From: an uncultured Winogradskyella sp.
GTDB taxonomy: Bacteria; Bacteroidota; Bacteroidia; Flavobacteriales; Flavobacteriaceae
Length of the DNA stretch: 64,000 bases
Assembly (NCBI RefSeq): GCF_947498005.1
Contig: NZ_CANMIW010000001.1
Coordinates: 124,001-188,000, forward strand
Direction: 5' to 3'
Made by a program: the position numbers and the translations under genes. The notes under the pieces were generated by a model. That model was not told where the DNA came from and searched no databases. It saw only the letters and a list, made by a program, of their open reading frames with translations. This document shows positions 1 through 64,000 of this stretch, in pieces; position 1 is the stretch's first letter; each line of letters begins with the position of its first letter.

Positions 1-1464
1 ACTTCCTGATCTTCGTTGCGTATCAGTAATCATTCCTGGAGGACTTCCTGCCGCTCTAGGGCTACGTTCAGCTCTTTGGCTATTGTTATTACTAGGCGTT
101 GGTTGATTATTTTGTTTTTTTATAGCTTCTTCTCGTTCCTTTTTTTCTTCTAATGCTTTTAACCTTTGGTTCTCTGCATGCTGTGTATAAATTGCTAATT
201 GCTCTGATTTAGGTAAAGCTACAACCCTTAAGATGCTATCATTAGTTTGTGCTATGCTTTCATAATATATAACATCATCAAGATTTTCACGCTTCTTTTT
301 TATAATTCTATATGGTTTAGAATTTAACACCATAGCCGTCAATGTAGAATCATAATAAGCTCCTGCAGTTTTGTAAACATTTTTATCAAAATACATGTTA
401 CCTAAAGTTTCGTAACTGAGGGATCTAAGATATTTATCTGATTTTGTTTTTCTAAGCGATTTATTATAATAAACTTCAGCAAGGCTATCTGACATCTTAT
501 GACGATGATACTCTGCAATACGATAATATATTTTATCTAAAAAGGGCCTATTCTCTCTATTTTCTTCTAAATCTGTAAGATATTCTTGAAACTCAACATC
601 ATCTACATTTGACGCATCTGCATTATAAGACTTTTCTAAATGGGCATTTATATAAAATGAACGTGGTACTTGGCGATGCATATCTATAATAGCATCAAAT
701 TCTATATTAGCACTATCTTTTTTACCAAACTGGTTATACAATTGTCCTCTAATAAAATGGTAACGTGCTTTTTCTCTTTTAATTTTTGTGTGTTCTGCAG
801 CTATAGCCAACTGAGCAATAGCACTATCTTTAGATTTTGTGTTAAGATAAGCCTGAGCTAATGCTGCTGAAGCATCTGCCAAATCCTGACCTTCAATAAC
901 ACCTTTTTCCTCTTCAAGTAAACGTTTTAATTTTTCTATAGCACCAGCATCATTATCTAAACGCATGCTTGTTTTTTCGCGCCAAATTTTTACCTGATTA
1001 ATTTTATCGCTAGTAGGATATTTATTTAAAATATTATTAAAAGCTGCCATAGCTGGCACAAAACGCTGATCAAAATAACGTGCTTGACCTAAAAGTAAAT
1101 AGGCTTCATCTATTTGAGGATTTTTTTCTTTACCTCCAATATTCATTCCATGTACTTGGATCGCTTTGATCGCTTTTTCCTCCGCACGTTCAAAATCTGC
1201 ATTTTTAATCTGGCCAGGAAGGAAAATATCTTCTGCAACAGCCATTCTTTCAATAGGCAAAAGCTCCCAAAAGTTTTCAGTGAATTCATTATTTACACCT
1301 TCAATTCCGCGTTCTAAAGCTATGTTACCATTATAAAGCACATTATATTTAGTTGCAAGAGCATGAAACTTCTTATTTATGAATTTATCTTTTTTTCGCG
1401 AACAACTTTGAGCAATCAAAGCTACACATGATAGGAGTAATATAAATTTGTAATAGGTTTTCAA
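1..1464 (-). CDS. sprE: SprE/PorW-like gliding motility and type IX secretion lipoprotein (partial, 5' part)
   Basis: This reading frame is open to the left edge, so the C-terminus is missing. It starts with TTG at 1464; the in-frame ATG further upstream is cut off by a stop. The N-terminus is a lipoprotein signal (MKTYYKFILLLSCVALIAQSC, lipidated Cys about residue 21) followed by KFHALATKYNVLYNG and FWELLPIERM, segments I recognise from SprE of Flavobacterium and PorW of Porphyromonas. The rest is helical and TPR-like (for example DEAYLLLGQARYF), then turns Lys/Glu-rich and Ser/Pro/Asn-rich near the edge. SprE is an outer-membrane-associated lipoprotein needed for type IX secretion and gliding in Bacteroidota. 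The family call is by recall of motifs; the missing end prevents a length check. Confidence 0.85.
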   Translation of the reverse strand, partial: MKTYYKFILLLSCVALIAQSCSRKKDKFINKKFHALATKYNVLYNGNIALERGIEGVNNEFTENFWELLPIERMAVAEDIFLPGQIKNADFERAEEKAIKAIQVHGMNIGGKEKNPQIDEAYLLLGQARYFDQRFVPAMAAFNNILNKYPTSDKINQVKIWREKTSMRLDNDAGAIEKLKRLLEEEKGVIEGQDLADASAALAQAYLNTKSKDSAIAQLAIAAEHTKIKREKARYHFIRGQLYNQFGKKDSANIEFDAIIDMHRQVPRSFYINAHLEKSYNADASNVDDVEFQEYLTDLEENRENRPFLDKIYYRIAEYHRHKMSDSLAEVYYNKSLRKTKSDKYLRSLSYETLGNMYFDKNVYKTAGAYYDSTLTAMVLNSKPYRIIKKKRENLDDVIYYESIAQTNDSILRVVALPKSEQLAIYTQHAENQRLKALEEKKEREEAIKKQNNQPTPSNNNSQRAERSPRAAGSPPGMITDTQRRSGS

Positions 1465-1801
1465 ACGTTGGTTCTATTTAATTTGATACCCATTTAACAT
1501 TAAATTATTGCACATAATTCAATATTAAATTGGTATTATAGATAACTGAAAAACGCACTGTTTAGTGTGTTAGGTGGTAAAAATAAGCATCTTTTTGAAT
1601 TTGCGGCTGAATTTTAGAAGATATTAGAATGCTTTGTTGCTAAGGGATTTTATTGAAAACATAAAATTCACGCGAAGGCAGAGGGACGTAAAGGCTCACT
1701 GTTACTTAAAAAATAGAATTGTAATTATGAAAAAGCACAACGTACAATACTCGCAAGTTGTGCATATATCAGTTTTCCCCTTTGGGGAATTAAAGGGGCT
1801 T
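1465..1801. other. Intergenic gap between sprE and the ABC gene
   Basis: No convincing gene is present. A 72-codon plus-strand frame (1634-1852) runs into the end of the ABC gene, has no recognisable content and is dismissed. Two inverted repeats are visible: GCACAAC (1735-1741) with GTTGTGC (1757-1763), and CCCCTTT (1777-1783) with AAAGGGG (1792-1798). The second lies directly after the stop codon of the minus-strand ATPase gene and could be a weak 3' hairpin, but no T-run follows on that strand. Confidence 0.5.
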
Positions 1802-2524
1802 TTACTCCTCCTCCTGAGAAACCACTGCTCCATTAGCAAAATGCGCTTCTAACTCTTTTAAGGTTGCAGGATTGGTTTCTAAATCTTTTACCACATTTCC
1901 TTTTTCTAGCACAACAATTCTCTCGCATACGTCCGTAACATGCATTAAATCGTGACTAGAGACTAAAACAGTGACACCTTGTTTTTCGGCTAAATCTTTT
2001 ATAATTTGTTTTAGTCTTATTTGAGTTGTTGGATCCAAGTTTGCAAAAGGTTCATCTAAGATAATAACTTCAGGATTACCAATAAGCGCAGCTACAATTC
2101 CGGCTTTCTTCTGGTTTCCTTTGCTTAAATCTCTAAGATACTTTTTCTTTCCTATAATTTCTCCGTTAAAGAAATCTTCAAATTTTGATGTTAAGCTATC
2201 AACATCGGCTTTGTTTTGCCCTCTTAATTCTCCAATAAAATAGAAGTATTCTTCTGGTGTAAGGTAACCGATTAAAAAACTTTCATCTATAAACGATGAT
2301 GTAAAAGGTTTCCAGTCTTCGCTTTGGTCTACAACAACATCATTACTTGTAATGTTTCCTGTGGTAGGTTTTATTAAATCTAGTAATAGACTGAAATAGG
2401 TTGTTTTTCCCGCACCATTATTTCCAACTAAACCAAAACTTTGGCCTTTAGGAATAGTTAATTCTTCAATATTAAGAACGGTTGTTCCGTTATATGTTTT
2501 TGAAAGGTCTTTTGTATGTATCAT
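1802..2524 (-). CDS. ABC transporter ATP-binding protein
   Basis: A complete 240-residue ABC ATPase. Walker A is GNNGAGKTT (residues 34-42), the signature is LSKGNQKK (133-140), Walker B is VIILDEP (153-159) and the switch His is about residue 191. It should hydrolyse ATP to power the membrane protein encoded 12 bases upstream in the same operon. The signature begins LSKG rather than LSGG, which is common in this exporter type. It is the last gene of the PadR-controlled module at 1802-5860. The substrate cannot be read from the sequence; lipid, peptide or drug efflux are all possible. ATG start. Confidence 0.93.
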   Translation of the reverse strand: MIHTKDLSKTYNGTTVLNIEELTIPKGQSFGLVGNNGAGKTTYFSLLLDLIKPTTGNITSNDVVVDQSEDWKPFTSSFIDESFLIGYLTPEEYFYFIGELRGQNKADVDSLTSKFEDFFNGEIIGKKKYLRDLSKGNQKKAGIVAALIGNPEVIILDEPFANLDPTTQIRLKQIIKDLAEKQGVTVLVSSHDLMHVTDVCERIVVLEKGNVVKDLETNPATLKELEAHFANGAVVSQEEE

Positions 2525-2536
2525 GGTTGTGTTGTA

Positions 2537-4015
2537 TTAATTGTCTTGACTAAACGCGTTAATCATTTTGTATTTTGAATCTAGATATTTATGTGTAATG
2601 GCTTTCATTAGTTTTTTATGAAAAACGATGCCTACCAATCCTAAAACGATAAGTAAAGCTACTGCAGCTGCAAAACCTACTAACCAATTTACTAGGCCAA
2701 ACATTGCCATTGGCACCAACATTAACGGAATACCAATAAGCCATTGTACAGCACCTGTACCTTGGTAATTAAAAGCGGCTTTTTTATCTAATTCTATTTT
2801 TTTTCGATTGAAGGATCCTCCCCAAAGTATCACGTGAGTATTCACACCAATATTATAAATAGCTGCAGCGAAATGCGCAATTAAAATTTTATAACCAAAA
2901 TACACATAAGGAATGCCGAGTACAAAAAGTAACACTACACTAATGACCATTAAAATGAATTTTGAACGTAAATATTGCTCGTATTTAATATTCTGACTCA
3001 TTAGCAGTTTGTAATAACCACTATCCCAAGCCGGAATGAATTGTCCGAAATTAATAAGGAAAAATCCTGTTGAAAAAATCCCGATAAAAGCAGACATAAA
3101 AGTCATTTCTCTATACATAGGTTGCGGATAAAAGAATAAACCATACAACACACCAATTAATAGTAAAAACGCCATGGATTTGGTACGCTTATTTCTCCAA
3201 ATGAGTTTTAAATCTAGCTTCATAAATGGTGCAACGTCTCCAAAACGTTCTGTCCAAGATAAATCTGCCGCATTAACTTCTTCAACTTTAGATTTTAAAG
3301 AACTATCTAAAAAGAGTTTACTTTTTAAAATTTTAAAATTGTAAGCATAACACGCTGCCAAAATTGCTAATGGAATAAGGATTAGAATAGGATTATTCGC
3401 TATGCCTAAAAGTGCATCTCCTATTAACGAGGTCATTGGCAATATTCCAAAATAATTTAAACCAAATAAAACACCAACCACTGTAATAATTGGTAAAAAC
3501 GATAATTCCTTTTCTGAAGAAAATGCTTCGATAATAAAGTTTAAGAAATTTGAAATTAGCACCAAAATTATCATGGCAAATAGCCATGTTACTATCATTG
3601 AGGTTGCATAACCATCCATAATGAGCATAATACTAAATGGAATTATAGCAAACAGAGGCAGCAAATTAAAAAAGGAAGCTACCGATTTTCCTAATACATA
3701 ATTAACAACGGTTGACCGTTTAATAGGTAGCGTTAATAAAGGCTTTACGCTCATTACAGGTAGCTTTTGTAAAAAAAAGCGCATCATTAAGTCGCCAATT
3801 ATCCAGAAGAATACATAGCCATTAGCTATTACAAATGGGTCTTGGTCAGGAAAGGTTTTCTTTAAAATTAGAAGAAGTCCGAAGCCTAAGCCTAAAAACA
3901 TTACAATAAAATAAAGCGCAAAAAACACCATTAAAATATTGATGGCCATGTTTTTTTGCCAATAAGACGAACGGAAATATTGTTTCCATTCTAGATTGAG
4001 AAAGTGTTTTATCAT
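2537..4015 (-). CDS. ABC transporter permease, DUF5687-like membrane protein
   Basis: A 492-residue polytopic membrane protein with about ten to twelve hydrophobic segments distributed over its whole length and a soluble stretch near residues 230-275. The sequence resembles the Bacteroidota DUF5687 family (recalled), whose members sit beside a single ATP-binding subunit; that partner follows here after 12 bases. It probably forms the transmembrane path of an exporter in the inner membrane. It is preceded by the two paralogous helical-domain membrane proteins. ATG start. The substrate is unknown. Confidence 0.8.
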   Translation of the reverse strand: MIKHFLNLEWKQYFRSSYWQKNMAINILMVFFALYFIVMFLGLGFGLLLILKKTFPDQDPFVIANGYVFFWIIGDLMMRFFLQKLPVMSVKPLLTLPIKRSTVVNYVLGKSVASFFNLLPLFAIIPFSIMLIMDGYATSMIVTWLFAMIILVLISNFLNFIIEAFSSEKELSFLPIITVVGVLFGLNYFGILPMTSLIGDALLGIANNPILILIPLAILAACYAYNFKILKSKLFLDSSLKSKVEEVNAADLSWTERFGDVAPFMKLDLKLIWRNKRTKSMAFLLLIGVLYGLFFYPQPMYREMTFMSAFIGIFSTGFFLINFGQFIPAWDSGYYKLLMSQNIKYEQYLRSKFILMVISVVLLFVLGIPYVYFGYKILIAHFAAAIYNIGVNTHVILWGGSFNRKKIELDKKAAFNYQGTGAVQWLIGIPLMLVPMAMFGLVNWLVGFAAAVALLIVLGLVGIVFHKKLMKAITHKYLDSKYKMINAFSQDN

Positions 4016-4066
4016 AATGTAATGATGGGTTGGTTTATGTAGTAAGTATTAAAAACGAAGAATTTG

Positions 4067-4756
4067 TTACAAACTAAATTCTGGATAGGTTTCATTTAGT
4101 AGTTTTTCGGCTTTGTTTGGAATCAGTTCAAAGCTTATGTAATAAACTAAAGCGATAATAGTAAATACCATTGCTAATAATACAATTACATAAGGATTAG
4201 ATAAGAAATCGCCAGTCACTATATGAATGTTATAAATCTGAGACAAAAAAACTAACGACGTACCTCCTGCCTGTTTAAAAATCATTTCCTCTAATAGCCA
4301 TTTTTTATTTGATGCTTTTTTTCTACGCTTAAACTGTCTATTCAGCAAGATACTTTTTGTTATAGACCAAATAATTACTAAAACATAATAGGTAATGGCT
4401 AATTCAACAGCTAAAGATGATGTAAAAGAAAAATAAAATAGAAGAAACAAACCTAACGTTGCAAATGCCTGCGGAATCTCGAACCATTTTTTTAACTCGT
4501 TCCACAAATATCCTCTATAGCGTTTATTCATAGCCTTACCTTTCTGCTCGATAGCATCCATAAAACCAAAAATGCCAAACTTTTTAAAGGCTTTGTTTTT
4601 GGCATCTTCAAAACTGAGTTTTGGTTGCTCTTGCCACTGCGTTTCAATATCATTGGCTAAATGATCTACGAGTTCGGTTTGTAAATCGTAATGTTCTACA
4701 AAATGTTGCCTTGTAAATGAGTAGAGGTCTTGTATTTGGGATTCGGTTAGTTTCAT
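4067..4756 (-). CDS. PadR-associated integral membrane protein (second paralog)
   Basis: A 229-residue protein with a soluble helical N-terminal domain (residues about 1-85) containing LQTELVDHLANDIE and a later KKFG motif, then four or five hydrophobic segments. The same N-terminal pattern (RIELLDHIVSAVED ... RSFGN) is in the gene just upstream, so the two are probably duplicates. The helical domain resembles the DUF1700/HAAS-type domains that accompany PadR regulators in other bacteria; this is a tentative recollection. Its start overlaps the upstream stop by four bases (ATGA type), indicating translational coupling. Function unknown; membrane sensing or modulation of the ABC exporter is an inference from context. 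Confidence 0.75.
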   Translation of the reverse strand: MKLTESQIQDLYSFTRQHFVEHYDLQTELVDHLANDIETQWQEQPKLSFEDAKNKAFKKFGIFGFMDAIEQKGKAMNKRYRGYLWNELKKWFEIPQAFATLGLFLLFYFSFTSSLAVELAITYYVLVIIWSITKSILLNRQFKRRKKASNKKWLLEEMIFKQAGGTSLVFLSQIYNIHIVTGDFLSNPYVIVLLAMVFTIIALVYYISFELIPNKAEKLLNETYPEFSL

Positions 4757-5472
4757 GATATTAAAAGCTTGTAACGTTCTTTTGTAGTATTCAGCACTTC
4801 TTTATATAGATTAAAACTTACTCTCACTAAAGGATAAACTAAAACATAAAAACAAATAATATAGCGATAATCAATTATGCCATTATATGTAAACTCATCT
4901 TTATAGAAATCTAAAAACATTCCTTGAAAACATAAAAATGAAGTATTAAGTAAACCTACCATGTTAGCATTTAAGGAATGACGTACTCCTTTTTTAAATA
5001 CGTACTTAAACTTTAATAATTCTGGCACTACTAAAGCTAATAATGCTATCATAAAAGCTGCCTTAGGTTTATACTGATATGTGATAAATATAGCAAGTAT
5101 GAACACAATATATTCTAATATAAATTTTTGTAAAAAGAACGTTTCTCTAAATATAACCCAATACCGTTTTCTGTTTTTTCTTCCTATTTCTTTTTGCTTA
5201 TTTCTAATAAACTTCTTAAATCCAGCATTGCTCTGATAAAGTCCTTTTTCAAAAATCTTATCTTTTGAAACTCCAAATTCAATAAATTGGTTGCCAAAAC
5301 TTCTATGAACATCTAGTAAAGCTTCATTAAACGAAATACCTTCGTTAGTCATTTTATCTTCAACCGCAGAAACAATGTGGTCTAGTAATTCTATACGCAC
5401 ATCCCAAAACTTAACCTCATTTTTAATGAGGTAGTTGTCTATGAATTGTATTTCTTGTTTTGTTAGTTTCAC
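4753..5472 (-). CDS. PadR-associated integral membrane protein (first paralog)
   Basis: A 239-residue protein starting with GTG. The N-terminal ~85 residues are helical and charged with RIELLDHIVSAVED; a basic stretch (KQKEIGRKNRKRYW) follows, then about four hydrophobic segments. It matches the downstream gene in layout and in the ELxDH motif, so I read the pair as diverged tandem duplicates. It lies 55 bases downstream of the PadR gene, with a degenerate palindromic repeat in the gap. I do not recognise a catalytic motif. A role in the PadR/ABC circuit is inferred only from co-location. Confidence 0.75.
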   Translation of the reverse strand: MKLTKQEIQFIDNYLIKNEVKFWDVRIELLDHIVSAVEDKMTNEGISFNEALLDVHRSFGNQFIEFGVSKDKIFEKGLYQSNAGFKKFIRNKQKEIGRKNRKRYWVIFRETFFLQKFILEYIVFILAIFITYQYKPKAAFMIALLALVVPELLKFKYVFKKGVRHSLNANMVGLLNTSFLCFQGMFLDFYKDEFTYNGIIDYRYIICFYVLVYPLVRVSFNLYKEVLNTTKERYKLLIS

Positions 5473-5487
5473 TGTTAATTTACTTTT

Positions 5488-5519
5488 AGACCTGCTAGGT
5501 TTTTAAAACCCGCGAGGTC
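5488..5519. repeat. Palindromic repeat, GACCT...AGGTC family, mosaic copy
   Basis: The left arm is GACCTGCTAGGTTTT and the right arm AAAACCCGCGAGGTC. The outer five and inner six bases pair, but the middle four do not (GCTA against CGCG). The other copies have nearly or fully matching arms, so this copy looks recombined between two subtypes. It sits between the PadR gene and the next gene of the operon. Confidence 0.6.
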
Positions 5520-5527
5520 AACCTTGA

Positions 5528-5860
5528 TTATGCCAGTTTGGGATTTACCAAGGCTTGCATTGTTTTAATATACTCAGCTAATTCTTCAAGCTTAGTCACG
5601 GTTTCTTTAGTTCCTGTTTCCGTTAACTTGTAATATTTACGCAAACGATTATCTACTTTTGCGACTTCAACATCTAGTAAACCTTCGGCTTCTAACTTGT
5701 GTAACGCAGGATATAAGGCGCCTTCTGTGATTTTCAGTTCGCCTTTGGTTAATGCCTTTACTTTTTGGGTAATCTCGTAACCATACATTTTATCGTGCTC
5801 ATTTAAAAGCTTTAAAATAATAGTATTTAAACTCCCTTTATATAATTTTGAATTGCTCAT
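5528..5860 (-). CDS. PadR family transcriptional regulator
   Basis: A compact 110-residue winged-helix protein. The segment MYGYEITQKVKALTKGEL followed by TEGALYPALHKLEAEGLL is the diagnostic PadR DNA-binding core; the C-terminal helix (about 80-105) would mediate dimerisation. PadR proteins usually repress transporters or stress genes and often repress themselves. It is the first gene of the minus-strand module ending with the ABC exporter, and a strong palindrome lies immediately upstream of its promoter box, so autoregulation of the whole operon is likely. ATG start; the -7 box ends only about seven bases before it, implying a very short leader. Confidence 0.94.
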   Translation of the reverse strand: MSNSKLYKGSLNTIILKLLNEHDKMYGYEITQKVKALTKGELKITEGALYPALHKLEAEGLLDVEVAKVDNRLRKYYKLTETGTKETVTKLEELAEYIKTMQALVNPKLA

Positions 5861-5867
5861 TGTATTA

Positions 5868-5875
5868 CAAATATA
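5868..5875 (-). promoter_or_regulatory. Promoter -7 box of the PadR-ABC operon
   Basis: Read on the minus strand the box is TATATTTG, an exact match to the Bacteroidota TAnnTTTG element. It lies just upstream of the PadR start codon, so the transcript would be almost leaderless. No clear -33 TTG was found. Confidence 0.55.
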
Positions 5876-5900
5876 TACATAATTTTCTTATGTATAAGAA
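5875..5900. promoter_or_regulatory. Probable PadR operator (nested palindromes)
   Basis: ATACATAA (5875-5882) and TTATGTAT (5888-5895) form a perfect 8-base inverted repeat with a 5-base spacer. An overlapping second one is TTCTTAT (5885-5891) with ATAAGAA (5894-5900). Position just upstream of the -7 box and the ATAC/GTAT composition fit a PadR-type operator (ATGT-N8-ACAT-like in known members). Binding is inferred. Confidence 0.6.
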
Positions 5901-5925
5901 ACTTAGGTATGAGATGTATTAAAAA

Positions 5926-5958
5926 AGACCAGACAGGTTTATGAAACCTGTCTGGTCT
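5926..5958. repeat. Palindromic repeat, GACCT...AGGTC family, perfect hairpin
   Basis: AGACCAGACAGGTTT (5926-5940), loop ATG, then AAACCTGTCTGGTCT (5944-5958): 15 perfectly paired bases. It lies in the divergent gap between the PadR gene and the ferredoxin reductase, just upstream of the latter's promoter box. Related copies are at 5488, 8289 and 56462. Confidence 0.8.
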
Positions 5959-5971
5959 AAAGTAGAATGTT

Positions 5972-5979
5972 TATCTTTG
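5972..5979 (+). promoter_or_regulatory. Promoter -7 box of the ferredoxin reductase gene
   Basis: TATCTTTG matches TAnnTTTG and lies 16 bases before the ATG. No -33 TTG at the right distance; the region upstream is the palindromic repeat. Confidence 0.5.
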
Positions 5980-5995
5980 CAGAAAATTATTTATA

Positions 5996-7054
5996 ATGTC
6001 ACAATTTCATTCACTCACTATAAAATCAGTTGATAAAGTAACAGACAGTTCAGTTGCTATTACCTTTGATATTCCTGAAAATCTTAAAGAAAAATTCAGC
6101 TTTAAAGCCGGACAATATATTACCTTAAAAACTACCATAAACGGCGAAGATATTAGAAGAGATTACTCTATTTGTGCTTCTCAAAATAGCGGAAATGTAA
6201 CCGTTGCAGTAAAAGCAGTTGAAAACGGAACGTTTTCTGTCTATGCCAACACAGCACTTAAAGCTGGCGACACTTTAGAGGTTGCAGAACCTAATGGTCG
6301 CTTTATATTTGAAGCTAATGCGGCTAAAACCAGAACTGTAGCTGCCTTTGCTGCAGGAAGCGGAATTACACCTGTATTAAGTATTGCAAAAACACTTTTA
6401 GAAGAAGAGCCTTTTAGTAATTTTATCCTGGTGTATGGTAATAAAACATTGGCTGATGCTATGTTTATTGACCAATTATTACAATTGAAAAAAGAGTACG
6501 ATAATCGTTTTCATGCGCACTTTATTTACAGTCAATCGCAAGAAGAAGATGCCTTATTTGGACGTATTGAAAAAAGCACTGTTAACCTTATTGTAAAGAA
6601 CAAATACAAAGGTGTTACCATAGAAAATTTCTACCTCTGTGGACCAGAACAAATGATTCATACAGTTAAAGATGTTTTAATTGAAAATGGTGTGAAAGAA
6701 AAAGCCATTAAGTTTGAATTATTTACAGCTCCTGTTGAAACTGAAGCTGAAGCTGTTACAGATTTACCATCTGGCGAAACTAAAATTAAAGTGGTTGTTG
6801 ATGAAGAAGAGTTTGAATTCAACATGTCTCAAAAAGCAACTATTCTTGATGCCGCTTTAAAACAAGATATTGATGCACCTTATTCTTGTCAAGGTGGAAT
6901 TTGTAGTAGTTGTATCGCAAAGTTAACTGAAGGTACTGCAGAAATGCGTCAGAATAATATTTTAACGGATGGCGAAGTTGCAGAAGGTTTAATTTTAACG
7001 TGCCAAGCGCATCCTACATCTGCTACTATTGCTGTGGATTTTGATGATGTTTAA
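5996..7054 (+). CDS. PaaE-like ferredoxin-NAD(P)H oxidoreductase with C-terminal 2Fe-2S domain
   Basis: A 352-residue three-domain electron-transfer protein. The FAD-binding barrel has RDYSIC (residues 55-60), the NAD(P)H domain has AAGSGITPVLS (119-129) followed by LCGPEQM, and the C-terminal plant-type ferredoxin domain carries C298, C303, C306 and C336 in the CX4CX2C...C pattern. This layout is that of PaaE (phenylacetyl-CoA epoxidase reductase) and related class I reductases. No paaABCD genes are nearby, so phenylacetate degradation is not supported here; it may serve another oxygenase or desaturase. Single-gene transcription unit with its own promoter box and a downstream bidirectional terminator. 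Confidence 0.9.
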   Translation: MSQFHSLTIKSVDKVTDSSVAITFDIPENLKEKFSFKAGQYITLKTTINGEDIRRDYSICASQNSGNVTVAVKAVENGTFSVYANTALKAGDTLEVAEPNGRFIFEANAAKTRTVAAFAAGSGITPVLSIAKTLLEEEPFSNFILVYGNKTLADAMFIDQLLQLKKEYDNRFHAHFIYSQSQEEDALFGRIEKSTVNLIVKNKYKGVTIENFYLCGPEQMIHTVKDVLIENGVKEKAIKFELFTAPVETEAEAVTDLPSGETKIKVVVDEEEFEFNMSQKATILDAALKQDIDAPYSCQGGICSSCIAKLTEGTAEMRQNNILTDGEVAEGLILTCQAHPTSATIAVDFDDV

Positions 7055-7071
7055 AATAGAGCCAAGAATCT

Positions 7072-7110
7072 AGATCGCTTCGCTTTTAGATTTAAGACAA
7101 AAAGACCTAT
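7072..7110. repeat. Dispersed repeat with GCTTCGCTTTTAGA core, copy 1
   Basis: AGATCGCTTCGCTTTTAGA followed by an A-rich stretch and AAAGACCTAT. A near copy occurs at 62517-62554 (18 of the first 19 bases identical, same AAAGACCTAT end). Here the end merges into the terminator hairpin. Noncoding. Confidence 0.6.
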
Positions 7111-7138
7111 CAGAATTTTAATTCTGATAGGTCTTTTT
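7099..7138. terminator. Bidirectional terminator between convergent genes
   Basis: Nineteen-base arms: the left begins AAAAAGACCTATCAG and the right ends CTGATAGGTCTTTTT, with a TT centre. A-run on one side and T-run on the other make it a good intrinsic terminator in both directions, for the reductase (+) and the GT9 gene (-). The GACCT...AGGTC outer stem relates it to the palindromic repeat family. Confidence 0.85.
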
Positions 7139-7263
7139 ATTTTCAAAAGGTTCTCGATACAAAATTCTAAAAAAAGAATTTCACTCGATTTGATGTTAGG
7201 TTAATTATTTGCCGTGATATAACTTCGTATAATTTTGAGGACAAAAAATTCTAATAGGAAGTT

Positions 7264-8280
7264 TTATAAAACGGCTTTTATTTTTGAAACGATTGCAGCT
7301 TCTGAAACACTACCTGCAGCATTCTCATAACCTTCAGGAAACTTATTTCCGTAAATTGATGTTGGGATTAATGGGAATTGTTCTCTGTCTGCTGTCAGTG
7401 CAAAATCTTTTGGTTGATTAAAAGGTGCAAATCCCGCAAATGGATGCGTAACGCCCCAAATTGTAATTACTTTTTTGCCTAACATTGCGGCTAAATGTGC
7501 ATTACCAGAATCCATAGCTAACATGAGGTCTAAATTTGAAATAAGAGCTAACTCCTCTTCTAAATTTAATTTTCCGGCTACAGATGTTACGTTGTTATAT
7601 TTGGTTTCAAACTGATTTAAAATTTCGACTTCCTTTTGTCCTCCTCCAAATAAGATGATATTGTAATTTTTAGATAATTCTGTAATTATTACTTCCATTT
7701 GAGATAATGGATACATTTTACTTTGGTGTGCAGCAAAAGGTGCAATGCCAATTGTTTTTAAGTCTGTTTTTGATATAAACGATTTTAAATTTTCAGACAA
7801 AGATTTAGGTTCAGGAAATCTAGGTTGCGATAAATCTACGGAATAACCCAAAACTTTAAAAACCTCAGCATAGCGTTGATGTGTGGTTTTTAATTGTGTA
7901 AACTTTTTCCCAGAAACTAATGCTTTTTTTTCAGCTCTACCTTTATTTAATTGCACCACTTTTTTTCCGAAGAAAAAGAACTTTAAAATCTTACTTCGTA
8001 ATACGTTATGTAAGTCTGCAACAGCATCAAAATTTAAGGATATTAATTCTTTAGATAATTTATAAAGACCTAAAACACCTTTGTGTTTGCCTTTTAAATC
8101 GGCTTCATACACAGTTACATTTTCCAAATCTTGAAAAAAAGGTTTAAAAAATGCTCTAGTTACGACTGTTATTTTAAGTTCAGGGTGTAGTGTGGTTAAT
8201 GCTCGCAACACAGGCACTGTCATTGCTACGTCTCCCATTGCAGAAAACCTAAGGACTAGTATGTGTTTTGGTTTTGGCAT
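7264..8280 (-). CDS. Glycosyltransferase family 9 (heptosyltransferase-like)
   Basis: A 338-residue GT9 protein. The N-terminus HILVLRFSAMGDVAMTVPVL is the typical ADP-heptose transferase start, and the C-terminal half has MAMDSGNAHLAAMLG, the nucleotide-sugar binding segment, followed by VITIWGVTHP. It probably adds a heptose or similar sugar to the lipopolysaccharide core on the cytoplasmic face. It is followed (minus-strand order) by the convergent terminator and preceded by the DUF4254 gene 46 bases upstream, a pairing usual in Flavobacteriaceae. The acceptor cannot be read from sequence. Confidence 0.88.
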   Translation of the reverse strand: MPKPKHILVLRFSAMGDVAMTVPVLRALTTLHPELKITVVTRAFFKPFFQDLENVTVYEADLKGKHKGVLGLYKLSKELISLNFDAVADLHNVLRSKILKFFFFGKKVVQLNKGRAEKKALVSGKKFTQLKTTHQRYAEVFKVLGYSVDLSQPRFPEPKSLSENLKSFISKTDLKTIGIAPFAAHQSKMYPLSQMEVIITELSKNYNIILFGGGQKEVEILNQFETKYNNVTSVAGKLNLEEELALISNLDLMLAMDSGNAHLAAMLGKKVITIWGVTHPFAGFAPFNQPKDFALTADREQFPLIPTSIYGNKFPEGYENAAGSVSEAAIVSKIKAVL

Positions 8281-8288
8281 TCTTATAC

Positions 8289-8321
8289 AGACCTGTCAGG
8301 TTCTGAAAACCTTACAGGTTC
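8289..8321. repeat. Palindromic repeat, GACCT...AGGTC family
   Basis: ACCTGTCAGGTT (8291-8302) pairs with AACCTTACAGGT (8308-8319) with one mismatch. It fills the short gap between the GT9 and DUF4254 genes and could affect the relative expression of the two. Confidence 0.65.
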
Positions 8322-8326
8322 ATCAA

Positions 8327-8935
8327 TTACTTCTGTCCTCTTAAAACAGGATTAAGTTCATCGTCATTGTACATTTTCATTTGCTTATACACTTTCATGT
8401 ACTTTTCGCCTTTAGAAATATCCTCTAACAAATCGTCAATAGCAGTACTTAAATCTACACGTTGTTCTAATAAAACATTCAATTTTGTTTGGCAAGAAGC
8501 TTTATGCGCATCAGTTGCATCTTCTCTAACGGTTTCAAGATGCATGTGGTAAATTTTAAGGGCTAAAATTGATAATCTGTCTATAGCCCAAGCTGGACTT
8601 TCAGAATTGATTTTTGCATCTGGTTTTACAGAAACGTCTTTAAATTTATCTAGAAAATAACTGTCTATAAATTCAACAGTATCTGTTCTATCTTGGTTAG
8701 AAGCATCAATCATTCGCTTTAACTTTAAAGCCGCCACAGGATCAATGTTTGGGTCTCTAATAATATCTTCGTAAGCCCATTGAACCGTGTCTATCCAAGA
8801 TTTTCTGTATAATAAATGTGCAATTAAATCATCGTTTTTATCATACTTATTTGTAAAAGGTTGGTCTACTGTATTTAAAACTTTGTAAGTCTTAATAACC
8901 TCTTGAAATATGGCGTTTGCTTTTTCTGAAAACAT
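8327..8935 (-). CDS. DUF4254 domain-containing protein
   Basis: A 202-residue soluble, mostly helical protein without signal peptide. Segments such as LLYRKSWIDTVQWAYEDIIR, RNQ-type helices and WAIDRLSILALKIYHM match my recollection of DUF4254, a Bacteroidota family that commonly sits next to GT9 heptosyltransferases. Co-transcription with the GT9 gene and the shared neighbourhood suggest a role in envelope glycolipid synthesis, but no catalytic motif can be named. ATG start, with a good -7 box 24 bases upstream. Confidence 0.8.
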   Translation of the reverse strand: MFSEKANAIFQEVIKTYKVLNTVDQPFTNKYDKNDDLIAHLLYRKSWIDTVQWAYEDIIRDPNIDPVAALKLKRMIDASNQDRTDTVEFIDSYFLDKFKDVSVKPDAKINSESPAWAIDRLSILALKIYHMHLETVREDATDAHKASCQTKLNVLLEQRVDLSTAIDDLLEDISKGEKYMKVYKQMKMYNDDELNPVLRGQK

Positions 8936-8958
8936 AATGAAATCAATTTAATGTTTAC

Positions 8959-8966
8959 AAATATAG
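8959..8966 (-). promoter_or_regulatory. Promoter -7 box of the DUF4254-GT9 unit
   Basis: TATATTTG on the minus strand, 24 bases upstream of the DUF4254 start. It lies in the 72-base divergent gap shared with upp. Confidence 0.5.
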
Positions 8967-9007
8967 TTTGAATTATTAACTTTAACGACCGAACTAAATT
9001 ACATATT

Positions 9008-9667
9008 ATGCAAATTCATAACCTTTCTGAAACGCCTTCAATATTAAATACTTTTATGTCTGAATTAAGAGATAAAACCGTACAAAAAGACAGTATGCGC
9101 TTTAGACGAAACATAGAACGTATTGGCGAAATAATGGGTTATGAATTAAGTAAATCGCTTCAATTTGAAGTACACGATATAGAAACACCTTTAGGAACCG
9201 CAACAACCGTTTTACACAAAAAAGACAATGTACTTTGCTCTATTTTAAGAGCTGGTGTTCCGTTACATAATGGTTTATTAAATTATTTTGATGCAGCTGA
9301 AAACGCTTTTATTTCAGCGTATAGACATCATAAACATGACCCAGAAAGTTTTGAAATTATAGTGGAATATTTAGCTTGTCCAAGTTTAGAAGGTAAAACC
9401 TTAATATTAGCAGACCCAATGTTAGCCACAGGACAATCTATGGTCGCTACTTTTGAAGCGCTAAAACCATTTGGAACACCAAAAGAAATTCATTTAGTTA
9501 GTATTATTGGTGCGCAAGAAGGTGTAGAATATGTCTCTAATGCTTTTAATTCTGACGTAAAACTTTGGATTGCTGATATTGACGAAAAACTGAATGAAAA
9601 AGGTTATATTATTCCTGGATTAGGCGATGCTGGCGATTTAGCCTTTGGTAATAAATTACAGCAGTAA
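9008..9667 (+). CDS. upp: Uracil phosphoribosyltransferase
   Basis: A 219-residue enzyme that salvages uracil with PRPP to give UMP. The PRPP-binding loop is ADPMLATGQS (residues 135-144), and CSILRAGVPLHNGL and IPGLGDAGDLAFG match the uracil-specific C-terminal region. Length is as expected. Its 3' end overlaps the convergent membrane protein gene by 12 bases. The following DUF6427-like and 75-residue genes are its usual neighbours in Flavobacteriaceae. Confidence 0.95.
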   Translation: MQIHNLSETPSILNTFMSELRDKTVQKDSMRFRRNIERIGEIMGYELSKSLQFEVHDIETPLGTATTVLHKKDNVLCSILRAGVPLHNGLLNYFDAAENAFISAYRHHKHDPESFEIIVEYLACPSLEGKTLILADPMLATGQSMVATFEALKPFGTPKEIHLVSIIGAQEGVEYVSNAFNSDVKLWIADIDEKLNEKGYIIPGLGDAGDLAFGNKLQQ

Positions 9668-10573
9668 ACTAATTATCGGTGTAATTAATAAAAGCGTAAT
9701 AAATACTTCTTTAAACCATTTTTCTGAAATCACTTCGATATAATTAGCCATAATTATAGAAAACGGAGCAAACAAAAACAGGTACTCACTTCCGTTTTTT
9801 ACAGGAGCAATAACCGCAATTAAAAGCGATAATATTGAAGCCCACGCAATGATAAAATATGAAGGTTTTAATTTTTTATTCTTATCAGGTATCATTCTAA
9901 AATAATAGAATAAAGTCCATACAAGAGAACTAAATATGACGGTAAGTTTAAAAACGTTTTCTTTACTATTATATGACGTAAAATCTAAACTAGAATGACG
10001 ATCAAAGTTTTCTGGTCTAAAGTATAAATCGTAAAAAATAATATTATAAATCAATAGTAAAATTATAGCGGTTAATACCGCTATAAACGGAACAATTACG
10101 TTTTTAAAATCATTTTGGGAGTAATAAATTAAAGCTACTAAAACGAGGGTAAAAAACAATATTGACCAAAAAAAGAAAAATGATGCCAAAGTAATCCAAA
10201 ATGCTGCATCGAATAATTTCTTTTTAATATTTAGCTTAGAGTGCAAGCTGATAAGTCTTCTTAACGCAAATAGTATAAACAAATTAGATATTAAAATGTT
10301 TAAATGAGCCATCGCATCTGGAAACATCCCGAACAGTAAACCAAAAGTTAAAATTGCATAACTATTTCTTTGCGTTAAATTATTTTTAGCAACAATAAAG
10401 TCTAACAGAAAAATTAAAAATAACGTCACGAGCCATCTAAAGAGTGTTGCAACAGTGGTATTTAAATCTGAAAAAAGTAGTGTGTAATTTGTTAGAATAA
10501 AAAATAGCGAGACATAAACCGCAACGAATATGAAGTTTATAGGCTTAGATTTACTAAAAACACTTGTAATCAT
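9656..10573 (-). CDS. Polytopic membrane protein (DUF6427-like)
   Basis: A 305-residue protein with about eight to ten hydrophobic segments and no catalytic motif that I can see. The hydrophobic profile and position beside upp fit the family I recall as DUF6427; this name is tentative. It ends convergently inside upp and diverges from the 75-residue gene at 10644. Localisation in the inner membrane is clear; function is unknown. Confidence 0.7.
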   Translation of the reverse strand: MITSVFSKSKPINFIFVAVYVSLFFILTNYTLLFSDLNTTVATLFRWLVTLFLIFLLDFIVAKNNLTQRNSYAILTFGLLFGMFPDAMAHLNILISNLFILFALRRLISLHSKLNIKKKLFDAAFWITLASFFFFWSILFFTLVLVALIYYSQNDFKNVIVPFIAVLTAIILLLIYNIIFYDLYFRPENFDRHSSLDFTSYNSKENVFKLTVIFSSLVWTLFYYFRMIPDKNKKLKPSYFIIAWASILSLLIAVIAPVKNGSEYLFLFAPFSIIMANYIEVISEKWFKEVFITLLLITPIISLLL

Positions 10574-10603
10574 TAACAGTTTTTGTATTTTCGCATTTTA
10601 ATT

Positions 10604-10626
10604 CCAATTCAGAAAATTAGAATTGG
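10604..10626. other. Inverted repeat in the leader of the 75-residue gene
   Basis: CCAATTC (10604-10610) and GAATTGG (10620-10626) with a 9-base spacer, 17 bases before the start at 10644 and in the divergent gap. It could be an operator or a leader hairpin. Nothing more can be said. Confidence 0.4.
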
Positions 10627-10643
10627 TGTAAATTTATAAAGTT

Positions 10644-10871
10644 ATGACTGATTTCTTTAACGGAATAGCGGATTTATTTGTGAATGTATTATTCGCACCA
10701 TTTGATGCCCTTAGAGCATTGGAACTTGAGAGCTGGTTTTCTGCCAACATCTTTTCATGGATTTTTATGGCAATTGGTTTTGTTGCATTTGTATATTGGA
10801 TGCTACAACTTAAGAAATACAATGAAAATGGTGAAGAAGATAAGAGTATTTCTTCTCATTCATATTTATAG
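10644..10871 (+). CDS. Small membrane protein (DUF6341-like)
   Basis: A 75-residue protein: an amphipathic start (MTDFFNGIADLFVNVLFAPF), then one hydrophobic segment (IFSWIFMAIGFVAFVYWML, about residues 36-55) and a charged tail. I recall this as a conserved Flavobacteriaceae small protein next to upp and purD (DUF6341), sometimes mislabelled as uracil phosphoribosyltransferase. It has no PRPP motif. Its end overlaps the convergent purD by six bases. Function unknown. Confidence 0.75.
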   Translation: MTDFFNGIADLFVNVLFAPFDALRALELESWFSANIFSWIFMAIGFVAFVYWMLQLKKYNENGEEDKSISSHSYL

Positions 10872-12137
10872 ATCAAAACCAATATCCTTACGATAATTCA
10901 TCTTATCAAAATGTAGATTTTCTATACTTTGATAAGATTTTTTTATGGCCTCTTGGTAACTATTTCCGTACGAAGTTATCGCCATAACGCGTCCACCTGA
11001 AGTTACAACTTTACCGTCTTGTAATTTGGCTCCTGCATGAAACGCAATAGAATCTGTTATTTTTTCAATTCCTGTGATTTCTTTTCCTTTTTCATAAGCT
11101 TCAGGGTAACCACCAGACACTAACATTACAGTTGTTGCAGCACGTTCATCAATTTCAATATTAATTTGAGACAACGTTTGGTTAGACATCGCTTCAAAAA
11201 CATCTACCAAATCAGTTTTTAGTCTTGGCAAAACAACTTCTGTTTCCGGGTCTCCCATTCTAACATTATACTCAATTACCTTAGGGGCATTACCTACTTT
11301 AATTAATCCAATAAATATAAAACCTACGTATGGTAAATTATCGTTCTTTAAACCTTCAACTGTAGGAATTACAACTTGATTTTCAATTTTATCTAAAAAT
11401 TCTTTTGTTGCAAAAGGCACTGGAGAAACGGCTCCCATTCCTCCTGTGTTTAAGCCTGTATCGCCTTCTCCTATGCGTTTATAATCCTTTGCAGTTGGCA
11501 AAATTTTATAATCTTTTCCATCAGAAAGCACAAAACAACTTAACTCAATACCATCTAAAAACTCTTCAATAACCACTTTGGTACTTGCATCTCCAAATTT
11601 AGAATCTACCAGCATGCTTTTTAATTCATCTTTAGCTTCTTGTAGGTCATTTAGAATTAAAACACCTTTACCTGCTGCTAAACCATCTGCTTTTAGAACG
11701 TAAGGTGCATTTAGGGTTTCTAAAAACTTGTAACCGTCCTCTACATTTTCCTCTGTAAAACTCTCATAAGCTGCTGTAGGAATATCATGACGCATCATAA
11801 ATTCTTTAGCAAATTCCTTACTTCCTTCTAATTCCGCTGCGGCTTTTTCAGGCCCAATGACTGAAACATGTTTTAAAGCTTCATCTTCTAAAAAGAAATC
11901 ATGAACTCCTTGTACTAATGGATCTTCTGGCCCAACAACTACTAAATCAATTTTATGCTCTAAAACAGCTGATTTAATAGCTTCAAAATCAGTTACACCA
12001 ATATTTAAATTTGTCGCAATCGCTTGTGTTCCTGAGTTTCCAGGAGCTACAAAAAGAGCCTTACAACGGTCACTTTGAGCTAATTTCCATGCAAATGTGT
12101 GTTCTCTTCCTCCTGAACCAAGTACTAAAATATTCAT
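10866..12137 (-). CDS. purD: Phosphoribosylamine-glycine ligase
   Basis: GAR synthetase, the second step of purine biosynthesis, joining glycine to phosphoribosylamine with ATP. The protein begins MNILVLGSGGREHTFAWKLA; ATP-grasp motifs include VLKADGLAAGKGVLI, and GLNTGGMGAVSPVP and NVRMGDPETEVV follow as expected. I place the start at the ATG at 12137 because the family starts with this strand; a TTG seven codons upstream (12158) is possible. About 423 residues, normal for the family. Divergent from the CapK-like gene. Confidence 0.95.
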   Translation of the reverse strand: MNILVLGSGGREHTFAWKLAQSDRCKALFVAPGNSGTQAIATNLNIGVTDFEAIKSAVLEHKIDLVVVGPEDPLVQGVHDFFLEDEALKHVSVIGPEKAAAELEGSKEFAKEFMMRHDIPTAAYESFTEENVEDGYKFLETLNAPYVLKADGLAAGKGVLILNDLQEAKDELKSMLVDSKFGDASTKVVIEEFLDGIELSCFVLSDGKDYKILPTAKDYKRIGEGDTGLNTGGMGAVSPVPFATKEFLDKIENQVVIPTVEGLKNDNLPYVGFIFIGLIKVGNAPKVIEYNVRMGDPETEVVLPRLKTDLVDVFEAMSNQTLSQINIEIDERAATTVMLVSGGYPEAYEKGKEITGIEKITDSIAFHAGAKLQDGKVVTSGGRVMAITSYGNSYQEAIKKSYQSIENLHFDKMNYRKDIGFDL

Positions 12138-12221
12138 GCTAATAAATTGTTTGGACAAAAATAATTGGTTTTCAGCTTAAAAAACAATTATTTTACACAA
12201 ACCTTAAAGGCAATAAACACT

Positions 12222-13532
12222 TTGCAACTATTCGATTTTTCACTAAAATTAAACGGCTTTGATATCCACAAGGCTAAAGCTGCGTTAAACAATATTAAAG
12301 GGAAAAACGCATCTGATTTTGAAGCCTATATTGAAGAACAAAAAAAAGCTATCATTTCTTATCATTTAGAAAACAATTCATTTTATAAAACTCTAGGAAA
12401 GTCTATTGATCTCGAGGATTGGAATTCTGTTCCTATACTAACCAAACGTCATTTACAACAGCCATTAGAACAACGTTTAAGTAATGGTTTTACTACTAAA
12501 AATGTCTATCTCAATAAAACGTCTGGCAGTTCTGGAGATCCCTTTGTTTTTGCTAAAGATAAATGGTCGCATGCGCTTACTTGGGCGGAAATTACAGATA
12601 GATTTGGTTGGTATAACATTGATTTTAATAAGTCAAAACAGGCACGTTTTTATGGTATACCTTTAGATAAGAAAGGTTATTATAAGGAACGATTAAAAGA
12701 TTATTTTAGCAACCGTTTTCGGTTTTCGGTATTTGATTTAAGTGATACAGCTCATGAAGCGACTTTAGAAAAATTTAGAACAACAGATTTTGATTACATT
12801 AACGGTTATACAAGCGCTATAGTGCAATTTGCAAAGTACTTGAAACGTAAAAATATGATTTTAAACTCCGTTTGTACAACCCTAAAAGTGTGCGTTGTTA
12901 CCTCTGAAATGTTATTTGATGATGATAAAACACTACTAGAATCGCGGTTTGGCGTGCCAGTGGTAAATGAATATGGCGCATCGGAATTAGATCTTATTGC
13001 TTTTCAGAATCCTGAAGACGAATGGCAACTTAACAGTGAAACGCTTTTTATAGAAATCCTAGATGAGAATGATTCTGTTTTACCTTATGGAGAAGAAGGT
13101 AGAATTGTAATTACGTCATTACATAATAAAGCACATCCTTTTATTCGCTATGATATTGGAGATATTGGGATTTTATCTAAAAAAAGCACAATTAAGAAGC
13201 CTATTCTCAAAAAACTAATTGGGAGAACAAACGATATCGTTATTTTACCAAGTGGGAAAAAAGCAGCAGGACTTACCTTCTATTATATTACAAAAAGTGT
13301 AATTGAAAATGATGGTAACGTTTCTGAGTTTATTGTAGCACAATTACATTTAGATACTTTTAAAATCAGCTATGTTAGTAAACATAAACTTTCTGAGGTT
13401 GAAAAAAGAACCATTAAAAATGAAATGATTCGCTACCTCGAGCCAAACATTACAATTAACTTTGAGCGAGTAGAGAATTTAGAGCGCTCTAAATCTGGAA
13501 AATTAAAACAATTTACATCTCATATTAAATAA
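12222..13532 (+). CDS. CapK/PaaK-like adenylate-forming protein
   Basis: An acyl-adenylate enzyme of the phenylacetate-CoA ligase superfamily. The ATP-binding loop is NKTSGSSGDPFVFAKDKW, followed by VVNEYGASELDLIAFQ (A5-like) and HPFIRYDIGDIG (A7/A8-like hinge). Homologs begin at a segment like LFDFSLKLNGFDI, so I chose TTG at 12222; an in-frame TTG at 12165 would add 19 residues. CapK-type members are found in capsule and exopolysaccharide loci, where their substrate is unknown. It begins the plus-strand edge of the polysaccharide locus and is followed after seven bases by a GT4 gene. A second CapK-like gene is at 19165. True phenylacetate catabolism is unlikely. Confidence 0.82.
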   Translation: MQLFDFSLKLNGFDIHKAKAALNNIKGKNASDFEAYIEEQKKAIISYHLENNSFYKTLGKSIDLEDWNSVPILTKRHLQQPLEQRLSNGFTTKNVYLNKTSGSSGDPFVFAKDKWSHALTWAEITDRFGWYNIDFNKSKQARFYGIPLDKKGYYKERLKDYFSNRFRFSVFDLSDTAHEATLEKFRTTDFDYINGYTSAIVQFAKYLKRKNMILNSVCTTLKVCVVTSEMLFDDDKTLLESRFGVPVVNEYGASELDLIAFQNPEDEWQLNSETLFIEILDENDSVLPYGEEGRIVITSLHNKAHPFIRYDIGDIGILSKKSTIKKPILKKLIGRTNDIVILPSGKKAAGLTFYYITKSVIENDGNVSEFIVAQLHLDTFKISYVSKHKLSEVEKRTIKNEMIRYLEPNITINFERVENLERSKSGKLKQFTSHIK

Positions 13533-13539
13533 GATAGTA

Positions 13540-14700
13540 GTGCAGAAATTAATGATTATTACCAGTTATTTTCCACCAGAGATTGGAGCTGCGTCTAACC
13601 GAATATTCCATTTAGCAGATGGTTTAAAAGATGATTATGATGTTAATGTGGTTACACCACTTCCTAACTACCCAACTGGTAAAATATTTTCGGCATATAA
13701 AGGAAAATTCAGTTCAAAAACGGTTGAAAATGGCATCAAGATTAATCGTTTATGGATCTATGCTTCAGTTTCTAAAAATAAGTTTTTGCGATTAATAGCA
13801 ATGCTTTCGTATAGCTTTAGTTTAGTTTGGTTTATCATGTGGCATAAGATTCCTGATAAAGTGATTGTGCAATCGCCTCCGCTTTTGGTGTCTTTTACCT
13901 GTATGTTCCTTTTAAGATATAAAAAAAGAAAACTTATTCTTAATGTTAGTGATTTGTGGCCAAGCGCAGGCTTAGAATTAGGCGCATTAAAAGAAGGTTT
14001 TGCTTATAATATACTGAAAAAGCTTGAAGCTTTTAATTACAAAAAGGCAGATTTGATTTTAGGACAAAGCAACGAAATCCTTAATCATGTTAAGACGATT
14101 ACAACAAAACCAGAGTTGTTTTTGTACAGAAACTTTCCTGAAATTGAATTTCCTAAACTTAAAGATACAACTGCGCCAAACGGTAAAATAAAAATGGTTT
14201 ACGCTGGTCTTTTAGGTGTGGCACAAGGAATTTACAAACTGTGTAATGAAATTGATTATACCGCTATTGAATTTCATATTTATGGTTCTGGTGCCGAAGA
14301 ACAAGTTATAAAAAGCTTAATAGAAACTAATAAGGACTTACCTCTATATTTTCACGGTAGAGTGAATAGAACGGAACTACACAAAGTTCTGCTGAGCTAT
14401 GATTTAACGATAATTCCGTTGTTAAATAGAATTTATGGCTCAGTACCCTCTAAAATATTTGAATACGCCAAATTAGGCTTACCTATGCTCTATTTTGGAG
14501 GTGGCGAAGGCGAAGATATCATAAAGAAAAATAACCTTGGTTGGGTTGCTAAGGAAAGTGATTATGAGGATTTAAATACAGTATTAAAATCAATTTCATC
14601 ACAGCGATTAAATCTTGAATTAAAAGCCGCAATACAGCATACAGCCATGATTCAATTTGATTTTAGAAAGCAATTAAGTGCGCTAAAAGAAGTTCTCTAA
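13540..14700 (+). CDS. Glycosyltransferase family 4, WbuB-like
   Basis: A 386-residue GT-B protein. N-terminal TSYFPPEIGAASNRIFHLADGL is the acceptor-side motif of WbuB-like GT4 enzymes; the C-terminal domain has KMVYAGLLGVAQGI and SVPSKIFEYAKLGLPMLYFG, the nucleotide-sugar binding region. Start is GTG at 13540 or ATG at 13552. It probably transfers a sugar to the lipid-linked repeat unit on the cytoplasmic face. Downstream it overlaps the convergent priming transferase by four bases. Donor sugar unknown. Confidence 0.88.
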   Translation: MQKLMIITSYFPPEIGAASNRIFHLADGLKDDYDVNVVTPLPNYPTGKIFSAYKGKFSSKTVENGIKINRLWIYASVSKNKFLRLIAMLSYSFSLVWFIMWHKIPDKVIVQSPPLLVSFTCMFLLRYKKRKLILNVSDLWPSAGLELGALKEGFAYNILKKLEAFNYKKADLILGQSNEILNHVKTITTKPELFLYRNFPEIEFPKLKDTTAPNGKIKMVYAGLLGVAQGIYKLCNEIDYTAIEFHIYGSGAEEQVIKSLIETNKDLPLYFHGRVNRTELHKVLLSYDLTIIPLLNRIYGSVPSKIFEYAKLGLPMLYFGGGEGEDIIKKNNLGWVAKESDYEDLNTVLKSISSQRLNLELKAAIQHTAMIQFDFRKQLSALKEVL

Positions 14701-16052
14701 TAGGCTTTTTCATCACCATTTATGGCATTTACAAAAGTTTGAAAAATAATTTTGATATCTAAAAGTAGTGACCAGTTTTCTATATAAAAAATATCATATT
14801 TAACTCTACCAATTATATCTTTATCCGTTTCTACTTCACCTCTAAAGCCACTCGTTTGTGCTAATCCTGTTATACCTGGCTTAACGAAGTGTCTTACCAT
14901 AAATTTATCTATTTTTTTTGCGTACATATTGGTGTGACTAACCATGTGTGGCCTGGGACCCACAACCGACATATCACCAAACAATACATTGAAGAACTGC
15001 GGTAACTCATCGATACTTGTTTTTCTTATAAATTTCCCAACTTTAGTTACACGCTCATCACCTCTTGTGGCCTGATATAAATGCGCATCTTTGTTTGGCA
15101 TCATTGATCTAAACTTATAGCAGTCAAATTCTTTGTAATTAAACCCGTTACGTGATTGCTTAAAGAAAACAGGTCCTTTAGACTCTAATTTAATTAAAAT
15201 CGCTATTAATGGTGTTAACCATGACAAAACAAATACAATCATAAAACTTGAGAATACAATATCAAAACCTCTTTTTATAAATGTATTTACGGAATCCTCG
15301 AGCGGTATATTTCTAAGGCTTAAAACAGGAATATAATCGTAATACTCATATTGCAGCTTTTTAGCATAAATTTCTTTACTATCTGGTATAAATTTTAAAA
15401 TCTTTAAATTGTTATCTGCAAAATCCACAATATCTGCAATTTGAGCGTTAGTCAGTTCTGAAATAGAGCAATAAATTTCATCTATATTCTGATCTAATAC
15501 GTACTGAAAGCAGTCTTTTAATGTATGCTCGTTGTTTTTAAAGTTAAATGTCTTTTTATGAGAATACCCATATTCTGGATTTTTGTTAAAAAAATTATCT
15601 AAAGCTATTGTCTTCTTATTAAGACCAAAAATAACAGTCGTTCTATAATTCCCTCCAAATGAGGTTCTATATTTCTGCAACAAATAATAGATTGCGAACT
15701 TAAAAATTGTAATAAATAAACAACACAGAAGTACATATTTTACAATTGGTCTTGGGAAGATATCTAACTCATGATACAAACCTGAAAAAGCAAATACTAA
15801 TAATAAATAAAGTATGGATTGTCTTACAATTAAAGATAAAATATTAATCGGTCTTGTAAACCTATAAACTTCGTAGAATTGGGAGTAAACAGATAATAAC
15901 ACCCAACCTACAGATATAAATACTGTAAATATTACTGGGTCTTTATCTTTAAGTAAATATAAAATGGCTATAACATTTATAGTTGATAAATCAATTATAT
16001 ATGAAATAGGACGTAAATAACCTGAATATCTTCCTTGCTTAAATAGACTCAA
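14697..16052 (-). CDS. Undecaprenyl-phosphate sugar phosphotransferase (WcaJ-like priming enzyme)
   Basis: A 451-residue polyprenol-phosphate hexose-1-phosphate transferase. It has four N-terminal membrane segments, a central Rossmann-like domain (about residues 140-250), a fifth hydrophobic segment (FDIVFSSFMIVFVLSWLTPL) and the catalytic domain with KFRSMMPN, RKTSIDELPQFFNVLFGDMS, VGPRPHMV and KPGITGLAQ. It loads the first sugar phosphate onto undecaprenyl phosphate. TTG start; the N-terminus SLFKQGRYSGYLRP matches the family, so this start is likely right. It is the last gene of a three-gene minus-strand unit (18045-14697). Confidence 0.92.
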   Translation of the reverse strand: MSLFKQGRYSGYLRPISYIIDLSTINVIAILYLLKDKDPVIFTVFISVGWVLLSVYSQFYEVYRFTRPINILSLIVRQSILYLLLVFAFSGLYHELDIFPRPIVKYVLLCCLFITIFKFAIYYLLQKYRTSFGGNYRTTVIFGLNKKTIALDNFFNKNPEYGYSHKKTFNFKNNEHTLKDCFQYVLDQNIDEIYCSISELTNAQIADIVDFADNNLKILKFIPDSKEIYAKKLQYEYYDYIPVLSLRNIPLEDSVNTFIKRGFDIVFSSFMIVFVLSWLTPLIAILIKLESKGPVFFKQSRNGFNYKEFDCYKFRSMMPNKDAHLYQATRGDERVTKVGKFIRKTSIDELPQFFNVLFGDMSVVGPRPHMVSHTNMYAKKIDKFMVRHFVKPGITGLAQTSGFRGEVETDKDIIGRVKYDIFYIENWSLLLDIKIIFQTFVNAINGDEKAY

Positions 16053-16157
16053 TTTATAACTTTAAACCATAAAGGTAATTAGAATTAATTAATGAACTGT
16101 AACTAAAATAGTAGTGGATTTCATTAATTTTTAAAAATTTTCTGTTTTTAAAATTAT

Positions 16158-16895
16158 TCACTTCGTCAATTTTTCTTTTAGTACCAAATAAATAAATTTT
16201 GAATTACCAAAAAGATAGCGCTTCCACATACGTTTCGGTTCTTGAATAAATCGATAAAACCATTCCAAACCCGATTTTTGCATCCATAACGGTGCTCTAG
16301 TTACTTTACCAGCAACAACATCAAAACTACCGCCAACACCCATTATGAAGTTGACATTTTTTAAGTGTTTTTTATTATCGTAAAGAAAATTTTCTTTTGT
16401 TGGAGAACTTATAGCCACAAACAATATATCTGCACCACTTTCTGAAATTTGAGTTGCAATAATAGACTCTTCTTTTTTGCTAAAATAACCATTTCTGTAA
16501 CCTGCAATTATTGAATTGGAATATTGTTCAGCATATTTTTTAGTAACAGACTTTACAATATCCTCTTGAGCGCCGAGAAAGAAAATTTTATATCTTTTAT
16601 GAAAAGCCAATTCAACCAGCTTTTCCATTAAATCAATGCCTGCTACACGCTCTTTTAATGGCTTATTTAAAAAATGGGATGCCCATACAACGGCTTGTCC
16701 GTCAGCATTGATTAAATCACTATCGTTAACACTTTTACGTAACTGTAAATCATTTTGCATTGCCACTATCTTACCAGCATTTACAACAACGTGATGAATT
16801 TGTTCATTGTTTTTAATTGCAGTTTCAATACAGCACAAAGTTTCGGCCATAGAAATATTGTCTATTTCCGTATTTAAAAACTTTTGTCTATTCAT
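16158..16895 (-). CDS. WecG/TagA/CpsF family glycosyltransferase
   Basis: A 245-residue GT26 enzyme. HVVVNAGKIVAMQND, LINADGQAVVWAS, KERVAGIDLMEKL and KIFFLGAQ are typical segments. WecG itself transfers ManNAcA from UDP-ManNAcA to a lipid-linked GlcNAc; because wecB and wecC are in the same locus (29251-31591), ManNAcA is a reasonable donor. That is inference: family members also use ManNAc or glucose. Its start overlaps the upstream gene by eight bases. A C-terminal EPKRMWKRYLFGN segment, needed for membrane association in TagA-like enzymes, is present. Confidence 0.88.
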   Translation of the reverse strand: MNRQKFLNTEIDNISMAETLCCIETAIKNNEQIHHVVVNAGKIVAMQNDLQLRKSVNDSDLINADGQAVVWASHFLNKPLKERVAGIDLMEKLVELAFHKRYKIFFLGAQEDIVKSVTKKYAEQYSNSIIAGYRNGYFSKKEESIIATQISESGADILFVAISSPTKENFLYDNKKHLKNVNFIMGVGGSFDVVAGKVTRAPLWMQKSGLEWFYRFIQEPKRMWKRYLFGNSKFIYLVLKEKLTK

Positions 16896-18045
16896 TATCT
16901 AAATTGTAAAAACTCAAAGCATAAAACATCCAGCCTTGTGCCCAACGAATATATGGAATTCTAGAAGAAATTAGTTTTCTCTTTTGATAAATAAAAAAAC
17001 CTTCTTTTGTTTGCATATTATCAATTGTCCAATTTAAAACTCTGTCCACAACCGTTTTGTTATCACTTAGTCTATTACATTTATGTAAGGTAACGATTAA
17101 TTGCGCAGGAGCATGAATATCAACCGGATAGGTCTTGTCATTATAATACTTGCTCATCCCTTCTTCGGTAAAAAAAGTATTTAAATAATAGGACATTCCT
17201 GTTTCTATATTTGTATTAAATGATTCGTCTCTTGAAACATTTTGATATATTCTTAAACATTCTAAATTATAACCCGTATGAAAATTATCAACCCACTGAT
17301 GAAACGGTAAAGTTCCATATGCCCAAGAGCCATTTTTATTTTGTCTCTTACAAACATAATTAGCAACAGATTTGGCAGTCGCTAATAAATTTTCATCATT
17401 TGTGTACTTATAAACAAGACATAGAAGTTTTGCCCCTAATAAGCCTGCATTGTATACTTGTGTTTTGTCTAATGGTGAATAAGAAAATGTAAAGTCTCCA
17501 TCCTTGTCGTAAGATCTATTTAAATCGTTTAAAACAAATTTAGAAGCGCTTATGGCAACATTTAAATATTCCTCATTCTTAGTGATTTCATATGCCTCAA
17601 TTAAGGCATCCGCTATAAAAGTTGTCGCAACAACTGTTGGTGTGTGTTTTGGTTGAAAAAATGCTCTTGCTTGCCAGTCAAAATTATAACCCCAACAATA
17701 ATTTGAATAATCTTTAGTTCTTAATTTTATGATTTCCTTAGCTAAAAACTCTATTTTTTCTAAGTAATTATTACTTGGTTTTTTTTTATATAAATTGCAA
17801 TAGCCCATTAAAAAAAGCCCTAAACCTTTAGGATTGTATTCCTTTTTTATACCAAACAATGGTCTTAGGTTAATTGGGTTTCTTTTAAACAATTGAATCC
17901 AAGCTAATCTAAATAAACGCGAGTTCCCGAGAGGCGTTTTTTGAATTACCCAACTATTTAAACCATCATACGGATCCCAACCTTTAAACCCTTCTATTTC
18001 GCAATAGTCCTTTAAAATATCAAAGCTGTCTTTACTGTTTAGCAC
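16888..18045 (-). CDS. Alpha/alpha-toroid protein of the polysaccharide locus
   Basis: A 385-residue soluble protein (GTG start) rich in paired helices with aromatic turns, such as WGYNFDWQARAFFQPKHTPT, LIEAYEITKNEEYL, NKNGSWAYGTLP and HTGYNLECLRIYQ. This pattern fits an (alpha/alpha)6 toroid like AGE epimerases, unsaturated glucuronyl hydrolases or polysaccharide lyases. In databases such proteins are sometimes called delta-aminolevulinic acid dehydratase, which the sequence does not support. No signal peptide, so it would act in the cytoplasm. It is the first gene of a unit with the WecG-like and priming transferases. Substrate unknown. Confidence 0.65.
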   Translation of the reverse strand: MLNSKDSFDILKDYCEIEGFKGWDPYDGLNSWVIQKTPLGNSRLFRLAWIQLFKRNPINLRPLFGIKKEYNPKGLGLFLMGYCNLYKKKPSNNYLEKIEFLAKEIIKLRTKDYSNYCWGYNFDWQARAFFQPKHTPTVVATTFIADALIEAYEITKNEEYLNVAISASKFVLNDLNRSYDKDGDFTFSYSPLDKTQVYNAGLLGAKLLCLVYKYTNDENLLATAKSVANYVCKRQNKNGSWAYGTLPFHQWVDNFHTGYNLECLRIYQNVSRDESFNTNIETGMSYYLNTFFTEEGMSKYYNDKTYPVDIHAPAQLIVTLHKCNRLSDNKTVVDRVLNWTIDNMQTKEGFFIYQKRKLISSRIPYIRWAQGWMFYALSFYNLDNE

Positions 18046-18064
18046 CTTTTAAGTTTATTTAATC

Positions 18065-18072
18065 GCAAAAGT
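18065..18072 (-). promoter_or_regulatory. Candidate -7 box of the 18045-14697 unit
   Basis: TACTTTTG on the minus strand, 20 bases before the GTG start at 18045, matching TAnnTTTG. No good -33 element. Confidence 0.4.
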
Positions 18073-18091
18073 ATTAATATTATCTTTATAA

Positions 18092-18122
18092 TTGACTTTG
18101 TTCATGTTTTCGGGTAAGTTTG
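18092..18122 (+). promoter_or_regulatory. Promoter of the SGNH lipoprotein gene
   Basis: TTG (18092-18094), 20 bases, then TAAGTTTG (18115-18122); the ATG is 23 bases further. This is close to the Bacteroidota promoter consensus in both boxes and spacing. Confidence 0.6.
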
Positions 18123-18144
18123 TATGGTATAAATAAAATCTTCT

Positions 18145-19143
18145 ATGAGAAAAGCAATAAAATATATCCTTTTTTTAATTTTCATTTTTGTAATAAGTTC
18201 AGGCTGTAATGAAAACTCCCATCAAACAAATGTTGAGAAAGACCACTACAATATCAATAACATTAAACCTGTTTTTGATCTAGGAAATTATACTGTAAAA
18301 TATAAAAAGAACAAAATAATTTTTAGCAAAGAACATGGTAATATTTCAAGTCCGGTTCAGTACAATAACCTTAAAAATGAATTCAATTTTAATAGTATTT
18401 ATAGATTCAAAGATTCTTTACAAAATGCCTTTTTTTTTAGATTTGGATGGGTTTCATTTAAGGAAAATCAAAGTGTTTTATCTAATATAGAATGGATTGG
18501 TAAAGCACCTCAAGAATTTGAGGATTTTAAAAAGATTAATTTTAAAATCGTTGATATTGACTTTATTCAATTTGGCACTACTTCATTATGCACCATTGGT
18601 GATAGTCAAACCTGGTGGTCTAACGCTCAAAATTTAAGAAAATACATTAACGATACTAATGAAAACTTAATTTTTGTAGGTAGTAATACTGATATCTTTG
18701 GTTATGGACATGAGGGTGAGGGCGGAAATAATTCTAGTGAGCTATTAAATCGAATTGACAACATACCTAGCGCCGATTTTTATACGTTATTACTTGGTAC
18801 TAATGATTGGAAAAATAATATTGAAACTACTTTTATAAATATTACCAAAATAACCGAACACTTAACCTTGTTAAATCCTAAGGCAAAAATTTTATATCTA
18901 ACTCCAATCCCTACAACCAACAAAAAGCGGGATTTATTTAATATAGATTTATCTAAAAAATTAATAGAGAAATTTAAAGAGAACAAACAAATTATTGTTT
19001 TAGATTTAAGAAAGAAAATTCTAGATAATGAAAATTGGGAAAAAGATTATCTAAGTCATGATGGACTTCATCAAAACAAAGATGGTGTTGAATTTACTGC
19101 TAAATCAATTGGAAATAAGATAATCGAACTAAATAGAAATTGA
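18145..19143 (+). CDS. SGNH/GDSL-type hydrolase lipoprotein (GDSQ variant)
   Basis: A 332-residue lipoprotein: hydrophobic leader and lipobox ISSGC (Cys 21). After an N-terminal domain of about 125 residues of unknown fold comes an SGNH hydrolase: TIGDSQTWW (nucleophile Ser about 154), LLGTNDW (about 215-221) and HDGLHQNKDG with the Asp-x-x-His pair near 304-307. The GDSL block reads GDSQ. Such enzymes usually cleave O-acyl esters from sugars; in this locus a polysaccharide O-acetyl esterase or transferase is plausible. A similar two-domain protein is encoded at 21642. Own promoter; convergent with the second CapK-like gene, with only a T-run and no strong hairpin between them. Confidence 0.82.
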   Translation: MRKAIKYILFLIFIFVISSGCNENSHQTNVEKDHYNINNIKPVFDLGNYTVKYKKNKIIFSKEHGNISSPVQYNNLKNEFNFNSIYRFKDSLQNAFFFRFGWVSFKENQSVLSNIEWIGKAPQEFEDFKKINFKIVDIDFIQFGTTSLCTIGDSQTWWSNAQNLRKYINDTNENLIFVGSNTDIFGYGHEGEGGNNSSELLNRIDNIPSADFYTLLLGTNDWKNNIETTFINITKITEHLTLLNPKAKILYLTPIPTTNKKRDLFNIDLSKKLIEKFKENKQIIVLDLRKKILDNENWEKDYLSHDGLHQNKDGVEFTAKSIGNKIIELNRN

Positions 19144-19164
19144 ATTTTTTTTATCCTAACTCCT

Positions 19165-20487
19165 CTAATATTCAATTTTAGATTCTAACAATAAATTTTT
19201 ACCGCTGTTGGTTGTTTTCAACTTATGAACATATTCAATGGTAATTTCTGTAGTGGGAGAAAAACGTTCTGTCATGAAATTAATCAAAAACAATTCGTCC
19301 TCATACCTATAAGTATCTGACTTAATAATTTTTATCTTTAACTTACCTTTTGTTTTTTGAAAATACTGTAATCCCTTTATTTTAGTATAAAATTCCCCAT
19401 GCATATTAAGAGCTGTAGGCGAAACATAACTTTCGTCTTTGTTATAAATTCTTAAATCCTCTCTACGGCTAAGAATTTCATTTAATGTGCATTCTCCATT
19501 TGAATTATACTTTTTGTAAGAAGTATAATCTCCTGTTTTATACTTTATTAAGGGATAACCAAAATTATCTAAGCTGGTACCAACTATTTCTCCTACTATA
19601 TTTTCTTCTGTAATTGAGTTACCGTTGGTGTCAACTAAATCAAAAAATCCATATTGATGTAAAACCTTGTGTTCACCAGTAGCGAAATCTCTATAAATGA
19701 GTATTAACCTTTCAGAATGGCCATAAACTGAAATAACTTTTAGATTTAACTTTTTTTCAAATAACAATTGTTGATATTCTAAATAACTTTCTGAACTCAG
19801 AAAAACTCCTTTTAAAAATTTTAAATCTAAACTTTTTTGATAACAAAAATTTAAAAAATTGTATGCAGATGAAGGATATGCCTGTAGGTAATTTATTTTA
19901 AGTTTTTTAATAATTTTATAAATTTGCATGAAATACAAATCGGTATTTCTAAAGGCGTCAAATACAACTTCTCTTGTTATTGGGTTAATTTTGTAATCTC
20001 TATCTTCAGATAAACTAGTATTCCTAAGTACAGCACGTAATTGATTGGTATACCCTAATTTTTCCCAAAGAAAATGAAAATATGCATATTCCTTTTTATA
20101 TCTGTTTTTAGGAGAATAATATTTTGCAGGTATACCAGTTGTTCCTCCTGATGTTACAACTTCATAATCTCTACTTTTATATACTTTCGAAAAAAAATGT
20201 TCCTCCTCATCAACAATTATTTTTTTATTGATAAACGGAAAATCCTTATACTTAATAGTGTTATAATCGCTGTAAAAAGGGACGTTATTTACAACAAAAT
20301 TTAGCATACTTTTTAAGGAATCTAATTGAGGAGGTGCTACAAGTGATATGGATCTTTTTATTCTACGATATTCCCTTCCTAAAATGACGTTATTATTAGG
20401 TAGAATTAAATAAACTAAATAGGCTAAAGAATTGTTTTTACTCAGTTTTTCGTTAAAAACTCTAGCAATTTTACTTATAAGCTTCAT
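19165..20487 (-). CDS. CapK/PaaK-like adenylate-forming protein (second copy)
   Basis: A 440-residue member of the phenylacetate-CoA ligase superfamily. The ATP loop is VVTSGGTTGIPAKYYSPKNR, the A5-like segment is VISVYGHSERLILIY and PLIKYKTGDYTSY is the hinge region. The N-terminus is basic with a short hydrophobic patch. It differs strongly from the copy at 12222, so it is not a recent duplicate. It is the last gene of the long leftward polysaccharide operon and its start overlaps the O-antigen ligase-like gene by 17 bases. It presumably activates a carboxylate, perhaps for amide or ester decoration of a sugar; the substrate cannot be read. Confidence 0.8.
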   Translation of the reverse strand: MKLISKIARVFNEKLSKNNSLAYLVYLILPNNNVILGREYRRIKRSISLVAPPQLDSLKSMLNFVVNNVPFYSDYNTIKYKDFPFINKKIIVDEEEHFFSKVYKSRDYEVVTSGGTTGIPAKYYSPKNRYKKEYAYFHFLWEKLGYTNQLRAVLRNTSLSEDRDYKINPITREVVFDAFRNTDLYFMQIYKIIKKLKINYLQAYPSSAYNFLNFCYQKSLDLKFLKGVFLSSESYLEYQQLLFEKKLNLKVISVYGHSERLILIYRDFATGEHKVLHQYGFFDLVDTNGNSITEENIVGEIVGTSLDNFGYPLIKYKTGDYTSYKKYNSNGECTLNEILSRREDLRIYNKDESYVSPTALNMHGEFYTKIKGLQYFQKTKGKLKIKIIKSDTYRYEDELFLINFMTERFSPTTEITIEYVHKLKTTNSGKNLLLESKIEY

Positions 20488-21661
20488 TTTTTTTAAAATT
20501 CCAATTTAATATCAAAGATAGTAGTAATGCAAAAATAACAATGCCGTTTTGCCTTTCTAAAATAGACTCAGTTAGCATAAAGCAAATTAACACTATGAAT
20601 ACTGAAAACTGGTATGCATAGTAGTCATTAAATATTTTCTTAATCCAAACCCAAAAACAGAAAAACCAGACTATAATTGCCATTAAGCCAAAATATATAT
20701 AATATTCTAAAAATTGGTTATGCGCATTATACTTGTGTTTAACACCTTCGACAAAATTAAATTCATTATAGGCCGTATAAACGTGTTTTTTATCCGTACC
20801 ACTTCCAACACCAAAATATATATTTGTTTCTTCTACCGCATCAATTACAGCTTGCCAATGTAATATACGTGTGCTTAAGGTTGGAGTGTTTATCCCAAAA
20901 TCTTCTTGCCCATTCTCTCTTTTCTGAAAATTTGGAGTAAATAAAAAGCCGAAAATTAATAAAGAAATAATAGGAATGCTTGTCAATGCCTTTTTACCGT
21001 ACTTATTGTATAAAATTGGTAGCGTCCCAATACCAAGGGCAAAAATGCTCATACGAGAACTTAATAAATATAAAAAAAATAATAGAAATAATACACAAAC
21101 CCAATGTAAGCGTTTACTTTTATCAAGTACTATTAAGTACATATTAGTAAGTATTACTATAACACAAAACAATGCATAATAAGTCGTATGGATATTTAAT
21201 AACAACGCGAGATTTTGATTGTAAAAGTAATTTCCAAAACCCATATACGTAAAATAAGATGCTTTTATCAATGCAAAGATTGCACAACAAATAACAGCTA
21301 TACTAAACCATTTTAAAATATATTCTAGCTTTTTTAAGCTTATTTCTTGACTAAAAATTACTAAAGGAATCGCAAGTAATGGAAGGTTTTTAACAATATT
21401 TTTAAAGCCAATATCTAAACTATCTGAATAGGTTAAACCTATTATAAACATAAGAAACCAAATAGAAACACTAAAAAATTGAAATCTCTTCTGTTTTAAA
21501 TTTGCAATCTTATTTGAGAAACCTCGAGAAAATAACCAAACCGCTATCAATACAATTAAAGCCTGAGAATTTAAGCTGTATTTTGGCATTGGTAGTGTAA
21601 TAACCACTAATATTAGTGCCAGATTTTGTAAATAGTCCCAATTAATTTTTTTCAACTCCAA
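20471..21661 (-). CDS. O-antigen ligase/polymerase family membrane protein (WaaL-like)
   Basis: A 396-residue protein with about eleven or twelve hydrophobic segments and one long periplasmic loop (about residues 225-300) ending in KYNAHNQFLEYYIYFGL. The His-Asn-x-Phe-Leu motif before a membrane segment is characteristic of the Wzy_C/WaaL family, which joins or polymerises undecaprenyl-linked glycans in the periplasm. TTG start at 21661 (or TTG two codons later) overlapping the SGNH gene. A second family member is at 26844, so one may be polymerase and the other ligase; I favour ligase for this one because of the strong HNQFLE motif. Confidence 0.8.
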   Translation of the reverse strand: MELKKINWDYLQNLALILVVITLPMPKYSLNSQALIVLIAVWLFSRGFSNKIANLKQKRFQFFSVSIWFLMFIIGLTYSDSLDIGFKNIVKNLPLLAIPLVIFSQEISLKKLEYILKWFSIAVICCAIFALIKASYFTYMGFGNYFYNQNLALLLNIHTTYYALFCVIVILTNMYLIVLDKSKRLHWVCVLFLLFFLYLLSSRMSIFALGIGTLPILYNKYGKKALTSIPIISLLIFGFLFTPNFQKRENGQEDFGINTPTLSTRILHWQAVIDAVEETNIYFGVGSGTDKKHVYTAYNEFNFVEGVKHKYNAHNQFLEYYIYFGLMAIIVWFFCFWVWIKKIFNDYYAYQFSVFIVLICFMLTESILERQNGIVIFALLLSLILNWNFKKNEAYK

Positions 21662-22499
21662 TTAGTATTAATTTAGCTATAAGCTCTTGCGCTAATTTAT
21701 GATGTCCTTTATAGTTAAGATGAATACCATCATCTTTAAAATACGTACTCTTATTATATTCTGATATATTGAGATAATGTAACTTACTAGAATCAGCTTT
21801 CACTAAAGTGTTATGAACAATTATAATTTCTTTCTCCTCATTTAAGGCAACAAATTTCTTTAGATTAGTTTCAAAATCCTCGCGATTTTCAGGTAAACCT
21901 AAATACAAAATGACTATATCGGTATCATTAAATTTTAAATTATTTAGAAAAATATCATTTGATGTATAACTATTCTCAAAATAATAAGGAAAGCCAAATA
22001 CATCCTTTTTATTACCTACAAAACGCACATTTAATTTTTCTGAAATCCATTTTCTGGTATATTTTCCTTCGCGCCAACCCATTTGAGAATCTCCAATCAT
22101 AGCAATGCTTATGCCTTCTTTTTGGTTTAATAGCAAATTACTTAGACCTAATTGAATATCGCCTTGTAGATGTCTAGGATACTCGTTAATCCAATGCACA
22201 CCGATAAAAGTTAGTGTATCTTTATTTGTTTCTATTCTTTCTGAACGAAAGTAATGTTTGTTATTAATTACATAAGTTTTTTGATTATTTAAAAACAAAG
22301 CATTTTTAGGATACACTTTGAACCTATTAACCTCATAATCAATGATTTTAACACTTGCTATTTCTTGATTCTCTGCTTGATTCCAATTGTAATTTAACAC
22401 AAAAAAATCTTCTTTTGCATTCATTAAAAAGTTAATACTCAAATAGCAAAAGAGAAAAGAAAAGATTAGATATAAGGTTAAGTTGCTAGGTAATTTCAT
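21642..22499 (-). CDS. Membrane-anchored SGNH/GDSL-type hydrolase (GDSQ variant)
   Basis: About 285 residues from the ATG at 22499, which overlaps the upstream acyltransferase stop by 14 bases. An upstream TTG at 22532 is less likely because MKLPSNLTLYLIFSFL looks like a natural N-terminal anchor. After an N-terminal domain of about 100 residues comes AMIGDSQMGW (Ser near 137), then LYLGLPENRED where GxND would be expected, and KDDGIHLNYKGH with the catalytic Asp and His. The block III asparagine is displaced, so activity may be altered. It resembles the protein at 18145 in layout and may modify the O-acyl pattern of the polymer in the periplasm. Confidence 0.78.
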   Translation of the reverse strand: MKLPSNLTLYLIFSFLFCYLSINFLMNAKEDFFVLNYNWNQAENQEIASVKIIDYEVNRFKVYPKNALFLNNQKTYVINNKHYFRSERIETNKDTLTFIGVHWINEYPRHLQGDIQLGLSNLLLNQKEGISIAMIGDSQMGWREGKYTRKWISEKLNVRFVGNKKDVFGFPYYFENSYTSNDIFLNNLKFNDTDIVILYLGLPENREDFETNLKKFVALNEEKEIIIVHNTLVKADSSKLHYLNISEYNKSTYFKDDGIHLNYKGHHKLAQELIAKLILIGVEKN

Positions 22500-22920
22500 C
22501 TTTGATACGTATAATTTTTGCAGGAACACCAACGACTATAGCATTATCTGGAACATTATCTATAACAACAGCATTTGCACCTACTGTTACATTGTGTCCT
22601 ATACAAATTGGACCAAGAATTTTACAACCTGTTGCGAGGTAAACATGGTTTCCTATAACAGGAACCTCTGGATGACCAGATCGTCCTCCAATAGTAACAT
22701 TAGTTCCTATTTGACAATTATTACCAATAACTGCTTTTTTATGCACAACAACACCTATCCCTCCATAACCAAAATGAGACCCTTTACCTATTTTTGCTTG
22801 ATAAGGTATACTAGAATTATAAATAAGAAAAACACATAGCTTCAATAACTGAGGTAATATTGGGATTTTATAACGATATAAAACATGAGCTAGACGGTAT
22901 ATTTTGTAAGCATTTAGCAT
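22486..22920 (-). CDS. Serine acetyltransferase-like hexapeptide acyltransferase
   Basis: A 144-residue left-handed beta-helix protein. Hexapeptide repeats run from about residue 60 (VIGNNCQIGTNVTIGG) to 135 (VVIDNVPDNAIVVGVPAKII), with the inserted loop RSGHPEVPVIGNHVYLATG typical of CysE-like enzymes. The long helical N-terminal domain of true CysE is missing, so it is more likely a sugar O-acetyltransferase using acetyl-CoA than a cysteine-synthesis enzyme. It sits between a GT4 gene (1-base overlap, TAATG) and the SGNH hydrolase gene, which supports a role in decorating the repeat unit. Confidence 0.85.
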   Translation of the reverse strand: MLNAYKIYRLAHVLYRYKIPILPQLLKLCVFLIYNSSIPYQAKIGKGSHFGYGGIGVVVHKKAVIGNNCQIGTNVTIGGRSGHPEVPVIGNHVYLATGCKILGPICIGHNVTVGANAVVIDNVPDNAIVVGVPAKIIRIKDEIT

Positions 22921-24029
22921 TAGTTTAATAGAGTTTTATATGCGTTATGTAATTGATTAATAATTAAAGGTAAGGCTAATTTATTTACGTATGTTGTTCT
23001 TGCATTTTTACCTAATTCAATACCAAAATCTTTGTTCTTTTCTAAAGTTATAATTGCTTCATTAATTAGTTGAATATTACCAGCCTCCACAAACAATATA
23101 TTTTCTCTGTTTCCAAAGAACTCTGGCACAGCGCCTACTTTTGTTGAAATAATAGGCATGCCAGCAGCTGCAGCTTCAATAATAACCAAAGGGAAATTCT
23201 CTGTATATGAAGGAAAAATAAAACAACCAGATTCTGAGAAATACTTTACTTTATCTTTTAATGACAACTTATCTGATCTAATTAGTTTAACGTTTGATAG
23301 TTTGTGCTGTTCAATAATATTAGAGACTTTCTCAAAATCGCCTGTTTCTTCGCTGTTACCAATTAAAACAAGAGAGAAATCTTTATTGAGCTCAGCCACC
23401 TTTAATAAATCATAGGTCCCTTTTCTCTTACCTAAACTGCCTACAAACAAGAAATCTGAATTTCTATGTGTACCTTTTACTTTTTCAATTGCTTTAACAA
23501 ATTCTTCGTCAATTGGATTATTAACTATTTTTATTTGGTTTTTAAACCCATTCTCCTCAAAAAAAAATTTCCAATATGTACTAGCTACAATAATCATGTC
23601 TACATTTTTAAACATAATTCTTGCTATTTTTCTTCGAATTGGGTTCATATTAATCCAAAAGCTTTCGAATGACCCACCGTGTAAATGAGCTATAGTTTTT
23701 TCTGTTCCAAATAATTTGGCGATAGCTATCATTACCAAACTTTTCTCCATGCTCCAAAAAGAATGTATGGAAAAATGAAAAATTTGAGGGTGAAGCTTTC
23801 TAACTAAACGAATAAGGTCTAGTTGTTGTTTTAAAAAATATACTATGTTATAAAAATTTAACTTTGATAAACTCGTCTTTCCTTTATTTCTGTCTGTAAA
23901 AAAACGAATGACTTCATAATTCGCATCTAAATTATTCTTAAAAACAGTATTTAAAAGCGATATGGAACCATGATTATCTTTTTTAAATGGTCCTAAAATT
24001 ATTTTAGTTTTCTTTTGAGTTTTGCTCAT
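22920..24029 (-). CDS. Glycosyltransferase family 4
   Basis: A 369-residue GT-B retaining glycosyltransferase. The C-terminal domain has FLFVGSLGKRKGTYDLLK and PSYTENFPLVIIEAAAAG, in which the two Glu residues form the EX7E motif of GT4. The N-terminal domain has ISLLNTVFKNN and IAHLHGGSFESFW. It is soluble or peripherally bound, acting on the lipid-linked repeat unit. Start overlaps the upstream SDR gene by four bases and its stop overlaps the acyltransferase start. Donor sugar unknown. Confidence 0.9.
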   Translation of the reverse strand: MSKTQKKTKIILGPFKKDNHGSISLLNTVFKNNLDANYEVIRFFTDRNKGKTSLSKLNFYNIVYFLKQQLDLIRLVRKLHPQIFHFSIHSFWSMEKSLVMIAIAKLFGTEKTIAHLHGGSFESFWINMNPIRRKIARIMFKNVDMIIVASTYWKFFFEENGFKNQIKIVNNPIDEEFVKAIEKVKGTHRNSDFLFVGSLGKRKGTYDLLKVAELNKDFSLVLIGNSEETGDFEKVSNIIEQHKLSNVKLIRSDKLSLKDKVKYFSESGCFIFPSYTENFPLVIIEAAAAGMPIISTKVGAVPEFFGNRENILFVEAGNIQLINEAIITLEKNKDFGIELGKNARTTYVNKLALPLIINQLHNAYKTLLN

Positions 24030-24910
24030 TTAAAAAGTTCTTTTGGGGTCCAACCTAATTCCTTTTTAATCTTATTATTATCTCCAATCATTTCCCAAAT
24101 TTCATTCTTTCGATAAGGTAATTTTCCAAAATTTATTACAGAATTACTTTTTAAATTTAATTTAAATTTCTTTGCTAAATCCCTGATTTTAACACCTTTT
24201 CCGCTACAGACATTGTATGTGTTTCCTTGGGCAACATTTTGTGTTGACAATATTAAGGCATTAATAACGCTTTCTACTGCCAAAAAATCTCGTTTTTGTT
24301 CCCCTAAAGTCATATCAAAACCTTCATTATTTTTTAATTTTTCTACTAAATCAGATATAAAAAACCCTTTAGGCATTCCTTCTCCGTAAAAATTAAATAG
24401 TCGTAAAATCGTATAATTCTTATTATAGATTTTTGAATAGGTTTTTATTGCGTTCTCAGCATTTAATTTAGATAAAGAATAAGGAGAAGCAGCAATTACT
24501 TCATCCGTTTCTAGATACGGTTCTGATGTGCTCAGACCATATACCTCACTAGTGCTTGTAAAAATAAAATTAGTAAAACTGACGTCTTTTAATGCTCTTA
24601 ACAAATTTAAAGTCCCACTATAATTAACAGCAGAAATATTGTTAATATTATCAAAGTCTCTATTTCTATCTAACTTGGCTGCTAAGTGAAATATAAAATT
24701 GGGTTGAATTTTATTTATTTCTTCTTTTAAATTGTCAAAATTGGTAATATCTATATCTATATGCTTAATATGGTTCTGCTCTTGTAATGTAATATCAAAT
24801 GAAAAGACTTGAGCACCTAATAAATAAAGTTTTTCAAGTAATAAGTATCCTAAAAAACCCTGTCCACCAGTTACTATAATTTTTTTATCCTTTAAGTTTT
24901 TTAAGTCCAA
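24026..24910 (-). CDS. NAD(P)-dependent sugar epimerase/dehydratase (SDR), possible CDP-sugar 4-reductase
   Basis: A 294-residue extended SDR. Rossmann motif TGGQGFLGYLL near the N-terminus, TSTSEVYG with the catalytic Ser/Thr, and YSLSKLNAE with the Tyr-x3-Lys pair. It follows rfbF and rfbG, which make CDP-4-keto-6-deoxyglucose, so it may reduce or epimerise that product (compare the CDP-abequose and CDP-paratose synthase branch). That substrate is inferred from position. TTG start at 24910 inside the last codons of rfbG. No rfbH-type 3-dehydrase is in the window. Confidence 0.78.
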   Translation of the reverse strand: MDLKNLKDKKIIVTGGQGFLGYLLLEKLYLLGAQVFSFDITLQEQNHIKHIDIDITNFDNLKEEINKIQPNFIFHLAAKLDRNRDFDNINNISAVNYSGTLNLLRALKDVSFTNFIFTSTSEVYGLSTSEPYLETDEVIAASPYSLSKLNAENAIKTYSKIYNKNYTILRLFNFYGEGMPKGFFISDLVEKLKNNEGFDMTLGEQKRDFLAVESVINALILSTQNVAQGNTYNVCSGKGVKIRDLAKKFKLNLKSNSVINFGKLPYRKNEIWEMIGDNNKIKKELGWTPKELFK

Positions 24911-25992
24911 ATTGCATTCTTATTTTTTGCATTCTCTATAAAACTAATCAAATCGTTTTCAGTATTTATTTGATCATTTTCAATAAAATCTTTATACCAT
25001 AAGATTGTTTTCTCAATGGTAATATCAAAATCCCAAACGGAGTTCCATTTAAGTTTTTTGTTGGCTTTAGAACAGTCTAACATTAACAAATTAGCTTCAT
25101 GGTGCATGTTTTTATCTGTACCAATCCTAAATTTTATTTTTTTCCAATGTTTTTCAGCTTCTTTTACCACTTCATTTACTTTGAGATTATTATTTAAATC
25201 TGGCCCAAAATTCCAACCTCCGGCGTATTCTTTTTTACCTAATAATAAATTCCAGCCTAATACCAAATAACCACTCAATGGCTCTAAAACATGTTGCCAT
25301 GGTCTAGTTGCTAGGGGATTTCTTATTTCTACTTCTGTACCCTTTTCAGCTGACTTAATTATGTCTGGTATTAATCTATCTGCAGACCAATCTCCTCCTC
25401 CAATAACATTGCCTGCTCTTCCACTTGCAAGCAACTTTTCATTTCCATTAAAGAATGATTTTTGATAAGATGTAGTTATAATCTCTGCACATCCTTTTGA
25501 TGCACTATAAGGGTCATAACCACCCATAGCATCATTTTCTCTATATCCCCAAATCCATTCTTTATTATCGTAACATTTATCACTAGTTACATTTACAATA
25601 GCCTTTACAGATTTTGTGTTTTTTGAAGCTTCAAAAACATTTACTGTACCCATAATATTGGTATTAAATGTTTCTGTTGGATTGTCGTAAGAATACCTAA
25701 CTAAAGCTTGAGCTGCTAGATGAAAAATTATTTCGGGTTGATATTTTTTAAATACTTTATTTAACTTTTCAAAATCCGCTAGATTGCCAATAATTGAGGT
25801 GTAATTTTTTTCTAATAAATTATAATGACTAGGTTCCGTCACAGGTTCTAGAGCGTATCCAATAACCTTTGCTCCCATTTTGTTAAGCCAATACACCAGC
25901 CAAGTGCCTTTAAAACCCGTGTCACCTGTAACTAAACAAACTCTGTCTTTATATATGCCACCAAATAATGATTCTATTTCCATATTTTCCAT
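24901..25992 (-). CDS. rfbG: CDP-glucose 4,6-dehydratase
   Basis: A 363-residue extended SDR. VCLVTGDTGFKGTWLVYWL at the N-terminus, NVTSDKCYDN and YSASKGCAEI (Tyr-x3-Lys) are typical of RfbG, as are GRAGNVIGGGDWSADRLIPD and RPWQHVLEPLSGYL. It converts CDP-glucose to CDP-4-keto-6-deoxyglucose. Starts at ATG 25992 or 25983; its start overlaps rfbF by 19 bases, so the two are coupled. Cytoplasmic. Confidence 0.93.
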   Translation of the reverse strand: MENMEIESLFGGIYKDRVCLVTGDTGFKGTWLVYWLNKMGAKVIGYALEPVTEPSHYNLLEKNYTSIIGNLADFEKLNKVFKKYQPEIIFHLAAQALVRYSYDNPTETFNTNIMGTVNVFEASKNTKSVKAIVNVTSDKCYDNKEWIWGYRENDAMGGYDPYSASKGCAEIITTSYQKSFFNGNEKLLASGRAGNVIGGGDWSADRLIPDIIKSAEKGTEVEIRNPLATRPWQHVLEPLSGYLVLGWNLLLGKKEYAGGWNFGPDLNNNLKVNEVVKEAEKHWKKIKFRIGTDKNMHHEANLLMLDCSKANKKLKWNSVWDFDITIEKTILWYKDFIENDQINTENDLISFIENAKNKNAIWT

Positions 25993-26750
25993 TTGGCATT
26001 ATTATTATCCCATAATTCATTTAAAACTTTATTATCTCTTAATGTATCCATTGGTTTCCAAAAACCAAAATGCTTGTATGAATAAAGCTCTCCTTCTTTT
26101 GCTAAATTTTCTAAAGGCGTTTTCTCAAAAACGGTTTTATCTCCTTCAGTTATATAATCGAAAACATTGGGTTCACAAACAAAATAACCTCCATTTATCC
26201 ATGTGCCATCACCTTTGGGTTTTTCTTCGAAAGAAGCTACTTTTTGATTTCCAACAATTTTTAAGGAACCAAACCTTCCTTCTGGTTGAACGGCTGTCAT
26301 TGTTATTGTCTTGCCGTGATCGATGTGTGTTTTTAAAAGCTCATCAATATTGATATCTGCAACACCATCTCCATAGGTCAGCATAAATCTTTCACCGTTA
26401 ATTAAATTTTGAATTCTTTTTATTCTGCCTCCTGTCATCGTATGCAACCCTGTATCGATTAAAGTTACTTTCCAAGGCTCAGCTGAATTGTTTAATATTT
26501 CAATATTATTATTTTTTAAATCAATTGTAACATCACTTTGATGTAAGAAATAATTTGCAAAATACTCTTTAATCACATAGCCTTTATAACCCAATAATAT
26601 AATGAAATCGTTAATACCATAACTTGAATACGTTTTCATTATGTGCCATAAAATAGGCTTACTACCAATTGTTACCATTGGTTTAGGAATATTTTGCGTT
26701 TCCTCACTTAATCTAGTCCCAAAACCACCAGCTAATAGTACTGCTTTCAT
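25974..26750 (-). CDS. rfbF: Glucose-1-phosphate cytidylyltransferase
   Basis: A 258-residue nucleotidyltransferase. The signature LAGGFGTRLSEETQNIPKPM sits at the start, followed by MLTYGDGVADINI with the metal-binding Asp and the FWKPMDTLRDNK end. It makes CDP-glucose from CTP and glucose-1-phosphate, feeding rfbG. First of the tightly overlapping rfbF-rfbG-SDR-GT4-acyltransferase-SGNH-ligase-CapK series. The 93 bases before it are AT-rich with no evident signal. Confidence 0.94.
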   Translation of the reverse strand: MKAVLLAGGFGTRLSEETQNIPKPMVTIGSKPILWHIMKTYSSYGINDFIILLGYKGYVIKEYFANYFLHQSDVTIDLKNNNIEILNNSAEPWKVTLIDTGLHTMTGGRIKRIQNLINGERFMLTYGDGVADINIDELLKTHIDHGKTITMTAVQPEGRFGSLKIVGNQKVASFEEKPKGDGTWINGGYFVCEPNVFDYITEGDKTVFEKTPLENLAKEGELYSYKHFGFWKPMDTLRDNKVLNELWDNNNAKWKIWK

Positions 26751-26843
26751 ATAAATATTTTATTTCTTAATTATGTATAACCATAACCGCTACTGCATTT
26801 TTAGAATAAAACTTTTTAGTTATATTCTCTAATATCAACTATT

Positions 26844-28076
26844 TTATTTAATCTTTACAAAAGAACTCTCAATTATTGGATAAACAAATAATATTGTCAT
26901 AGTAAGCATTACAAGGTTATTTATTGAAAACGAAAATAAGCCATCAAAAAATAACATCCCACAAATAATACACAAAATCTTTAGTTTACCATAATTTATT
27001 TTTTTTAATATAAATGGTGATAAAAGAACTAACATATAGGCTAAACCACCTAAAATTCCTAATTCAACAAATAAGTGCGGATAATAAGTATCTGTAGTAG
27101 CTAAAAAACCGGTATCGTACCAATTAAAATCAATTTCTTCATAATATGGAGAATTGTATTTTGTTGATGCTGGGCCTCCAAAAACACCTATTCCCTTTCC
27201 TAATAAGTTAAAGTCCTTAAACTCATTGAACATAGCTCTATAGGATTCTGACCTTGCTGAATTTCCTTCTGTTATGTATAGTTTTAACCTTACCTCTATT
27301 GATTTTTCGATTGATGTACGTATCTCATTTCCTACTATGATATAAAGGCTTAATAATATAAAAGGTAATATCAATAAGTATTTTAACTTCTTATAATACT
27401 TAATTGCAAGCGTGATTATAAAAAAACCTATTGTTTTAAACGAAGTACTAATAAATACACCTATTGTAAAAATGGTTAAACAAGTTTTTCGGTACTTACC
27501 ATAATAGTAATAATATGTTAGCCAAAACGCAATAAAATTTAGAATACCGTATGCGCCAAAAAAGATTACTAAACCAGTCGCTCTAAGAACACCAAATGTT
27601 TTTGGTGACCAGTAAACTGTTCTGTTTTGACTCTCTATGAAATACCTTGCATAGAACCATTGTCGCTGTGGATCAATATAAAAATGATAATAATTTTTAA
27701 ATTGTGCAATAAAATTAATTAAAGTAAAGACAATAATAAACCCAACAAAAAGTTTCAGCTTGTGTTTATTATAATAACCATATAAAAGTACTGCAATAGG
27801 AAAAAAATATCTAATACCGTCTTCTAAAGCTGCATTATAGTTGAATGATCTTGTGAAGGCTATTACAAAAAAAAACAAAAAAATGAATACTGCTAATGCT
27901 AATTTATTAGGTATTCTAATTTTTAACCAGACAGGACAGGTTAAAACTAAACACGTTAAGACCTTAATTGGAGAAGATAAATTAGGATATAAATAAGCTA
28001 TAATTTCGCCTACAAAAACCATTATGATTGGTAACAGTATTATAAAATCATATAGGTATTTCAGTTTTAACTTCAT
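26844..28076 (-). CDS. Wzy-like O-antigen polymerase family membrane protein
   Basis: A 410-residue protein with about eleven hydrophobic segments and a large loop around residues 265-335 that ends with TYYPHLFVELGILGG, comparable to the His-containing motif of the O-antigen ligase/polymerase family. Located directly after the Wzx-like gene (11 bases), so it is the better candidate for the repeat-unit polymerase. Pairwise identity to the family at 20471 looks low. It would act in the periplasm on undecaprenyl-linked units. Confidence 0.72.
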   Translation of the reverse strand: MKLKLKYLYDFIILLPIIMVFVGEIIAYLYPNLSSPIKVLTCLVLTCPVWLKIRIPNKLALAVFIFLFFFVIAFTRSFNYNAALEDGIRYFFPIAVLLYGYYNKHKLKLFVGFIIVFTLINFIAQFKNYYHFYIDPQRQWFYARYFIESQNRTVYWSPKTFGVLRATGLVIFFGAYGILNFIAFWLTYYYYYGKYRKTCLTIFTIGVFISTSFKTIGFFIITLAIKYYKKLKYLLILPFILLSLYIIVGNEIRTSIEKSIEVRLKLYITEGNSARSESYRAMFNEFKDFNLLGKGIGVFGGPASTKYNSPYYEEIDFNWYDTGFLATTDTYYPHLFVELGILGGLAYMLVLLSPFILKKINYGKLKILCIICGMLFFDGLFSFSINNLVMLTMTILFVYPIIESSFVKIK

Positions 28077-28087
28077 ATAATTTTAAA

Positions 28088-29245
28088 TCACACCTTATTG
28101 TTAAGCTTAAGTAATAATACAAATCTAATGAGCAAGGTTGCTAGACTTGAAACCGCTATACCCATCAACCCAATCTGGCTATATAAAAAATAGCTTAAAA
28201 CAACATTGCATGATAATGCAAATAGGTTAATTACTAAGTTCTGTGAAAACAATTTTCTTATAATAATTACAGCGCCATAAGATACTGATAACGCTTGAAT
28301 AAATTTAGCTCCTAAAATTATTAAAAAAACATAAAGAACCGAACTATAGGCTTCAAAATAAAAATGCGTTAAAAAGATAAAGATAAAGACTAAAGCAACG
28401 GTCATTATTAATACCAGTCGAAAGATTTTAACTCTAAGGGTTCGTGCATATTTTAAATTCTTTTTTAGCTTTTCTATATCAACTTGAACCAAGGTTAAAG
28501 GTATAATTATTAAAGCATTGGCTATGTTTAAAGAAAAACTATAATTTGCTATTTCTACATCTGCAGAATTAGAAAGGATTTTTATAATTAATATATCAGT
28601 ATATAAAAACATCATATTTGCAAAATTGCTCACAACTATAGTTAAAGAGCTGAAAATAAGCTTTTTAAAAAGCACCCAGTACTTTTTTAAAATCCTTAGA
28701 ACAATTTTGTTTTTATAAATGAAAAATATGGTGTAAACCAATATTAGAGGCAACAATAAGTAGTTGACATATACAAATGCCAAGTTGGGCTTGTCAAAAT
28801 AAAATATTGAAATTAGTACAGTAGAGTAAAATACTAAAGATATGATCGATTTATATAGCGAAGCATAATTACTGCCTTTGTAAGTTAAAATAAATGGAGC
28901 TACAATACCATTATTGAAAAAAACAGAATGAAAGTAAATAGGTATTAATAGGAATAGATAGTTAAAAATACTAAGCAATGGTGTAACCAATACAGCTAAA
29001 GTGGTAATAAACAATAATGAAATTACGGTAAAGTATTTTTTGCTTTCATTACTTTTTGGGTAGGTCATTATCAATGTAGGCAAACCAAACGTAAGCATTG
29101 CTGCACCAAGCTCAATTATTTTTTTATAAAATTCTAAGCTTCCATAATTTTCTTTTGTAAGGTAAAATGGAGCTATTAGAAGAATTAAATATTCTAAACC
29201 TCTGCTAAATAATATTGAACTACCATAAAAGAAATATTTTTTCAA
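28088..29245 (-). CDS. Wzx-like flippase (oligosaccharide exporter)
   Basis: A 385-residue protein with about twelve hydrophobic segments and the N-terminal pattern of the MATE/MVF-type polysaccharide exporters (KKYFFYGSSILFSRGLEYLI ... ENYGSLEFYKKI). It probably flips the undecaprenyl-linked repeat unit to the periplasm. TTG start at 29245, five bases after wecC. A little shorter than typical Wzx proteins (400-480). Located between wecC and the Wzy-like gene, the usual order. Confidence 0.8.
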   Translation of the reverse strand: MKKYFFYGSSILFSRGLEYLILLIAPFYLTKENYGSLEFYKKIIELGAAMLTFGLPTLIMTYPKSNESKKYFTVISLLFITTLAVLVTPLLSIFNYLFLLIPIYFHSVFFNNGIVAPFILTYKGSNYASLYKSIISLVFYSTVLISIFYFDKPNLAFVYVNYLLLPLILVYTIFFIYKNKIVLRILKKYWVLFKKLIFSSLTIVVSNFANMMFLYTDILIIKILSNSADVEIANYSFSLNIANALIIIPLTLVQVDIEKLKKNLKYARTLRVKIFRLVLIMTVALVFIFIFLTHFYFEAYSSVLYVFLIILGAKFIQALSVSYGAVIIIRKLFSQNLVINLFALSCNVVLSYFLYSQIGLMGIAVSSLATLLIRFVLLLKLNNKV

Positions 29246-29250
29246 AATTT

Positions 29251-30462
29251 TTATTTTCTAACACCACAAAAATCTAAAATAATTTGATTTGGTTTAATAT
29301 TAATTTTTGAAAACTCTTTATGCGCGACTAAGAACACTATAATATCTGCTTTCTCCACTGCTTCTTCATAATTAGTTAATTTAAAAACATTATGGTTTTT
29401 TATATTGGGCTCAACAATATAATACATTTCATTGTTCGAGTTTTGTAATACTGTTTGAGCAATATATTTAGCAGGAGATTCTCTTAAATCATCAATATTA
29501 GGTTTAAAGGCTAAACCCATGAGTGCTATTTTGGGTTTATATCCATTTTTTATTTCAAACTCTAATTTAGCTGTTTGTACTTTTTCGGCACACCATAGAG
29601 ACTTGTAATTATTAATTTCTCTTGCTTTACTAATAATCTTAGATTCTTCTGGGTAATCAGATACTATAAAATAAGGGTCTACTGCTATACAATGTCCTCC
29701 CACACCACAACCTGGTTGTAAAATATTTACTCTTGGGTGTTTATTTGCTAATTCTATGAGTTCCCAAACATTAATGTCTGCTTTATCACATATTAAAGAT
29801 AACTCATTTGCAAACGCTATTTGTACATCTCTAGAGGAATTTTCTACGAGTTTACACATTTCTGCTGTACGTGCATTTGTTTTGTGTAAATCTCCTTTTA
29901 TAAATTGTCTATAAAAATCAATTGCCTTATCAGTAGAAGCTTCATTTACACCTCCTATAACTCTATCATTATTTACCAATTCATACATTACATTTCCAGG
30001 TAAAACACGCTCTGGACAATATGCTAGAAATAACTTTTCTTTTAACTCTGGGCGTTCTGAGTATATTAACCTCATCATTTTCTCAGTAGTGCCTATAGGT
30101 GAGGTAGATTCGATAATATATAAGTCTCCCGGTTTTAATAAAGGAATAATAGCTTTGGTTGCTGCCTCTACAAATGAGATGTCTGGCTTGTTTTTAGCCT
30201 TAAATGGTGTAGGAACAACAATTAAATAGGTATTAGCTTCAATAGGTTTGGTATTCGCTATTAAATATCCATTTTTAACAGCATCTGCAACTGCAGTATC
30301 TAAATCTGGTTCAATAATATGTATTTTACCTGCATTTATAATTTCGACAATTCTAGGGTTTATGTCTACACCATGTACTCGAGTGTTATTTTGTGCTATT
30401 AATGCTGCTGTTGGTAGACCAATATAGCCCAAACCCATCATTACTACTTCAGGTTTATTCAT
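29251..30462 (-). CDS. wecC: UDP-N-acetyl-D-mannosamine dehydrogenase
   Basis: A 403-residue UDP-sugar dehydrogenase. Rossmann motif GLGYIGLPTAALIA, the catalytic Cys in LQPGCGVGGHCIAVDPYF and the second nucleotide domain LMGLAFKPNIDDLRESP. Oxidises UDP-ManNAc to UDP-ManNAcA with NAD+. Immediately downstream of wecB (one base gap), so the substrate assignment rests on the pair. Cytoplasmic. ATG start. Confidence 0.93.
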   Translation of the reverse strand: MNKPEVVMMGLGYIGLPTAALIAQNNTRVHGVDINPRIVEIINAGKIHIIEPDLDTAVADAVKNGYLIANTKPIEANTYLIVVPTPFKAKNKPDISFVEAATKAIIPLLKPGDLYIIESTSPIGTTEKMMRLIYSERPELKEKLFLAYCPERVLPGNVMYELVNNDRVIGGVNEASTDKAIDFYRQFIKGDLHKTNARTAEMCKLVENSSRDVQIAFANELSLICDKADINVWELIELANKHPRVNILQPGCGVGGHCIAVDPYFIVSDYPEESKIISKAREINNYKSLWCAEKVQTAKLEFEIKNGYKPKIALMGLAFKPNIDDLRESPAKYIAQTVLQNSNNEMYYIVEPNIKNHNVFKLTNYEEAVEKADIIVFLVAHKEFSKINIKPNQIILDFCGVRK

Positions 30463-30463
30463 T

Positions 30464-31591
30464 TTATAAGTTCAAAATAAATTTAACAATTCGTTCACAC
30501 GCTTTTCCATCTCCATAAGGATTATGAAGACTACTCATTTTCTCATAACGAACAGTATCTGTTAAAAGTGTATTAGCTTCATTAACAATTTTATCTGTAT
30601 CAGTGCCAACTAATAACACAGTGCCAGCTTCTACTGCTTCTGGTCGCTCTGTTGTGTCCCTCATTACCAAAACAGGCTTGCCTAAACTTGGAGCCTCCTC
30701 TTGAACGCCTCCACTGTCTGTAATTATTAAATAAGAATGGTTCATTAACCACACAAATGCAGGATAGGATAACGGCTTAATTAACTTTATATTTTCGCAA
30801 TCACTTAATAACTCAAAAACGGGTTTCTGAACATTTGGGTTTAAATGTACCGGATAAATTATTTGTACATCACTATGAAATTGTGCTATTTCTTTTAAAG
30901 CTGCACAGATATTAATAAATCCTTTACCATGATTTTCTCGTCTATGACCAGTTACTAAAATTAATTTTTTATTTGTGTCTAAATTAGCTTTTAAATACTC
31001 AACTTCAATATCCTCAAAATATTCAGCATTAACTGTTCTAGTGCTATAATCTAATGCGTCAATAACTGTATTTCCTGTAACTAAAACATGAGATTCTTTC
31101 ACATTTTCATTTAGTAAATTATCTTTTGATGTCTTAGTTGGTGCAAAATGATAATCTGAAACTCGACCAGTAATACTTCTATTAATTTCCTCAGGAAAAG
31201 GGGAGCGTTTATTAAATGTTCTTAAACCCGCTTCTATATGACATACTTTTGCGCCAGAATAAAACGCTGCAATACTTGCAGACATCGTGGTTGTTGTATC
31301 TCCATGAACATATACGAAATCTGGTTTGAATTCTTCTAATATTGGTTTTAAACCAGTTATAATCTCAGCTGTTAAATTATAAAGGTTTTGATTAGGTTTC
31401 ATTAAGTCTAAGTCATAATCTGGAATAATCTGAAAGAAATCTAACACTTGGTCCAACATTTCTCTATGCTGTGCCGTAATACACACTTTAGTTTCAAAGT
31501 CATTAGAATAATTCAAGAACGTCTTCACTAATGGTGCCATTTTTATGGCTTCAGGACGTGTTCCGAAAATGATAAGGTTTTTCTTCTTCAT
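30464..31591 (-). CDS. wecB: UDP-N-acetylglucosamine 2-epimerase (non-hydrolysing)
   Basis: A 375-residue GT-B-fold epimerase. [17 protein letters not shown] at the start, [18 protein letters not shown] and [12 protein letters not shown] in the middle, and [18 protein letters not shown] near the end are hallmark segments. Makes UDP-ManNAc from UDP-GlcNAc, the substrate of wecC. First gene of the long leftward operon, which runs with short gaps or overlaps to 19165. ATG start; a candidate promoter box lies about 56 bases upstream. Confidence 0.95.
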
Positions 31592-31646
31592 GCAAGAATT
31601 GTAGACAGTATTAAACTTAAAAAAATTATGATAGACATTGGTTTTA

Positions 31647-31654
31647 CAAAAATA
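31647..31654 (-). promoter_or_regulatory. Candidate -7 box upstream of wecB
   Basis: TATTTTTG on the minus strand, matching TAnnTTTG, in the 116-base gap between rfbD and wecB. No matching -33 TTG, so low confidence; the genes could also be read through from rfbC-rfbD. Confidence 0.35.
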
Positions 31655-31707
31655 CTATTATAAATGAGTTGACCTATAGTTTGTAATACTAAACGACCGT
31701 AATAGCG

Positions 31708-32580
31708 CTATGAATATTTGGTGCTACGGTTTACATTAGTAATGGCCGTTTCTAAGCTAATTTTCCAGTTTAGAATCTTTAATTTTTCTTTATTTTCTAT
31801 TTTAATGGTATCTAACACGCTATACTTAGGTCGCACAGCTTTAGTTGGATAATCTTTACTTTCAATTTCGTTTAAAATTATTGGAGATTTACTTAGTTTA
31901 AAGATTTCTCCAGCAAATTCATACCAACTTATTGCCCCTTTATTACTATAGTGATAAAGACCATAAGACTTACTTTTACTTTCAATTAATCTCAATATAA
32001 CATGTGCTAAATCTACAGCATATGTTGGGCTTCCTACTTGGTCGCTAACAACACTTATCTGTTCACGCTCTTTCCCAAATTTGAGCATAGTTTTTAAGAA
32101 ATTATTTCCAAATTCTGAATACAACCAAGAGGTTCTAATTATAAAATGATTATTCAAAATTTTAGCGATTTCCGTTTCACCTTCCAGTTTAGTTTTACCG
32201 TAAATTCCTAATGGATTAGTAGCTGAATCTTCAGAGTAAGGCTCAGTTGCAGTTCCGTCAAACACAAAATCAGTGGACACGTGAATGAGGGTAACATTAT
32301 ATTTATGGCAAGCTATAGCCAAATTCTTAGCTCCTGTAACATTTATTTTATGAGCTAAAGCGCTTTCCGATTCAGCTTTATCAACATTGGTATATGCTGC
32401 ACAATTAATGCAGTAATCAAACTGTTTTAAACTAAATGCAGCTTCTATTGACTTAAAATTTGTGATATCTAATTCAGAAGATGATTTAAAAATAAATTGA
32501 AGACTAGGGTGTTGTTGTGATATACTCTTTACACATTGTGCTAACTGGCCGTCTTTACCAGTAATTAAAACTTTTAACAT
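31708..32580 (-). CDS. rfbD: dTDP-4-dehydrorhamnose reductase
   Basis: A 290-residue SDR. LITGKDGQLAQCV replaces the usual GxxGQLG, and CAAYTNVDKAESE, STDFVFDGT, YGKTKLEGE (Tyr-x3-Lys) and RTSWLYSEFGNNF are family hallmarks. It reduces the 4-keto sugar to dTDP-L-rhamnose. Its start overlaps rfbC by seven bases. rfbA and rfbB are not in the window and must lie elsewhere if rhamnose is made. Cytoplasmic. Confidence 0.92.
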   Translation of the reverse strand: MLKVLITGKDGQLAQCVKSISQQHPSLQFIFKSSSELDITNFKSIEAAFSLKQFDYCINCAAYTNVDKAESESALAHKINVTGAKNLAIACHKYNVTLIHVSTDFVFDGTATEPYSEDSATNPLGIYGKTKLEGETEIAKILNNHFIIRTSWLYSEFGNNFLKTMLKFGKEREQISVVSDQVGSPTYAVDLAHVILRLIESKSKSYGLYHYSNKGAISWYEFAGEIFKLSKSPIILNEIESKDYPTKAVRPKYSVLDTIKIENKEKLKILNWKISLETAITNVNRSTKYS

Positions 32581-33122
32581 GTTTCAGCATCTTTAAAGTT
32601 CGGAAGTATTAAATCCTTTTCTGAAAGAATAAAATCTGACTCTGGTAAAAACCAATTAATGTTTAAGTCTTTATCATTGTATATAATACCAGTTTCTGAA
32701 TCTTTATTATAAAACTCATCACATTTATAGCTAAAAATAGTATTATCCTCTAATACTATAAATCCGTGAGCAAATCCTTTTGGAATAAATAATTGCGTTT
32801 TATTCTCTTCCGTTAACTCAATAGAAAAATGCTCTCCAAAGGTGTCTGACTCTCTTCTCATATCAACCACAACGTCCCATACACGCCCTTTAATAACCCT
32901 AACTAATTTAGCCTGACTGTACTCGCCTTTTTGATAGTGTAAACCTCTTAAAACGCCTTTAGAGGATTGTGATTCATTATCTTGTACAAATATTATGTCT
33001 AAATTTAATTTAGCATTAAACGCCTCTTGATTAAATGACTCTATAAAATAACCTCGTTTATCTTTAAAAATGTTAGGCTGAATAATAAAACAGCCTTTTA
33101 ATTTTGTCTCCTTTACTACCAT
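32574..33122 (-). CDS. rfbC: dTDP-4-dehydrorhamnose 3,5-epimerase
   Basis: A 182-residue cupin. RGLHYQKGEYSQAKLVRVIK carries the catalytic His, VVDMRRES the partner Asp, and FIPKGFAHGFIVLEDN the second metal-free active site strand. Converts dTDP-4-keto-6-deoxyglucose to the L-lyxo isomer. Same length as usual (about 180). It is coupled to rfbD downstream. Confidence 0.94.
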   Translation of the reverse strand: MVVKETKLKGCFIIQPNIFKDKRGYFIESFNQEAFNAKLNLDIIFVQDNESQSSKGVLRGLHYQKGEYSQAKLVRVIKGRVWDVVVDMRRESDTFGEHFSIELTEENKTQLFIPKGFAHGFIVLEDNTIFSYKCDEFYNKDSETGIIYNDKDLNINWFLPESDFILSEKDLILPNFKDAETC

Positions 33123-33236
33123 TCAACTACTAAATTAAAGTACTTCACTAATTTTTATGAAAATGAATTAAACTTTGCATCTCTATCCGTTTAGAAATTG
33201 CCATAAACTAATTAAGAATAAAATAGCTACAAATTT

Positions 33237-34289
33237 TTATTCATAGTTTTTTATGTAATTGAACGCTTTCAATCCTAAAAAGACTAATAGCATAAGTACT
33301 AAAGTTAAAACCGGAAATAATAACACATAACGTTGCCCTATACTTTTGTCTTTTTTTCCAATTTTATCAAAAGATGATAATACATCATAGTATGTATTCT
33401 CTTCTGCTACCATAAGGTTCAACTTGTTTAGGTTTCTTCTAATTTCCTGTTCTTTTAAAAATAAATCATATTCTTTTGTTGCCGTTTTCTCCTCTTGAAC
33501 TGGTAATGCGCTACCAACTTCTAATGAAAATTTTGGATTTTTAGAATCGTTTTTAATAGCTTCTAAATACGTTTTTTGAATGCTGTCCAATCGATCTAAT
33601 TGCATATTCAGTGACTTTCGCTCTATATAAGCCAAAGTATCTCTAACTTTCTTTTGGTGCTCAGAATAATTATTAATAAAAGTATTTTTAAAACCCTCAT
33701 TTAAAAGCGAAAAAACATCAATTTTGTTAGATTTTGCGGTTATTGTAAACACTCTACCAGACATAAGGTCCCTTTTCTCTAAATAATCCTTATAATTGAG
33801 TTCATCAACTAAAGATGTATCTATAGACATAACATATTCATCATATTCAATAAACAAGTCATTTTGAGTTTCTGGTCCTGCCTTCAGCTCAAAACTCACA
33901 AGCTGACTAGCATCATTTTGTTCTATTTCAAAAATTTGTGATAACTCAGTATGGTTCTTAGACGTTATTAATTCATTAAAATAATTAATATTTGTAGCTA
34001 ACTGATATTTAGAATCAAAATTTGGCTTTACAATCATTTCAGAGTAATATATTGGCTCACCTGATTTTTGCAAAACATATCCTAATATCGCAGTAATAAC
34101 AAGCGCAGCTGCAACGATTTTAAAATGTACTACCAAAGGCTTGATGGCATAGATAATTGCTGAGAAAATGCCTTTAAATATGCGACCAATAAAAGCAAAT
34201 AATTTCTCAAATAATTTGCCAATAGCATTAAATAATTGCCCTAAATCAACCTCTTCGCTTTGTGGTTGTTGTGGTAATTTTTCACTCAT
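33237..34289 (-). CDS. Wzz-like polysaccharide co-polymerase
   Basis: A 350-residue protein with a cytoplasmic N-terminal part (residues 1-50, amphipathic), a membrane segment about 52-75, a periplasmic domain to about 318 rich in coiled-coil sequence, and a second membrane segment VLLFPVLTLVLMLLVFLGL near 320-342. This two-segment layout is that of Wzz chain-length regulators. No proline-glycine rich second-segment motif like the enteric one was noted, and no kinase domain is fused. Sits upstream of rfbC at the right edge of the locus, three bases after the DUF6909-like gene. Confidence 0.7.
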   Translation of the reverse strand: MSEKLPQQPQSEEVDLGQLFNAIGKLFEKLFAFIGRIFKGIFSAIIYAIKPLVVHFKIVAAALVITAILGYVLQKSGEPIYYSEMIVKPNFDSKYQLATNINYFNELITSKNHTELSQIFEIEQNDASQLVSFELKAGPETQNDLFIEYDEYVMSIDTSLVDELNYKDYLEKRDLMSGRVFTITAKSNKIDVFSLLNEGFKNTFINNYSEHQKKVRDTLAYIERKSLNMQLDRLDSIQKTYLEAIKNDSKNPKFSLEVGSALPVQEEKTATKEYDLFLKEQEIRRNLNKLNLMVAEENTYYDVLSSFDKIGKKDKSIGQRYVLLFPVLTLVLMLLVFLGLKAFNYIKNYE

Positions 34290-34292
34290 GTG

Positions 34293-35975
34293 TTATGAAT
34301 TAAATATTTGTTCTAATATCTTTTTTGTAATCACGTATGTTGGTTTTACACCTGATGTTCCTAAACCTCCAGATGCTAATGTGCTTCCTGTTTCTAAAGG
34401 ATTATCTGAAGCATAATACGCATATCTTACCTTCACGTCTTCATTAATACTACCTCTAACTCGAGATGCTGCTTGTATTGCTTTTTGATAATGCGCTCCT
34501 TCCATCTCTAATCCAATAACATTCCATGTAGAATTCTTAAAGAATTTCAAGATTTCTTTGTTTTGAAGTGAAGTTCCTAAAACAGTAACCATTGTTCCTT
34601 CATAAACTGATACACCACAATCTAATAAATCATCTTTGCTCAATTCATTTTTAAATGGATAATTGTCAGCTGTTCCCTCAAAAATATGAGCAGTAGGTAT
34701 CATAACGTCTCCCTTTCCTCCTTCTAAGATTCCGGCTTTACCCATTATTGAAATAGATTTCACATCTAAATGCACCTTTTTACCATCAACCTTCATTGGT
34801 TTTAAAAACTCATCTAAGGTTTCATAAGCTTGTTCTCCAAAAGCATAATCCATCACAAAAATTACAGCTTTATCTTCTACCTTCTCTTCTAAATATTTAA
34901 ATTCTGATTTTGAAAAATCAATCTTATCTGTATCAAAAATCTGAATGTCAATATTAGTTCCAGACGTATCCTTTATCTGAATCATCCCATTTTGCAACGC
35001 TGATTTCTCTACTTTATTGCGTAATGCTGAATTTTTTGAGTTACTTAAATCTTCATAGGTATCAAAAATATCCTTTTTTGCGTCTGCACCTTTTAATGTG
35101 CCTTTTGCAAATAATGAATTCATTACACTGTGCATATTTGCACTAATAATATGAATTGGTCGCTCTAACAAATCATTTTTATGTAATTCAGATTTAATGG
35201 TGTCTGCCCAAGCTTCTCCATGTATATGATGCCCTAAACGTTCTCTTAAAACAGGACTAAAAGTAATAGTTCGTTTGTTGTTATTTACCGTTTCTTCAAT
35301 GGCTAATTTACCTAACCAGTACACTATTTGAAGTAAACGCTCAGGTTGCGTATCTGTGGCAAATTTTGGATAAGCTTCCGTTAATTCATTAAACGTTCTA
35401 CCAAGAATATTAGCTGTATGTGTTATTGCAATTTCGCGTTCTTTTTGAGTTAGTTTTTTAGTTGACGTTACAGCACTTTCTAACTTTTTCCAATCTCTTA
35501 CTGTAGTCCCTTCTTCATCAATTAAAACACGCTTGCTAATTTTATGAGATTCTACAAACAAGAAGGTTAAGTGGGTTAAAATATCATAAATCTCAGAACG
35601 ACCTCTTGTAATTTCAATATTCATTTGCTCATCGTCTATTCGATAACAATTTCTCCTTCTTTTAGGTGGAATTATAGCTTTAAAATGCGAATTTGCATAA
35701 CCTTCATCACTCGTAAGATTAATAAATGTGCACTCTTCAATACCATGAGGTAAACGGTCTACAACATAAAGTAAGCCTTCTAACTCTGCCTTTTCTTCTC
35801 CTATAGAACCATAAATTTCTGGACGTAAAAGCAATAACGCTTCACGTAATGTTTCTCCAGAAACTCCCATGGGTTTATAGAAACCACGATTAAAAAGATG
35901 ACGCATAGTTATATACATTCGTTCTATGGCGCTAGAGCTTTCTTGTGCTCTGGTTCTTTCGTGTTTTTTCTTCAT
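34293..35975 (-). CDS. DUF6909-like protein with phosphorylase-like C-terminus
   Basis: A 560-residue soluble protein with a long, partly basic N-terminus (ERTRAQESSSAIERMY). I recall similar Bacteroidota proteins as DUF6909; the name is tentative. The C-terminal ~230 residues resemble a nucleoside phosphorylase fold: IMGKAGILEGGKGDVMIPTA, then VIGLEMEGAHYQKAIQAAS near 485-505, where the Glu-Met-Glu motif matches the ribose-binding motif of purine/MTA phosphorylases. The order phosphorylase-like motif then ASDNPLETGS is also seen. Function unknown. It lies between the GH3 gene and the Wzz-like gene; a link to polysaccharides is not established. Confidence 0.6.
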   Translation of the reverse strand: MKKKHERTRAQESSSAIERMYITMRHLFNRGFYKPMGVSGETLREALLLLRPEIYGSIGEEKAELEGLLYVVDRLPHGIEECTFINLTSDEGYANSHFKAIIPPKRRRNCYRIDDEQMNIEITRGRSEIYDILTHLTFLFVESHKISKRVLIDEEGTTVRDWKKLESAVTSTKKLTQKEREIAITHTANILGRTFNELTEAYPKFATDTQPERLLQIVYWLGKLAIEETVNNNKRTITFSPVLRERLGHHIHGEAWADTIKSELHKNDLLERPIHIISANMHSVMNSLFAKGTLKGADAKKDIFDTYEDLSNSKNSALRNKVEKSALQNGMIQIKDTSGTNIDIQIFDTDKIDFSKSEFKYLEEKVEDKAVIFVMDYAFGEQAYETLDEFLKPMKVDGKKVHLDVKSISIMGKAGILEGGKGDVMIPTAHIFEGTADNYPFKNELSKDDLLDCGVSVYEGTMVTVLGTSLQNKEILKFFKNSTWNVIGLEMEGAHYQKAIQAASRVRGSINEDVKVRYAYYASDNPLETGSTLASGGLGTSGVKPTYVITKKILEQIFNS

Positions 35976-36008
35976 ATTATTAAGCTATTTTAACACACAA
36001 ATATAGGT

Positions 36009-37511
36009 TTATTTAGTCAGATTAAATTGGTGTAGATGGTCTGCAATTTTTCGGTCGTTAGAGAGTCTTGGTATTTTATTTTGTCCTCCCAATTTTCCTA
36101 TTGATTTCATATAAGTTTGAAATCCATCTTTTTTAATTTTTGTAATCTTTAAAGGCCTTAAAACTTTCCCGTCTATTAAATCTAGATAATACGAATTTTG
36201 TTGTTTTAATGACGTTTCTAAAGCTTCTATTAATTGCGGTTCATTTTCTGGTTCGTTTTCAAATTCTATTAACCACTCATGATATGGCAAGCCTTCTTTA
36301 GGGTTAATTTGTGGTGCAACGGTAAATTCGTTTACCGAAATTGAGGTGTTTTCTGTGGCTTCTTTTAAAGCCTGTTCTACTTCTTTTCCTATAACATGTT
36401 CCCCAAAAGCCGAAATAAAATGTTTTATTCTTCCACTTACAATCACTCTATATGGTTTTAGTGATGTAAACTGAATAGTGTCTCCAATATTGTATGCCCA
36501 AAGACCAGCTGTTGTAGAAATAATCATAACATAATTTACGCTTAACTTTACATCTGCAATAGTGATACGTTTTGGGTTGTTTTCAAAAAAGTGTTCTGCT
36601 TCTATAAATTCATAAAAAATTCCTGAATCTAACTGAAGTAACATGCCTTTTTCATTTTGTTTATCTTGAAATGCAAAAAACCCTTCACTCGCAGGATACA
36701 ATTCTATACTATCTACTTTTCGTCCTATTAAGTTTTCGAATTTTGCTCTGTAGGGCTCATAGTTTACGCCTCCAAATATGAAAAGATTGAAATTCTTAAA
36801 AAGGTCGCCAACGTTTTTACCCGACTTCTCAATCAATTTTTCAAAATACATTTGTACCCATGATGGAATTCCAGAAATGATACTCATATCTTCATTTATG
36901 GTTTCCTCTACAATAGCATCTACCTTGGTTTCCCAATCCTCAATACAATTGGTCTCTAAGCTTGGCATTCTATTTTTTTGAAGATATTTTGGCACATAAT
37001 GCGCTACAATACCAGATAATCTTCCAAGTTTAATTCCATGTTTCTCCTCTAAAATTGGACTTCCTTGAAGAAATATCATTTTACCATCTACAAATTTTGC
37101 ATTACCTGTTTCATGAATATACATTAATATAGCGTTTCTAGCAGCATTTACATGTGTAGGCATGCTTTCCTTGGTAATAGGAATATATTTTGCACCAGAG
37201 GTCGTCCCAGAGGTTTTTGCAAAGTAAATGGGCTTCCCTTTCCATAGGATATCTTCTTCACCGGCAACTACACGCTCTACGTATGGTTTTAATTCTTCGT
37301 AATCTCTTACTGGAACATTGTTTTGAAAATCTTTAAAAGAAGAAATTGAACTAAAATTATGATCTTTCCCAAAAGCGGTATGCTTTGCTTCTCCAATTAA
37401 ATTTTCAAATACTTTTTGCTGTGTTTCAACAGGTTTTGAAGACCATTTTTTAATGGATTTATAAACACGTTTTGCAAATGGTTTTGCTAGAGCTGCTTTT
37501 AATGATAACAT
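36009..37511 (-). CDS. GH3 family acyl-adenylating protein
   Basis: A 500-residue protein of the GH3 (auxin-responsive promoter) superfamily. AKTSGTTSGAKYIPITKESM is the ATP loop, VNYEPYRAKFENLIG and ELYPASEGFFAFQ the middle motifs, and IGDTIQFTSLKPYR with KHFISAFGEHV the C-terminal hinge. Plant members join amino acids to acyl acids; the bacterial role is unknown. It opens the leftward series toward the DUF6909-like and Wzz-like genes. ATG start. Confidence 0.88.
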   Translation of the reverse strand: MLSLKAALAKPFAKRVYKSIKKWSSKPVETQQKVFENLIGEAKHTAFGKDHNFSSISSFKDFQNNVPVRDYEELKPYVERVVAGEEDILWKGKPIYFAKTSGTTSGAKYIPITKESMPTHVNAARNAILMYIHETGNAKFVDGKMIFLQGSPILEEKHGIKLGRLSGIVAHYVPKYLQKNRMPSLETNCIEDWETKVDAIVEETINEDMSIISGIPSWVQMYFEKLIEKSGKNVGDLFKNFNLFIFGGVNYEPYRAKFENLIGRKVDSIELYPASEGFFAFQDKQNEKGMLLQLDSGIFYEFIEAEHFFENNPKRITIADVKLSVNYVMIISTTAGLWAYNIGDTIQFTSLKPYRVIVSGRIKHFISAFGEHVIGKEVEQALKEATENTSISVNEFTVAPQINPKEGLPYHEWLIEFENEPENEPQLIEALETSLKQQNSYYLDLIDGKVLRPLKITKIKKDGFQTYMKSIGKLGGQNKIPRLSNDRKIADHLHQFNLTK

Positions 37512-37708
37512 TATGTATTGTGCATTTTTAAACCAGTTAATAATTAAGATTTGTAGTTTTTTAAAAAACTGATACTTGACTGACGTCTGTTTTAAATATA
37601 AAAAGTTTCTGTGTTGTTTAAAGATTCTTGTAAAAGAATGTGTTCTGAAAAATACTAGTTTTTGTATTTCTTCAAACTAAAAGAAGAGAAATAATTTATA
37701 AACTATTT

Positions 37709-38578
37709 TCATTCAAAATCAATAAAATTTGTTGGATCAACAGAATAACCCTTACTCCACAATTCAAAATGAAGATGTGGTCCTGTGGTTAATTCGCCAC
37801 CATCACCAGACATTGCTATAACCTCTCCAGATTTTACTAAATCTCCTTGTGTTTTTGTGATCGCAGAATTGTGTTTATATACCGAAATTAACTCTCGGTT
37901 GTGTTCAATAATAACCACAAAACCTGTTTCTACAGTCCATTCTGCAAAAATTATTGTACCATCCGCTGTTGCTTTTACTGGTGTATTAATTGGTACTACA
38001 ACATCTACTGCATAATGTTTCTCTTCAAAATCATATCCCTCAGAAATAGTACCATTTACTGGTGGAAAAAGCACATAACTCGATTGATCACCTTCAACTT
38101 CAAATAAATTATATTTATCTTCTTTATCCACTTTTAGTCTCAGTAGAGAATCTTCCCGGTTGGTAGGTACTTGTAAAATATCTAAGTCCGTTTTAGCTGC
38201 TTCAATTATAGAGTCTCTATTAAATTCTAAGGTGGCTACATCACCTGTCAATACTTTTCTAATTGAGGCGTAATATTTTTTATTTAATTCTAACTCTTGA
38301 ACTAATGAGTCGGTTTTATAATTGAGCATTGTTGCCTTCTTCTTTAATTTAGCAGACGAATAACCAGGAATATATTCCCTTAAAGGTGTAAAAGCAATTA
38401 ATAAAACAGTTAAAAATATAAGAGAAATGGCAGAAATCGATGTTAGAATAAAAACATTGAGACGCGTTAATTTTATAGCGAAGCGTTCTTCAAAAGTATC
38501 TTCGTTTAATATGACTAAACGGTACTTATGAAGTAGCTTTTTAGCTAATTTTTTTTCCTTTTTTTTCTTTTTTGCCAT
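37709..38578 (-). CDS. M23 family metallopeptidase
   Basis: A 289-residue protein. A Lys-rich N-terminus (about residues 1-15) is followed by one membrane segment near 35-60 and a helical stretch, then the LytM/M23 domain with HYAVDVVVPINTPV (the zinc-binding His/Asp pair), SVYKHNSAI and GPHLHFELW (His 268 and His 270). It should cut peptidoglycan peptide crosslinks from the periplasmic face. The key zinc residues are present, so it is probably active. Divergent from tatA. Confidence 0.92.
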   Translation of the reverse strand: MAKKKKKEKKLAKKLLHKYRLVILNEDTFEERFAIKLTRLNVFILTSISAISLIFLTVLLIAFTPLREYIPGYSSAKLKKKATMLNYKTDSLVQELELNKKYYASIRKVLTGDVATLEFNRDSIIEAAKTDLDILQVPTNREDSLLRLKVDKEDKYNLFEVEGDQSSYVLFPPVNGTISEGYDFEEKHYAVDVVVPINTPVKATADGTIIFAEWTVETGFVVIIEHNRELISVYKHNSAITKTQGDLVKSGEVIAMSGDGGELTTGPHLHFELWSKGYSVDPTNFIDFE

Positions 38579-38665
38579 TAAAACAAAATTAGTTAAAATA
38601 CTCTAATAGCAATATATTAAAGTCCTAAAGTTAATATAACAACACTATTATTAAACTATAATTAC

Positions 38666-38673
38666 TAACTTTG
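38666..38673 (+). promoter_or_regulatory. Promoter -7 box of tatA
   Basis: TAACTTTG, matching TAnnTTTG, 19 bases before the tatA ATG. No -33 TTG was seen at the expected distance. Confidence 0.5.
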
Positions 38674-38692
38674 CACCATTAAATTAAAAGTT

Positions 38693-38872
38693 ATGAGTTT
38701 AAGCATGTTACCATTAATGATTGGAATGCCACAGGTAATTCTTATCGCAGTTGTTGTTTTATTGATTTTTGGTGGAAAAAAAATACCAGAATTAATGAAA
38801 GGGTTAGGAAGTGGAATTAAGGAATTTAAAGATGCTAGTAAGGAAAATGATTCTTCAGAAAGTAAAGAATAA
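38693..38872 (+). CDS. tatA: Sec-independent translocase subunit TatA/TatE
   Basis: A 59-residue protein: hydrophobic helix (QVILIAVVVLLIFGG, about residues 14-28) followed by KKIPELMKGLGSGIKEF, the amphipathic helix with the F-G-x-x-x-x-P-E-L signature of TatA. A short acidic tail follows. It forms the pore-forming component of twin-arginine export of folded proteins. No tatC is in the window, so it must be elsewhere. ATG at 38693, with a -7 box upstream and a strong terminator downstream. Confidence 0.95.
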   Translation: MSLSMLPLMIGMPQVILIAVVVLLIFGGKKIPELMKGLGSGIKEFKDASKENDSSESKE

Positions 38873-38891
38873 TATTACACTTCTTAGATAT

Positions 38892-38925
38892 AAAAAAAAG
38901 CCAACTTTGTAAGTTGGCTTTTTTT
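38892..38925. terminator. Bidirectional terminator between tatA and the DUF4837 gene
   Basis: GCCAACTT (38900-38907) and AAGTTGGC (38911-38918) with a three-base loop, flanked by eight As on the left and seven Ts on the right. Functions for both convergent genes. Confidence 0.9.
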
Positions 38926-38926
38926 A

Positions 38927-39907
38927 TTACTTAATCGTTATGGACTTAATCATAGCTTCGAGTTCAAAAATATAATCTCGCTTTGGTAGCGATGGTGCAT
39001 ATACATAGCCATCTGCTAATAAATACCTGTTATTAATTTTATCTTCTATGGCGTAAGTAATAAATGGACCTGCCATACTGTAGCCTTGCATGTCCCACAT
39101 TCCTCTTACTTCGTAAGCTGGTTTATTGTCTATAATAGTTTTAAACAAAGAAGGTACATATGCATCTTCTACAGCCATATAGATACCGTCTTCTCCAGGG
39201 ATTTTAGTTTTAGTAATATTATCTCTCATCTTTATAATATCTACTATAGTGCTGTCGCCTTGAGAAATGGTTTCCATTGGCACTTCATATAACATAAGTT
39301 CAATGGTTTTTGAGTTTTTAAGGTTTTTACGGATCCAGTAAAAATCTTCTTCTGCCTTACTAATTCTATATGCTGAAGGAATATCAATAGTTATACCTAA
39401 TTGATCTTCCATTTCTTTATCAGTTAATAAAGAAAGATTAATACGTCTTAATTTTTCTTTTACTTCTTCTTTATTAAAAGCATCGAATATTTTATCACTA
39501 TTCTCTTTTAATTGATCTATAATCTCTTGATTAGTTTTACCACTAACAACAGCAACCGTTTGCGGTTTGGCATATACGTCATTTACAATCTTTGTCGCTG
39601 CTTCTAAATCTCCTTTTTCAATTTTTAAAACAATTCTATTTCTGGCTGCAAAACCATCAAAAACCTGTGGTGGTATTTGCCTCATGCCAAACATAGGTTC
39701 TTCAGTCGGTAAACCATTTAATGGTGCTGCGAAAATATCTCTAATAGATTCTCCTACACTGTCTTCCCATAATACATTATCAGCAACTATAGATATTGTG
39801 TTTAGATTTCCGTTAGAATCTGGTAAATACATTTTGCTATCCTTTTTATCTGACTCGCCACAAGCCAATAGCAATACGCTTAATAATACGGTATAAAACG
39901 CTTTCAT
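38927..39907 (-). CDS. DUF4837 family lipoprotein
   Basis: A 326-residue lipoprotein: leader MKAFYTVLLSVLLLACGES with the lipidated Cys near residue 16. The body contains FYWIRKNLKNSKTIELMLYE, and RGMWDMQGYSMAGPFITY near the C-terminus, both of which I recall as DUF4837, a Bacteroidota family of unknown function. It is likely a periplasmic or outer-membrane protein. Immediately upstream in the same direction is the LysM transglycosylase gene, 21 bases away, so co-transcription is likely. Confidence 0.85.
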   Translation of the reverse strand: MKAFYTVLLSVLLLACGESDKKDSKMYLPDSNGNLNTISIVADNVLWEDSVGESIRDIFAAPLNGLPTEEPMFGMRQIPPQVFDGFAARNRIVLKIEKGDLEAATKIVNDVYAKPQTVAVVSGKTNQEIIDQLKENSDKIFDAFNKEEVKEKLRRINLSLLTDKEMEDQLGITIDIPSAYRISKAEEDFYWIRKNLKNSKTIELMLYEVPMETISQGDSTIVDIIKMRDNITKTKIPGEDGIYMAVEDAYVPSLFKTIIDNKPAYEVRGMWDMQGYSMAGPFITYAIEDKINNRYLLADGYVYAPSLPKRDYIFELEAMIKSITIK

Positions 39908-39928
39908 AAGTTTTAGTTTTGATGGTTT

Positions 39929-41488
39929 TTATTCAGAAACAATTAATATCATTCCTATTTTTAGTTTATTACTACTAATATCGTTCCAATCTTTAATATT
40001 CTGAACAGAAACTCCAGAATATTTTTGCGCAATAGTCCAAAGAGAATCTCCTGACTTTACCTTATACGTTTGTTTGCCTTCTGTATTTAATACTTTTTTA
40101 GGCGGTTTTGGTGGACTTGAAGCACCTTGATTTCTAGGATAAATAGTTAATCGTTGTCCTATTTTAAGGTTATTACTTCTTAAGCCATTCCATTGCTTTA
40201 GCTGACTTACTCTTACGCCATGTTTTCTAGCAATTTTTCCTAAGTAATCACCATCTCTAACGCGATAACTAATTTTAGAATCAGAACTAAATACTTGTGG
40301 TAATGGTTTTTCGCGTTGATTAAATTCCGCATTTGCAAATGCATAGATTTTGTCTTCATTAGTTACAAAAGGCCCAACAGCCTCTCTCGGCAATCTTAAA
40401 GCGTACGTTTTTCCTTCAACTTTAGGAATAATATCTAATTTATAAGCCGGATTTAAAAACTGTAATTCTTCAATTTTAACACCTGTAACTTCAGATACAT
40501 GATCTAACGATATCATTTGTTTTACATGTACTGTATCTGTTTGAATTAATTGAAATGGTGGACGCTCTGGCTTAAAACCATGTTCTTCGGCATATTCAAA
40601 AATATACATGGTCGCTAAAAAAGCAGGCACATAACCAGCTGTTTCTCTTGGTAGATTACTTCTAATGTTCCAATAGTTTTTATAACCACCAGATCGTCTA
40701 ATGGCTTTATTCACATTTCCTGGTCCAGAATTATATGCTGCTAATGATAAATCCCAGTCGCCAAAAATGCGATACATTCTTCCTAAATACTCTGCAGCTG
40801 CTTTAGTAGATTTTATAGGATCACTACGATCGTCTACATAACTACTAACATCTAGATCATGTTCTTTGCCTGTACCGTACATAAACTGCCAAATCCCAGT
40901 TGCTCCAACTCTAGAGCGTGCTCTTGGTTTTAACGCAGACTCAACAATGGCCAAATATTTCATTTCTAACGGAATATCATGGTTGTCAAATTCTTGCTCA
41001 AACATAGGAAAGTAAAAATGACTTAATCCCATTAAGCGCTCCATAGAAGTACGCCTATGCTTCAAATAACCTTTAATTACACTTTCTAAAGATGTGTTGT
41101 ATTCTACATTAAAAGGCGTTCTTGCATTAAGACGTGCCAGCCTTGCTTTTAAAGTATCTGTAGATAACTCAGGGTAATAAACTGGCGCATACTCTAATTC
41201 TGTAACCGATTTATAAATAGTATCAAAAAGATTATTATTGTATAATTCCTCTAACCATTTAGCATCTAACTCTGCAGCTTCTGGTAAATCTTTAAGGTTC
41301 TTAATTGATGTAGTATCTATTTTTGCCTTTATCTCTTTTCCATTAGAAAAGAGCTTTCCATCTACAACTTCACCTTTATTTGAAACAGTATTAGACGTTG
41401 TTTTTGAAATGCTATCTATTTTAGTTTGGGAAAACCCACTAAATAAAGACATACATAGGCAAGCCAATAAAAACATTTTTGATGTCAT
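39929..41488 (-). CDS. LysM-containing lytic transglycosylase (MltD-like)
   Basis: A 519-residue secreted protein: signal peptide MTSKMFLLACLCMSLFSGFSQ, then an SLT domain with ESALKPRARSRVGATGIWQF (catalytic Glu in ESAL) and AAYNSGPGNVNKAIRRSGG, and two LysM domains at the C-terminus (YRVRDGDYLGKIARKHGV... and YKVKSGDSLWTIAQKYSG...). A third, degenerate LysM-like segment precedes them. It cleaves peptidoglycan glycan strands while holding on through the LysM repeats. Length is as expected for MltD homologs. Likely operon with the DUF4837 gene downstream. Confidence 0.93.
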   Translation of the reverse strand: MTSKMFLLACLCMSLFSGFSQTKIDSISKTTSNTVSNKGEVVDGKLFSNGKEIKAKIDTTSIKNLKDLPEAAELDAKWLEELYNNNLFDTIYKSVTELEYAPVYYPELSTDTLKARLARLNARTPFNVEYNTSLESVIKGYLKHRRTSMERLMGLSHFYFPMFEQEFDNHDIPLEMKYLAIVESALKPRARSRVGATGIWQFMYGTGKEHDLDVSSYVDDRSDPIKSTKAAAEYLGRMYRIFGDWDLSLAAYNSGPGNVNKAIRRSGGYKNYWNIRSNLPRETAGYVPAFLATMYIFEYAEEHGFKPERPPFQLIQTDTVHVKQMISLDHVSEVTGVKIEELQFLNPAYKLDIIPKVEGKTYALRLPREAVGPFVTNEDKIYAFANAEFNQREKPLPQVFSSDSKISYRVRDGDYLGKIARKHGVRVSQLKQWNGLRSNNLKIGQRLTIYPRNQGASSPPKPPKKVLNTEGKQTYKVKSGDSLWTIAQKYSGVSVQNIKDWNDISSNKLKIGMILIVSE

Positions 41489-41617
41489 GGTTTACAAATT
41501 GCTTCTTAATAATCAACGTAAAACTATAACGCTGGAATCGCTAAAAATAGTGTTTTTTACGGTATTAGCTAAAAATTGATAATAGTTGTTAAGGCTTTAT
41601 ACTTTTTTAAACCTCGA

Positions 41618-42586
41618 TTAATTTGGTATAAAATAAAAAACCGGTGAACTTCTAAAGTTTGGTTCACCAGCTATATTTGTTTTAGTAACTTCTCCGTTGT
41701 TAGTATTTATTACACCTGTTTCATTGCGACCATCACCTCTATCAAAATATTCAAAAGCGTTGTCTGCTTCATCATATCCAATGGATGAATGTCCTAAAAA
41801 CGAATAACCATCTGTAATGTCATATAGAATATTACCTTGTATGTTAGCTAAATACTCGTGCGTTTCGTAATTAATTATCTTTCTCCCAATTATATACTTA
41901 CCTGTAGAATTACCAAAACCTTGAAAGAAATTAAAACTAAAATTTGTGTTTTCACTAATGAGTGTAAATGAATTTAGATCTACTAACTTTATTCGTTTTA
42001 ATGACGAATTAAATACACTTTCCATTAAAATTAAAGTATCATCTTCAAAAAACGTACTGAATTCAATTCCATATCGATCCATTCCAAAATTTGCAGTAAT
42101 ATTTCTTTCTAAAACTTCCGATCCATTTTCAAAAGTTTTTAAAACTGCATTGTAATCACTGAGACCAAAAATTGCGTGAAACCTACTTTCAGATTCAAAA
42201 TAGATTTCACTTATAAGATCCTCATTTTCATTAAATGTAATTATGGACTGTTGTGGTGTATAATAGTATTCTTCAGAACTGAATAACTCTGATAAATTAA
42301 TTTTATTAAGAGTTACATTGTTTGAGAAATCATTTCTGGTAATAAAAAAAATCTCATTTGTATTCTCATTATTATAATAACCTAGAATACCCAAAATGCT
42401 ATTTTGCGAATATATTTTTTTTATAACCTCATTTGATTGGTCACCAATAAATACAACATCGCCATCATAACTAAACAACACTTTATATCTCACATCCAAC
42501 GCTCCATTTGATGAAGAATCATCACTAGAAGAGCATCCCAAAGACAAGAATAGAATACTAAAAAATAAAATTCTATATAAACTCAT
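41618..42586 (-). CDS. Hypothetical lipoprotein
   Basis: A 322-residue protein with a lipoprotein leader (MSLYRILFFSILFLSLGCSS, Cys 18) and a Ser/Asp-rich linker typical of Bacteroidota surface lipoproteins. The mature part is rich in beta-strand-like alternation and aromatic residues and ends in RSSPVFYFIPN; no recognised motif. A beta-propeller is possible but not shown. Located nine bases from pgk, transcribed in the same direction, so it may ride on the pgk transcript. Confidence 0.75.
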   Translation of the reverse strand: MSLYRILFFSILFLSLGCSSSDDSSSNGALDVRYKVLFSYDGDVVFIGDQSNEVIKKIYSQNSILGILGYYNNENTNEIFFITRNDFSNNVTLNKINLSELFSSEEYYYTPQQSIITFNENEDLISEIYFESESRFHAIFGLSDYNAVLKTFENGSEVLERNITANFGMDRYGIEFSTFFEDDTLILMESVFNSSLKRIKLVDLNSFTLISENTNFSFNFFQGFGNSTGKYIIGRKIINYETHEYLANIQGNILYDITDGYSFLGHSSIGYDEADNAFEYFDRGDGRNETGVINTNNGEVTKTNIAGEPNFRSSPVFYFIPN

Positions 42587-42595
42587 ATCTGAAGA

Positions 42596-43783
42596 TTAGC
42601 TTAAAATAGCAGCAATACCTGGCAAAGTTTTACCCTCTAAGCTTTCTAGCATTGCACCTCCTCCTGTACTTACATAACTTACTTTGTTTTCAAAACCAAA
42701 TTGTTTTACAGCAGCGACAGAATCGCCTCCTCCAACAAGAGAAAAGGCACCATTTTGAGTTGAGTTTGCAATAGAATTACCAAGTTCTATGGTTCCGTTA
42801 GCAAAACTTTCTAATTCAAAAACGCCTAAAGGACCATTCCAAAGAATCGTTTTGCATTGGTTAACAACAGCATCAAAGTTTGCTATTGATTTAGGACCAG
42901 CGTCTAAACCTTGCCATCCGTCTGGTATTTCTGTAACATCACAAACTTGAGTATTTGCATCATTACTAAAGGCATCTGCAGCTATAACATCTACAGGTAT
43001 ATGAATTTGTACACCTTTTTCTTTTGCTTGCTTTAGAATATCTAAGGCTAATTCCATCTTGTCGTCTTCACAGATAGAATCTCCAATTTTACCACCTTGT
43101 GCTTTTATGAAGGTAAATGTCATTCCTCCTCCAATTATTAGATGATCTACTTTGTCTAGTATATTCTCTATAACGGTAATTTTTGAAGATACTTTTGCTC
43201 CACCTAATACAGCTAAAACCGGCTTTTCACCATCTTCCATTACCTTTTTAATACTCTCAATCTCTTTAGCTAATAAGCTACCAAAACACTTGTCTTCTGG
43301 GAAAAATTGAGCCACAATTGTAGTAGAAGCATGCGCTCTGTGTGCTGTACCAAAGGCATCATTCACATAGATATCGCCTAATTTTGATAATTGCTCAGCA
43401 AAATCTTTATTTCCTTCTTTTTCTTCTTCGTGAAAACGTAAATTCTCTAATAATAAGATTTCACCTGGCTGCAAAGCATTAGCCATTTCCTCAGCTTCAG
43501 AACCAACACAATTACTAGCAAATTTTACTCCAACACCTAAAACATCTTCAATTTTTGGAATGATATGTTTTAACGAAAATTCTTCTTGCACACCTTTTGG
43601 TCTACCCAAGTGTGACATTAAAACACAACTACCACCATCTTCTAATATTTTAATGATTGTTGGCTTAGCAGATACAATTCTAGTAGCATCTGTTACCTGA
43701 AAATCATCATTTAATGGCACATTAAAATCTACTCGGATTAATGCTTTTTTATTTTTAAAATTGAAATCGTTTAATGTCTTCAT
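42596..43783 (-). CDS. pgk: Phosphoglycerate kinase
   Basis: A 395-residue glycolytic enzyme that transfers phosphate from 1,3-bisphosphoglycerate to [37 protein letters not shown] and [12 protein letters not shown] are the classic substrate and nucleotide-binding motifs. Normal length. ATG start; a TATATTTG -7 box lies about 41 bases upstream. Followed closely by the hypothetical lipoprotein. Confidence 0.97.
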
Positions 43784-43823
43784 GAGAATTTAAATAAGAG
43801 GTGAAAAAAACTGTTTTGAATCA

Positions 43824-43831
43824 CAAATATA
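43824..43831 (-). promoter_or_regulatory. Promoter -7 box of pgk
   Basis: TATATTTG on the minus strand, an exact TAnnTTTG match, about 41 bases upstream of the pgk ATG. Confidence 0.5.
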
Positions 43832-44004
43832 AAGATTACCAAGTTAAAAAATAGACTTTAAAGCACTACATTTCACTAATAAATGGCCTTTATTTACGAT
43901 AACCTTTTCGTTAATCTACGCCTTTCTTTGTATGGCATAACTTAATAATATATAACTCAGAAAAAATTAATTTTAGATTCATAAAAAAAACATAGTTTTG
44001 CTTT

Positions 44005-45165
44005 ATGCAATTTTCTGAAGTTTTAGGTCAAAAACACATAAAAAACCACCTTACTACAAGTGTTGATGCTGGCAGAATTGCCCATGCGCAACTATTTGTT
44101 GGTCCTGAAGGTTCTGGTACATTGCCAATGGCTTTAGCGTATGCACAATACATTTTGTGTAGTAATACCAATGGCGAGAATTCTGGCGGTAACGAATCTT
44201 GTAATATAAAATTTAAGAATTTTTCTCATCCAGATCTACATTTTGCGTTTCCGGTAACTACAAGCGATAAGGTTAAAAGCAAACCTGTTTCTAGTTTCTA
44301 TTTAGAAGAATGGCGACAACTCCTAGATCAACAACCTTACGGAAACCTATTTGATTGGTATAAAATGCTTGGTGTAGATAATAAACAAGGGCAAATTGGT
44401 GTAGATGAAGCTTTACAAATTGTAAAATCTTTAACGCTAAAATCGTATGAAGGTGGCTACAAAGTAATGCTTATTTGGATGGCAGAAAAGATGAATACAG
44501 CTAGTGCCAACAAGTTACTTAAACTCATTGAAGAGCCACCTGAGAAAACTATATTTATTCTCATTGCTGAAGACGAAGAGCAAATAATTAATACAATCCG
44601 TTCACGTTGTCAAATCTTACATTTTCCGCCATTAGCGGAAGAAGCTATTGCTGAAGCTTTAGTTAAAAACTATCATATTGAAGAATCAGTTGCGACTAAA
44701 ATTGCACATCAAGCGAATGGAAATTACAATAAAGCTTGTGATCTTATTTATCAAGACAGTGAAGATATTCAATTTGAAAAATGGTTTGTGATCTGGATTC
44801 GTTCAGCATTTAAAGCTAAAGGAAACAAAGCTGCTATTCACGATTTAATTTCATGGTCTGAAGAAATTGCGAAAACAGGACGAGAAACACAAAAGAAATT
44901 TTTAGCCTTTTGTTTAAATTATTTTAGGCAAGCACTGTTGCTTAATTATAAAGCTGATGAATTGGTATATTTAGAACCAAAATCTGATGGGTTTAAGCTT
45001 GAAAAATTTGCGCCTTTTGTGCATGATTCTAACATAATGGAAATATCAGAAGAACTGCAAGATGCCATTTACCATATAGAACGTAATGGTAATTCTAAGA
45101 TTGTTTTAACCGATTTATCTATAAAACTGACACGTTTACTTCATAAAAAAAGCCAAGCTTCTTAG
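44005..45165 (+). CDS. holB: DNA polymerase III delta' subunit
   Basis: A 386-residue clamp-loader subunit. FVGPEGSGTLPMALAYAQYI sits where the P-loop would be, but the GKT is degenerate, as usual for delta'. Later segments NKLLKLIEEPPEKTIFIL and TIRSRCQILHFPPL (the SRC motif) confirm the family. A Cys pair near residues 52-66 may bind zinc. It helps load the sliding clamp. A TAGTTTTG box (43993-44000) ends four bases before the ATG, which would give a leaderless message. Followed by a terminator overlapping the stop codon. Confidence 0.9.
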   Translation: MQFSEVLGQKHIKNHLTTSVDAGRIAHAQLFVGPEGSGTLPMALAYAQYILCSNTNGENSGGNESCNIKFKNFSHPDLHFAFPVTTSDKVKSKPVSSFYLEEWRQLLDQQPYGNLFDWYKMLGVDNKQGQIGVDEALQIVKSLTLKSYEGGYKVMLIWMAEKMNTASANKLLKLIEEPPEKTIFILIAEDEEQIINTIRSRCQILHFPPLAEEAIAEALVKNYHIEESVATKIAHQANGNYNKACDLIYQDSEDIQFEKWFVIWIRSAFKAKGNKAAIHDLISWSEEIAKTGRETQKKFLAFCLNYFRQALLLNYKADELVYLEPKSDGFKLEKFAPFVHDSNIMEISEELQDAIYHIERNGNSKIVLTDLSIKLTRLLHKKSQAS

Positions 45166-45174
45166 GCCTGGCTT
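45151..45174. terminator. Terminator at the end of holB
   Basis: AGCCAAGC (45151-45158) pairs with GCCTGGCT (45167-45174) except one base, with an A-run before and T-rich sequence after. It overlaps the holB stop codon and lies between convergent genes. Moderate support. Confidence 0.55.
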
Positions 45175-45197
45175 TGTAATTTTTATTTTAATCAACA

Positions 45198-45743
45198 TTA
45201 TTCAGTTGCTGTAGTTTCAGCACTAGTTTCTTTTGCTTCACCTCCTTTATTTAATGCTGAAAGAATTTCCTCTGTTATATCCTTTCCTTCTGCACCATAT
45301 AAAACACTACCAGCATCATTTGCGCCTAATATAAAAGTATATCCATTAGCTTTACCATAATCCTTGATAAAAGCTTTTACTTGTTTAACTAAAGTATCAA
45401 TTTCTTTCTGACCTTCTGTTTGCAAAGCTTTTTCCTCGTTACCAATTTGATAATCTTGCATTTGTTTTTTCTGAACCAATGCATTATATACTTCTTCTTG
45501 CTTAGTCTTATTCATTTTTGAAGCTTGAGATTGAAATGCTTGCGCTTCCATTTGAATCATTTGATTAAGGCTATCCGCTTTTTTATTGAAGGCATCTACT
45601 TTAATTTTAAATGATTCTTCAAAGTCAACTTTCTTATTAAATTCGTTTACCACTTTTGTATTATCTACAAATGCTGTTTTTTGTTGTTCTTGGCAAGAAG
45701 CCGCTCCAACTAAAACCATTAAACCTAAAATTACTTTTTTCAT
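45198..45743 (-). CDS. OmpH/Skp-like lipoprotein
   Basis: A 181-residue protein: lipoprotein leader MKKVILGLMVLVGAASC, then a long helical coiled-coil with VDNTKVVNEFNKKVDFEESF and YNALVQKKQMQDYQIGNEEK, and the end GYTFILGANDAGSVLYG. That layout is that of OmpH/Skp periplasmic chaperones. The soluble Skp family lacks the lipid anchor, so this is a membrane-tethered variant. Probably assists outer-membrane protein folding. A TACATTTG box lies about 68 bases upstream. Confidence 0.85.
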   Translation of the reverse strand: MKKVILGLMVLVGAASCQEQQKTAFVDNTKVVNEFNKKVDFEESFKIKVDAFNKKADSLNQMIQMEAQAFQSQASKMNKTKQEEVYNALVQKKQMQDYQIGNEEKALQTEGQKEIDTLVKQVKAFIKDYGKANGYTFILGANDAGSVLYGAEGKDITEEILSALNKGGEAKETSAETTATE

Positions 45744-45810
45744 TCTATTTTGTTATTTACTAATTATGAAAGTTAAAATCTTTCTTATTTATGTTTCAAA
45801 TTAATTTTTG

Positions 45811-45818
45811 CAAATGTA
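45811..45818 (-). promoter_or_regulatory. Candidate -7 box of the OmpH-like gene
   Basis: TACATTTG on the minus strand, matching TAnnTTTG, 68 bases before the start. No -33 TTG found. Confidence 0.4.
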
Positions 45819-45999
45819 TAAAAGTTACAGAGTGAAATGGCGAATTTTTTAAATATTGATATTTTCTATGGAAAATAAACACCCTTATTTTTAAAATCTA
45901 TTGAAAACGACGTCATTTAAGGCGTTTTAAGCGCATTTCTAAAATTTCTGTTGTTACTAGACTTGAAACTCTTAGAAGCTCTAAAAAAACATATTTAAA

Positions 46000-46860
46000 T
46001 TACGAATTAGTATTCTTGAGCACATAAATATGCGACGAATACTCTTTAGAGTGTTTTGCCTTCCGATTAGAGCGCCAACCAATCCAAAATGCCTTAACCG
46101 GATTCATAAATCCAGATTTATATTTTTCAGAAAGTAAACACACATAATAAGCATCAAATGTCATTGGTAATACTTTTTCTAATGTCATCTTTTTCTTTTT
46201 GAACAATTCTGAAATAGATGTTTTAGAAAAATGCCAAAGGTGTCTTGGCACATCATAAGCTGCCCAAAACTTTTTATAATACTGCGCATCGTAACTTTTA
46301 TAATTTGGAACCGCAATTACTAAAGTGCCATTTGGTTTTAATAACGATTTAAATAATGCTGTGTGCATTTCTAAATCTGGTAAATGCTCTAACACATGCC
46401 AAAGCGTAATAACATCAAAACTGTTCGGTTTTAGTTTTGATAACTCTTCAGTTTCAAAGACAGCGTTATTAGTTTTAGAGTTGGCAATTTGTCTTGCACT
46501 TTCATTGGGTTCTATTCCAGCAATACTCCAACTATCTTTTAAAGCGGTTTGTAAAAAGTCGCCTGTTCCACATCCAATATCTAAAAGCTGTTTGGTTTCT
46601 GACTGAAAAGAATTAATTAATTTCAGTTTTCGCTTTAGAGAAATTTCTCTCACTTTGTGATACACAAATTCTAATAAATTCCGCTTCGTATCTGTGTGTG
46701 AAATATAGTCTTCACTTTTATAATATTCAGATAACTTTTCTCCTTTAGGTTCTGGAAAAGTTTCTAACATATCGAGTTCTTTATTATGTAATAATTGAAA
46801 CTCTTCTTTAGAGACGGAATGGTCTTTTAGGGTTAGGTATGTTTGTTTGTTGTTTGGCAC
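46000..46860 (-). CDS. Class I SAM-dependent methyltransferase
   Basis: A 286-residue methyltransferase starting with GTG at 46860. The SAM-binding motif LLDIGCGTGDFLQTALKDSW is followed by VITLWHVLEHLPDLEMHTAL and KPNGTLVIAVPN, all hallmarks of UbiE/class I folds. No cofactor-specific or substrate-specific residues can be named. It follows the mnmG region in the same direction, with the 181-residue gene between. Cytoplasmic, with no membrane segment. Confidence 0.9.
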   Translation of the reverse strand: MPNNKQTYLTLKDHSVSKEEFQLLHNKELDMLETFPEPKGEKLSEYYKSEDYISHTDTKRNLLEFVYHKVREISLKRKLKLINSFQSETKQLLDIGCGTGDFLQTALKDSWSIAGIEPNESARQIANSKTNNAVFETEELSKLKPNSFDVITLWHVLEHLPDLEMHTALFKSLLKPNGTLVIAVPNYKSYDAQYYKKFWAAYDVPRHLWHFSKTSISELFKKKKMTLEKVLPMTFDAYYVCLLSEKYKSGFMNPVKAFWIGWRSNRKAKHSKEYSSHIYVLKNTNS

Positions 46861-46893
46861 GAATACTATTTACATTTTAAATAATTTACAATA

Positions 46894-47439
46894 TCAATAA
46901 TAAAATATTTCTTCAATTTGTCTAACAAATGAAATATCATCCTTTTTTGAAATGAAGAATGTAGAAGGATTAAGCGCACCTGTAAACGCCAAAATTCCAT
47001 AATTTTCATTAAATAAAATAGGTTCTATTCCGTCAACTATCGGATCCTTCATTCTAAAACTATCAAATGAATTTCCTTCTGAATCAAACAATACTTTTAA
47101 TTTATTTAATTCATATTTAGAACCAATATCAAAACTCAAAATTTTAGAATTCAAATTGTAGTCAATCTTTAAACTTCTAGCCAAGTCTGTTTCACAAGTA
47201 TAACGATACGTAATTACTGAATCTTTAATTGTTTTACTCAGACGATATTCAGTTCTTAGTTTTATAGAATCATTAAAAAAACTATACAAATACCTTGTTT
47301 GAAGAATGCTAGAATTTTGAACAAAAGGCTCTTCATTATATTTATCTTGTATATCATTAAGTATAAAAAAAACAAATCCAATCGTTGACAAAACAACAAC
47401 AGCGAAAACAAAAATCAGTATGTCTTTAGCTTTTTTCAA
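46894..47439 (-). CDS. Hypothetical membrane-anchored protein
   Basis: A 181-residue protein with one N-terminal hydrophobic segment (ILIFVFAVVVLSTIGFVFFI, about residues 7-27) and a mature part of about 150 residues with no motif I recognise. Start is TTG at 47439. A parS-like palindrome (47445-47460) lies five bases upstream. It may be co-transcribed with mnmG. Function unknown. Confidence 0.6.
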   Translation of the reverse strand: MKKAKDILIFVFAVVVLSTIGFVFFILNDIQDKYNEEPFVQNSSILQTRYLYSFFNDSIKLRTEYRLSKTIKDSVITYRYTCETDLARSLKIDYNLNSKILSFDIGSKYELNKLKVLFDSEGNSFDSFRMKDPIVDGIEPILFNENYGILAFTGALNPSTFFISKKDDISFVRQIEEIFYY

Positions 47440-47444
47440 ATGAT

Positions 47445-47460
47445 TGTTTCACGTGGAACA
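47445..47460. other. parS-like centromere site, one base pair off palindromic
   Basis: TGTTTCACGTGGAACA. The bacterial ParB site consensus is TGTTNCACGTGNAACA; this copy matches every fixed base. It lies just upstream of the TTG start of the 181-residue gene. A second copy is at 49539. Confidence 0.78.
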
Positions 47461-47500
47461 TTAATATAACATTTCATAAGATTAGCTTCGCTGAATCTGC

Positions 47501-47524
47501 GATTTCCCTTTTTCAAAGGAATTT
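47501..47524. repeat. ATTCC...GGAAT-type palindromic repeat, copy 1
   Basis: GATTTCCCTTTTTCAAAGGA followed by ATTT; overlaps the mnmG stop codon. Related copies at 49646 and 63098. The stem is imperfect here. Confidence 0.55.
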
Positions 47525-49394
47525 AGCGACCTAAATAAACTAATAAAACAGAAATATCATTAGGCGAAACTCCACTAATTCGAGATGCCTGAGAAATAGT
47601 TACCGGCTGTATTTTGTTTAATTTTTGTCTCGCTTCAATACTCATAGATTTCAATTTTGAATAATCAAAATCTGCAGGAATCTTTAAATTTTCAAGTCTA
47701 TTTAACTTATCTGCATTGTTCTTTTCCTTCTCAATATAACCAGCATATTTAACCTGGATTTCAGTTTGCTCTATAACTTCCCTATCCAAATCATTCGCTC
47801 GAATATAACCTTCAACGGCCTCAAACTTTCTTACATCGTCAATGGTAATATTTGGTCTTGCATACAACTTAAACATCTTATCTTGCTGCTTCACTATAGC
47901 AGAATTTTTAGATTCTAAAACAGGATTTGCTTCTTCGGGTTTCACACTTGTGTCTCTAAAAAATTGCACAAAAGCTTCCGATTTAGATTGCTTTTCTTCC
48001 ATACGTTTTAGACGTATTTCAGAAGCTAAACCTAATTGATACCCTTTAGGTGTCAACCTGAAATCAGCGTTATCTTGCCTTAATAAAGTTCTGTATTCAG
48101 CACGAGATGTAAACATTCTATAAGGCTCTTCTGTTCCCTTCGTAATTAAATCATCAATTAAAACACCTATATAAGCTTCATCTCTTTGCAAGGTAAATGC
48201 TTCCTTTTCTTGAACTTTTAAACTCGCATTTATTCCAGCCATCAAACCTTGAGAAGCGGCTTCTTCATATCCCGTAGTTCCATTAATTTGTCCAGCAAAA
48301 TATAGACCATCTACTAACTTTGTTTCTAGCGTATGTTTTAATTGTGTTGGTGGAAAATAATCATATTCTATAGCATAACCTGGTCTGAAAAATTTCACAT
48401 TTTCAAATCCAACTACAGAACGTAAGGCTTTGAACTGAACATCTTCTGGCAACGATGTGGAGAAACCATTAATATAATATTCGCATGTATTCCAACCTTC
48501 AGGTTCTACGAATAACTGATGTCTATCCTTATCAGTAAATCGATTAATCTTATCTTCAATTGAAGGACAATAACGAGGTCCAACACTTTTAATTCTACCA
48601 TTAAACATTGGCGAACGGTCAAAACCTTCACGCAACAAATCGTGAACCAATTCACTTGTATAAGACATATGACAAGAACGTTGTTCTGTCAATGGTTTTG
48701 TAATATCCAAATAAGAAAACTTCTCAGGATTTACATCACCAGGTTGCTCAATCATTTTAGAAAAATCTAAAGAACGACCATCAACTCTTGGTGGTGTTCC
48801 TGTTTTCATTCTTCCTGATTCGAAACCTAAATTAACGAGTTGTTCTGTGATCCCAGTTGCTGCTCTTTCACCTGCCCTTCCTCCACCAAAATTTTTATCT
48901 CCTATATGAATTAAGCCATTTAAAAAAGTTCCATTAGTTAACACAACAGACTTCGCTCTTACTTCAACTCCAAGAGATGTTTTTACACCAACCACTTTAT
49001 GATTTTCTACAATAAGGCCAGACACCATCTCTTGATAGAAATCAAGATTTTCAGTGCCTTCTAAAAGCATCCTCCAATCTTCAGCGAAACGCATTCTATC
49101 CGATTGCACTCTTGGACTCCACATTGCTGGTCCTTTAGATTTGTTTAGCATCTTAAATTGAATCGCAGACGTATCTGAAACAATTCCGCTATAACCACCA
49201 AGCGCATCAATCTCTCTAACAATTTGTCCTTTTGCAATTCCTCCCATTGCAGGATTACAAGACATTTGTGCAATGTTTTGAAGATTCATCGTAATTAACA
49301 ACGTCTTACTTCCCATGTTTGCAGCAGCAGCAGCAGCTTCACTTCCTGCATGTCCTGCTCCAACAACTACAACATCATATTCTTCGTTAAACAT
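47523..49394 (-). CDS. mnmG: tRNA uridine 5-carboxymethylaminomethyl modification enzyme MnmG (GidA)
   Basis: A 623-residue FAD-dependent enzyme that, with MnmE, modifies U34 in tRNAs. GAGHAGSEAAAAAANMG (FAD site, residues 12-28), GPRYCPSIEDKINRF (about 275) and GLYFAGQINGTTGYEEAAS (about 370) are the MnmG signatures. Normal length, ATG start. The mnmG gene lies near oriC in many bacteria, and here a parS-like site flanks each side, which supports proximity to the partitioning region; MnmE and parAB are not in the window. Confidence 0.97.
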   Translation of the reverse strand: MFNEEYDVVVVGAGHAGSEAAAAAANMGSKTLLITMNLQNIAQMSCNPAMGGIAKGQIVREIDALGGYSGIVSDTSAIQFKMLNKSKGPAMWSPRVQSDRMRFAEDWRMLLEGTENLDFYQEMVSGLIVENHKVVGVKTSLGVEVRAKSVVLTNGTFLNGLIHIGDKNFGGGRAGERAATGITEQLVNLGFESGRMKTGTPPRVDGRSLDFSKMIEQPGDVNPEKFSYLDITKPLTEQRSCHMSYTSELVHDLLREGFDRSPMFNGRIKSVGPRYCPSIEDKINRFTDKDRHQLFVEPEGWNTCEYYINGFSTSLPEDVQFKALRSVVGFENVKFFRPGYAIEYDYFPPTQLKHTLETKLVDGLYFAGQINGTTGYEEAASQGLMAGINASLKVQEKEAFTLQRDEAYIGVLIDDLITKGTEEPYRMFTSRAEYRTLLRQDNADFRLTPKGYQLGLASEIRLKRMEEKQSKSEAFVQFFRDTSVKPEEANPVLESKNSAIVKQQDKMFKLYARPNITIDDVRKFEAVEGYIRANDLDREVIEQTEIQVKYAGYIEKEKNNADKLNRLENLKIPADFDYSKLKSMSIEARQKLNKIQPVTISQASRISGVSPNDISVLLVYLGR

Positions 49395-49440
49395 AACTTT
49401 GGTTTATCTTAATTATTCACAACCTTTTATCTTTGCTTTT

Positions 49441-49511
49441 GTCAAGCTGAACTTGTTTCAGCTTCTATACTATAATTAAATACTAGATTCTGAAACAAGT
49501 TCAGAATGACA
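49441..49511. repeat. Pair of inverted GATTCTGAA/TTCAGAATGAC-type palindromic elements
   Basis: GTCAAGCTGAACTTGTTTCA GCTTC (49441-49465) is the reverse complement type of GATTCTGAAACAAGTTCAGA ATGAC (49486-49510); they share CTGAACTTGTTTCAG and its reverse complement exactly. Each is itself a palindrome and the two together form a larger inverted repeat. A third copy is in the gltX leader at 54893. Between mnmG and ybeY, noncoding. Confidence 0.75.
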
Positions 49512-49538
49512 CACCTAAAACTCGGTCAATAAAACTAT

Positions 49539-49554
49539 TGTTCCACGTGGAACA
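49539..49554. other. parS-like centromere site, perfect palindrome
   Basis: TGTTCCACGTGGAACA, a perfect 16-base palindrome that matches the ParB site consensus TGTTNCACGTGNAACA. Located between mnmG and ybeY, about 2.1 kb from the first copy. Confidence 0.82.
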
Positions 49555-49645
49555 ACTCTATTGAATTCAAATTAAAAATTTGAGTTCGCAAATATACAAT
49601 GAAATTCAAACAGTACTCATCAACTACTTTTTGTAATCTGAATTA

Positions 49646-49670
49646 GAGATTCCTTTTTTCAAAGGAATTC
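49646..49670. repeat. ATTCC...GGAAT-type palindromic repeat, copy 2
   Basis: ATTCCTTT (49649-49656), loop TTTC, AAAGGAAT (49661-49668): eight paired bases. It touches the stop codon of ybeY (minus strand), the same position as copy 1 at the mnmG stop. Confidence 0.65.
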
Positions 49671-50076
49671 ATCGTATACCTAGATAGTAATCTTCTTTTG
49701 AGCGCATTAACTTTTCTTCGTCGTCTGACTTATCTTTGTATCCACAATAATGAAGTACACCATGAATGATTACTCTTGCGATTTCATCTTCAAAAGAAAC
49801 ATTAAAATCTGAAGCATTTTCTTTAACTCTATCCACAGAAATATAGATTTCGCCATGTAATTCTTTTCCTACAGAATAATCAAAGCTAATAATGTCCGTT
49901 AATGTATCGTGATTTAGAAAATCGACATTCAATTTATGTAAGTAATCATCAGAACAAAAAACGTAAATGATTTCTCCTTCTCTACAATTTTCTTCTTGAA
50001 TGGTACTTGAAATCCACTTTGAAAAATGAACTTCGTTCTCTAATTTAAAATCTGTTTCGTAGTTAAAACTAATCAT
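49669..50076 (-). CDS. ybeY: Endoribonuclease YbeY (rRNA maturation factor)
   Basis: A 135-residue metalloprotein acting in 16S rRNA maturation and ribosome quality control. The metal-binding motif is HGVLHYCGYKD (His 105 and His 109). The canonical motif HGxLHLxGYDH has a third His at the last position; here it is Asp 115, a change I think also occurs in related Bacteroidota, so the metal site may use Asp. It overlaps the DUF4175 gene by eight bases. Confidence 0.92.
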   Translation of the reverse strand: MISFNYETDFKLENEVHFSKWISSTIQEENCREGEIIYVFCSDDYLHKLNVDFLNHDTLTDIISFDYSVGKELHGEIYISVDRVKENASDFNVSFEDEIARVIIHGVLHYCGYKDKSDDEEKLMRSKEDYYLGIR

Positions 50077-53000
50077 TGGCTTTATTAAAATACTCTTGAA
50101 TTTTCTTCTTAAAATGATTTTGCAAAGGTAATGCTTGTCTATTTAAAATCTCAGTGGTATTAAAATATTGTTTAGCTGTTGGAATTTGACTTCCATTATT
50201 CTGATTGAATTCTACTGTATTAGTTTCAGATTTACGCTTGGTATCTTGACCTTGCATAAACGTAGCATTCTCCATTTTTAATAATTGATGCTGCACATCC
50301 ATCATTTTTTGAAGCGTTTGATTTGTGAATCCTGTGTTTAATAAATCTAATTCAATTTCTTCCATTTGCTTTATTAGTTGTCCTGCTGATTCTATCTTTC
50401 CTTCCTTTGCAAATTTATCTTCTAAAGCCTGACGTAATAATTGTTGTTTCTGGTAAATTTTATAAAGTTCACCATTCTGTTCTTCGCTTCCTCCTTCTCC
50501 ATAACCATCATTTTGTTCGCCTTCACCATCACGTCCATTTTTTCCATTCTTGCCATTCTTTCCTTTTCCCTCACCATTTTCAATTTCTCCATTATCACCT
50601 TCTCCTTTTCCTTCTTTACCACCATTGCCATCTTTACCATTCTTCCCTTCTTTTTGACCATTTTGGTTGCCTTCTCCTTGTTGTTCTCCATTTTGTCCAG
50701 ATTTACCACCTTGACCACTCTTTCCTTGTCCTTCTCCACGCTTTCCATTCTCTCCACTTTTGCCATCTTTACCTTCCTTACCAGCTTTGCCTTGCTCTCC
50801 AGGTTTTTCGCCTTGACCGTCTTTACCTTCTTTTCCCTCGTTACCTGGTTTCTCTCCTTCGCCTTCCTTACCCTCTTCTCCTTCTTTGCCTTCTTTTCCT
50901 TCCTCACCTTTCTTTACGCCTTCCTCCATCTTTTTATTGAGCTCTTCTTGACTCATAATAATATCATCTAATTGTCCTTCTCCACCTTCGCCTTGTGATG
51001 GATTCATAGACATTTCCATATTATCTAAAACATCACTTAAAAAACTTGCCAATTCATTAGTAGACGTAACTGCATATTGTTGTGCACCAACGCCTTGATA
51101 TAATCTATTTTCTGAAAGTTGTTCTAATGCCTTATCGATGTTGAAATACACCTCAGTAATCTGAGAATTTACTTTCTCTGAAATTTTTGGTTGCCTTAAA
51201 GACAATGCAAATAAACTATCGTCTATATGCTCAAAATGTTCTCTAAGGTTGCTTTGCTCTATGATATATTTTCCGTAATTATTGTTATTGATACCAATAC
51301 TCTCAAAGGTTTCCATGAGCTCTTCTTGGTCAAAAGAATACAATAATAAATTCTCTAATATTTGACGAAGTGCGTCAATATCTTCAGACATTTGGTCGCC
51401 TCCACCACCTCCTCCAGCTTTCATTTTCATCATCTCACTCATTTGTTTCATTTTCTGAGCGGCTTTCTTCTGCTGTTTTTTGGCTTTCACTTTCTGTTCT
51501 TGCGCTTCTTTTTGGTCGCCCTTAGATTCGGCTTCTTCTTTCTTTTCTAAGGCTTCCTTAGCTTCCTTTTGGTCGAATTTAATTTCATCTTCTAAAAACT
51601 CATCCCTTGCAATTTTCATTGGTTTTTGAAGTTGACGGTCCTCGCGTTTTAAATCTTCTAAATCTTTTTGAAGTTTATCAAACTCCTCATTCAATTTTTC
51701 TTGAGCTTCTTTGGTGTTTTCTTTTTCCTTTTTGGATAACTCTTCTTGTTCTTCTGACAGTTTTTCTAATTCACTTGAAACTTTCTCAGCCTTCTTCATC
51801 ACATAGAAACGTTTGGTCAACTCTAAAAGTTGCTTCATGCTACGTTTCTTATTCTTGTTTTGTTTGGTTAATTCTTCAAGTTTTTGTGTGAATTCTTCTT
51901 TGTTTATTTTATCCTTTAATTCTTCCAATTCTTTAAGCAATTCTTCATCCTTTTTTAATTGCTCTTCATTTTCTTTTAAACGTTCTTTTAAATCTTCTTT
52001 AAATTGGTCGTCTTTCTTTTCGTCTTTTTGAAATTCCTCTAAATTATCTTGCAGTTTTTTGTTGAAGTTTTTCATCAACTGCTCTTGATTTTTTTGACGT
52101 TTTAAGAACTCTTCAAACTTCTTCTTGTCATTAAAATTTAGACTTTCTTTTTCCTTTTGCGTTTTAGATAATTCTTCAAGCTTTTTATCTTGTTCTTGAA
52201 GTTTATCAAACGTTTTACTGATATCCTTTATCGTTTCGTTCTGCTCATTAAGCTGTTTTTGCTCTTCTTCATCCTTTGTTAATTTTCGGTAACTGAACGT
52301 AGAACTTTTGGTACGCTTGTAATTGTGCAGTGCATCATTATCGAAAACCTCGAAATACAGTTGGTAACTTACACCATCTTCAAGGTTGAATTGATTTGGA
52401 AATGCACTTACAAATTCTGAAAAATTTGATTTAGAAATAGTAATGGGTTCTACTACTTTTTTAGACTCATCGTCTGTTGGATAATACACCAATTGTAGTT
52501 TTGTTAAGCCATAATCATCACTCGCTTGTCCATAGAAATACAAACTCTGTTGGTCTATGGAATCTTTTTGTACCTTGATTTTCATTTCAGGATAACCATC
52601 CTTAATGACGTTGATGTTGTACGCTAAGTTTTCATAATCTTTAAGGTCATCATTACTGGTCGTAATACTGTAATTGTAGTTGTTGTAAAGTCGTTTTGAA
52701 GCTTCAAAAATTCCATTGCTATTCGACTTAAAACTTAAAGTATCTTCCGCATAAATTTGAACACCTGTTGTAGATTTTGTCTTTGCTTTCCACGTGATAT
52801 TTGTACCTTCAGGAATTACTGCAGAACCTGTACTTTTCAACACCTCATCTTGCTTTTTGGTATGCGATGGATAGTCTAAAACCATTTCGAAATTTACCAA
52901 ATTTGGTGTGTTGACTACCGTTAATTTATAAGGTTTTGATGTGACATCATTAGCCGATAAGGTAAATTCTATCGGTTCTTTAGGTAAACTGAATGTGTAT

Positions 53001-53740
53001 TGAAATTCGCCAGCTGCGACTTGTTGTAAAAAGTAAGATTGCCCGTTGAATTTGATTTGTGCGTTCTCAGGTATCACATTTCCTGCTGTGGAAATATTGA
53101 GTTTAAAATCCTTATTTTCAATAGCTTGTAAATTTTCATTCAACACAAAAAACTGAAAAGGCGCTGGTGGTTCGTATGCCGTTTTGTAATTAACAACACG
53201 TTCGTAACTATCACTAAACCAATTTATTTTTCCAGTAACAAACGACAACAATAAAATGGCGATTGGAATGGCTGCATATTTTAAATATTTGGTATTTGAT
53301 TTAAAGTTAATCGCAGATTTAAAAGGAATGGGTTGTAATTCTTGCGACTTCTGTTCTATACTTGCTAAAAGCAAATCGGATTGTTGAGGGCTTTGATTAA
53401 GTTGAAGTACATTTAATAACTTATCGTTCACTTCTGGAAAATGATTTCCTATCAGTTTAGAAGCCGTTTCAAAATTGATGCCTTGTTTTAATTTGAATAA
53501 ATGTGACAACGGAATGGCTATAAACTTTACGAAGAGTGCTAATTCTACTGCGATAAACGTCCAAAATAATATCGTTCTAGCTGTTGGATTAAGCCATAAC
53601 ACATATTCTACGAATAATGTAATTATAAGATATAGTAAACCAATGGCGAAAAATAAGATAGCACCTTTTAGTAGTTCATTGGTGTAATACCTTTTAATGA
53701 ATTGCTCTAGCTTTTGTTTTATGGTTTCGAAATTGCTCAT
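50069..53740 (-). CDS. DUF4175 family giant membrane protein with collagen-like region
   Basis: A 1223-residue protein. Two N-terminal membrane segments (about 25-45 and 50-75) and a third near 150-170 are followed by a predicted beta-rich domain (about 200-480), a long charged coiled coil (about 480-780) and a helical domain (about 780-930). Residues about 937-1087 form a striking Gly/Lys/Glu low-complexity stretch rich in EGKEGKEG and NGKNGKNG-type triplets, resembling collagen-like Gly-X-Y repeats. The C-terminal ~130 residues are again helical. I recall the family as DUF4175; its role in Bacteroidota is unknown. The repeat stretch makes long spurious frames on both strands. Confidence 0.85.
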   Translation of the reverse strand: MSNFETIKQKLEQFIKRYYTNELLKGAILFFAIGLLYLIITLFVEYVLWLNPTARTILFWTFIAVELALFVKFIAIPLSHLFKLKQGINFETASKLIGNHFPEVNDKLLNVLQLNQSPQQSDLLLASIEQKSQELQPIPFKSAINFKSNTKYLKYAAIPIAILLLSFVTGKINWFSDSYERVVNYKTAYEPPAPFQFFVLNENLQAIENKDFKLNISTAGNVIPENAQIKFNGQSYFLQQVAAGEFQYTFSLPKEPIEFTLSANDVTSKPYKLTVVNTPNLVNFEMVLDYPSHTKKQDEVLKSTGSAVIPEGTNITWKAKTKSTTGVQIYAEDTLSFKSNSNGIFEASKRLYNNYNYSITTSNDDLKDYENLAYNINVIKDGYPEMKIKVQKDSIDQQSLYFYGQASDDYGLTKLQLVYYPTDDESKKVVEPITISKSNFSEFVSAFPNQFNLEDGVSYQLYFEVFDNDALHNYKRTKSSTFSYRKLTKDEEEQKQLNEQNETIKDISKTFDKLQEQDKKLEELSKTQKEKESLNFNDKKKFEEFLKRQKNQEQLMKNFNKKLQDNLEEFQKDEKKDDQFKEDLKERLKENEEQLKKDEELLKELEELKDKINKEEFTQKLEELTKQNKNKKRSMKQLLELTKRFYVMKKAEKVSSELEKLSEEQEELSKKEKENTKEAQEKLNEEFDKLQKDLEDLKREDRQLQKPMKIARDEFLEDEIKFDQKEAKEALEKKEEAESKGDQKEAQEQKVKAKKQQKKAAQKMKQMSEMMKMKAGGGGGGDQMSEDIDALRQILENLLLYSFDQEELMETFESIGINNNNYGKYIIEQSNLREHFEHIDDSLFALSLRQPKISEKVNSQITEVYFNIDKALEQLSENRLYQGVGAQQYAVTSTNELASFLSDVLDNMEMSMNPSQGEGGEGQLDDIIMSQEELNKKMEEGVKKGEEGKEGKEGEEGKEGEGEKPGNEGKEGKDGQGEKPGEQGKAGKEGKDGKSGENGKRGEGQGKSGQGGKSGQNGEQQGEGNQNGQKEGKNGKDGNGGKEGKGEGDNGEIENGEGKGKNGKNGKNGRDGEGEQNDGYGEGGSEEQNGELYKIYQKQQLLRQALEDKFAKEGKIESAGQLIKQMEEIELDLLNTGFTNQTLQKMMDVQHQLLKMENATFMQGQDTKRKSETNTVEFNQNNGSQIPTAKQYFNTTEILNRQALPLQNHFKKKIQEYFNKAND

Positions 53741-53748
53741 TTAGCCAA

Positions 53749-54693
53749 TTATAATTCTTCTTTTAAAATCCAGTCTATCAAATTATCTTTATCAACAATA
53801 GACCAACTGTGAGGATGGCGATCTCCGTTAGAACGGTAACCTTTATTTTTTGTTGCAATATACTGTACATCTTTAAACCCAAAATTCTTCAAAGATTCAG
53901 ATAGACTTTTAATATAATATGCATTCATTTCATCATATTTAGCCATTGTTCTTTCTTTCCACCAAAGTGTATCTGGTTCTGTATAAAGTCTAATTCTTGT
54001 GTTTTTTAAGTTCTCGATATTGTCAAAATTATTCGTTTCTGATGTAAATACAGCAAACGCTTCATAGTTAGAAAGGTTTTTATGAGGATTGCCAAATTCT
54101 TTACTTAAAGTTTCTAGTATCCACGTGCTCTCTTCCATTGTAGAATTAGACAAATTACGTTTTAAGTTTTTTTCAGAAGTCTTATATAGAGCTACCAAAT
54201 CAATAGGCGAATCAACAATAAAAACACCTTCTGGAACTAAATTAGAATTTCCATTAGTCATGTAATCGCTTATTAAAAGTGCCATATTTCCGCCACTTGA
54301 AAATCCACCTATAAACATATTATCTTCAGGTAAATTATGCTCATTGAAAATGGTTTTAAGATCTTTAGTTAGTTCTTCTAATTCACTTTTTCCGAGCCAT
54401 AACTTTCTGTTATAATTCATAAACAAAACAGCAACGTCATTGTTTTTAGCCTTTTCAAGAATTTTAAATTCCCGTTTTACGTCTTTAGCCGTTTCTGGAA
54501 AACCTCCAAAAAGAACTAATGTCGCTTCTATGTTTTTAACTGGTTTGCTTAATTCGTAATCATCGTGCTTTATGTCTTGATAAGTAACTTCTTCAAAGAT
54601 TTCAGTTTCTTCTTTTACTTCTGCTTCTTTCACTTCATTCTTACACGAGATAAAAACAGTAATTATTGATAGTATTACTAAAAGCTTTTTCAT
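53749..54693 (-). CDS. Alpha/beta hydrolase-like lipoprotein
   Basis: A lipoprotein of about 314 residues from ATG 54693; an upstream TTG (54714) is less likely because the leader MKKLLVILSIITVFISC starts at the ATG. The mature part has VLFGGFPETAKDVKREFK and FIGGFSSGGNMALLISDYM, a Gly-x-Ser-x-Gly nucleophile elbow, then VFIVDSPIDLV and a later SNGDRHPHSW with a possible His. It looks like a serine hydrolase, perhaps a peptidase or esterase, exposed outside the inner membrane. Follows the DUF4175 gene in the same direction with eight bases between. Confidence 0.75.
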   Translation of the reverse strand: MKKLLVILSIITVFISCKNEVKEAEVKEETEIFEEVTYQDIKHDDYELSKPVKNIEATLVLFGGFPETAKDVKREFKILEKAKNNDVAVLFMNYNRKLWLGKSELEELTKDLKTIFNEHNLPEDNMFIGGFSSGGNMALLISDYMTNGNSNLVPEGVFIVDSPIDLVALYKTSEKNLKRNLSNSTMEESTWILETLSKEFGNPHKNLSNYEAFAVFTSETNNFDNIENLKNTRIRLYTEPDTLWWKERTMAKYDEMNAYYIKSLSESLKNFGFKDVQYIATKNKGYRSNGDRHPHSWSIVDKDNLIDWILKEEL

Positions 54694-54859
54694 GGGTTCA
54701 ATTGTAAAATACAAAATGTTAAACTACACTCTATATTACCTTTAACTGACTAAACTACAAATTTATTTTAATCGAAAATAGTTGACAACTAATAAGATTC
54801 TGTTAATATAGAAGAATTAACTGTTAAATACGGCAAAACTTAACAACTGCTTATTTTCT

Positions 54860-54889
54860 TTGTTCTAAAATTCTATCAAACTATCTTTG
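54860..54889 (+). promoter_or_regulatory. Promoter of gltX
   Basis: TTG (54860-54862), 19 bases, TATCTTTG (54882-54889). Both boxes and the spacing match the Bacteroidota promoter well. The transcript would start within or just before the palindromic element that follows. Confidence 0.7.
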
Positions 54890-54892
54890 CGC

Positions 54893-54920
54893 GAGATTCT
54901 GAAATAAATTCAGAATGACA
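54893..54920. repeat. GATTCTGAA/TTCAGAATGAC-type palindromic element in the gltX leader
   Basis: ATTCTGAA (54896-54903), loop, TTCAGAAT (54909-54916), then GACA; same family as the pair at 49441. It occupies most of the 5' leader between promoter and gltX start, so it could form a leader hairpin. Confidence 0.7.
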
Positions 54921-54940
54921 AACTATTTCTATTTTCCGTT

Positions 54941-56455
54941 ATGTCTAAAAAAGTACGTGTGCGTTTTGCACCTAGTCCAACAGGACCTTTACATATTGGT
55001 GGTGTAAGAACTGCTTTATTCAACTATTTATTTGCCAAAAAACATGGTGGCGATTTTGTATTAAGAATTGAAGATACAGACCAAAATCGTTTTGTAGAAG
55101 GTGCTGAAGATTATATTGTTAAATCATTAGACTGGTGTGGTATGTCGTTTGACGAAGGTCCAGGAAAAAACGAAAAATTTGGTCCATACAGACAAAGTGA
55201 ACGCAAACATTTGTACAAACAATATGCTGATGAATTAATTGCAAATGGCAAAGCCTATTATGCTTTTGATACTGCTGAACAATTAGATGCCGAACGAAAA
55301 GGCCACGAAGCCGAAGGCAAAACCTTTATTTATAATTGGCACAATCGTGAAAAAGGACGTTTGGTTAATTCTTTAGTGTTAACTGAAGAAGAAACTAAAG
55401 CTAAAATTGAAGCAGGTGATCATTTTGTGATTCGTTTTAAATCGCCTCAAGATGAAACGTTGCATTTAACGGATATTATTCGTGGGAATATTAAGATTGA
55501 TACTAATGTTTTAGACGATAAAATTTTATTTAAAAGTGATGGTATGCCTACCTATCATTTAGCGAATATTGTAGATGACCATTTAATGGAAATTACACAT
55601 GTGATTCGTGGCGAAGAATGGTTACCATCTTTAGCATTACACAAATTATTATATGATGCTTTTGGTTGGGAAGCGCCAGAATTCGCGCATTTACCATTGA
55701 TTTTAAAACCAACAGGAAAAGGTAAACTAAGCAAACGTGATGGTGATAAAATGGGATTCCCAGTATTTCCATTAGAATATACAGCTCCAGACGGCACCGT
55801 TTCTAGAGGCTATAAAGAAGATGGTTATTTCCCAGAGGCAGTTGTCAATTTCTTAGCCTTTTTAGGATGGAATCCTGGAACAGAACAAGAGATTTTTAGC
55901 TTAGAACAAATGATTGCAGATTTTGATTTAGCTAGAGTCAATAAAGCTGGTGCACGTTTTGATCCAGATAAAACGAAGTGGTTTAATCATCAATACATGC
56001 AACAACAACTAGATTTAGATTTAGCCGAACAATTTAAAGCTTCCAAAGCAGAATTAGCAGACATTGATGTTAATTACATTGCTTTATGTGTTGGCTTAAT
56101 AAAAGAACGCGCAACGTTTGTTTCAGATTTTTGGGATTTGAGTCATTTCTTTTTTACAGCGCCAAAAGCTTATGATGAAAAAGCTTCTAAAAAAGCATTG
56201 AAAGAAGGTACAGCAGATATTATGACTAAGGTTATAGAATTGGTTAATGCTACTGAAGATTTTACGGTTGTAAACCTTCAAACTAACATTAAAGGTTGGA
56301 TTACCGATAATGAGATTGGGTTTGGTAAAGTAATGATGCCTTTAAGACTCGCTTTAGTTGGTGCTTTACAAGGACCAGATGTTTTTGATATTATGTATAT
56401 GATTGGTAAAGCTGAAACCGTGAAACGTATTGAGAATTTGATTAAAAATATTTAA
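54941..56455 (+). CDS. gltX: Glutamyl-tRNA synthetase
   Basis: A 504-residue class I aminoacyl-tRNA synthetase. RFAPSPTGPLHIGGVRTAL carries the HIGH-equivalent HIGG (residues 18-21) and LSKRDG near 263-268 is the KMSKS loop. GEEWLPSLALHKLLYDAFGW and the C-terminal anticodon-binding region are present. Attaches glutamate to tRNA-Glu, and since glnS is also in the window, tRNA-Gln is charged separately. ATG start, with the promoter and a palindromic leader upstream. Confidence 0.96.
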   Translation: MSKKVRVRFAPSPTGPLHIGGVRTALFNYLFAKKHGGDFVLRIEDTDQNRFVEGAEDYIVKSLDWCGMSFDEGPGKNEKFGPYRQSERKHLYKQYADELIANGKAYYAFDTAEQLDAERKGHEAEGKTFIYNWHNREKGRLVNSLVLTEEETKAKIEAGDHFVIRFKSPQDETLHLTDIIRGNIKIDTNVLDDKILFKSDGMPTYHLANIVDDHLMEITHVIRGEEWLPSLALHKLLYDAFGWEAPEFAHLPLILKPTGKGKLSKRDGDKMGFPVFPLEYTAPDGTVSRGYKEDGYFPEAVVNFLAFLGWNPGTEQEIFSLEQMIADFDLARVNKAGARFDPDKTKWFNHQYMQQQLDLDLAEQFKASKAELADIDVNYIALCVGLIKERATFVSDFWDLSHFFFTAPKAYDEKASKKALKEGTADIMTKVIELVNATEDFTVVNLQTNIKGWITDNEIGFGKVMMPLRLALVGALQGPDVFDIMYMIGKAETVKRIENLIKNI

Positions 56456-56461
56456 TATAAC

Positions 56462-56498
56462 TTAGACCTGTCAGGTTTTAAAAACCTGACAGGTCTAA
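56462..56498. repeat. Palindromic repeat, GACCT...AGGTC family, perfect hairpin
   Basis: Eighteen-base arms with a one-base centre: TTAGACCTGTCAGGTTTT (56462-56479) and AAAACCTGACAGGTCTAA (56481-56498). It begins seven bases after the gltX stop and ends 12 bases before the next ATG; may act as a partial terminator or processing hairpin. Confidence 0.8.
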
Positions 56499-56510
56499 AA
56501 CATCAAAATT

Positions 56511-57494
56511 ATGAAGTCTCATTTTTTTATTCTAATACTGATTACGGGTTTTTTAATCTCTTGTAAAAAGGAAAAAAAAGCTGACTTTTCAGCGGATAAA
56601 ATAGATTTAGTCTTAAACGAAAAACGTGTACTAATTTTAGGAAATAGCATTACACAAAATGGTCGATACGTTGATTTTTTAGAATATTACATCAGAAAAC
56701 AATACCCTAATAATCCCTTAGATATCATTAGTATTGGTTTATCTGGCGAAACTATTTCTGGAACTACAGAAATTGGTCGAGAATTTCCTAGACCAAATGT
56801 TAGAAAAAGATTGGATAATGCTCTTAGCGAAATTAAACCTGACTTAGTAATTGCTTGCTATGGTATGAATGATGGTAATTATTCGCCATTAGATAGCCTT
56901 CGATTTGAAGCCTACAAAGATGGAATTTTAGAATTGAAAACAAAGGCTGCAGCTATTAATGCAAAATTAATTTTAATGACACCAACTGTTTTTGATCCAA
57001 ACCCTATTTCTGATCGTTTATCAAAAGAAAACGAAACATATGAATATTGGCATCCGTATTTTAAATATAATAATGTTTTAGAAGCCTATTCTAATTGGTT
57101 ATTAAGTATAGAAACGGAAGAACTTAAAGTTGTGGATTTACATCATCATCTAGATTCTATGTTAACAGCAATGAAAAGCATAAAATCAGATTCTACGTTT
57201 ATACCAGATGGTGTTCATCCTAATAATATTGGACATTTTTATATGGCTCAGAAAATTTTGAAGGATTTATATCCTGAAATTTCTATTGAAAATCCTATTG
57301 CTGAAATTGAACATTTAGAAGCAGATTCGCTATATAATTTGGTTCTTAAAAGACGTGAATTACGCTCAGAAGGTTGGCGCTATTTTATTGGCTATACTTC
57401 GAAAGAAAAGCTATTTAAGACAGATAGTATATTGCCTATTGAAATGGAAGTTGAAAAACTAGATTTAGCTATTGATCAATTGTTGAAACAGTAG
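56511..57494 (+). CDS. SGNH/GDSL-type hydrolase lipoprotein
   Basis: A 327-residue lipoprotein: leader MKSHFFILILITGFLISCKK (Cys 18). The SGNH domain has LGNSITQNGRYVDF (block I, Ser in GNSIT), SIGLSGETISG (block II), ACYGMNDGNYS (block III) and FIPDGVHPNNIGHFYMA (block V Asp and His). Complete catalytic set, so likely an active esterase such as a sugar acetylesterase. A C-terminal extension of about 60 residues follows. Tandem after gltX with a hairpin repeat between; the substrate is unknown. Confidence 0.88.
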   Translation: MKSHFFILILITGFLISCKKEKKADFSADKIDLVLNEKRVLILGNSITQNGRYVDFLEYYIRKQYPNNPLDIISIGLSGETISGTTEIGREFPRPNVRKRLDNALSEIKPDLVIACYGMNDGNYSPLDSLRFEAYKDGILELKTKAAAINAKLILMTPTVFDPNPISDRLSKENETYEYWHPYFKYNNVLEAYSNWLLSIETEELKVVDLHHHLDSMLTAMKSIKSDSTFIPDGVHPNNIGHFYMAQKILKDLYPEISIENPIAEIEHLEADSLYNLVLKRRELRSEGWRYFIGYTSKEKLFKTDSILPIEMEVEKLDLAIDQLLKQ

Positions 57495-57565
57495 AGTATT
57501 CAACTAATTACCAATTAATTAGATTACCCTTCGCTCATTCCAACTTATAATGAATAACAAAAAAT

Positions 57566-58243
57566 CTATAGCGTAATATTTAAAGTTAAAGCCATTAGTG
57601 ATTGATTTCCTTTAAATTTTTCGTCACTTGAGATATTAAAATCTTGATCATTCAATTTACCCAACATATTTGTAAAACCATATATGTATTGTGCTCTAAT
57701 AAAGAAACGTCTTACACCAAAGGTTAAACCAACTGTTCCATTGACGTTAAAATTTGAAATTTCTCTAATATCTTCTGTAAACAAATTGTTATAACCAGTT
57801 AAGATATAACCTTCTTTAGAATCGTCTTTTAGCTCTAATTCACTATTATATTGAAGCATTGGTCCAACATCTAAAGTAATATTATTACTAATTAATTTAA
57901 TATGAAATAAAAACGAAACATCTGCGGTGAACATTTTATACTCCACAAATTCACTCGTTAAAAGCCCAACTTTAGATGCACTAATATCAATGTGGTTTTG
58001 AGATAATTGCATATTATAACTCACATTATACCATTTATTGGGTAAATCTACAGAAGCAGACATACCTCCAATATAACCAGTATTGGCTTTTGTTTCAAAA
58101 TTATCGGTTAAAATATCAAATTGGGTAACACCACCTTGAAGACCAATACCGTTTTTAATTTTATAATTTTTTCGTTGTGCAAATCCGGTTGTAACAAAAG
58201 TGATACAAATGACGACTAATAGAATAGATTTTAAATTTTTCAT
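57566..58243 (-). CDS. Outer membrane beta-barrel-like protein
   Basis: A 225-residue secreted protein: signal peptide MKNLKSILLVVICITFVTTGFA with cleavage before QRKN. The mature part alternates hydrophobic and polar residues with terminal strands such as GSLMALTLNITL-like NQSLMALTLNITL ending in aromatic/hydrophobic residues, as in eight-stranded porin-type barrels (PorT/OmpA-like). No lipobox. The function is unknown. It is convergent with the SGNH lipoprotein and divergent from the SPFH gene. Confidence 0.75.
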   Translation of the reverse strand: MKNLKSILLVVICITFVTTGFAQRKNYKIKNGIGLQGGVTQFDILTDNFETKANTGYIGGMSASVDLPNKWYNVSYNMQLSQNHIDISASKVGLLTSEFVEYKMFTADVSFLFHIKLISNNITLDVGPMLQYNSELELKDDSKEGYILTGYNNLFTEDIREISNFNVNGTVGLTFGVRRFFIRAQYIYGFTNMLGKLNDQDFNISSDEKFKGNQSLMALTLNITL

Positions 58244-58339
58244 GCTGATATAAAAGCTGATATAAACAAACGTAGGTAAAATTATTTAATATTACTTACT
58301 TTTAAAGTCTCGTATTATTTAACTTTTAAAAAACGTGTT

Positions 58340-59275
58340 ATGGGTCAATTTATTTTTATTCCAATTATCTTTTTTGCTGTCGTTGTTTTAATTTCATCAT
58401 TCTTTGTGGTAAAACAACAAACCTCAGCTATTATTGAACGCTTTGGGAAATTTCAAAGTATTAGACATTCTGGTTTGCAACTAAAAATTCCATTAATTGA
58501 TAAAGTAGCGGGAAAATTAAGTCTTAAAATTCAACAATTAGACGTTATTATTGAAACGAAGACTTTAGATGATGTATTCGTTCGTCTTAAGGTTTCTGTA
58601 CAATACAAAGTAATTAGAGATAAGGTATATGATGCCTTTTATAAATTAGATTATCCTCATGATCAAATTACATCTTATGTATTTGATGTGGTACGTGCTG
58701 AAGTGCCAAAAATGAAATTAGATGACGTTTTTGTACGTAAAGATGATGTGGCCATTGCTGTAAAATCTGAATTAAATGATGCCATGATGGAATATGGTTA
58801 TGACATTATTAAAACTTTAGTAACAGATATTGATCCAGATGCACAAGTAAAAGCTGCTATGAACAGAATTAATGCTGCAGATAGAGAAAAAACAGCTGCA
58901 CAATTTGAAGGTGATGCGGCAAGAATTTTAATAGTAGAAAAAGCAAAAGCTGAAGCTGAGAGTAAGCGTTTACAAGGACAAGGTATTGCAGACCAAAGAC
59001 GTGAGATTGCACGTGGATTAGAAGAGTCTGTAGATGTATTAAACAGAGTTGGTATTAACTCACAAGAAGCATCTGCTCTTATAGTTGTGACACAACATTA
59101 TGATACCTTGCAATCTATTGGGCAAGAAACAAATAGTAACTTAATCTTATTACCTAATTCTCCTCAAGCTGGTAGTCAAATGTTAAATGACATGGTAGCT
59201 AGTTTTACAGCTAGTAATCAAATAGGTGAAGCTATGAAAGCAAAAAAATTAAATAAAAAGAAGGATGATGAATAA
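58340..59275 (+). CDS. SPFH domain protein (stomatin/QmcA-like)
   Basis: A 311-residue protein: an N-terminal membrane segment (FIPIIFFAVVVLISSFFVV, about 4-22), the SPFH domain from about 27 (VKQQTSAIIERFGKFQSI) to 190, and a helical coiled-coil region with AEAESKRLQGQGIADQRREI. QmcA/YbbK-like proteins form membrane microdomains and regulate proteases. The end overlaps the next gene's start. No NfeD partner is seen nearby, the usual companion in many bacteria; the small secreted protein takes that position. Confidence 0.9.
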   Translation: MGQFIFIPIIFFAVVVLISSFFVVKQQTSAIIERFGKFQSIRHSGLQLKIPLIDKVAGKLSLKIQQLDVIIETKTLDDVFVRLKVSVQYKVIRDKVYDAFYKLDYPHDQITSYVFDVVRAEVPKMKLDDVFVRKDDVAIAVKSELNDAMMEYGYDIIKTLVTDIDPDAQVKAAMNRINAADREKTAAQFEGDAARILIVEKAKAEAESKRLQGQGIADQRREIARGLEESVDVLNRVGINSQEASALIVVTQHYDTLQSIGQETNSNLILLPNSPQAGSQMLNDMVASFTASNQIGEAMKAKKLNKKKDDE

Positions 59276-59783
59276 ACTAAAAAAAATTCTATTACTAATA
59301 ATAATAGCAATAAGTACAGTTTCATTTTCTCAAACTAAAGAAAGCGCATTAAACGATGCTACAGCAGCCATAAAAGCTAATTTAGATTTGGATTTTGATA
59401 CCGTAGTAAAACATACACTACCTGCTGTACTAGATATGATGGGCGGAAAAGAAGCCGCTCTACAAGTTTTAAAATCTACAATGGAAGGTGCAAAAGCACA
59501 AGGTTTAGTTATTGAAAAAGCAGATGTAATTAATGTTTCAAAAATTATTAAAGAGCAAGGCCAATCGCGATGCATAATGACGGGTTATACAGAAATGACT
59601 ATGTCTGGTCAACGTGTAAAATCTACAATTCATTTTGTTGGTATTTACAATGATGTTGATAACTATTGGTGGTTTGTAGAAGCTAAACAATTAAAAAATG
59701 AAGTGTTAGTAAATAAGATTGTTCCAAATTTTGAAACAAGTTTAGAAATTCCTGAAGACGATGTACAAGTAGAGGAAATTTAA
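59265..59783 (+). CDS. Hypothetical secreted protein downstream of the SPFH gene
   Basis: A 172-residue protein: signal peptide (LKKILLLIIIAISTVSFSQ), then a mature domain of about 150 residues with KSTIHFVGIYNDVDNYWWFV. It overlaps the SPFH gene by 11 bases, so the two are coupled; start could be the ATG at 59265 or the next codon. No motif that I recognise. Followed by a bidirectional terminator. It may serve the SPFH microdomain, by context only. Confidence 0.7.
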   Translation: MMNKLKKILLLIIIAISTVSFSQTKESALNDATAAIKANLDLDFDTVVKHTLPAVLDMMGGKEAALQVLKSTMEGAKAQGLVIEKADVINVSKIIKEQGQSRCIMTGYTEMTMSGQRVKSTIHFVGIYNDVDNYWWFVEAKQLKNEVLVNKIVPNFETSLEIPEDDVQVEEI

Positions 59784-59802
59784 TTTAAAATTTATACAAA
59801 TA

Positions 59803-59837
59803 AAAAAACCTCATAATTACTGATTATGAGGTTTTTT
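59803..59837. terminator. Bidirectional terminator
   Basis: AAAAAACCTCATAAT (59803-59817), five-base loop, ATTATGAGGTTTTTT (59823-59837). Fifteen paired bases with A- and T-runs, between the convergent SPFH operon and the 69-residue gene. Confidence 0.9.
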
Positions 59838-59852
59838 ATATTTGAAATTGAC

Positions 59853-60062
59853 TTAGTGTTCTTCTATATATTTATCTCTAATCGTTTTTAATTCGTTGAG
59901 ATAATTTTTTAAATCGGTATCATTTATACTTGCACTATTATTTGAACCTTGTGGTAAAGTGCTTCGTGTTTCATCTAAATGTTTCTGAAGTTCTGGATAA
60001 TTATCTTCTATATCTCTGGTTACTGTTGAAATTTCAGTTAATATTTTCTGTGATTCTTTCAT
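59853..60062 (-). CDS. Small hypothetical protein
   Basis: A 69-residue charged, helical protein without signal peptide (MKESQKILTEISTVTRDIED ... LDETRSTLPQGSNNSASIND). Long enough to be real, and it has a terminator downstream and clean boundaries, but I do not recognise it. It lies just downstream of glnS in the same direction, 59 bases after the stop; co-transcription is possible. Confidence 0.55.
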   Translation of the reverse strand: MKESQKILTEISTVTRDIEDNYPELQKHLDETRSTLPQGSNNSASINDTDLKNYLNELKTIRDKYIEEH

Positions 60063-60121
60063 AATTTATAATGTTTATCATAAGTTACAAATAATCTGAA
60101 CCAAACTATCTCAATAAACTG

Positions 60122-62131
60122 TTAAATATCAGAAGCTTCCGCAACTAAAATGTCATTTTTGTCTTCCTTAGCCTTCTCAATAAATTCAGTAATCGCTTCA
60201 TTTTTTTCTAAGCCATTTTTAAGCAACTCTTTTAACGCAATTAAAACAACTATACGTGTACCTGCTTTTTTTACTGCAGTGCCAAATAACGGCTCTAAAT
60301 CATCATAAGACACATCTTTAGCCAACACTTGTATTTCAGCTTTAGCTTTTAATTGTTTTTCTTCAGGGAATTTTGTGTATTTCTTACCAAATTGTTGAAT
60401 AACACTAATCGCAGAACGTTTTTGTTGTTGCGGATTAGGTTTATTTTGGTTTTGGTTATTTTGAGGCTTAGGCTTTTGTTTTGACCAACTATCTCTTAAA
60501 CCAACCGTTTTATTAAATACTAATTTTTCTGGTGTGGAATCATCATCTACATTAAAATAGCCTAAACGTTGAAACTGAAACTGCTCTCCTACTTTCGCTT
60601 CTGCTAAACTTGGTTCTAAATACCCTGTTTTTACGGTTAAAGAATTTGGGTTAATAAATTCCATAAAATCCTTTTCGCCATGACTGTCTGGAGCTTCGTC
60701 ATTAAATAAACGATCATATTCTCTAATTTCTGCAGTTATAGCATGTTTTACTGAAACCCAATGCAAAGTACCTTTTACCTTTTTAGACGTATCCTCATCA
60801 TAAGTACACTGTATTTCTAAAATATCTCCGTTTTGGTCTTTTCTAACCTCATTAGCTTTAATGATGTAAGCATTTTTTAATCTTACTTCACCTCCTAGTT
60901 TCAATCTAAAAAATTTGTTTCCGGCTTCTTCTTTAAAATCTTCTCTTTCAATATAGATTTCTCTAGAAAATGGAACTTTTCTGAATCCGGCTGAATCATC
61001 TTCTTGGTTATTTTCGGCTTCTAACCATTCTTCTTTATCTTTAGGATAATTAGTAATTACCACTTTTACTGGATCTAAAACCGCCATGACTCTATTGGCT
61101 GTTTTATTTAAATCTTCACGAATACAGAATTCTAATAGTGACACATCAATGACGTTTTCGCGCTTAGCAACACCTACTTTTTCTATGAATTTTCTAATAG
61201 AATTTGGTGTGTAACCACGACGACGCAAACCAGATATTGTTGGCATACGTGGATCGTCCCAACCAGAAACTACACCCTCTTCTACTAAACGTAATAATTT
61301 ACGCTTACTCATAATGGTGTAACTTAAATTTAGTCTAGCAAATTCAAGCTGTTTTGGTGCTAATGGATAGTTTTCTTTACTGTATTCATAAACATTATCC
61401 TTAAACCAATCGTAAAGTTTTCTATGAGGTTTAAATTCTAAAGAACATAATGAGTGCGAAATCTGTTCTAAGTAATCACTTTCACCATGCGTCCAATCAT
61501 ACATTGGATAAATACACCAATCATCTCCAGTTCTGTGATGATGTGCGTACATAATACGATACATAATAGGATCTCTCATTAACATATTTGGATCTTCCAT
61601 GTCTATTTTGGCACGCAATAGATGTGTACCAGCAGGAAATTTTCCGGCTTTCATACCTTCAAATAATTCCAAATTTTCTTCAACACTTCGGTCTCTATAA
61701 GGGCTATTTGTACCTACCTGAGTTGGTGTTCCCTTTTGCTCAGCCATGACTTCTGAAGATTGAGAATCTACATAAGCTTTTCCATCTTTTATCATTAAAA
61801 CTGCCCAATCGTATAACTTCTGAAAGTAATCTGATGAGTACAATTCATTTTCCCATTTATAACCTAACCAAGCAATGTCTTTTTTTATAGCATCTACATA
61901 TTCTTGTTCTTCCTTAGCAGGATTAGTATCATCGAACCTTAAATTAACAGGTGCATTGTACTTCTCTCCTAACCCAAAACTTATACCAATAGCTTTGGTA
62001 TGACCAATGTGTAAATATCCATTTGGTTCTGGCGGAAAACGAAAACGAAGCTTTTCTTTTGGTAAACCATTCGCTAAATCTTCTTCTATTATATGCTCAA
62101 TAAAATTGAGGGCTTTTATTTCTTCTGACAT
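60122..62131 (-). CDS. glnS: Glutaminyl-tRNA synthetase with C-terminal extension (YqeY-type fusion)
   Basis: A 669-residue class I synthetase. PPEPNGYLHIGHTKAIGISF includes HIGH (41-44) and the KMSKS-like loop is IMSKRKL (about 272-278). The catalytic and anticodon-binding domains end near residue 550, followed by an Asn/Gln-rich linker (about 553-573) and a C-terminal helical domain of about 95 residues. That domain is like YqeY/GatB-type tails recorded in Bacteroidota GlnRS fusion proteins. It charges tRNA-Gln directly. ATG start. Downstream 59853 gene is in the same direction. Confidence 0.94.
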   Translation of the reverse strand: MSEEIKALNFIEHIIEEDLANGLPKEKLRFRFPPEPNGYLHIGHTKAIGISFGLGEKYNAPVNLRFDDTNPAKEEQEYVDAIKKDIAWLGYKWENELYSSDYFQKLYDWAVLMIKDGKAYVDSQSSEVMAEQKGTPTQVGTNSPYRDRSVEENLELFEGMKAGKFPAGTHLLRAKIDMEDPNMLMRDPIMYRIMYAHHHRTGDDWCIYPMYDWTHGESDYLEQISHSLCSLEFKPHRKLYDWFKDNVYEYSKENYPLAPKQLEFARLNLSYTIMSKRKLLRLVEEGVVSGWDDPRMPTISGLRRRGYTPNSIRKFIEKVGVAKRENVIDVSLLEFCIREDLNKTANRVMAVLDPVKVVITNYPKDKEEWLEAENNQEDDSAGFRKVPFSREIYIEREDFKEEAGNKFFRLKLGGEVRLKNAYIIKANEVRKDQNGDILEIQCTYDEDTSKKVKGTLHWVSVKHAITAEIREYDRLFNDEAPDSHGEKDFMEFINPNSLTVKTGYLEPSLAEAKVGEQFQFQRLGYFNVDDDSTPEKLVFNKTVGLRDSWSKQKPKPQNNQNQNKPNPQQQKRSAISVIQQFGKKYTKFPEEKQLKAKAEIQVLAKDVSYDDLEPLFGTAVKKAGTRIVVLIALKELLKNGLEKNEAITEFIEKAKEDKNDILVAEASDI

Positions 62132-62288
62132 GTTTAAGGTATTAGCTGTTGACTATTAGCTGTTAGGTAAATCTTATATACATAACTCTAAACATCAACA
62201 TCATTATTCCAGTTGGTAAAATTAAGCAAAATGTAACATTTATTTATCTTTTTAGACTGATAGTATGAATCAAAACTTATAGAAAATT

Positions 62289-62489
62289 ATGAATTATATC
62301 TGCCCAAAATGCGACAATACAACTTATGAAGTTGACGAAATGAGAGCAACTGGTGGACGATGGTCTAAAATATTTGATATTCAGAATAAAAAATTCAGCT
62401 CAGTAACTTGTAAAAAGTGTAGTTATACAGAATTTTATAAAGCAAAGACTAGCGCATTGAGTAATGTTTTTGATTTGTTTACGAATTAA
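62289..62489 (+). CDS. Zinc ribbon nucleic-acid-binding protein
   Basis: A 66-residue protein with two CxxC knuckles, C5/C8 (CPKC) and C41/C44 (CKKC), a compact zinc ribbon. I recall this as the Zn-ribbon nucleic-acid-binding family of small bacterial proteins. The role is unknown; nucleic acid or protein contact is likely. It is divergent from glnS and followed by the dispersed repeat at 62517. Confidence 0.8.
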   Translation: MNYICPKCDNTTYEVDEMRATGGRWSKIFDIQNKKFSSVTCKKCSYTEFYKAKTSALSNVFDLFTN

Positions 62490-62516
62490 GTTAGTCGGTT
62501 TATGAATATAGACTTA

Positions 62517-62554
62517 AGACCGCTTCGCTTTTAGAACAAAGAACAAAGACCTAT
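62517..62554. repeat. Dispersed repeat with GCTTCGCTTTTAGA core, copy 2
   Basis: AGACCGCTTCGCTTTTAGA followed by an A-rich run and AAAGACCTAT, matching copy 1 at 7072-7110. Unlike copy 1 it lacks the right half of the hairpin, so it may be a decayed composite. Confidence 0.55.
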
Positions 62555-62676
62555 TTAGTGATAACTGATAAAAATTTTGTTTTTATTCAACAATTACGAT
62601 TTTAACCATTTCTCATGTATGTTACTTCAGTTGCGAACAGTGACCAAAATTCATCAAGAAATATTACTTTTGAATC

Positions 62677-63039
62677 ATGGGAATAATAAAAGTTGAAAAC
62701 ATACGCATATTTGCTAATCATGGTTGTTTAAAAGAAGAAACGGCTATTGGTAGTGATTATAGAGTAGATATAGAAGTCAAAGCTGACTTAAAAAAATCAT
62801 CTAAATCTGATGACTTAAGTGATACAGTAGATTATGTGTTTTTAAACAAAGTAGTACGTGAAGAAATGGCAATACCTTCTAAGTTATTAGAAACAGTAGC
62901 TCAACGGATTTTAGATCGTGTTTTTAAAGATTCTTCAATAATTACAAAAGCCACAGTTGCGGTAAGTAAAATTAATCCACCAATTGGTGGTGATGTTGAG
63001 ATGGTTACGATAAAAATGAATCAGAATCGAAAAAAGTGA
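62677..63039 (+). CDS. folB: Dihydroneopterin aldolase
   Basis: A 120-residue folate-pathway enzyme. ANHGCLKEETAIG holds the conserved His and Glu, and DTVDYVFLNKVV, LETVAQRILDRV and KINPPIGGDVEMVTI are further family segments. It splits dihydroneopterin to hydroxymethyl-dihydropterin. A TACTTTTG box (62665-62672) ends four bases before the start, but with no -33 element it is uncertain. It precedes the tRNA-Cys gene. Confidence 0.92.
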   Translation: MGIIKVENIRIFANHGCLKEETAIGSDYRVDIEVKADLKKSSKSDDLSDTVDYVFLNKVVREEMAIPSKLLETVAQRILDRVFKDSSIITKATVAVSKINPPIGGDVEMVTIKMNQNRKK

Positions 63040-63069
63040 AGCTATTTAGCTTAAAAAGTATATAATTTA

Positions 63070-63077
63070 TATATTTG
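63070..63077 (+). promoter_or_regulatory. Promoter -7 box of tRNA-Cys
   Basis: TATATTTG, matching TAnnTTTG, 48 bases before the tRNA. The weak upstream TTA gives no clear -33 box. The palindromic element lies between it and the tRNA. Confidence 0.5.
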
Positions 63078-63097
63078 CGCTCTCGTTAGTTATTAAT

Positions 63098-63123
63098 GAG
63101 ATTCCTTTTTTTCAAAAGAATTT
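63098..63123. repeat. ATTCC...GGAAT-type palindromic repeat, copy 3
   Basis: GAGATTCCTTTTTTTCAAAA followed by GAATTT; same core as copies 1 and 2 but with a mispaired right arm. It ends two bases before the mature tRNA-Cys 5' end, so it would be part of the pre-tRNA leader. Confidence 0.55.
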
Positions 63124-63125
63124 AG

Positions 63126-63196
63126 GGTGTCGTGGCCGAGTGGCTAGGCAGTGGTCTGCAACACCATCTACAGCGGTTCGAATCCGCTCGACACCT
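63126..63196 (+). tRNA. tRNA-Cys (anticodon GCA)
   Basis: Cloverleaf of 71 bases. Acceptor GGTGTCG pairs with CGACACC; the anticodon stem GTGGT/ACCAT carries the loop CTGCAAC, with anticodon GCA for cysteine; the T arm is AGCGG-TTCGAAT-CCGCT. Discriminator T. CCA is not encoded. Followed by a terminator hairpin. Confidence 0.97.
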
Positions 63197-63562
63197 CAAA
63201 AAGCTTCTAAGTTCTCTTAGAGGCTTTTTTATTTTTTAAATTTTAATAAAATTTGCAATAATAGGTACGCGGTTCTTACTAAACCTGTAGATCAAAACAC
63301 CTCAAGAAAGAGACACTTCTCAGTATCTCTTTTTTCATTTTCATTTATTAAACTAAGCTTAAACGTACTTTCTTATAAAGTTAATTTTTTTCATTAAAAA
63401 GCCTTTATACAACCTATTTACTTCTACTTATAAAACCTTATAAATTAGGTATTAGCTATAAAATACCAAAGCAATTTCACGGAAAACAGGGTAGTTCAGG
63501 GTTACAATCTCTAGTAATTTTGAACCATAGAATTTAATACTAATAAGCCCTTATTGAATACC
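63197..63562. other. Intergenic gap between tRNA-Cys and the last gene
   Basis: About 366 bases. It opens with the tRNA terminator, then is AT-rich. A weak stem around 63309-63331 (AGAGACACTT...TATCTCT) is followed by Ts. A possible -7 box TAATTTTG is at 63515-63522, 41 bases before the ATG at 63563, without a good -33. I see no further gene. Confidence 0.5.
63198..63230 (+). terminator. Terminator after tRNA-Cys
   Basis: AAAAAGCTTCTAAG (63198-63211) pairs with CTTAGAGGCTTTTT (63216-63229) with one G-T pair and a four-base loop, followed by T-run. Confidence 0.8.
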
Positions 63563-64000
63563 ATGAATTTGGATAACATAACCTTGATAAGTCCACAAAA
63601 AATTTTAGAAAAAATTATTTTCTACAACAAATCGTTAGAAAAAAATACTCTCAAAATTTCTACAAGTATTCACTTTTCTAACGGTTCAATAAAAGAAGGA
63701 ATTCCTATTGATATTAATAAAACAGAAAAGGTAGTATTACTCCAATGCAAAGCATCTTTAATCTACATAAATATTAATTTATTAAATCATGTTGAGCTCA
63801 ATTCATCAACGCATAATATTGAGTTTCTTACTAATGAGGACCACATGGATCTTAGTAACACAAAAGTTTCTACATCATTAGAACTAAAACGTTTATTTAA
63901 ACAAGAAAAAGACATCATAGAAAAGTTATATGATTTTGAACTTAACTCAAAACTTATAATAAATAATCTTAAAACTGAACTTGAAAAATATCAATTCGAA
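63563..64000 (+). CDS. Unrecognised protein (partial, runs off the edge)
   Basis: An ATG-started frame of 146 codons open to the right edge: MNLDNITLISPQKILEKI, then a Lys/Asn/Ser-rich region with a beta-like VVLLQCKASLIYINILNHVEL segment and a coiled-coil-like end (LFKQEKDIIEKLYDFELNSK). No signal peptide and no motif that I know. It may be a cytoplasmic structural or regulatory protein. The C-terminus is unseen, so a function cannot be proposed. Confidence 0.6.
   Translation, partial: MNLDNITLISPQKILEKIIFYNKSLEKNTLKISTSIHFSNGSIKEGIPIDINKTEKVVLLQCKASLIYININLLNHVELNSSTHNIEFLTNEDHMDLSNTKVSTSLELKRLFKQEKDIIEKLYDFELNSKLIINNLKTELEKYQFE

Follow-up and report, generated by a model that had tools for sequence, protein, structure and literature searches.

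DUF6909, a putative AMP-nucleosidase-like protein family that may stand in for Amn in lineages of the Bacteroidota

The DUF6909 protein encoded in a 64,000-nucleotide stretch of Winogradskyella DNA (the window) is best explained as a two-part, AMP-nucleosidase-like enzyme, whose PNP-fold domain would cleave a purine nucleotide, most probably AMP, by hydrolysis of its N-glycosidic bond, and which would replace the AMP nucleosidase Amn in the Bacteroidota lineages that carry it, a reading to which we assign a probability of about 0.5, marginally on the favourable side. In the mechanism that we propose, the C-terminal PNP-fold domain would convert AMP into adenine and ribose 5-phosphate by hydrolysis, with D524 protonating the base, M491 and E492 holding the sugar and N280 lining the pocket, and the N-terminal part would supply the phosphate contacts that Amn takes from R381 and K436.

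Results

Family membership and predicted fold

The gene lies at positions 34293-35975 of the window on the minus strand and encodes 560 amino acids, according to the open reading frame list and its translation; translation of the plus strand across this interval meets many stops. The bounds given by an earlier, sequence-only reading of the window were exact. The protein matches the Pfam family PF21850 (DUF6909, "family of unknown function") over nearly its whole length, at 222.8 bits against a gathering cut-off of 27, as do all 43 aligned relatives, and shows no difference from that family, to which no function has been assigned; the word DUF6909 was not found in the literature searched. Its score for PF01048 (PNP_UDP_1), 14.7 bits over residues 402-495 (E 0.02), falls below the gathering cut-off of 25.1, and the same model matches 16 of the 43 relatives at E up to 1, with a best E of 0.0015. 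DUF6909 is single-copy in the genome of the window, and the nearest of its 80 named relatives come from Winogradskyella, the remainder belonging to Flavobacteriaceae or near kin. Searches of PDB sequences with the query protein and with a profile returned chance-level matches only. A role in defence was set aside on finding no PADLOC match, and none of 43 pattern matches to possible viral relatives was confirmed.

Table 1. Features of the DUF6909 gene, its product and its neighbours, in window coordinates
Feature	Position	Strand	Basis
DUF6909 protein, 560 aa	34293..35975	-	PF21850, E 8.9e-66
C-terminal PNP/UP-fold domain, residues 254-560	34296..35216	-	AlphaFold2 model, Foldseek, VIA-align
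N-terminal part, residues 1-250; possible distant kin of Amn N-terminal domain	35226..35975	-	Conservation; weak profile match; model poor at 1-62
H249/H250, placed on Amn H188/Y189 (phosphate, apposed chain)	35226..35231	-	Hand mapping by motif order; low-confidence model stretch
N280, right after the domain's first strand (274-279), placed on Amn N205	35136..35138	-	Hand mapping; invariant in 43
GKAGIL glycine loop, residues 412-417	34725..34742	-	Alignment of 43; motif counts
EGTADNY, residues 433-439, common to Bacteroidota-type Amn (GEGTSDDY)	34659..34679	-	Sequence/profile comparison; motif counts
GLEMEG, residues 488-493; M491/E492 placed on Amn M404/E405	34497..34514	-	Alignment of 43; hhalign register
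ASDNPL, residues 522-527; D524 placed on Amn D428; SDxPL motif	34395..34412	-	hhalign register; alignment of 43; motif counts
GH3 acyl-amido synthetase family protein, upstream of DUF6909	36009..37511	-	PF03321; operon-like context, own family only
Wzz-like membrane protein, downstream of DUF6909, 3 bp gap	33237..34289	-	No Pfam match; name read from sequence

An AlphaFold2 model built with 44 sequences reached a mean pLDDT of 74, with the blocks of residues 254-560 mostly above 70 and with residues 1-62, 90-109 and the joint at 240-250 poorly modelled; the single-sequence AlphaFold2 model (mean pLDDT 34) was of no use. The top Foldseek matches in the PDB are uridine phosphorylases (UP; E 1e-6), and an AMP nucleosidase, 2guw_B, stands at rank 5 (E 2e-6). 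VIA-align superposes 197-239 residues, all within 243-560, onto UP, DeoD, MTAN and futalosine hydrolase at Z 17-18 and rmsd 2.7-4.0 Å; no Amn chain is among its best 50 rows, which excludes nothing. The second Foldseek row for Amn, 2guw_C, covers 480 columns at rmsd 20 and therefore lends no support to the N-terminal part. The nucleoside-phosphorylase-like C-terminus that had been proposed from the letters of the DNA is thus upheld by a predicted fold related to PNP, and the extra N-terminal part, which had been put at 330 residues, shrinks to about 250, since the PNP-like part begins near residue 254. The reaction catalysed cannot be told from this modelled fold alone.

Active-site motifs and the relation to Amn

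The motif in which a likeness to the EMEG of purine and MTA phosphorylases had been noticed, GLEMEGAHYQKAIQAAS (residues 488-504), proves to be more than chance, given the PNP/UP predicted fold and 11 positions that are invariant in the alignment of 43 relatives (G488, L489, E490, M491, E492, G493, Y496, Q497, K498, A499 and Q501). Two features of the PNP superfamily, a [DE]ME motif and an Asp after the last strand, are present as E490-M491-E492 and D524, all of them invariant in the 43 members, as is N280; the [DE]ME motif also occurs in DeoD and MTAN.

PMC9584410 places in the Amn active site N205, R381, W383, M404, E405, D428 and K436, together with H188 and Y189 of the apposed chain. We mapped these residues onto DUF6909 by hand, guided by the order in which strands and motifs occur and, at the final two motifs, by the hhalign register (Table 1). 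H250 is invariant in the 43 relatives and H249 is not. Amn R381, W383 and K436 have no evident partner in DUF6909.

Motif counts, which are descriptive because the motifs were picked after looking at the sequences, separate DUF6909 from Amn in one respect and join the two in others: TT..R.W, which holds the phosphate/base residues R381 and W383, is found in 53/60 Amn but in 0/132 DUF6909 proteins; SDxP[LM] around the catalytic Asp is present in 132/132 DUF6909 and 59/60 Amn proteins, in 0/30 PunA, DeoD and MTAN proteins and in 0/73 members of a wider, overlapping PNP-superfamily set from which two non-PNP ORFs had been removed; and GT[AS][DN][DN]Y occurs in 130 of 132 DUF6909 proteins, 32 of 39 Amn of the Bacteroidota type, 0 of 21 of the proteobacterial type and 0 of 30 others. 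Amn of the Bacteroidota type (TIGR01721/NF005500, about 260 aa) has GKxGxL, EGT[AS][DN][DN]Y, [DE]ME and SDxP[LM] in common with DUF6909, and the two are complementary in distribution; this type is without an N-terminal part and has TT..R.W (38/39), DUF6909 being the reverse on both counts. The proteobacterial type (PF10423 + PF01048, as in E. coli) resembles DUF6909 in carrying an N-terminal part before the PNP domain, reads SDKPL around the Asp, and has H, N, ME and D active-site residues that can be mapped by hand onto DUF6909. UP, DeoD PNP, MTAN and futalosine hydrolase share with DUF6909 the predicted fold and the PNP-superfamily Asp, whereas those examined are without SDxP[LM], GT[AS][DN][DN]Y or such an N-terminal part, all of which DUF6909 has. 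As a separate observation, family f23 and some other families of the phylum (L235-L247) carry an Amn of about 395 aa with a short, divergent N-terminal part and 37-44% identity to E. coli Amn.

These residues bear on whether DUF6909 could be a true phosphorylase, converting a nucleoside and phosphate into base and ribose 1-phosphate. UP and DeoD carry GDPxR, a phosphate-binding motif, after the first strand. The best-scoring solved structures, being uridine and purine nucleoside phosphorylases, speak for such an activity, which nevertheless appears quite improbable: the first strand of the DUF6909 domain ends in ISANMH, which includes N280, not in GDPxR; none of the phosphorylases examined had SDxPL; and the window's genome already has three other PNP-superfamily genes, one PunA-type, one DeoD-type and one of UP-like length and start. 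The earlier proposal of a phosphorylase-like protein with a nucleotide or sugar-phosphate signal or salvage role accordingly holds as far as nucleotide metabolism, which is the best reading, and gives way on the chemistry, a hydrolase being favoured over a phosphorylase by SDxPL, by N280 in place of GDPxR and by the absence of any genome common with Amn in the samples.

Direct comparison of sequences and profiles gave faint signals. A BLASTP alignment of the query protein with one Bacteroidota Amn brought GKxGxL..GDxxxPxA..EGT.D.Y into register (E 0.002 for that single comparison). The Amn profile gives DUF6909 proteins up to 8.9 bits (4.1 for shuffled sequences) and the PunA profile up to 8.6 (4.7). 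When the columns of the C-terminal profile were shuffled 120 times, the real score was reached by 2 shuffles with Bacteroidota Amn, 2 with PunA, 3 with DeoD, 10 with proteobacterial-type Amn, 12 with all Amn together and 71 with MTAN, and profile comparison cannot separate Amn from PunA as putative kin of DUF6909. The Amn models of NCBIfam (TIGR01717, TIGR01721, NF005500 and NF006142) have no match at E up to 1 in the 43 DUF6909 members; because neither these models nor the R381/W383 feature is found in it, we do not class DUF6909 as Amn, and regard it as a putative variant, most likely acting on AMP.

A conserved N-terminal part

Residues 9-142 are conserved like the catalytic core, with a mean identity of 0.81 against 0.79 at residues 371-560, and 42 of 134 positions are invariant there in 43 sequences, against 74 of 190 at 371-560; invariant Arg, His and Lys are plentiful in the N-terminal part. 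Such strong conservation is unlike the N-domain of Amn, which PMC9584410 describes as more variable. Among six profile sets, the N-terminal part matches best the beginning of the N-domain of proteobacterial-type Amn; the match lies at the corresponding end and is weak, 6 of 120 shuffles having equalled it; with Bacteroidota Amn, itself without such a domain, 13 of 120 shuffles were as good. PF10423 does not match the query protein at E up to 1. We infer that the N-terminal part may take part in substrate binding.

DUF6909 and Amn across Bacteroidota genomes

DUF6909 is present in 30/30 of the genomes listed for the window's own family, and looks like a core gene of the Flavobacteriaceae; it also occurs in some other Bacteroidota. 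In a draw of 296 genomes from the phylum, DUF6909 was found in 43, and Amn (TIGR01721, E <= 1e-40) in none of these 43 as against 120 of the 253 others, 17 shared genomes being expected. A draw of 395 genomes from the class, which overlaps the first, had DUF6909 in 32 and Amn (E <= 1e-20) in 0/32 against 261/363 others, with 21 shared genomes expected. Taken together, the draws hold 52 DUF6909 genomes, none of which is among the 261 Amn genomes. That no genome is common to the two suggests that they do the same job; the corresponding Fisher values (2e-11 and 6e-17) are overstated because the exclusion follows clades. Ten weak rows of the Amn search (E 1e-4 to 1e-9) were excluded from the Amn count; six of the ten lie in DUF6909 genomes, and two of these six, in G000 and G226, share coordinates with a DeoD-type gene. 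A possible counter-example in G368 matches the MTAN and DeoD profiles, not Amn, and its sequence looks like that of a futalosine hydrolase.

The pattern within families is better evidence than the Fisher values of the whole draws. Among the genomes listed for family f5, DUF6909 occurs in G064, G158 and G178 and Amn in G037 and G162, and among those listed for f8, DUF6909 occurs in G076, G111, G194 and G273 and Amn in G049, G146, G186 and G583. Matches of PunA-like and UP-like score and length are present in both kinds among these 13 genomes. Family f51 has seven DUF6909 genomes and one Amn genome among those listed. Family f95 was dropped as support, since most of its genomes have neither gene: nine of 38 carry DUF6909, three Amn and 26 neither, so that it is no clean swap and its zero overlap is uninformative (P 0.43). 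In a tree of 50 rows, the DUF6909 proteins of f2, f5, f8, f51 and Persicobacter each make up one side of a branch, and those of f95 are nested among Flavobacteriaceae (supports 99/97 and 96/88), a position that points to a possible transfer.

No swap of amn for DUF6909 at a shared locus was seen in f5 and f8, where the Amn gene lies elsewhere. MTAN as the replaced enzyme gave no pattern: it was present in 3 of 73 genomes, and one of the three carries DUF6909. PF10423, the N-domain of proteobacterial Amn, has no match in the 296 genomes of the phylum draw.

Apt would salvage the adenine released. At E <= 1e-15, no Apt match was obtained in 19 of the 43 DUF6909 genomes, among them that of the window, or in 18 of 29 Amn genomes. 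Since so many genomes of both kinds are without a match, adenine salvage by Apt is not a general purpose of either enzyme here; each more probably serves to lower the AMP pool or to make ribose 5-phosphate. In one genome, the apt reading frame (G021:C20:18258-18749) has six in-frame stops and is likely a pseudogene.

Neighbouring genes

In the window's family, a common order is M23 - GH3 - DUF6909 - Wzz-like - RmlC. When recognised homologues of the window's genes are counted, the next gene upstream of DUF6909 is GH3 in all 80 named loci, and the next downstream is Wzz-like in 64 and RmlC in 14; on the same strand, the nearest ORF of at least 100 aa lies at a median distance of 27 nt on the upstream side and 7 nt on the downstream side (78 loci each). 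Neighbours were compared at 40 of the 43 phylum-draw loci: GH3 comes next upstream in 25 of the 28 own-family genomes and, on the same strand, in 0 of the 12 loci from other families, one of these 12 having a 32%-identical GH3 relative on the opposite strand. Elsewhere, the neighbours include a peptide methionine sulfoxide reductase in f8, GH65 and a HAD hydrolase in f5, and in Persicobacter a mechanosensitive channel. The association with polysaccharide and GH3 genes, which the sequence-only reading had taken as a hint of function, is therefore real within the window's own family and not retained outside it, and the polysaccharide link describes a local arrangement, not a function, because other families have other neighbours. 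The upstream GH3 belongs to the plant-type acyl-amido synthetase family PF03321 and is not a glycoside hydrolase.

This context bears on two further explanations. GH3 enzymes are an AMP-releasing class. DUF6909 could be a PNP-fold nucleotide or nucleoside hydrolase for which AMP is not the substrate, its N-terminal part setting the specificity; candidates include an alarmone, a different NMP, a modified purine nucleotide and an adenylate connected with the GH3 enzyme encoded next to it. The constancy of the GH3 gene in the named loci, the absence of Amn's R381/W383 motif and the very conserved N-terminal part with its many invariant basic residues argue for this, whereas the mutual exclusion with Amn in the samples, which suggests a shared job, and the failure of the GH3 neighbour to persist outside the window's family argue against it, and we consider it rather unlikely. 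Alternatively, the PNP fold might bind a nucleotide without catalysis, the protein serving as a sensor or regulator of envelope polysaccharide genes. The operon-like position, with its short gaps and its Wzz-like downstream neighbour, would fit; the catalytic-type residues M491, E492 and D524 are, however, invariant in the 43 relatives and other families do not retain the gene context, making such a role very improbable. An AMP-nucleosidase-like hydrolase remains our preferred reading.

Several further features of these loci were recorded. The window's GH3 gene, of the plant-type acyl-amido synthetase family yet present here in a marine bacterium, is linked both to DUF6909 and to a gene for an M23 peptidase. 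Farther along, a DUF4837 protein gene (38927-39907) and a gene for a 322-aa protein without a Pfam match (41618-42586) belong to the same run as those for a LysM/SLT protein and phosphoglycerate kinase. The locus of Flavobacteriaceae bacterium MAR_2010_72 (L082) reads GH3-GH3-DUF6909-Wzz and then a mirrored Wzz-DUF6909 near the contig end, probably an inverted-repeat assembly artefact. Two Persicobacter strains (L163 and L164) carry the DUF6909 gene on replicons that are recorded as plasmids and are non-mobilizable, and in the one with annotation the mechanosensitive channel gene adjoins it.

Discussion

Beyond its resemblance to AMP nucleosidase, DUF6909 may represent a third class of PNP-superfamily nucleotide N-glycosidase, so far unrecognised, in which the N-terminal part, and not the Arg, Trp and Lys of Amn, would build the phosphate pocket, and which would control the adenylate pool, or cleave a related signal nucleotide, across the Flavobacteriaceae; we advance this broader proposal tentatively, at somewhat less than even odds. 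On the reading of DUF6909 as an AMP-nucleosidase-like enzyme, a family of unknown function, present in every listed genome of the window's own family, gains a testable function, and those genomes, in which no recognised AMP nucleosidase was found, gain a candidate to fill that gap. Confirmation of a different pocket would show that a single fold came to cleave AMP with two distinct phosphate sites in the course of evolution.
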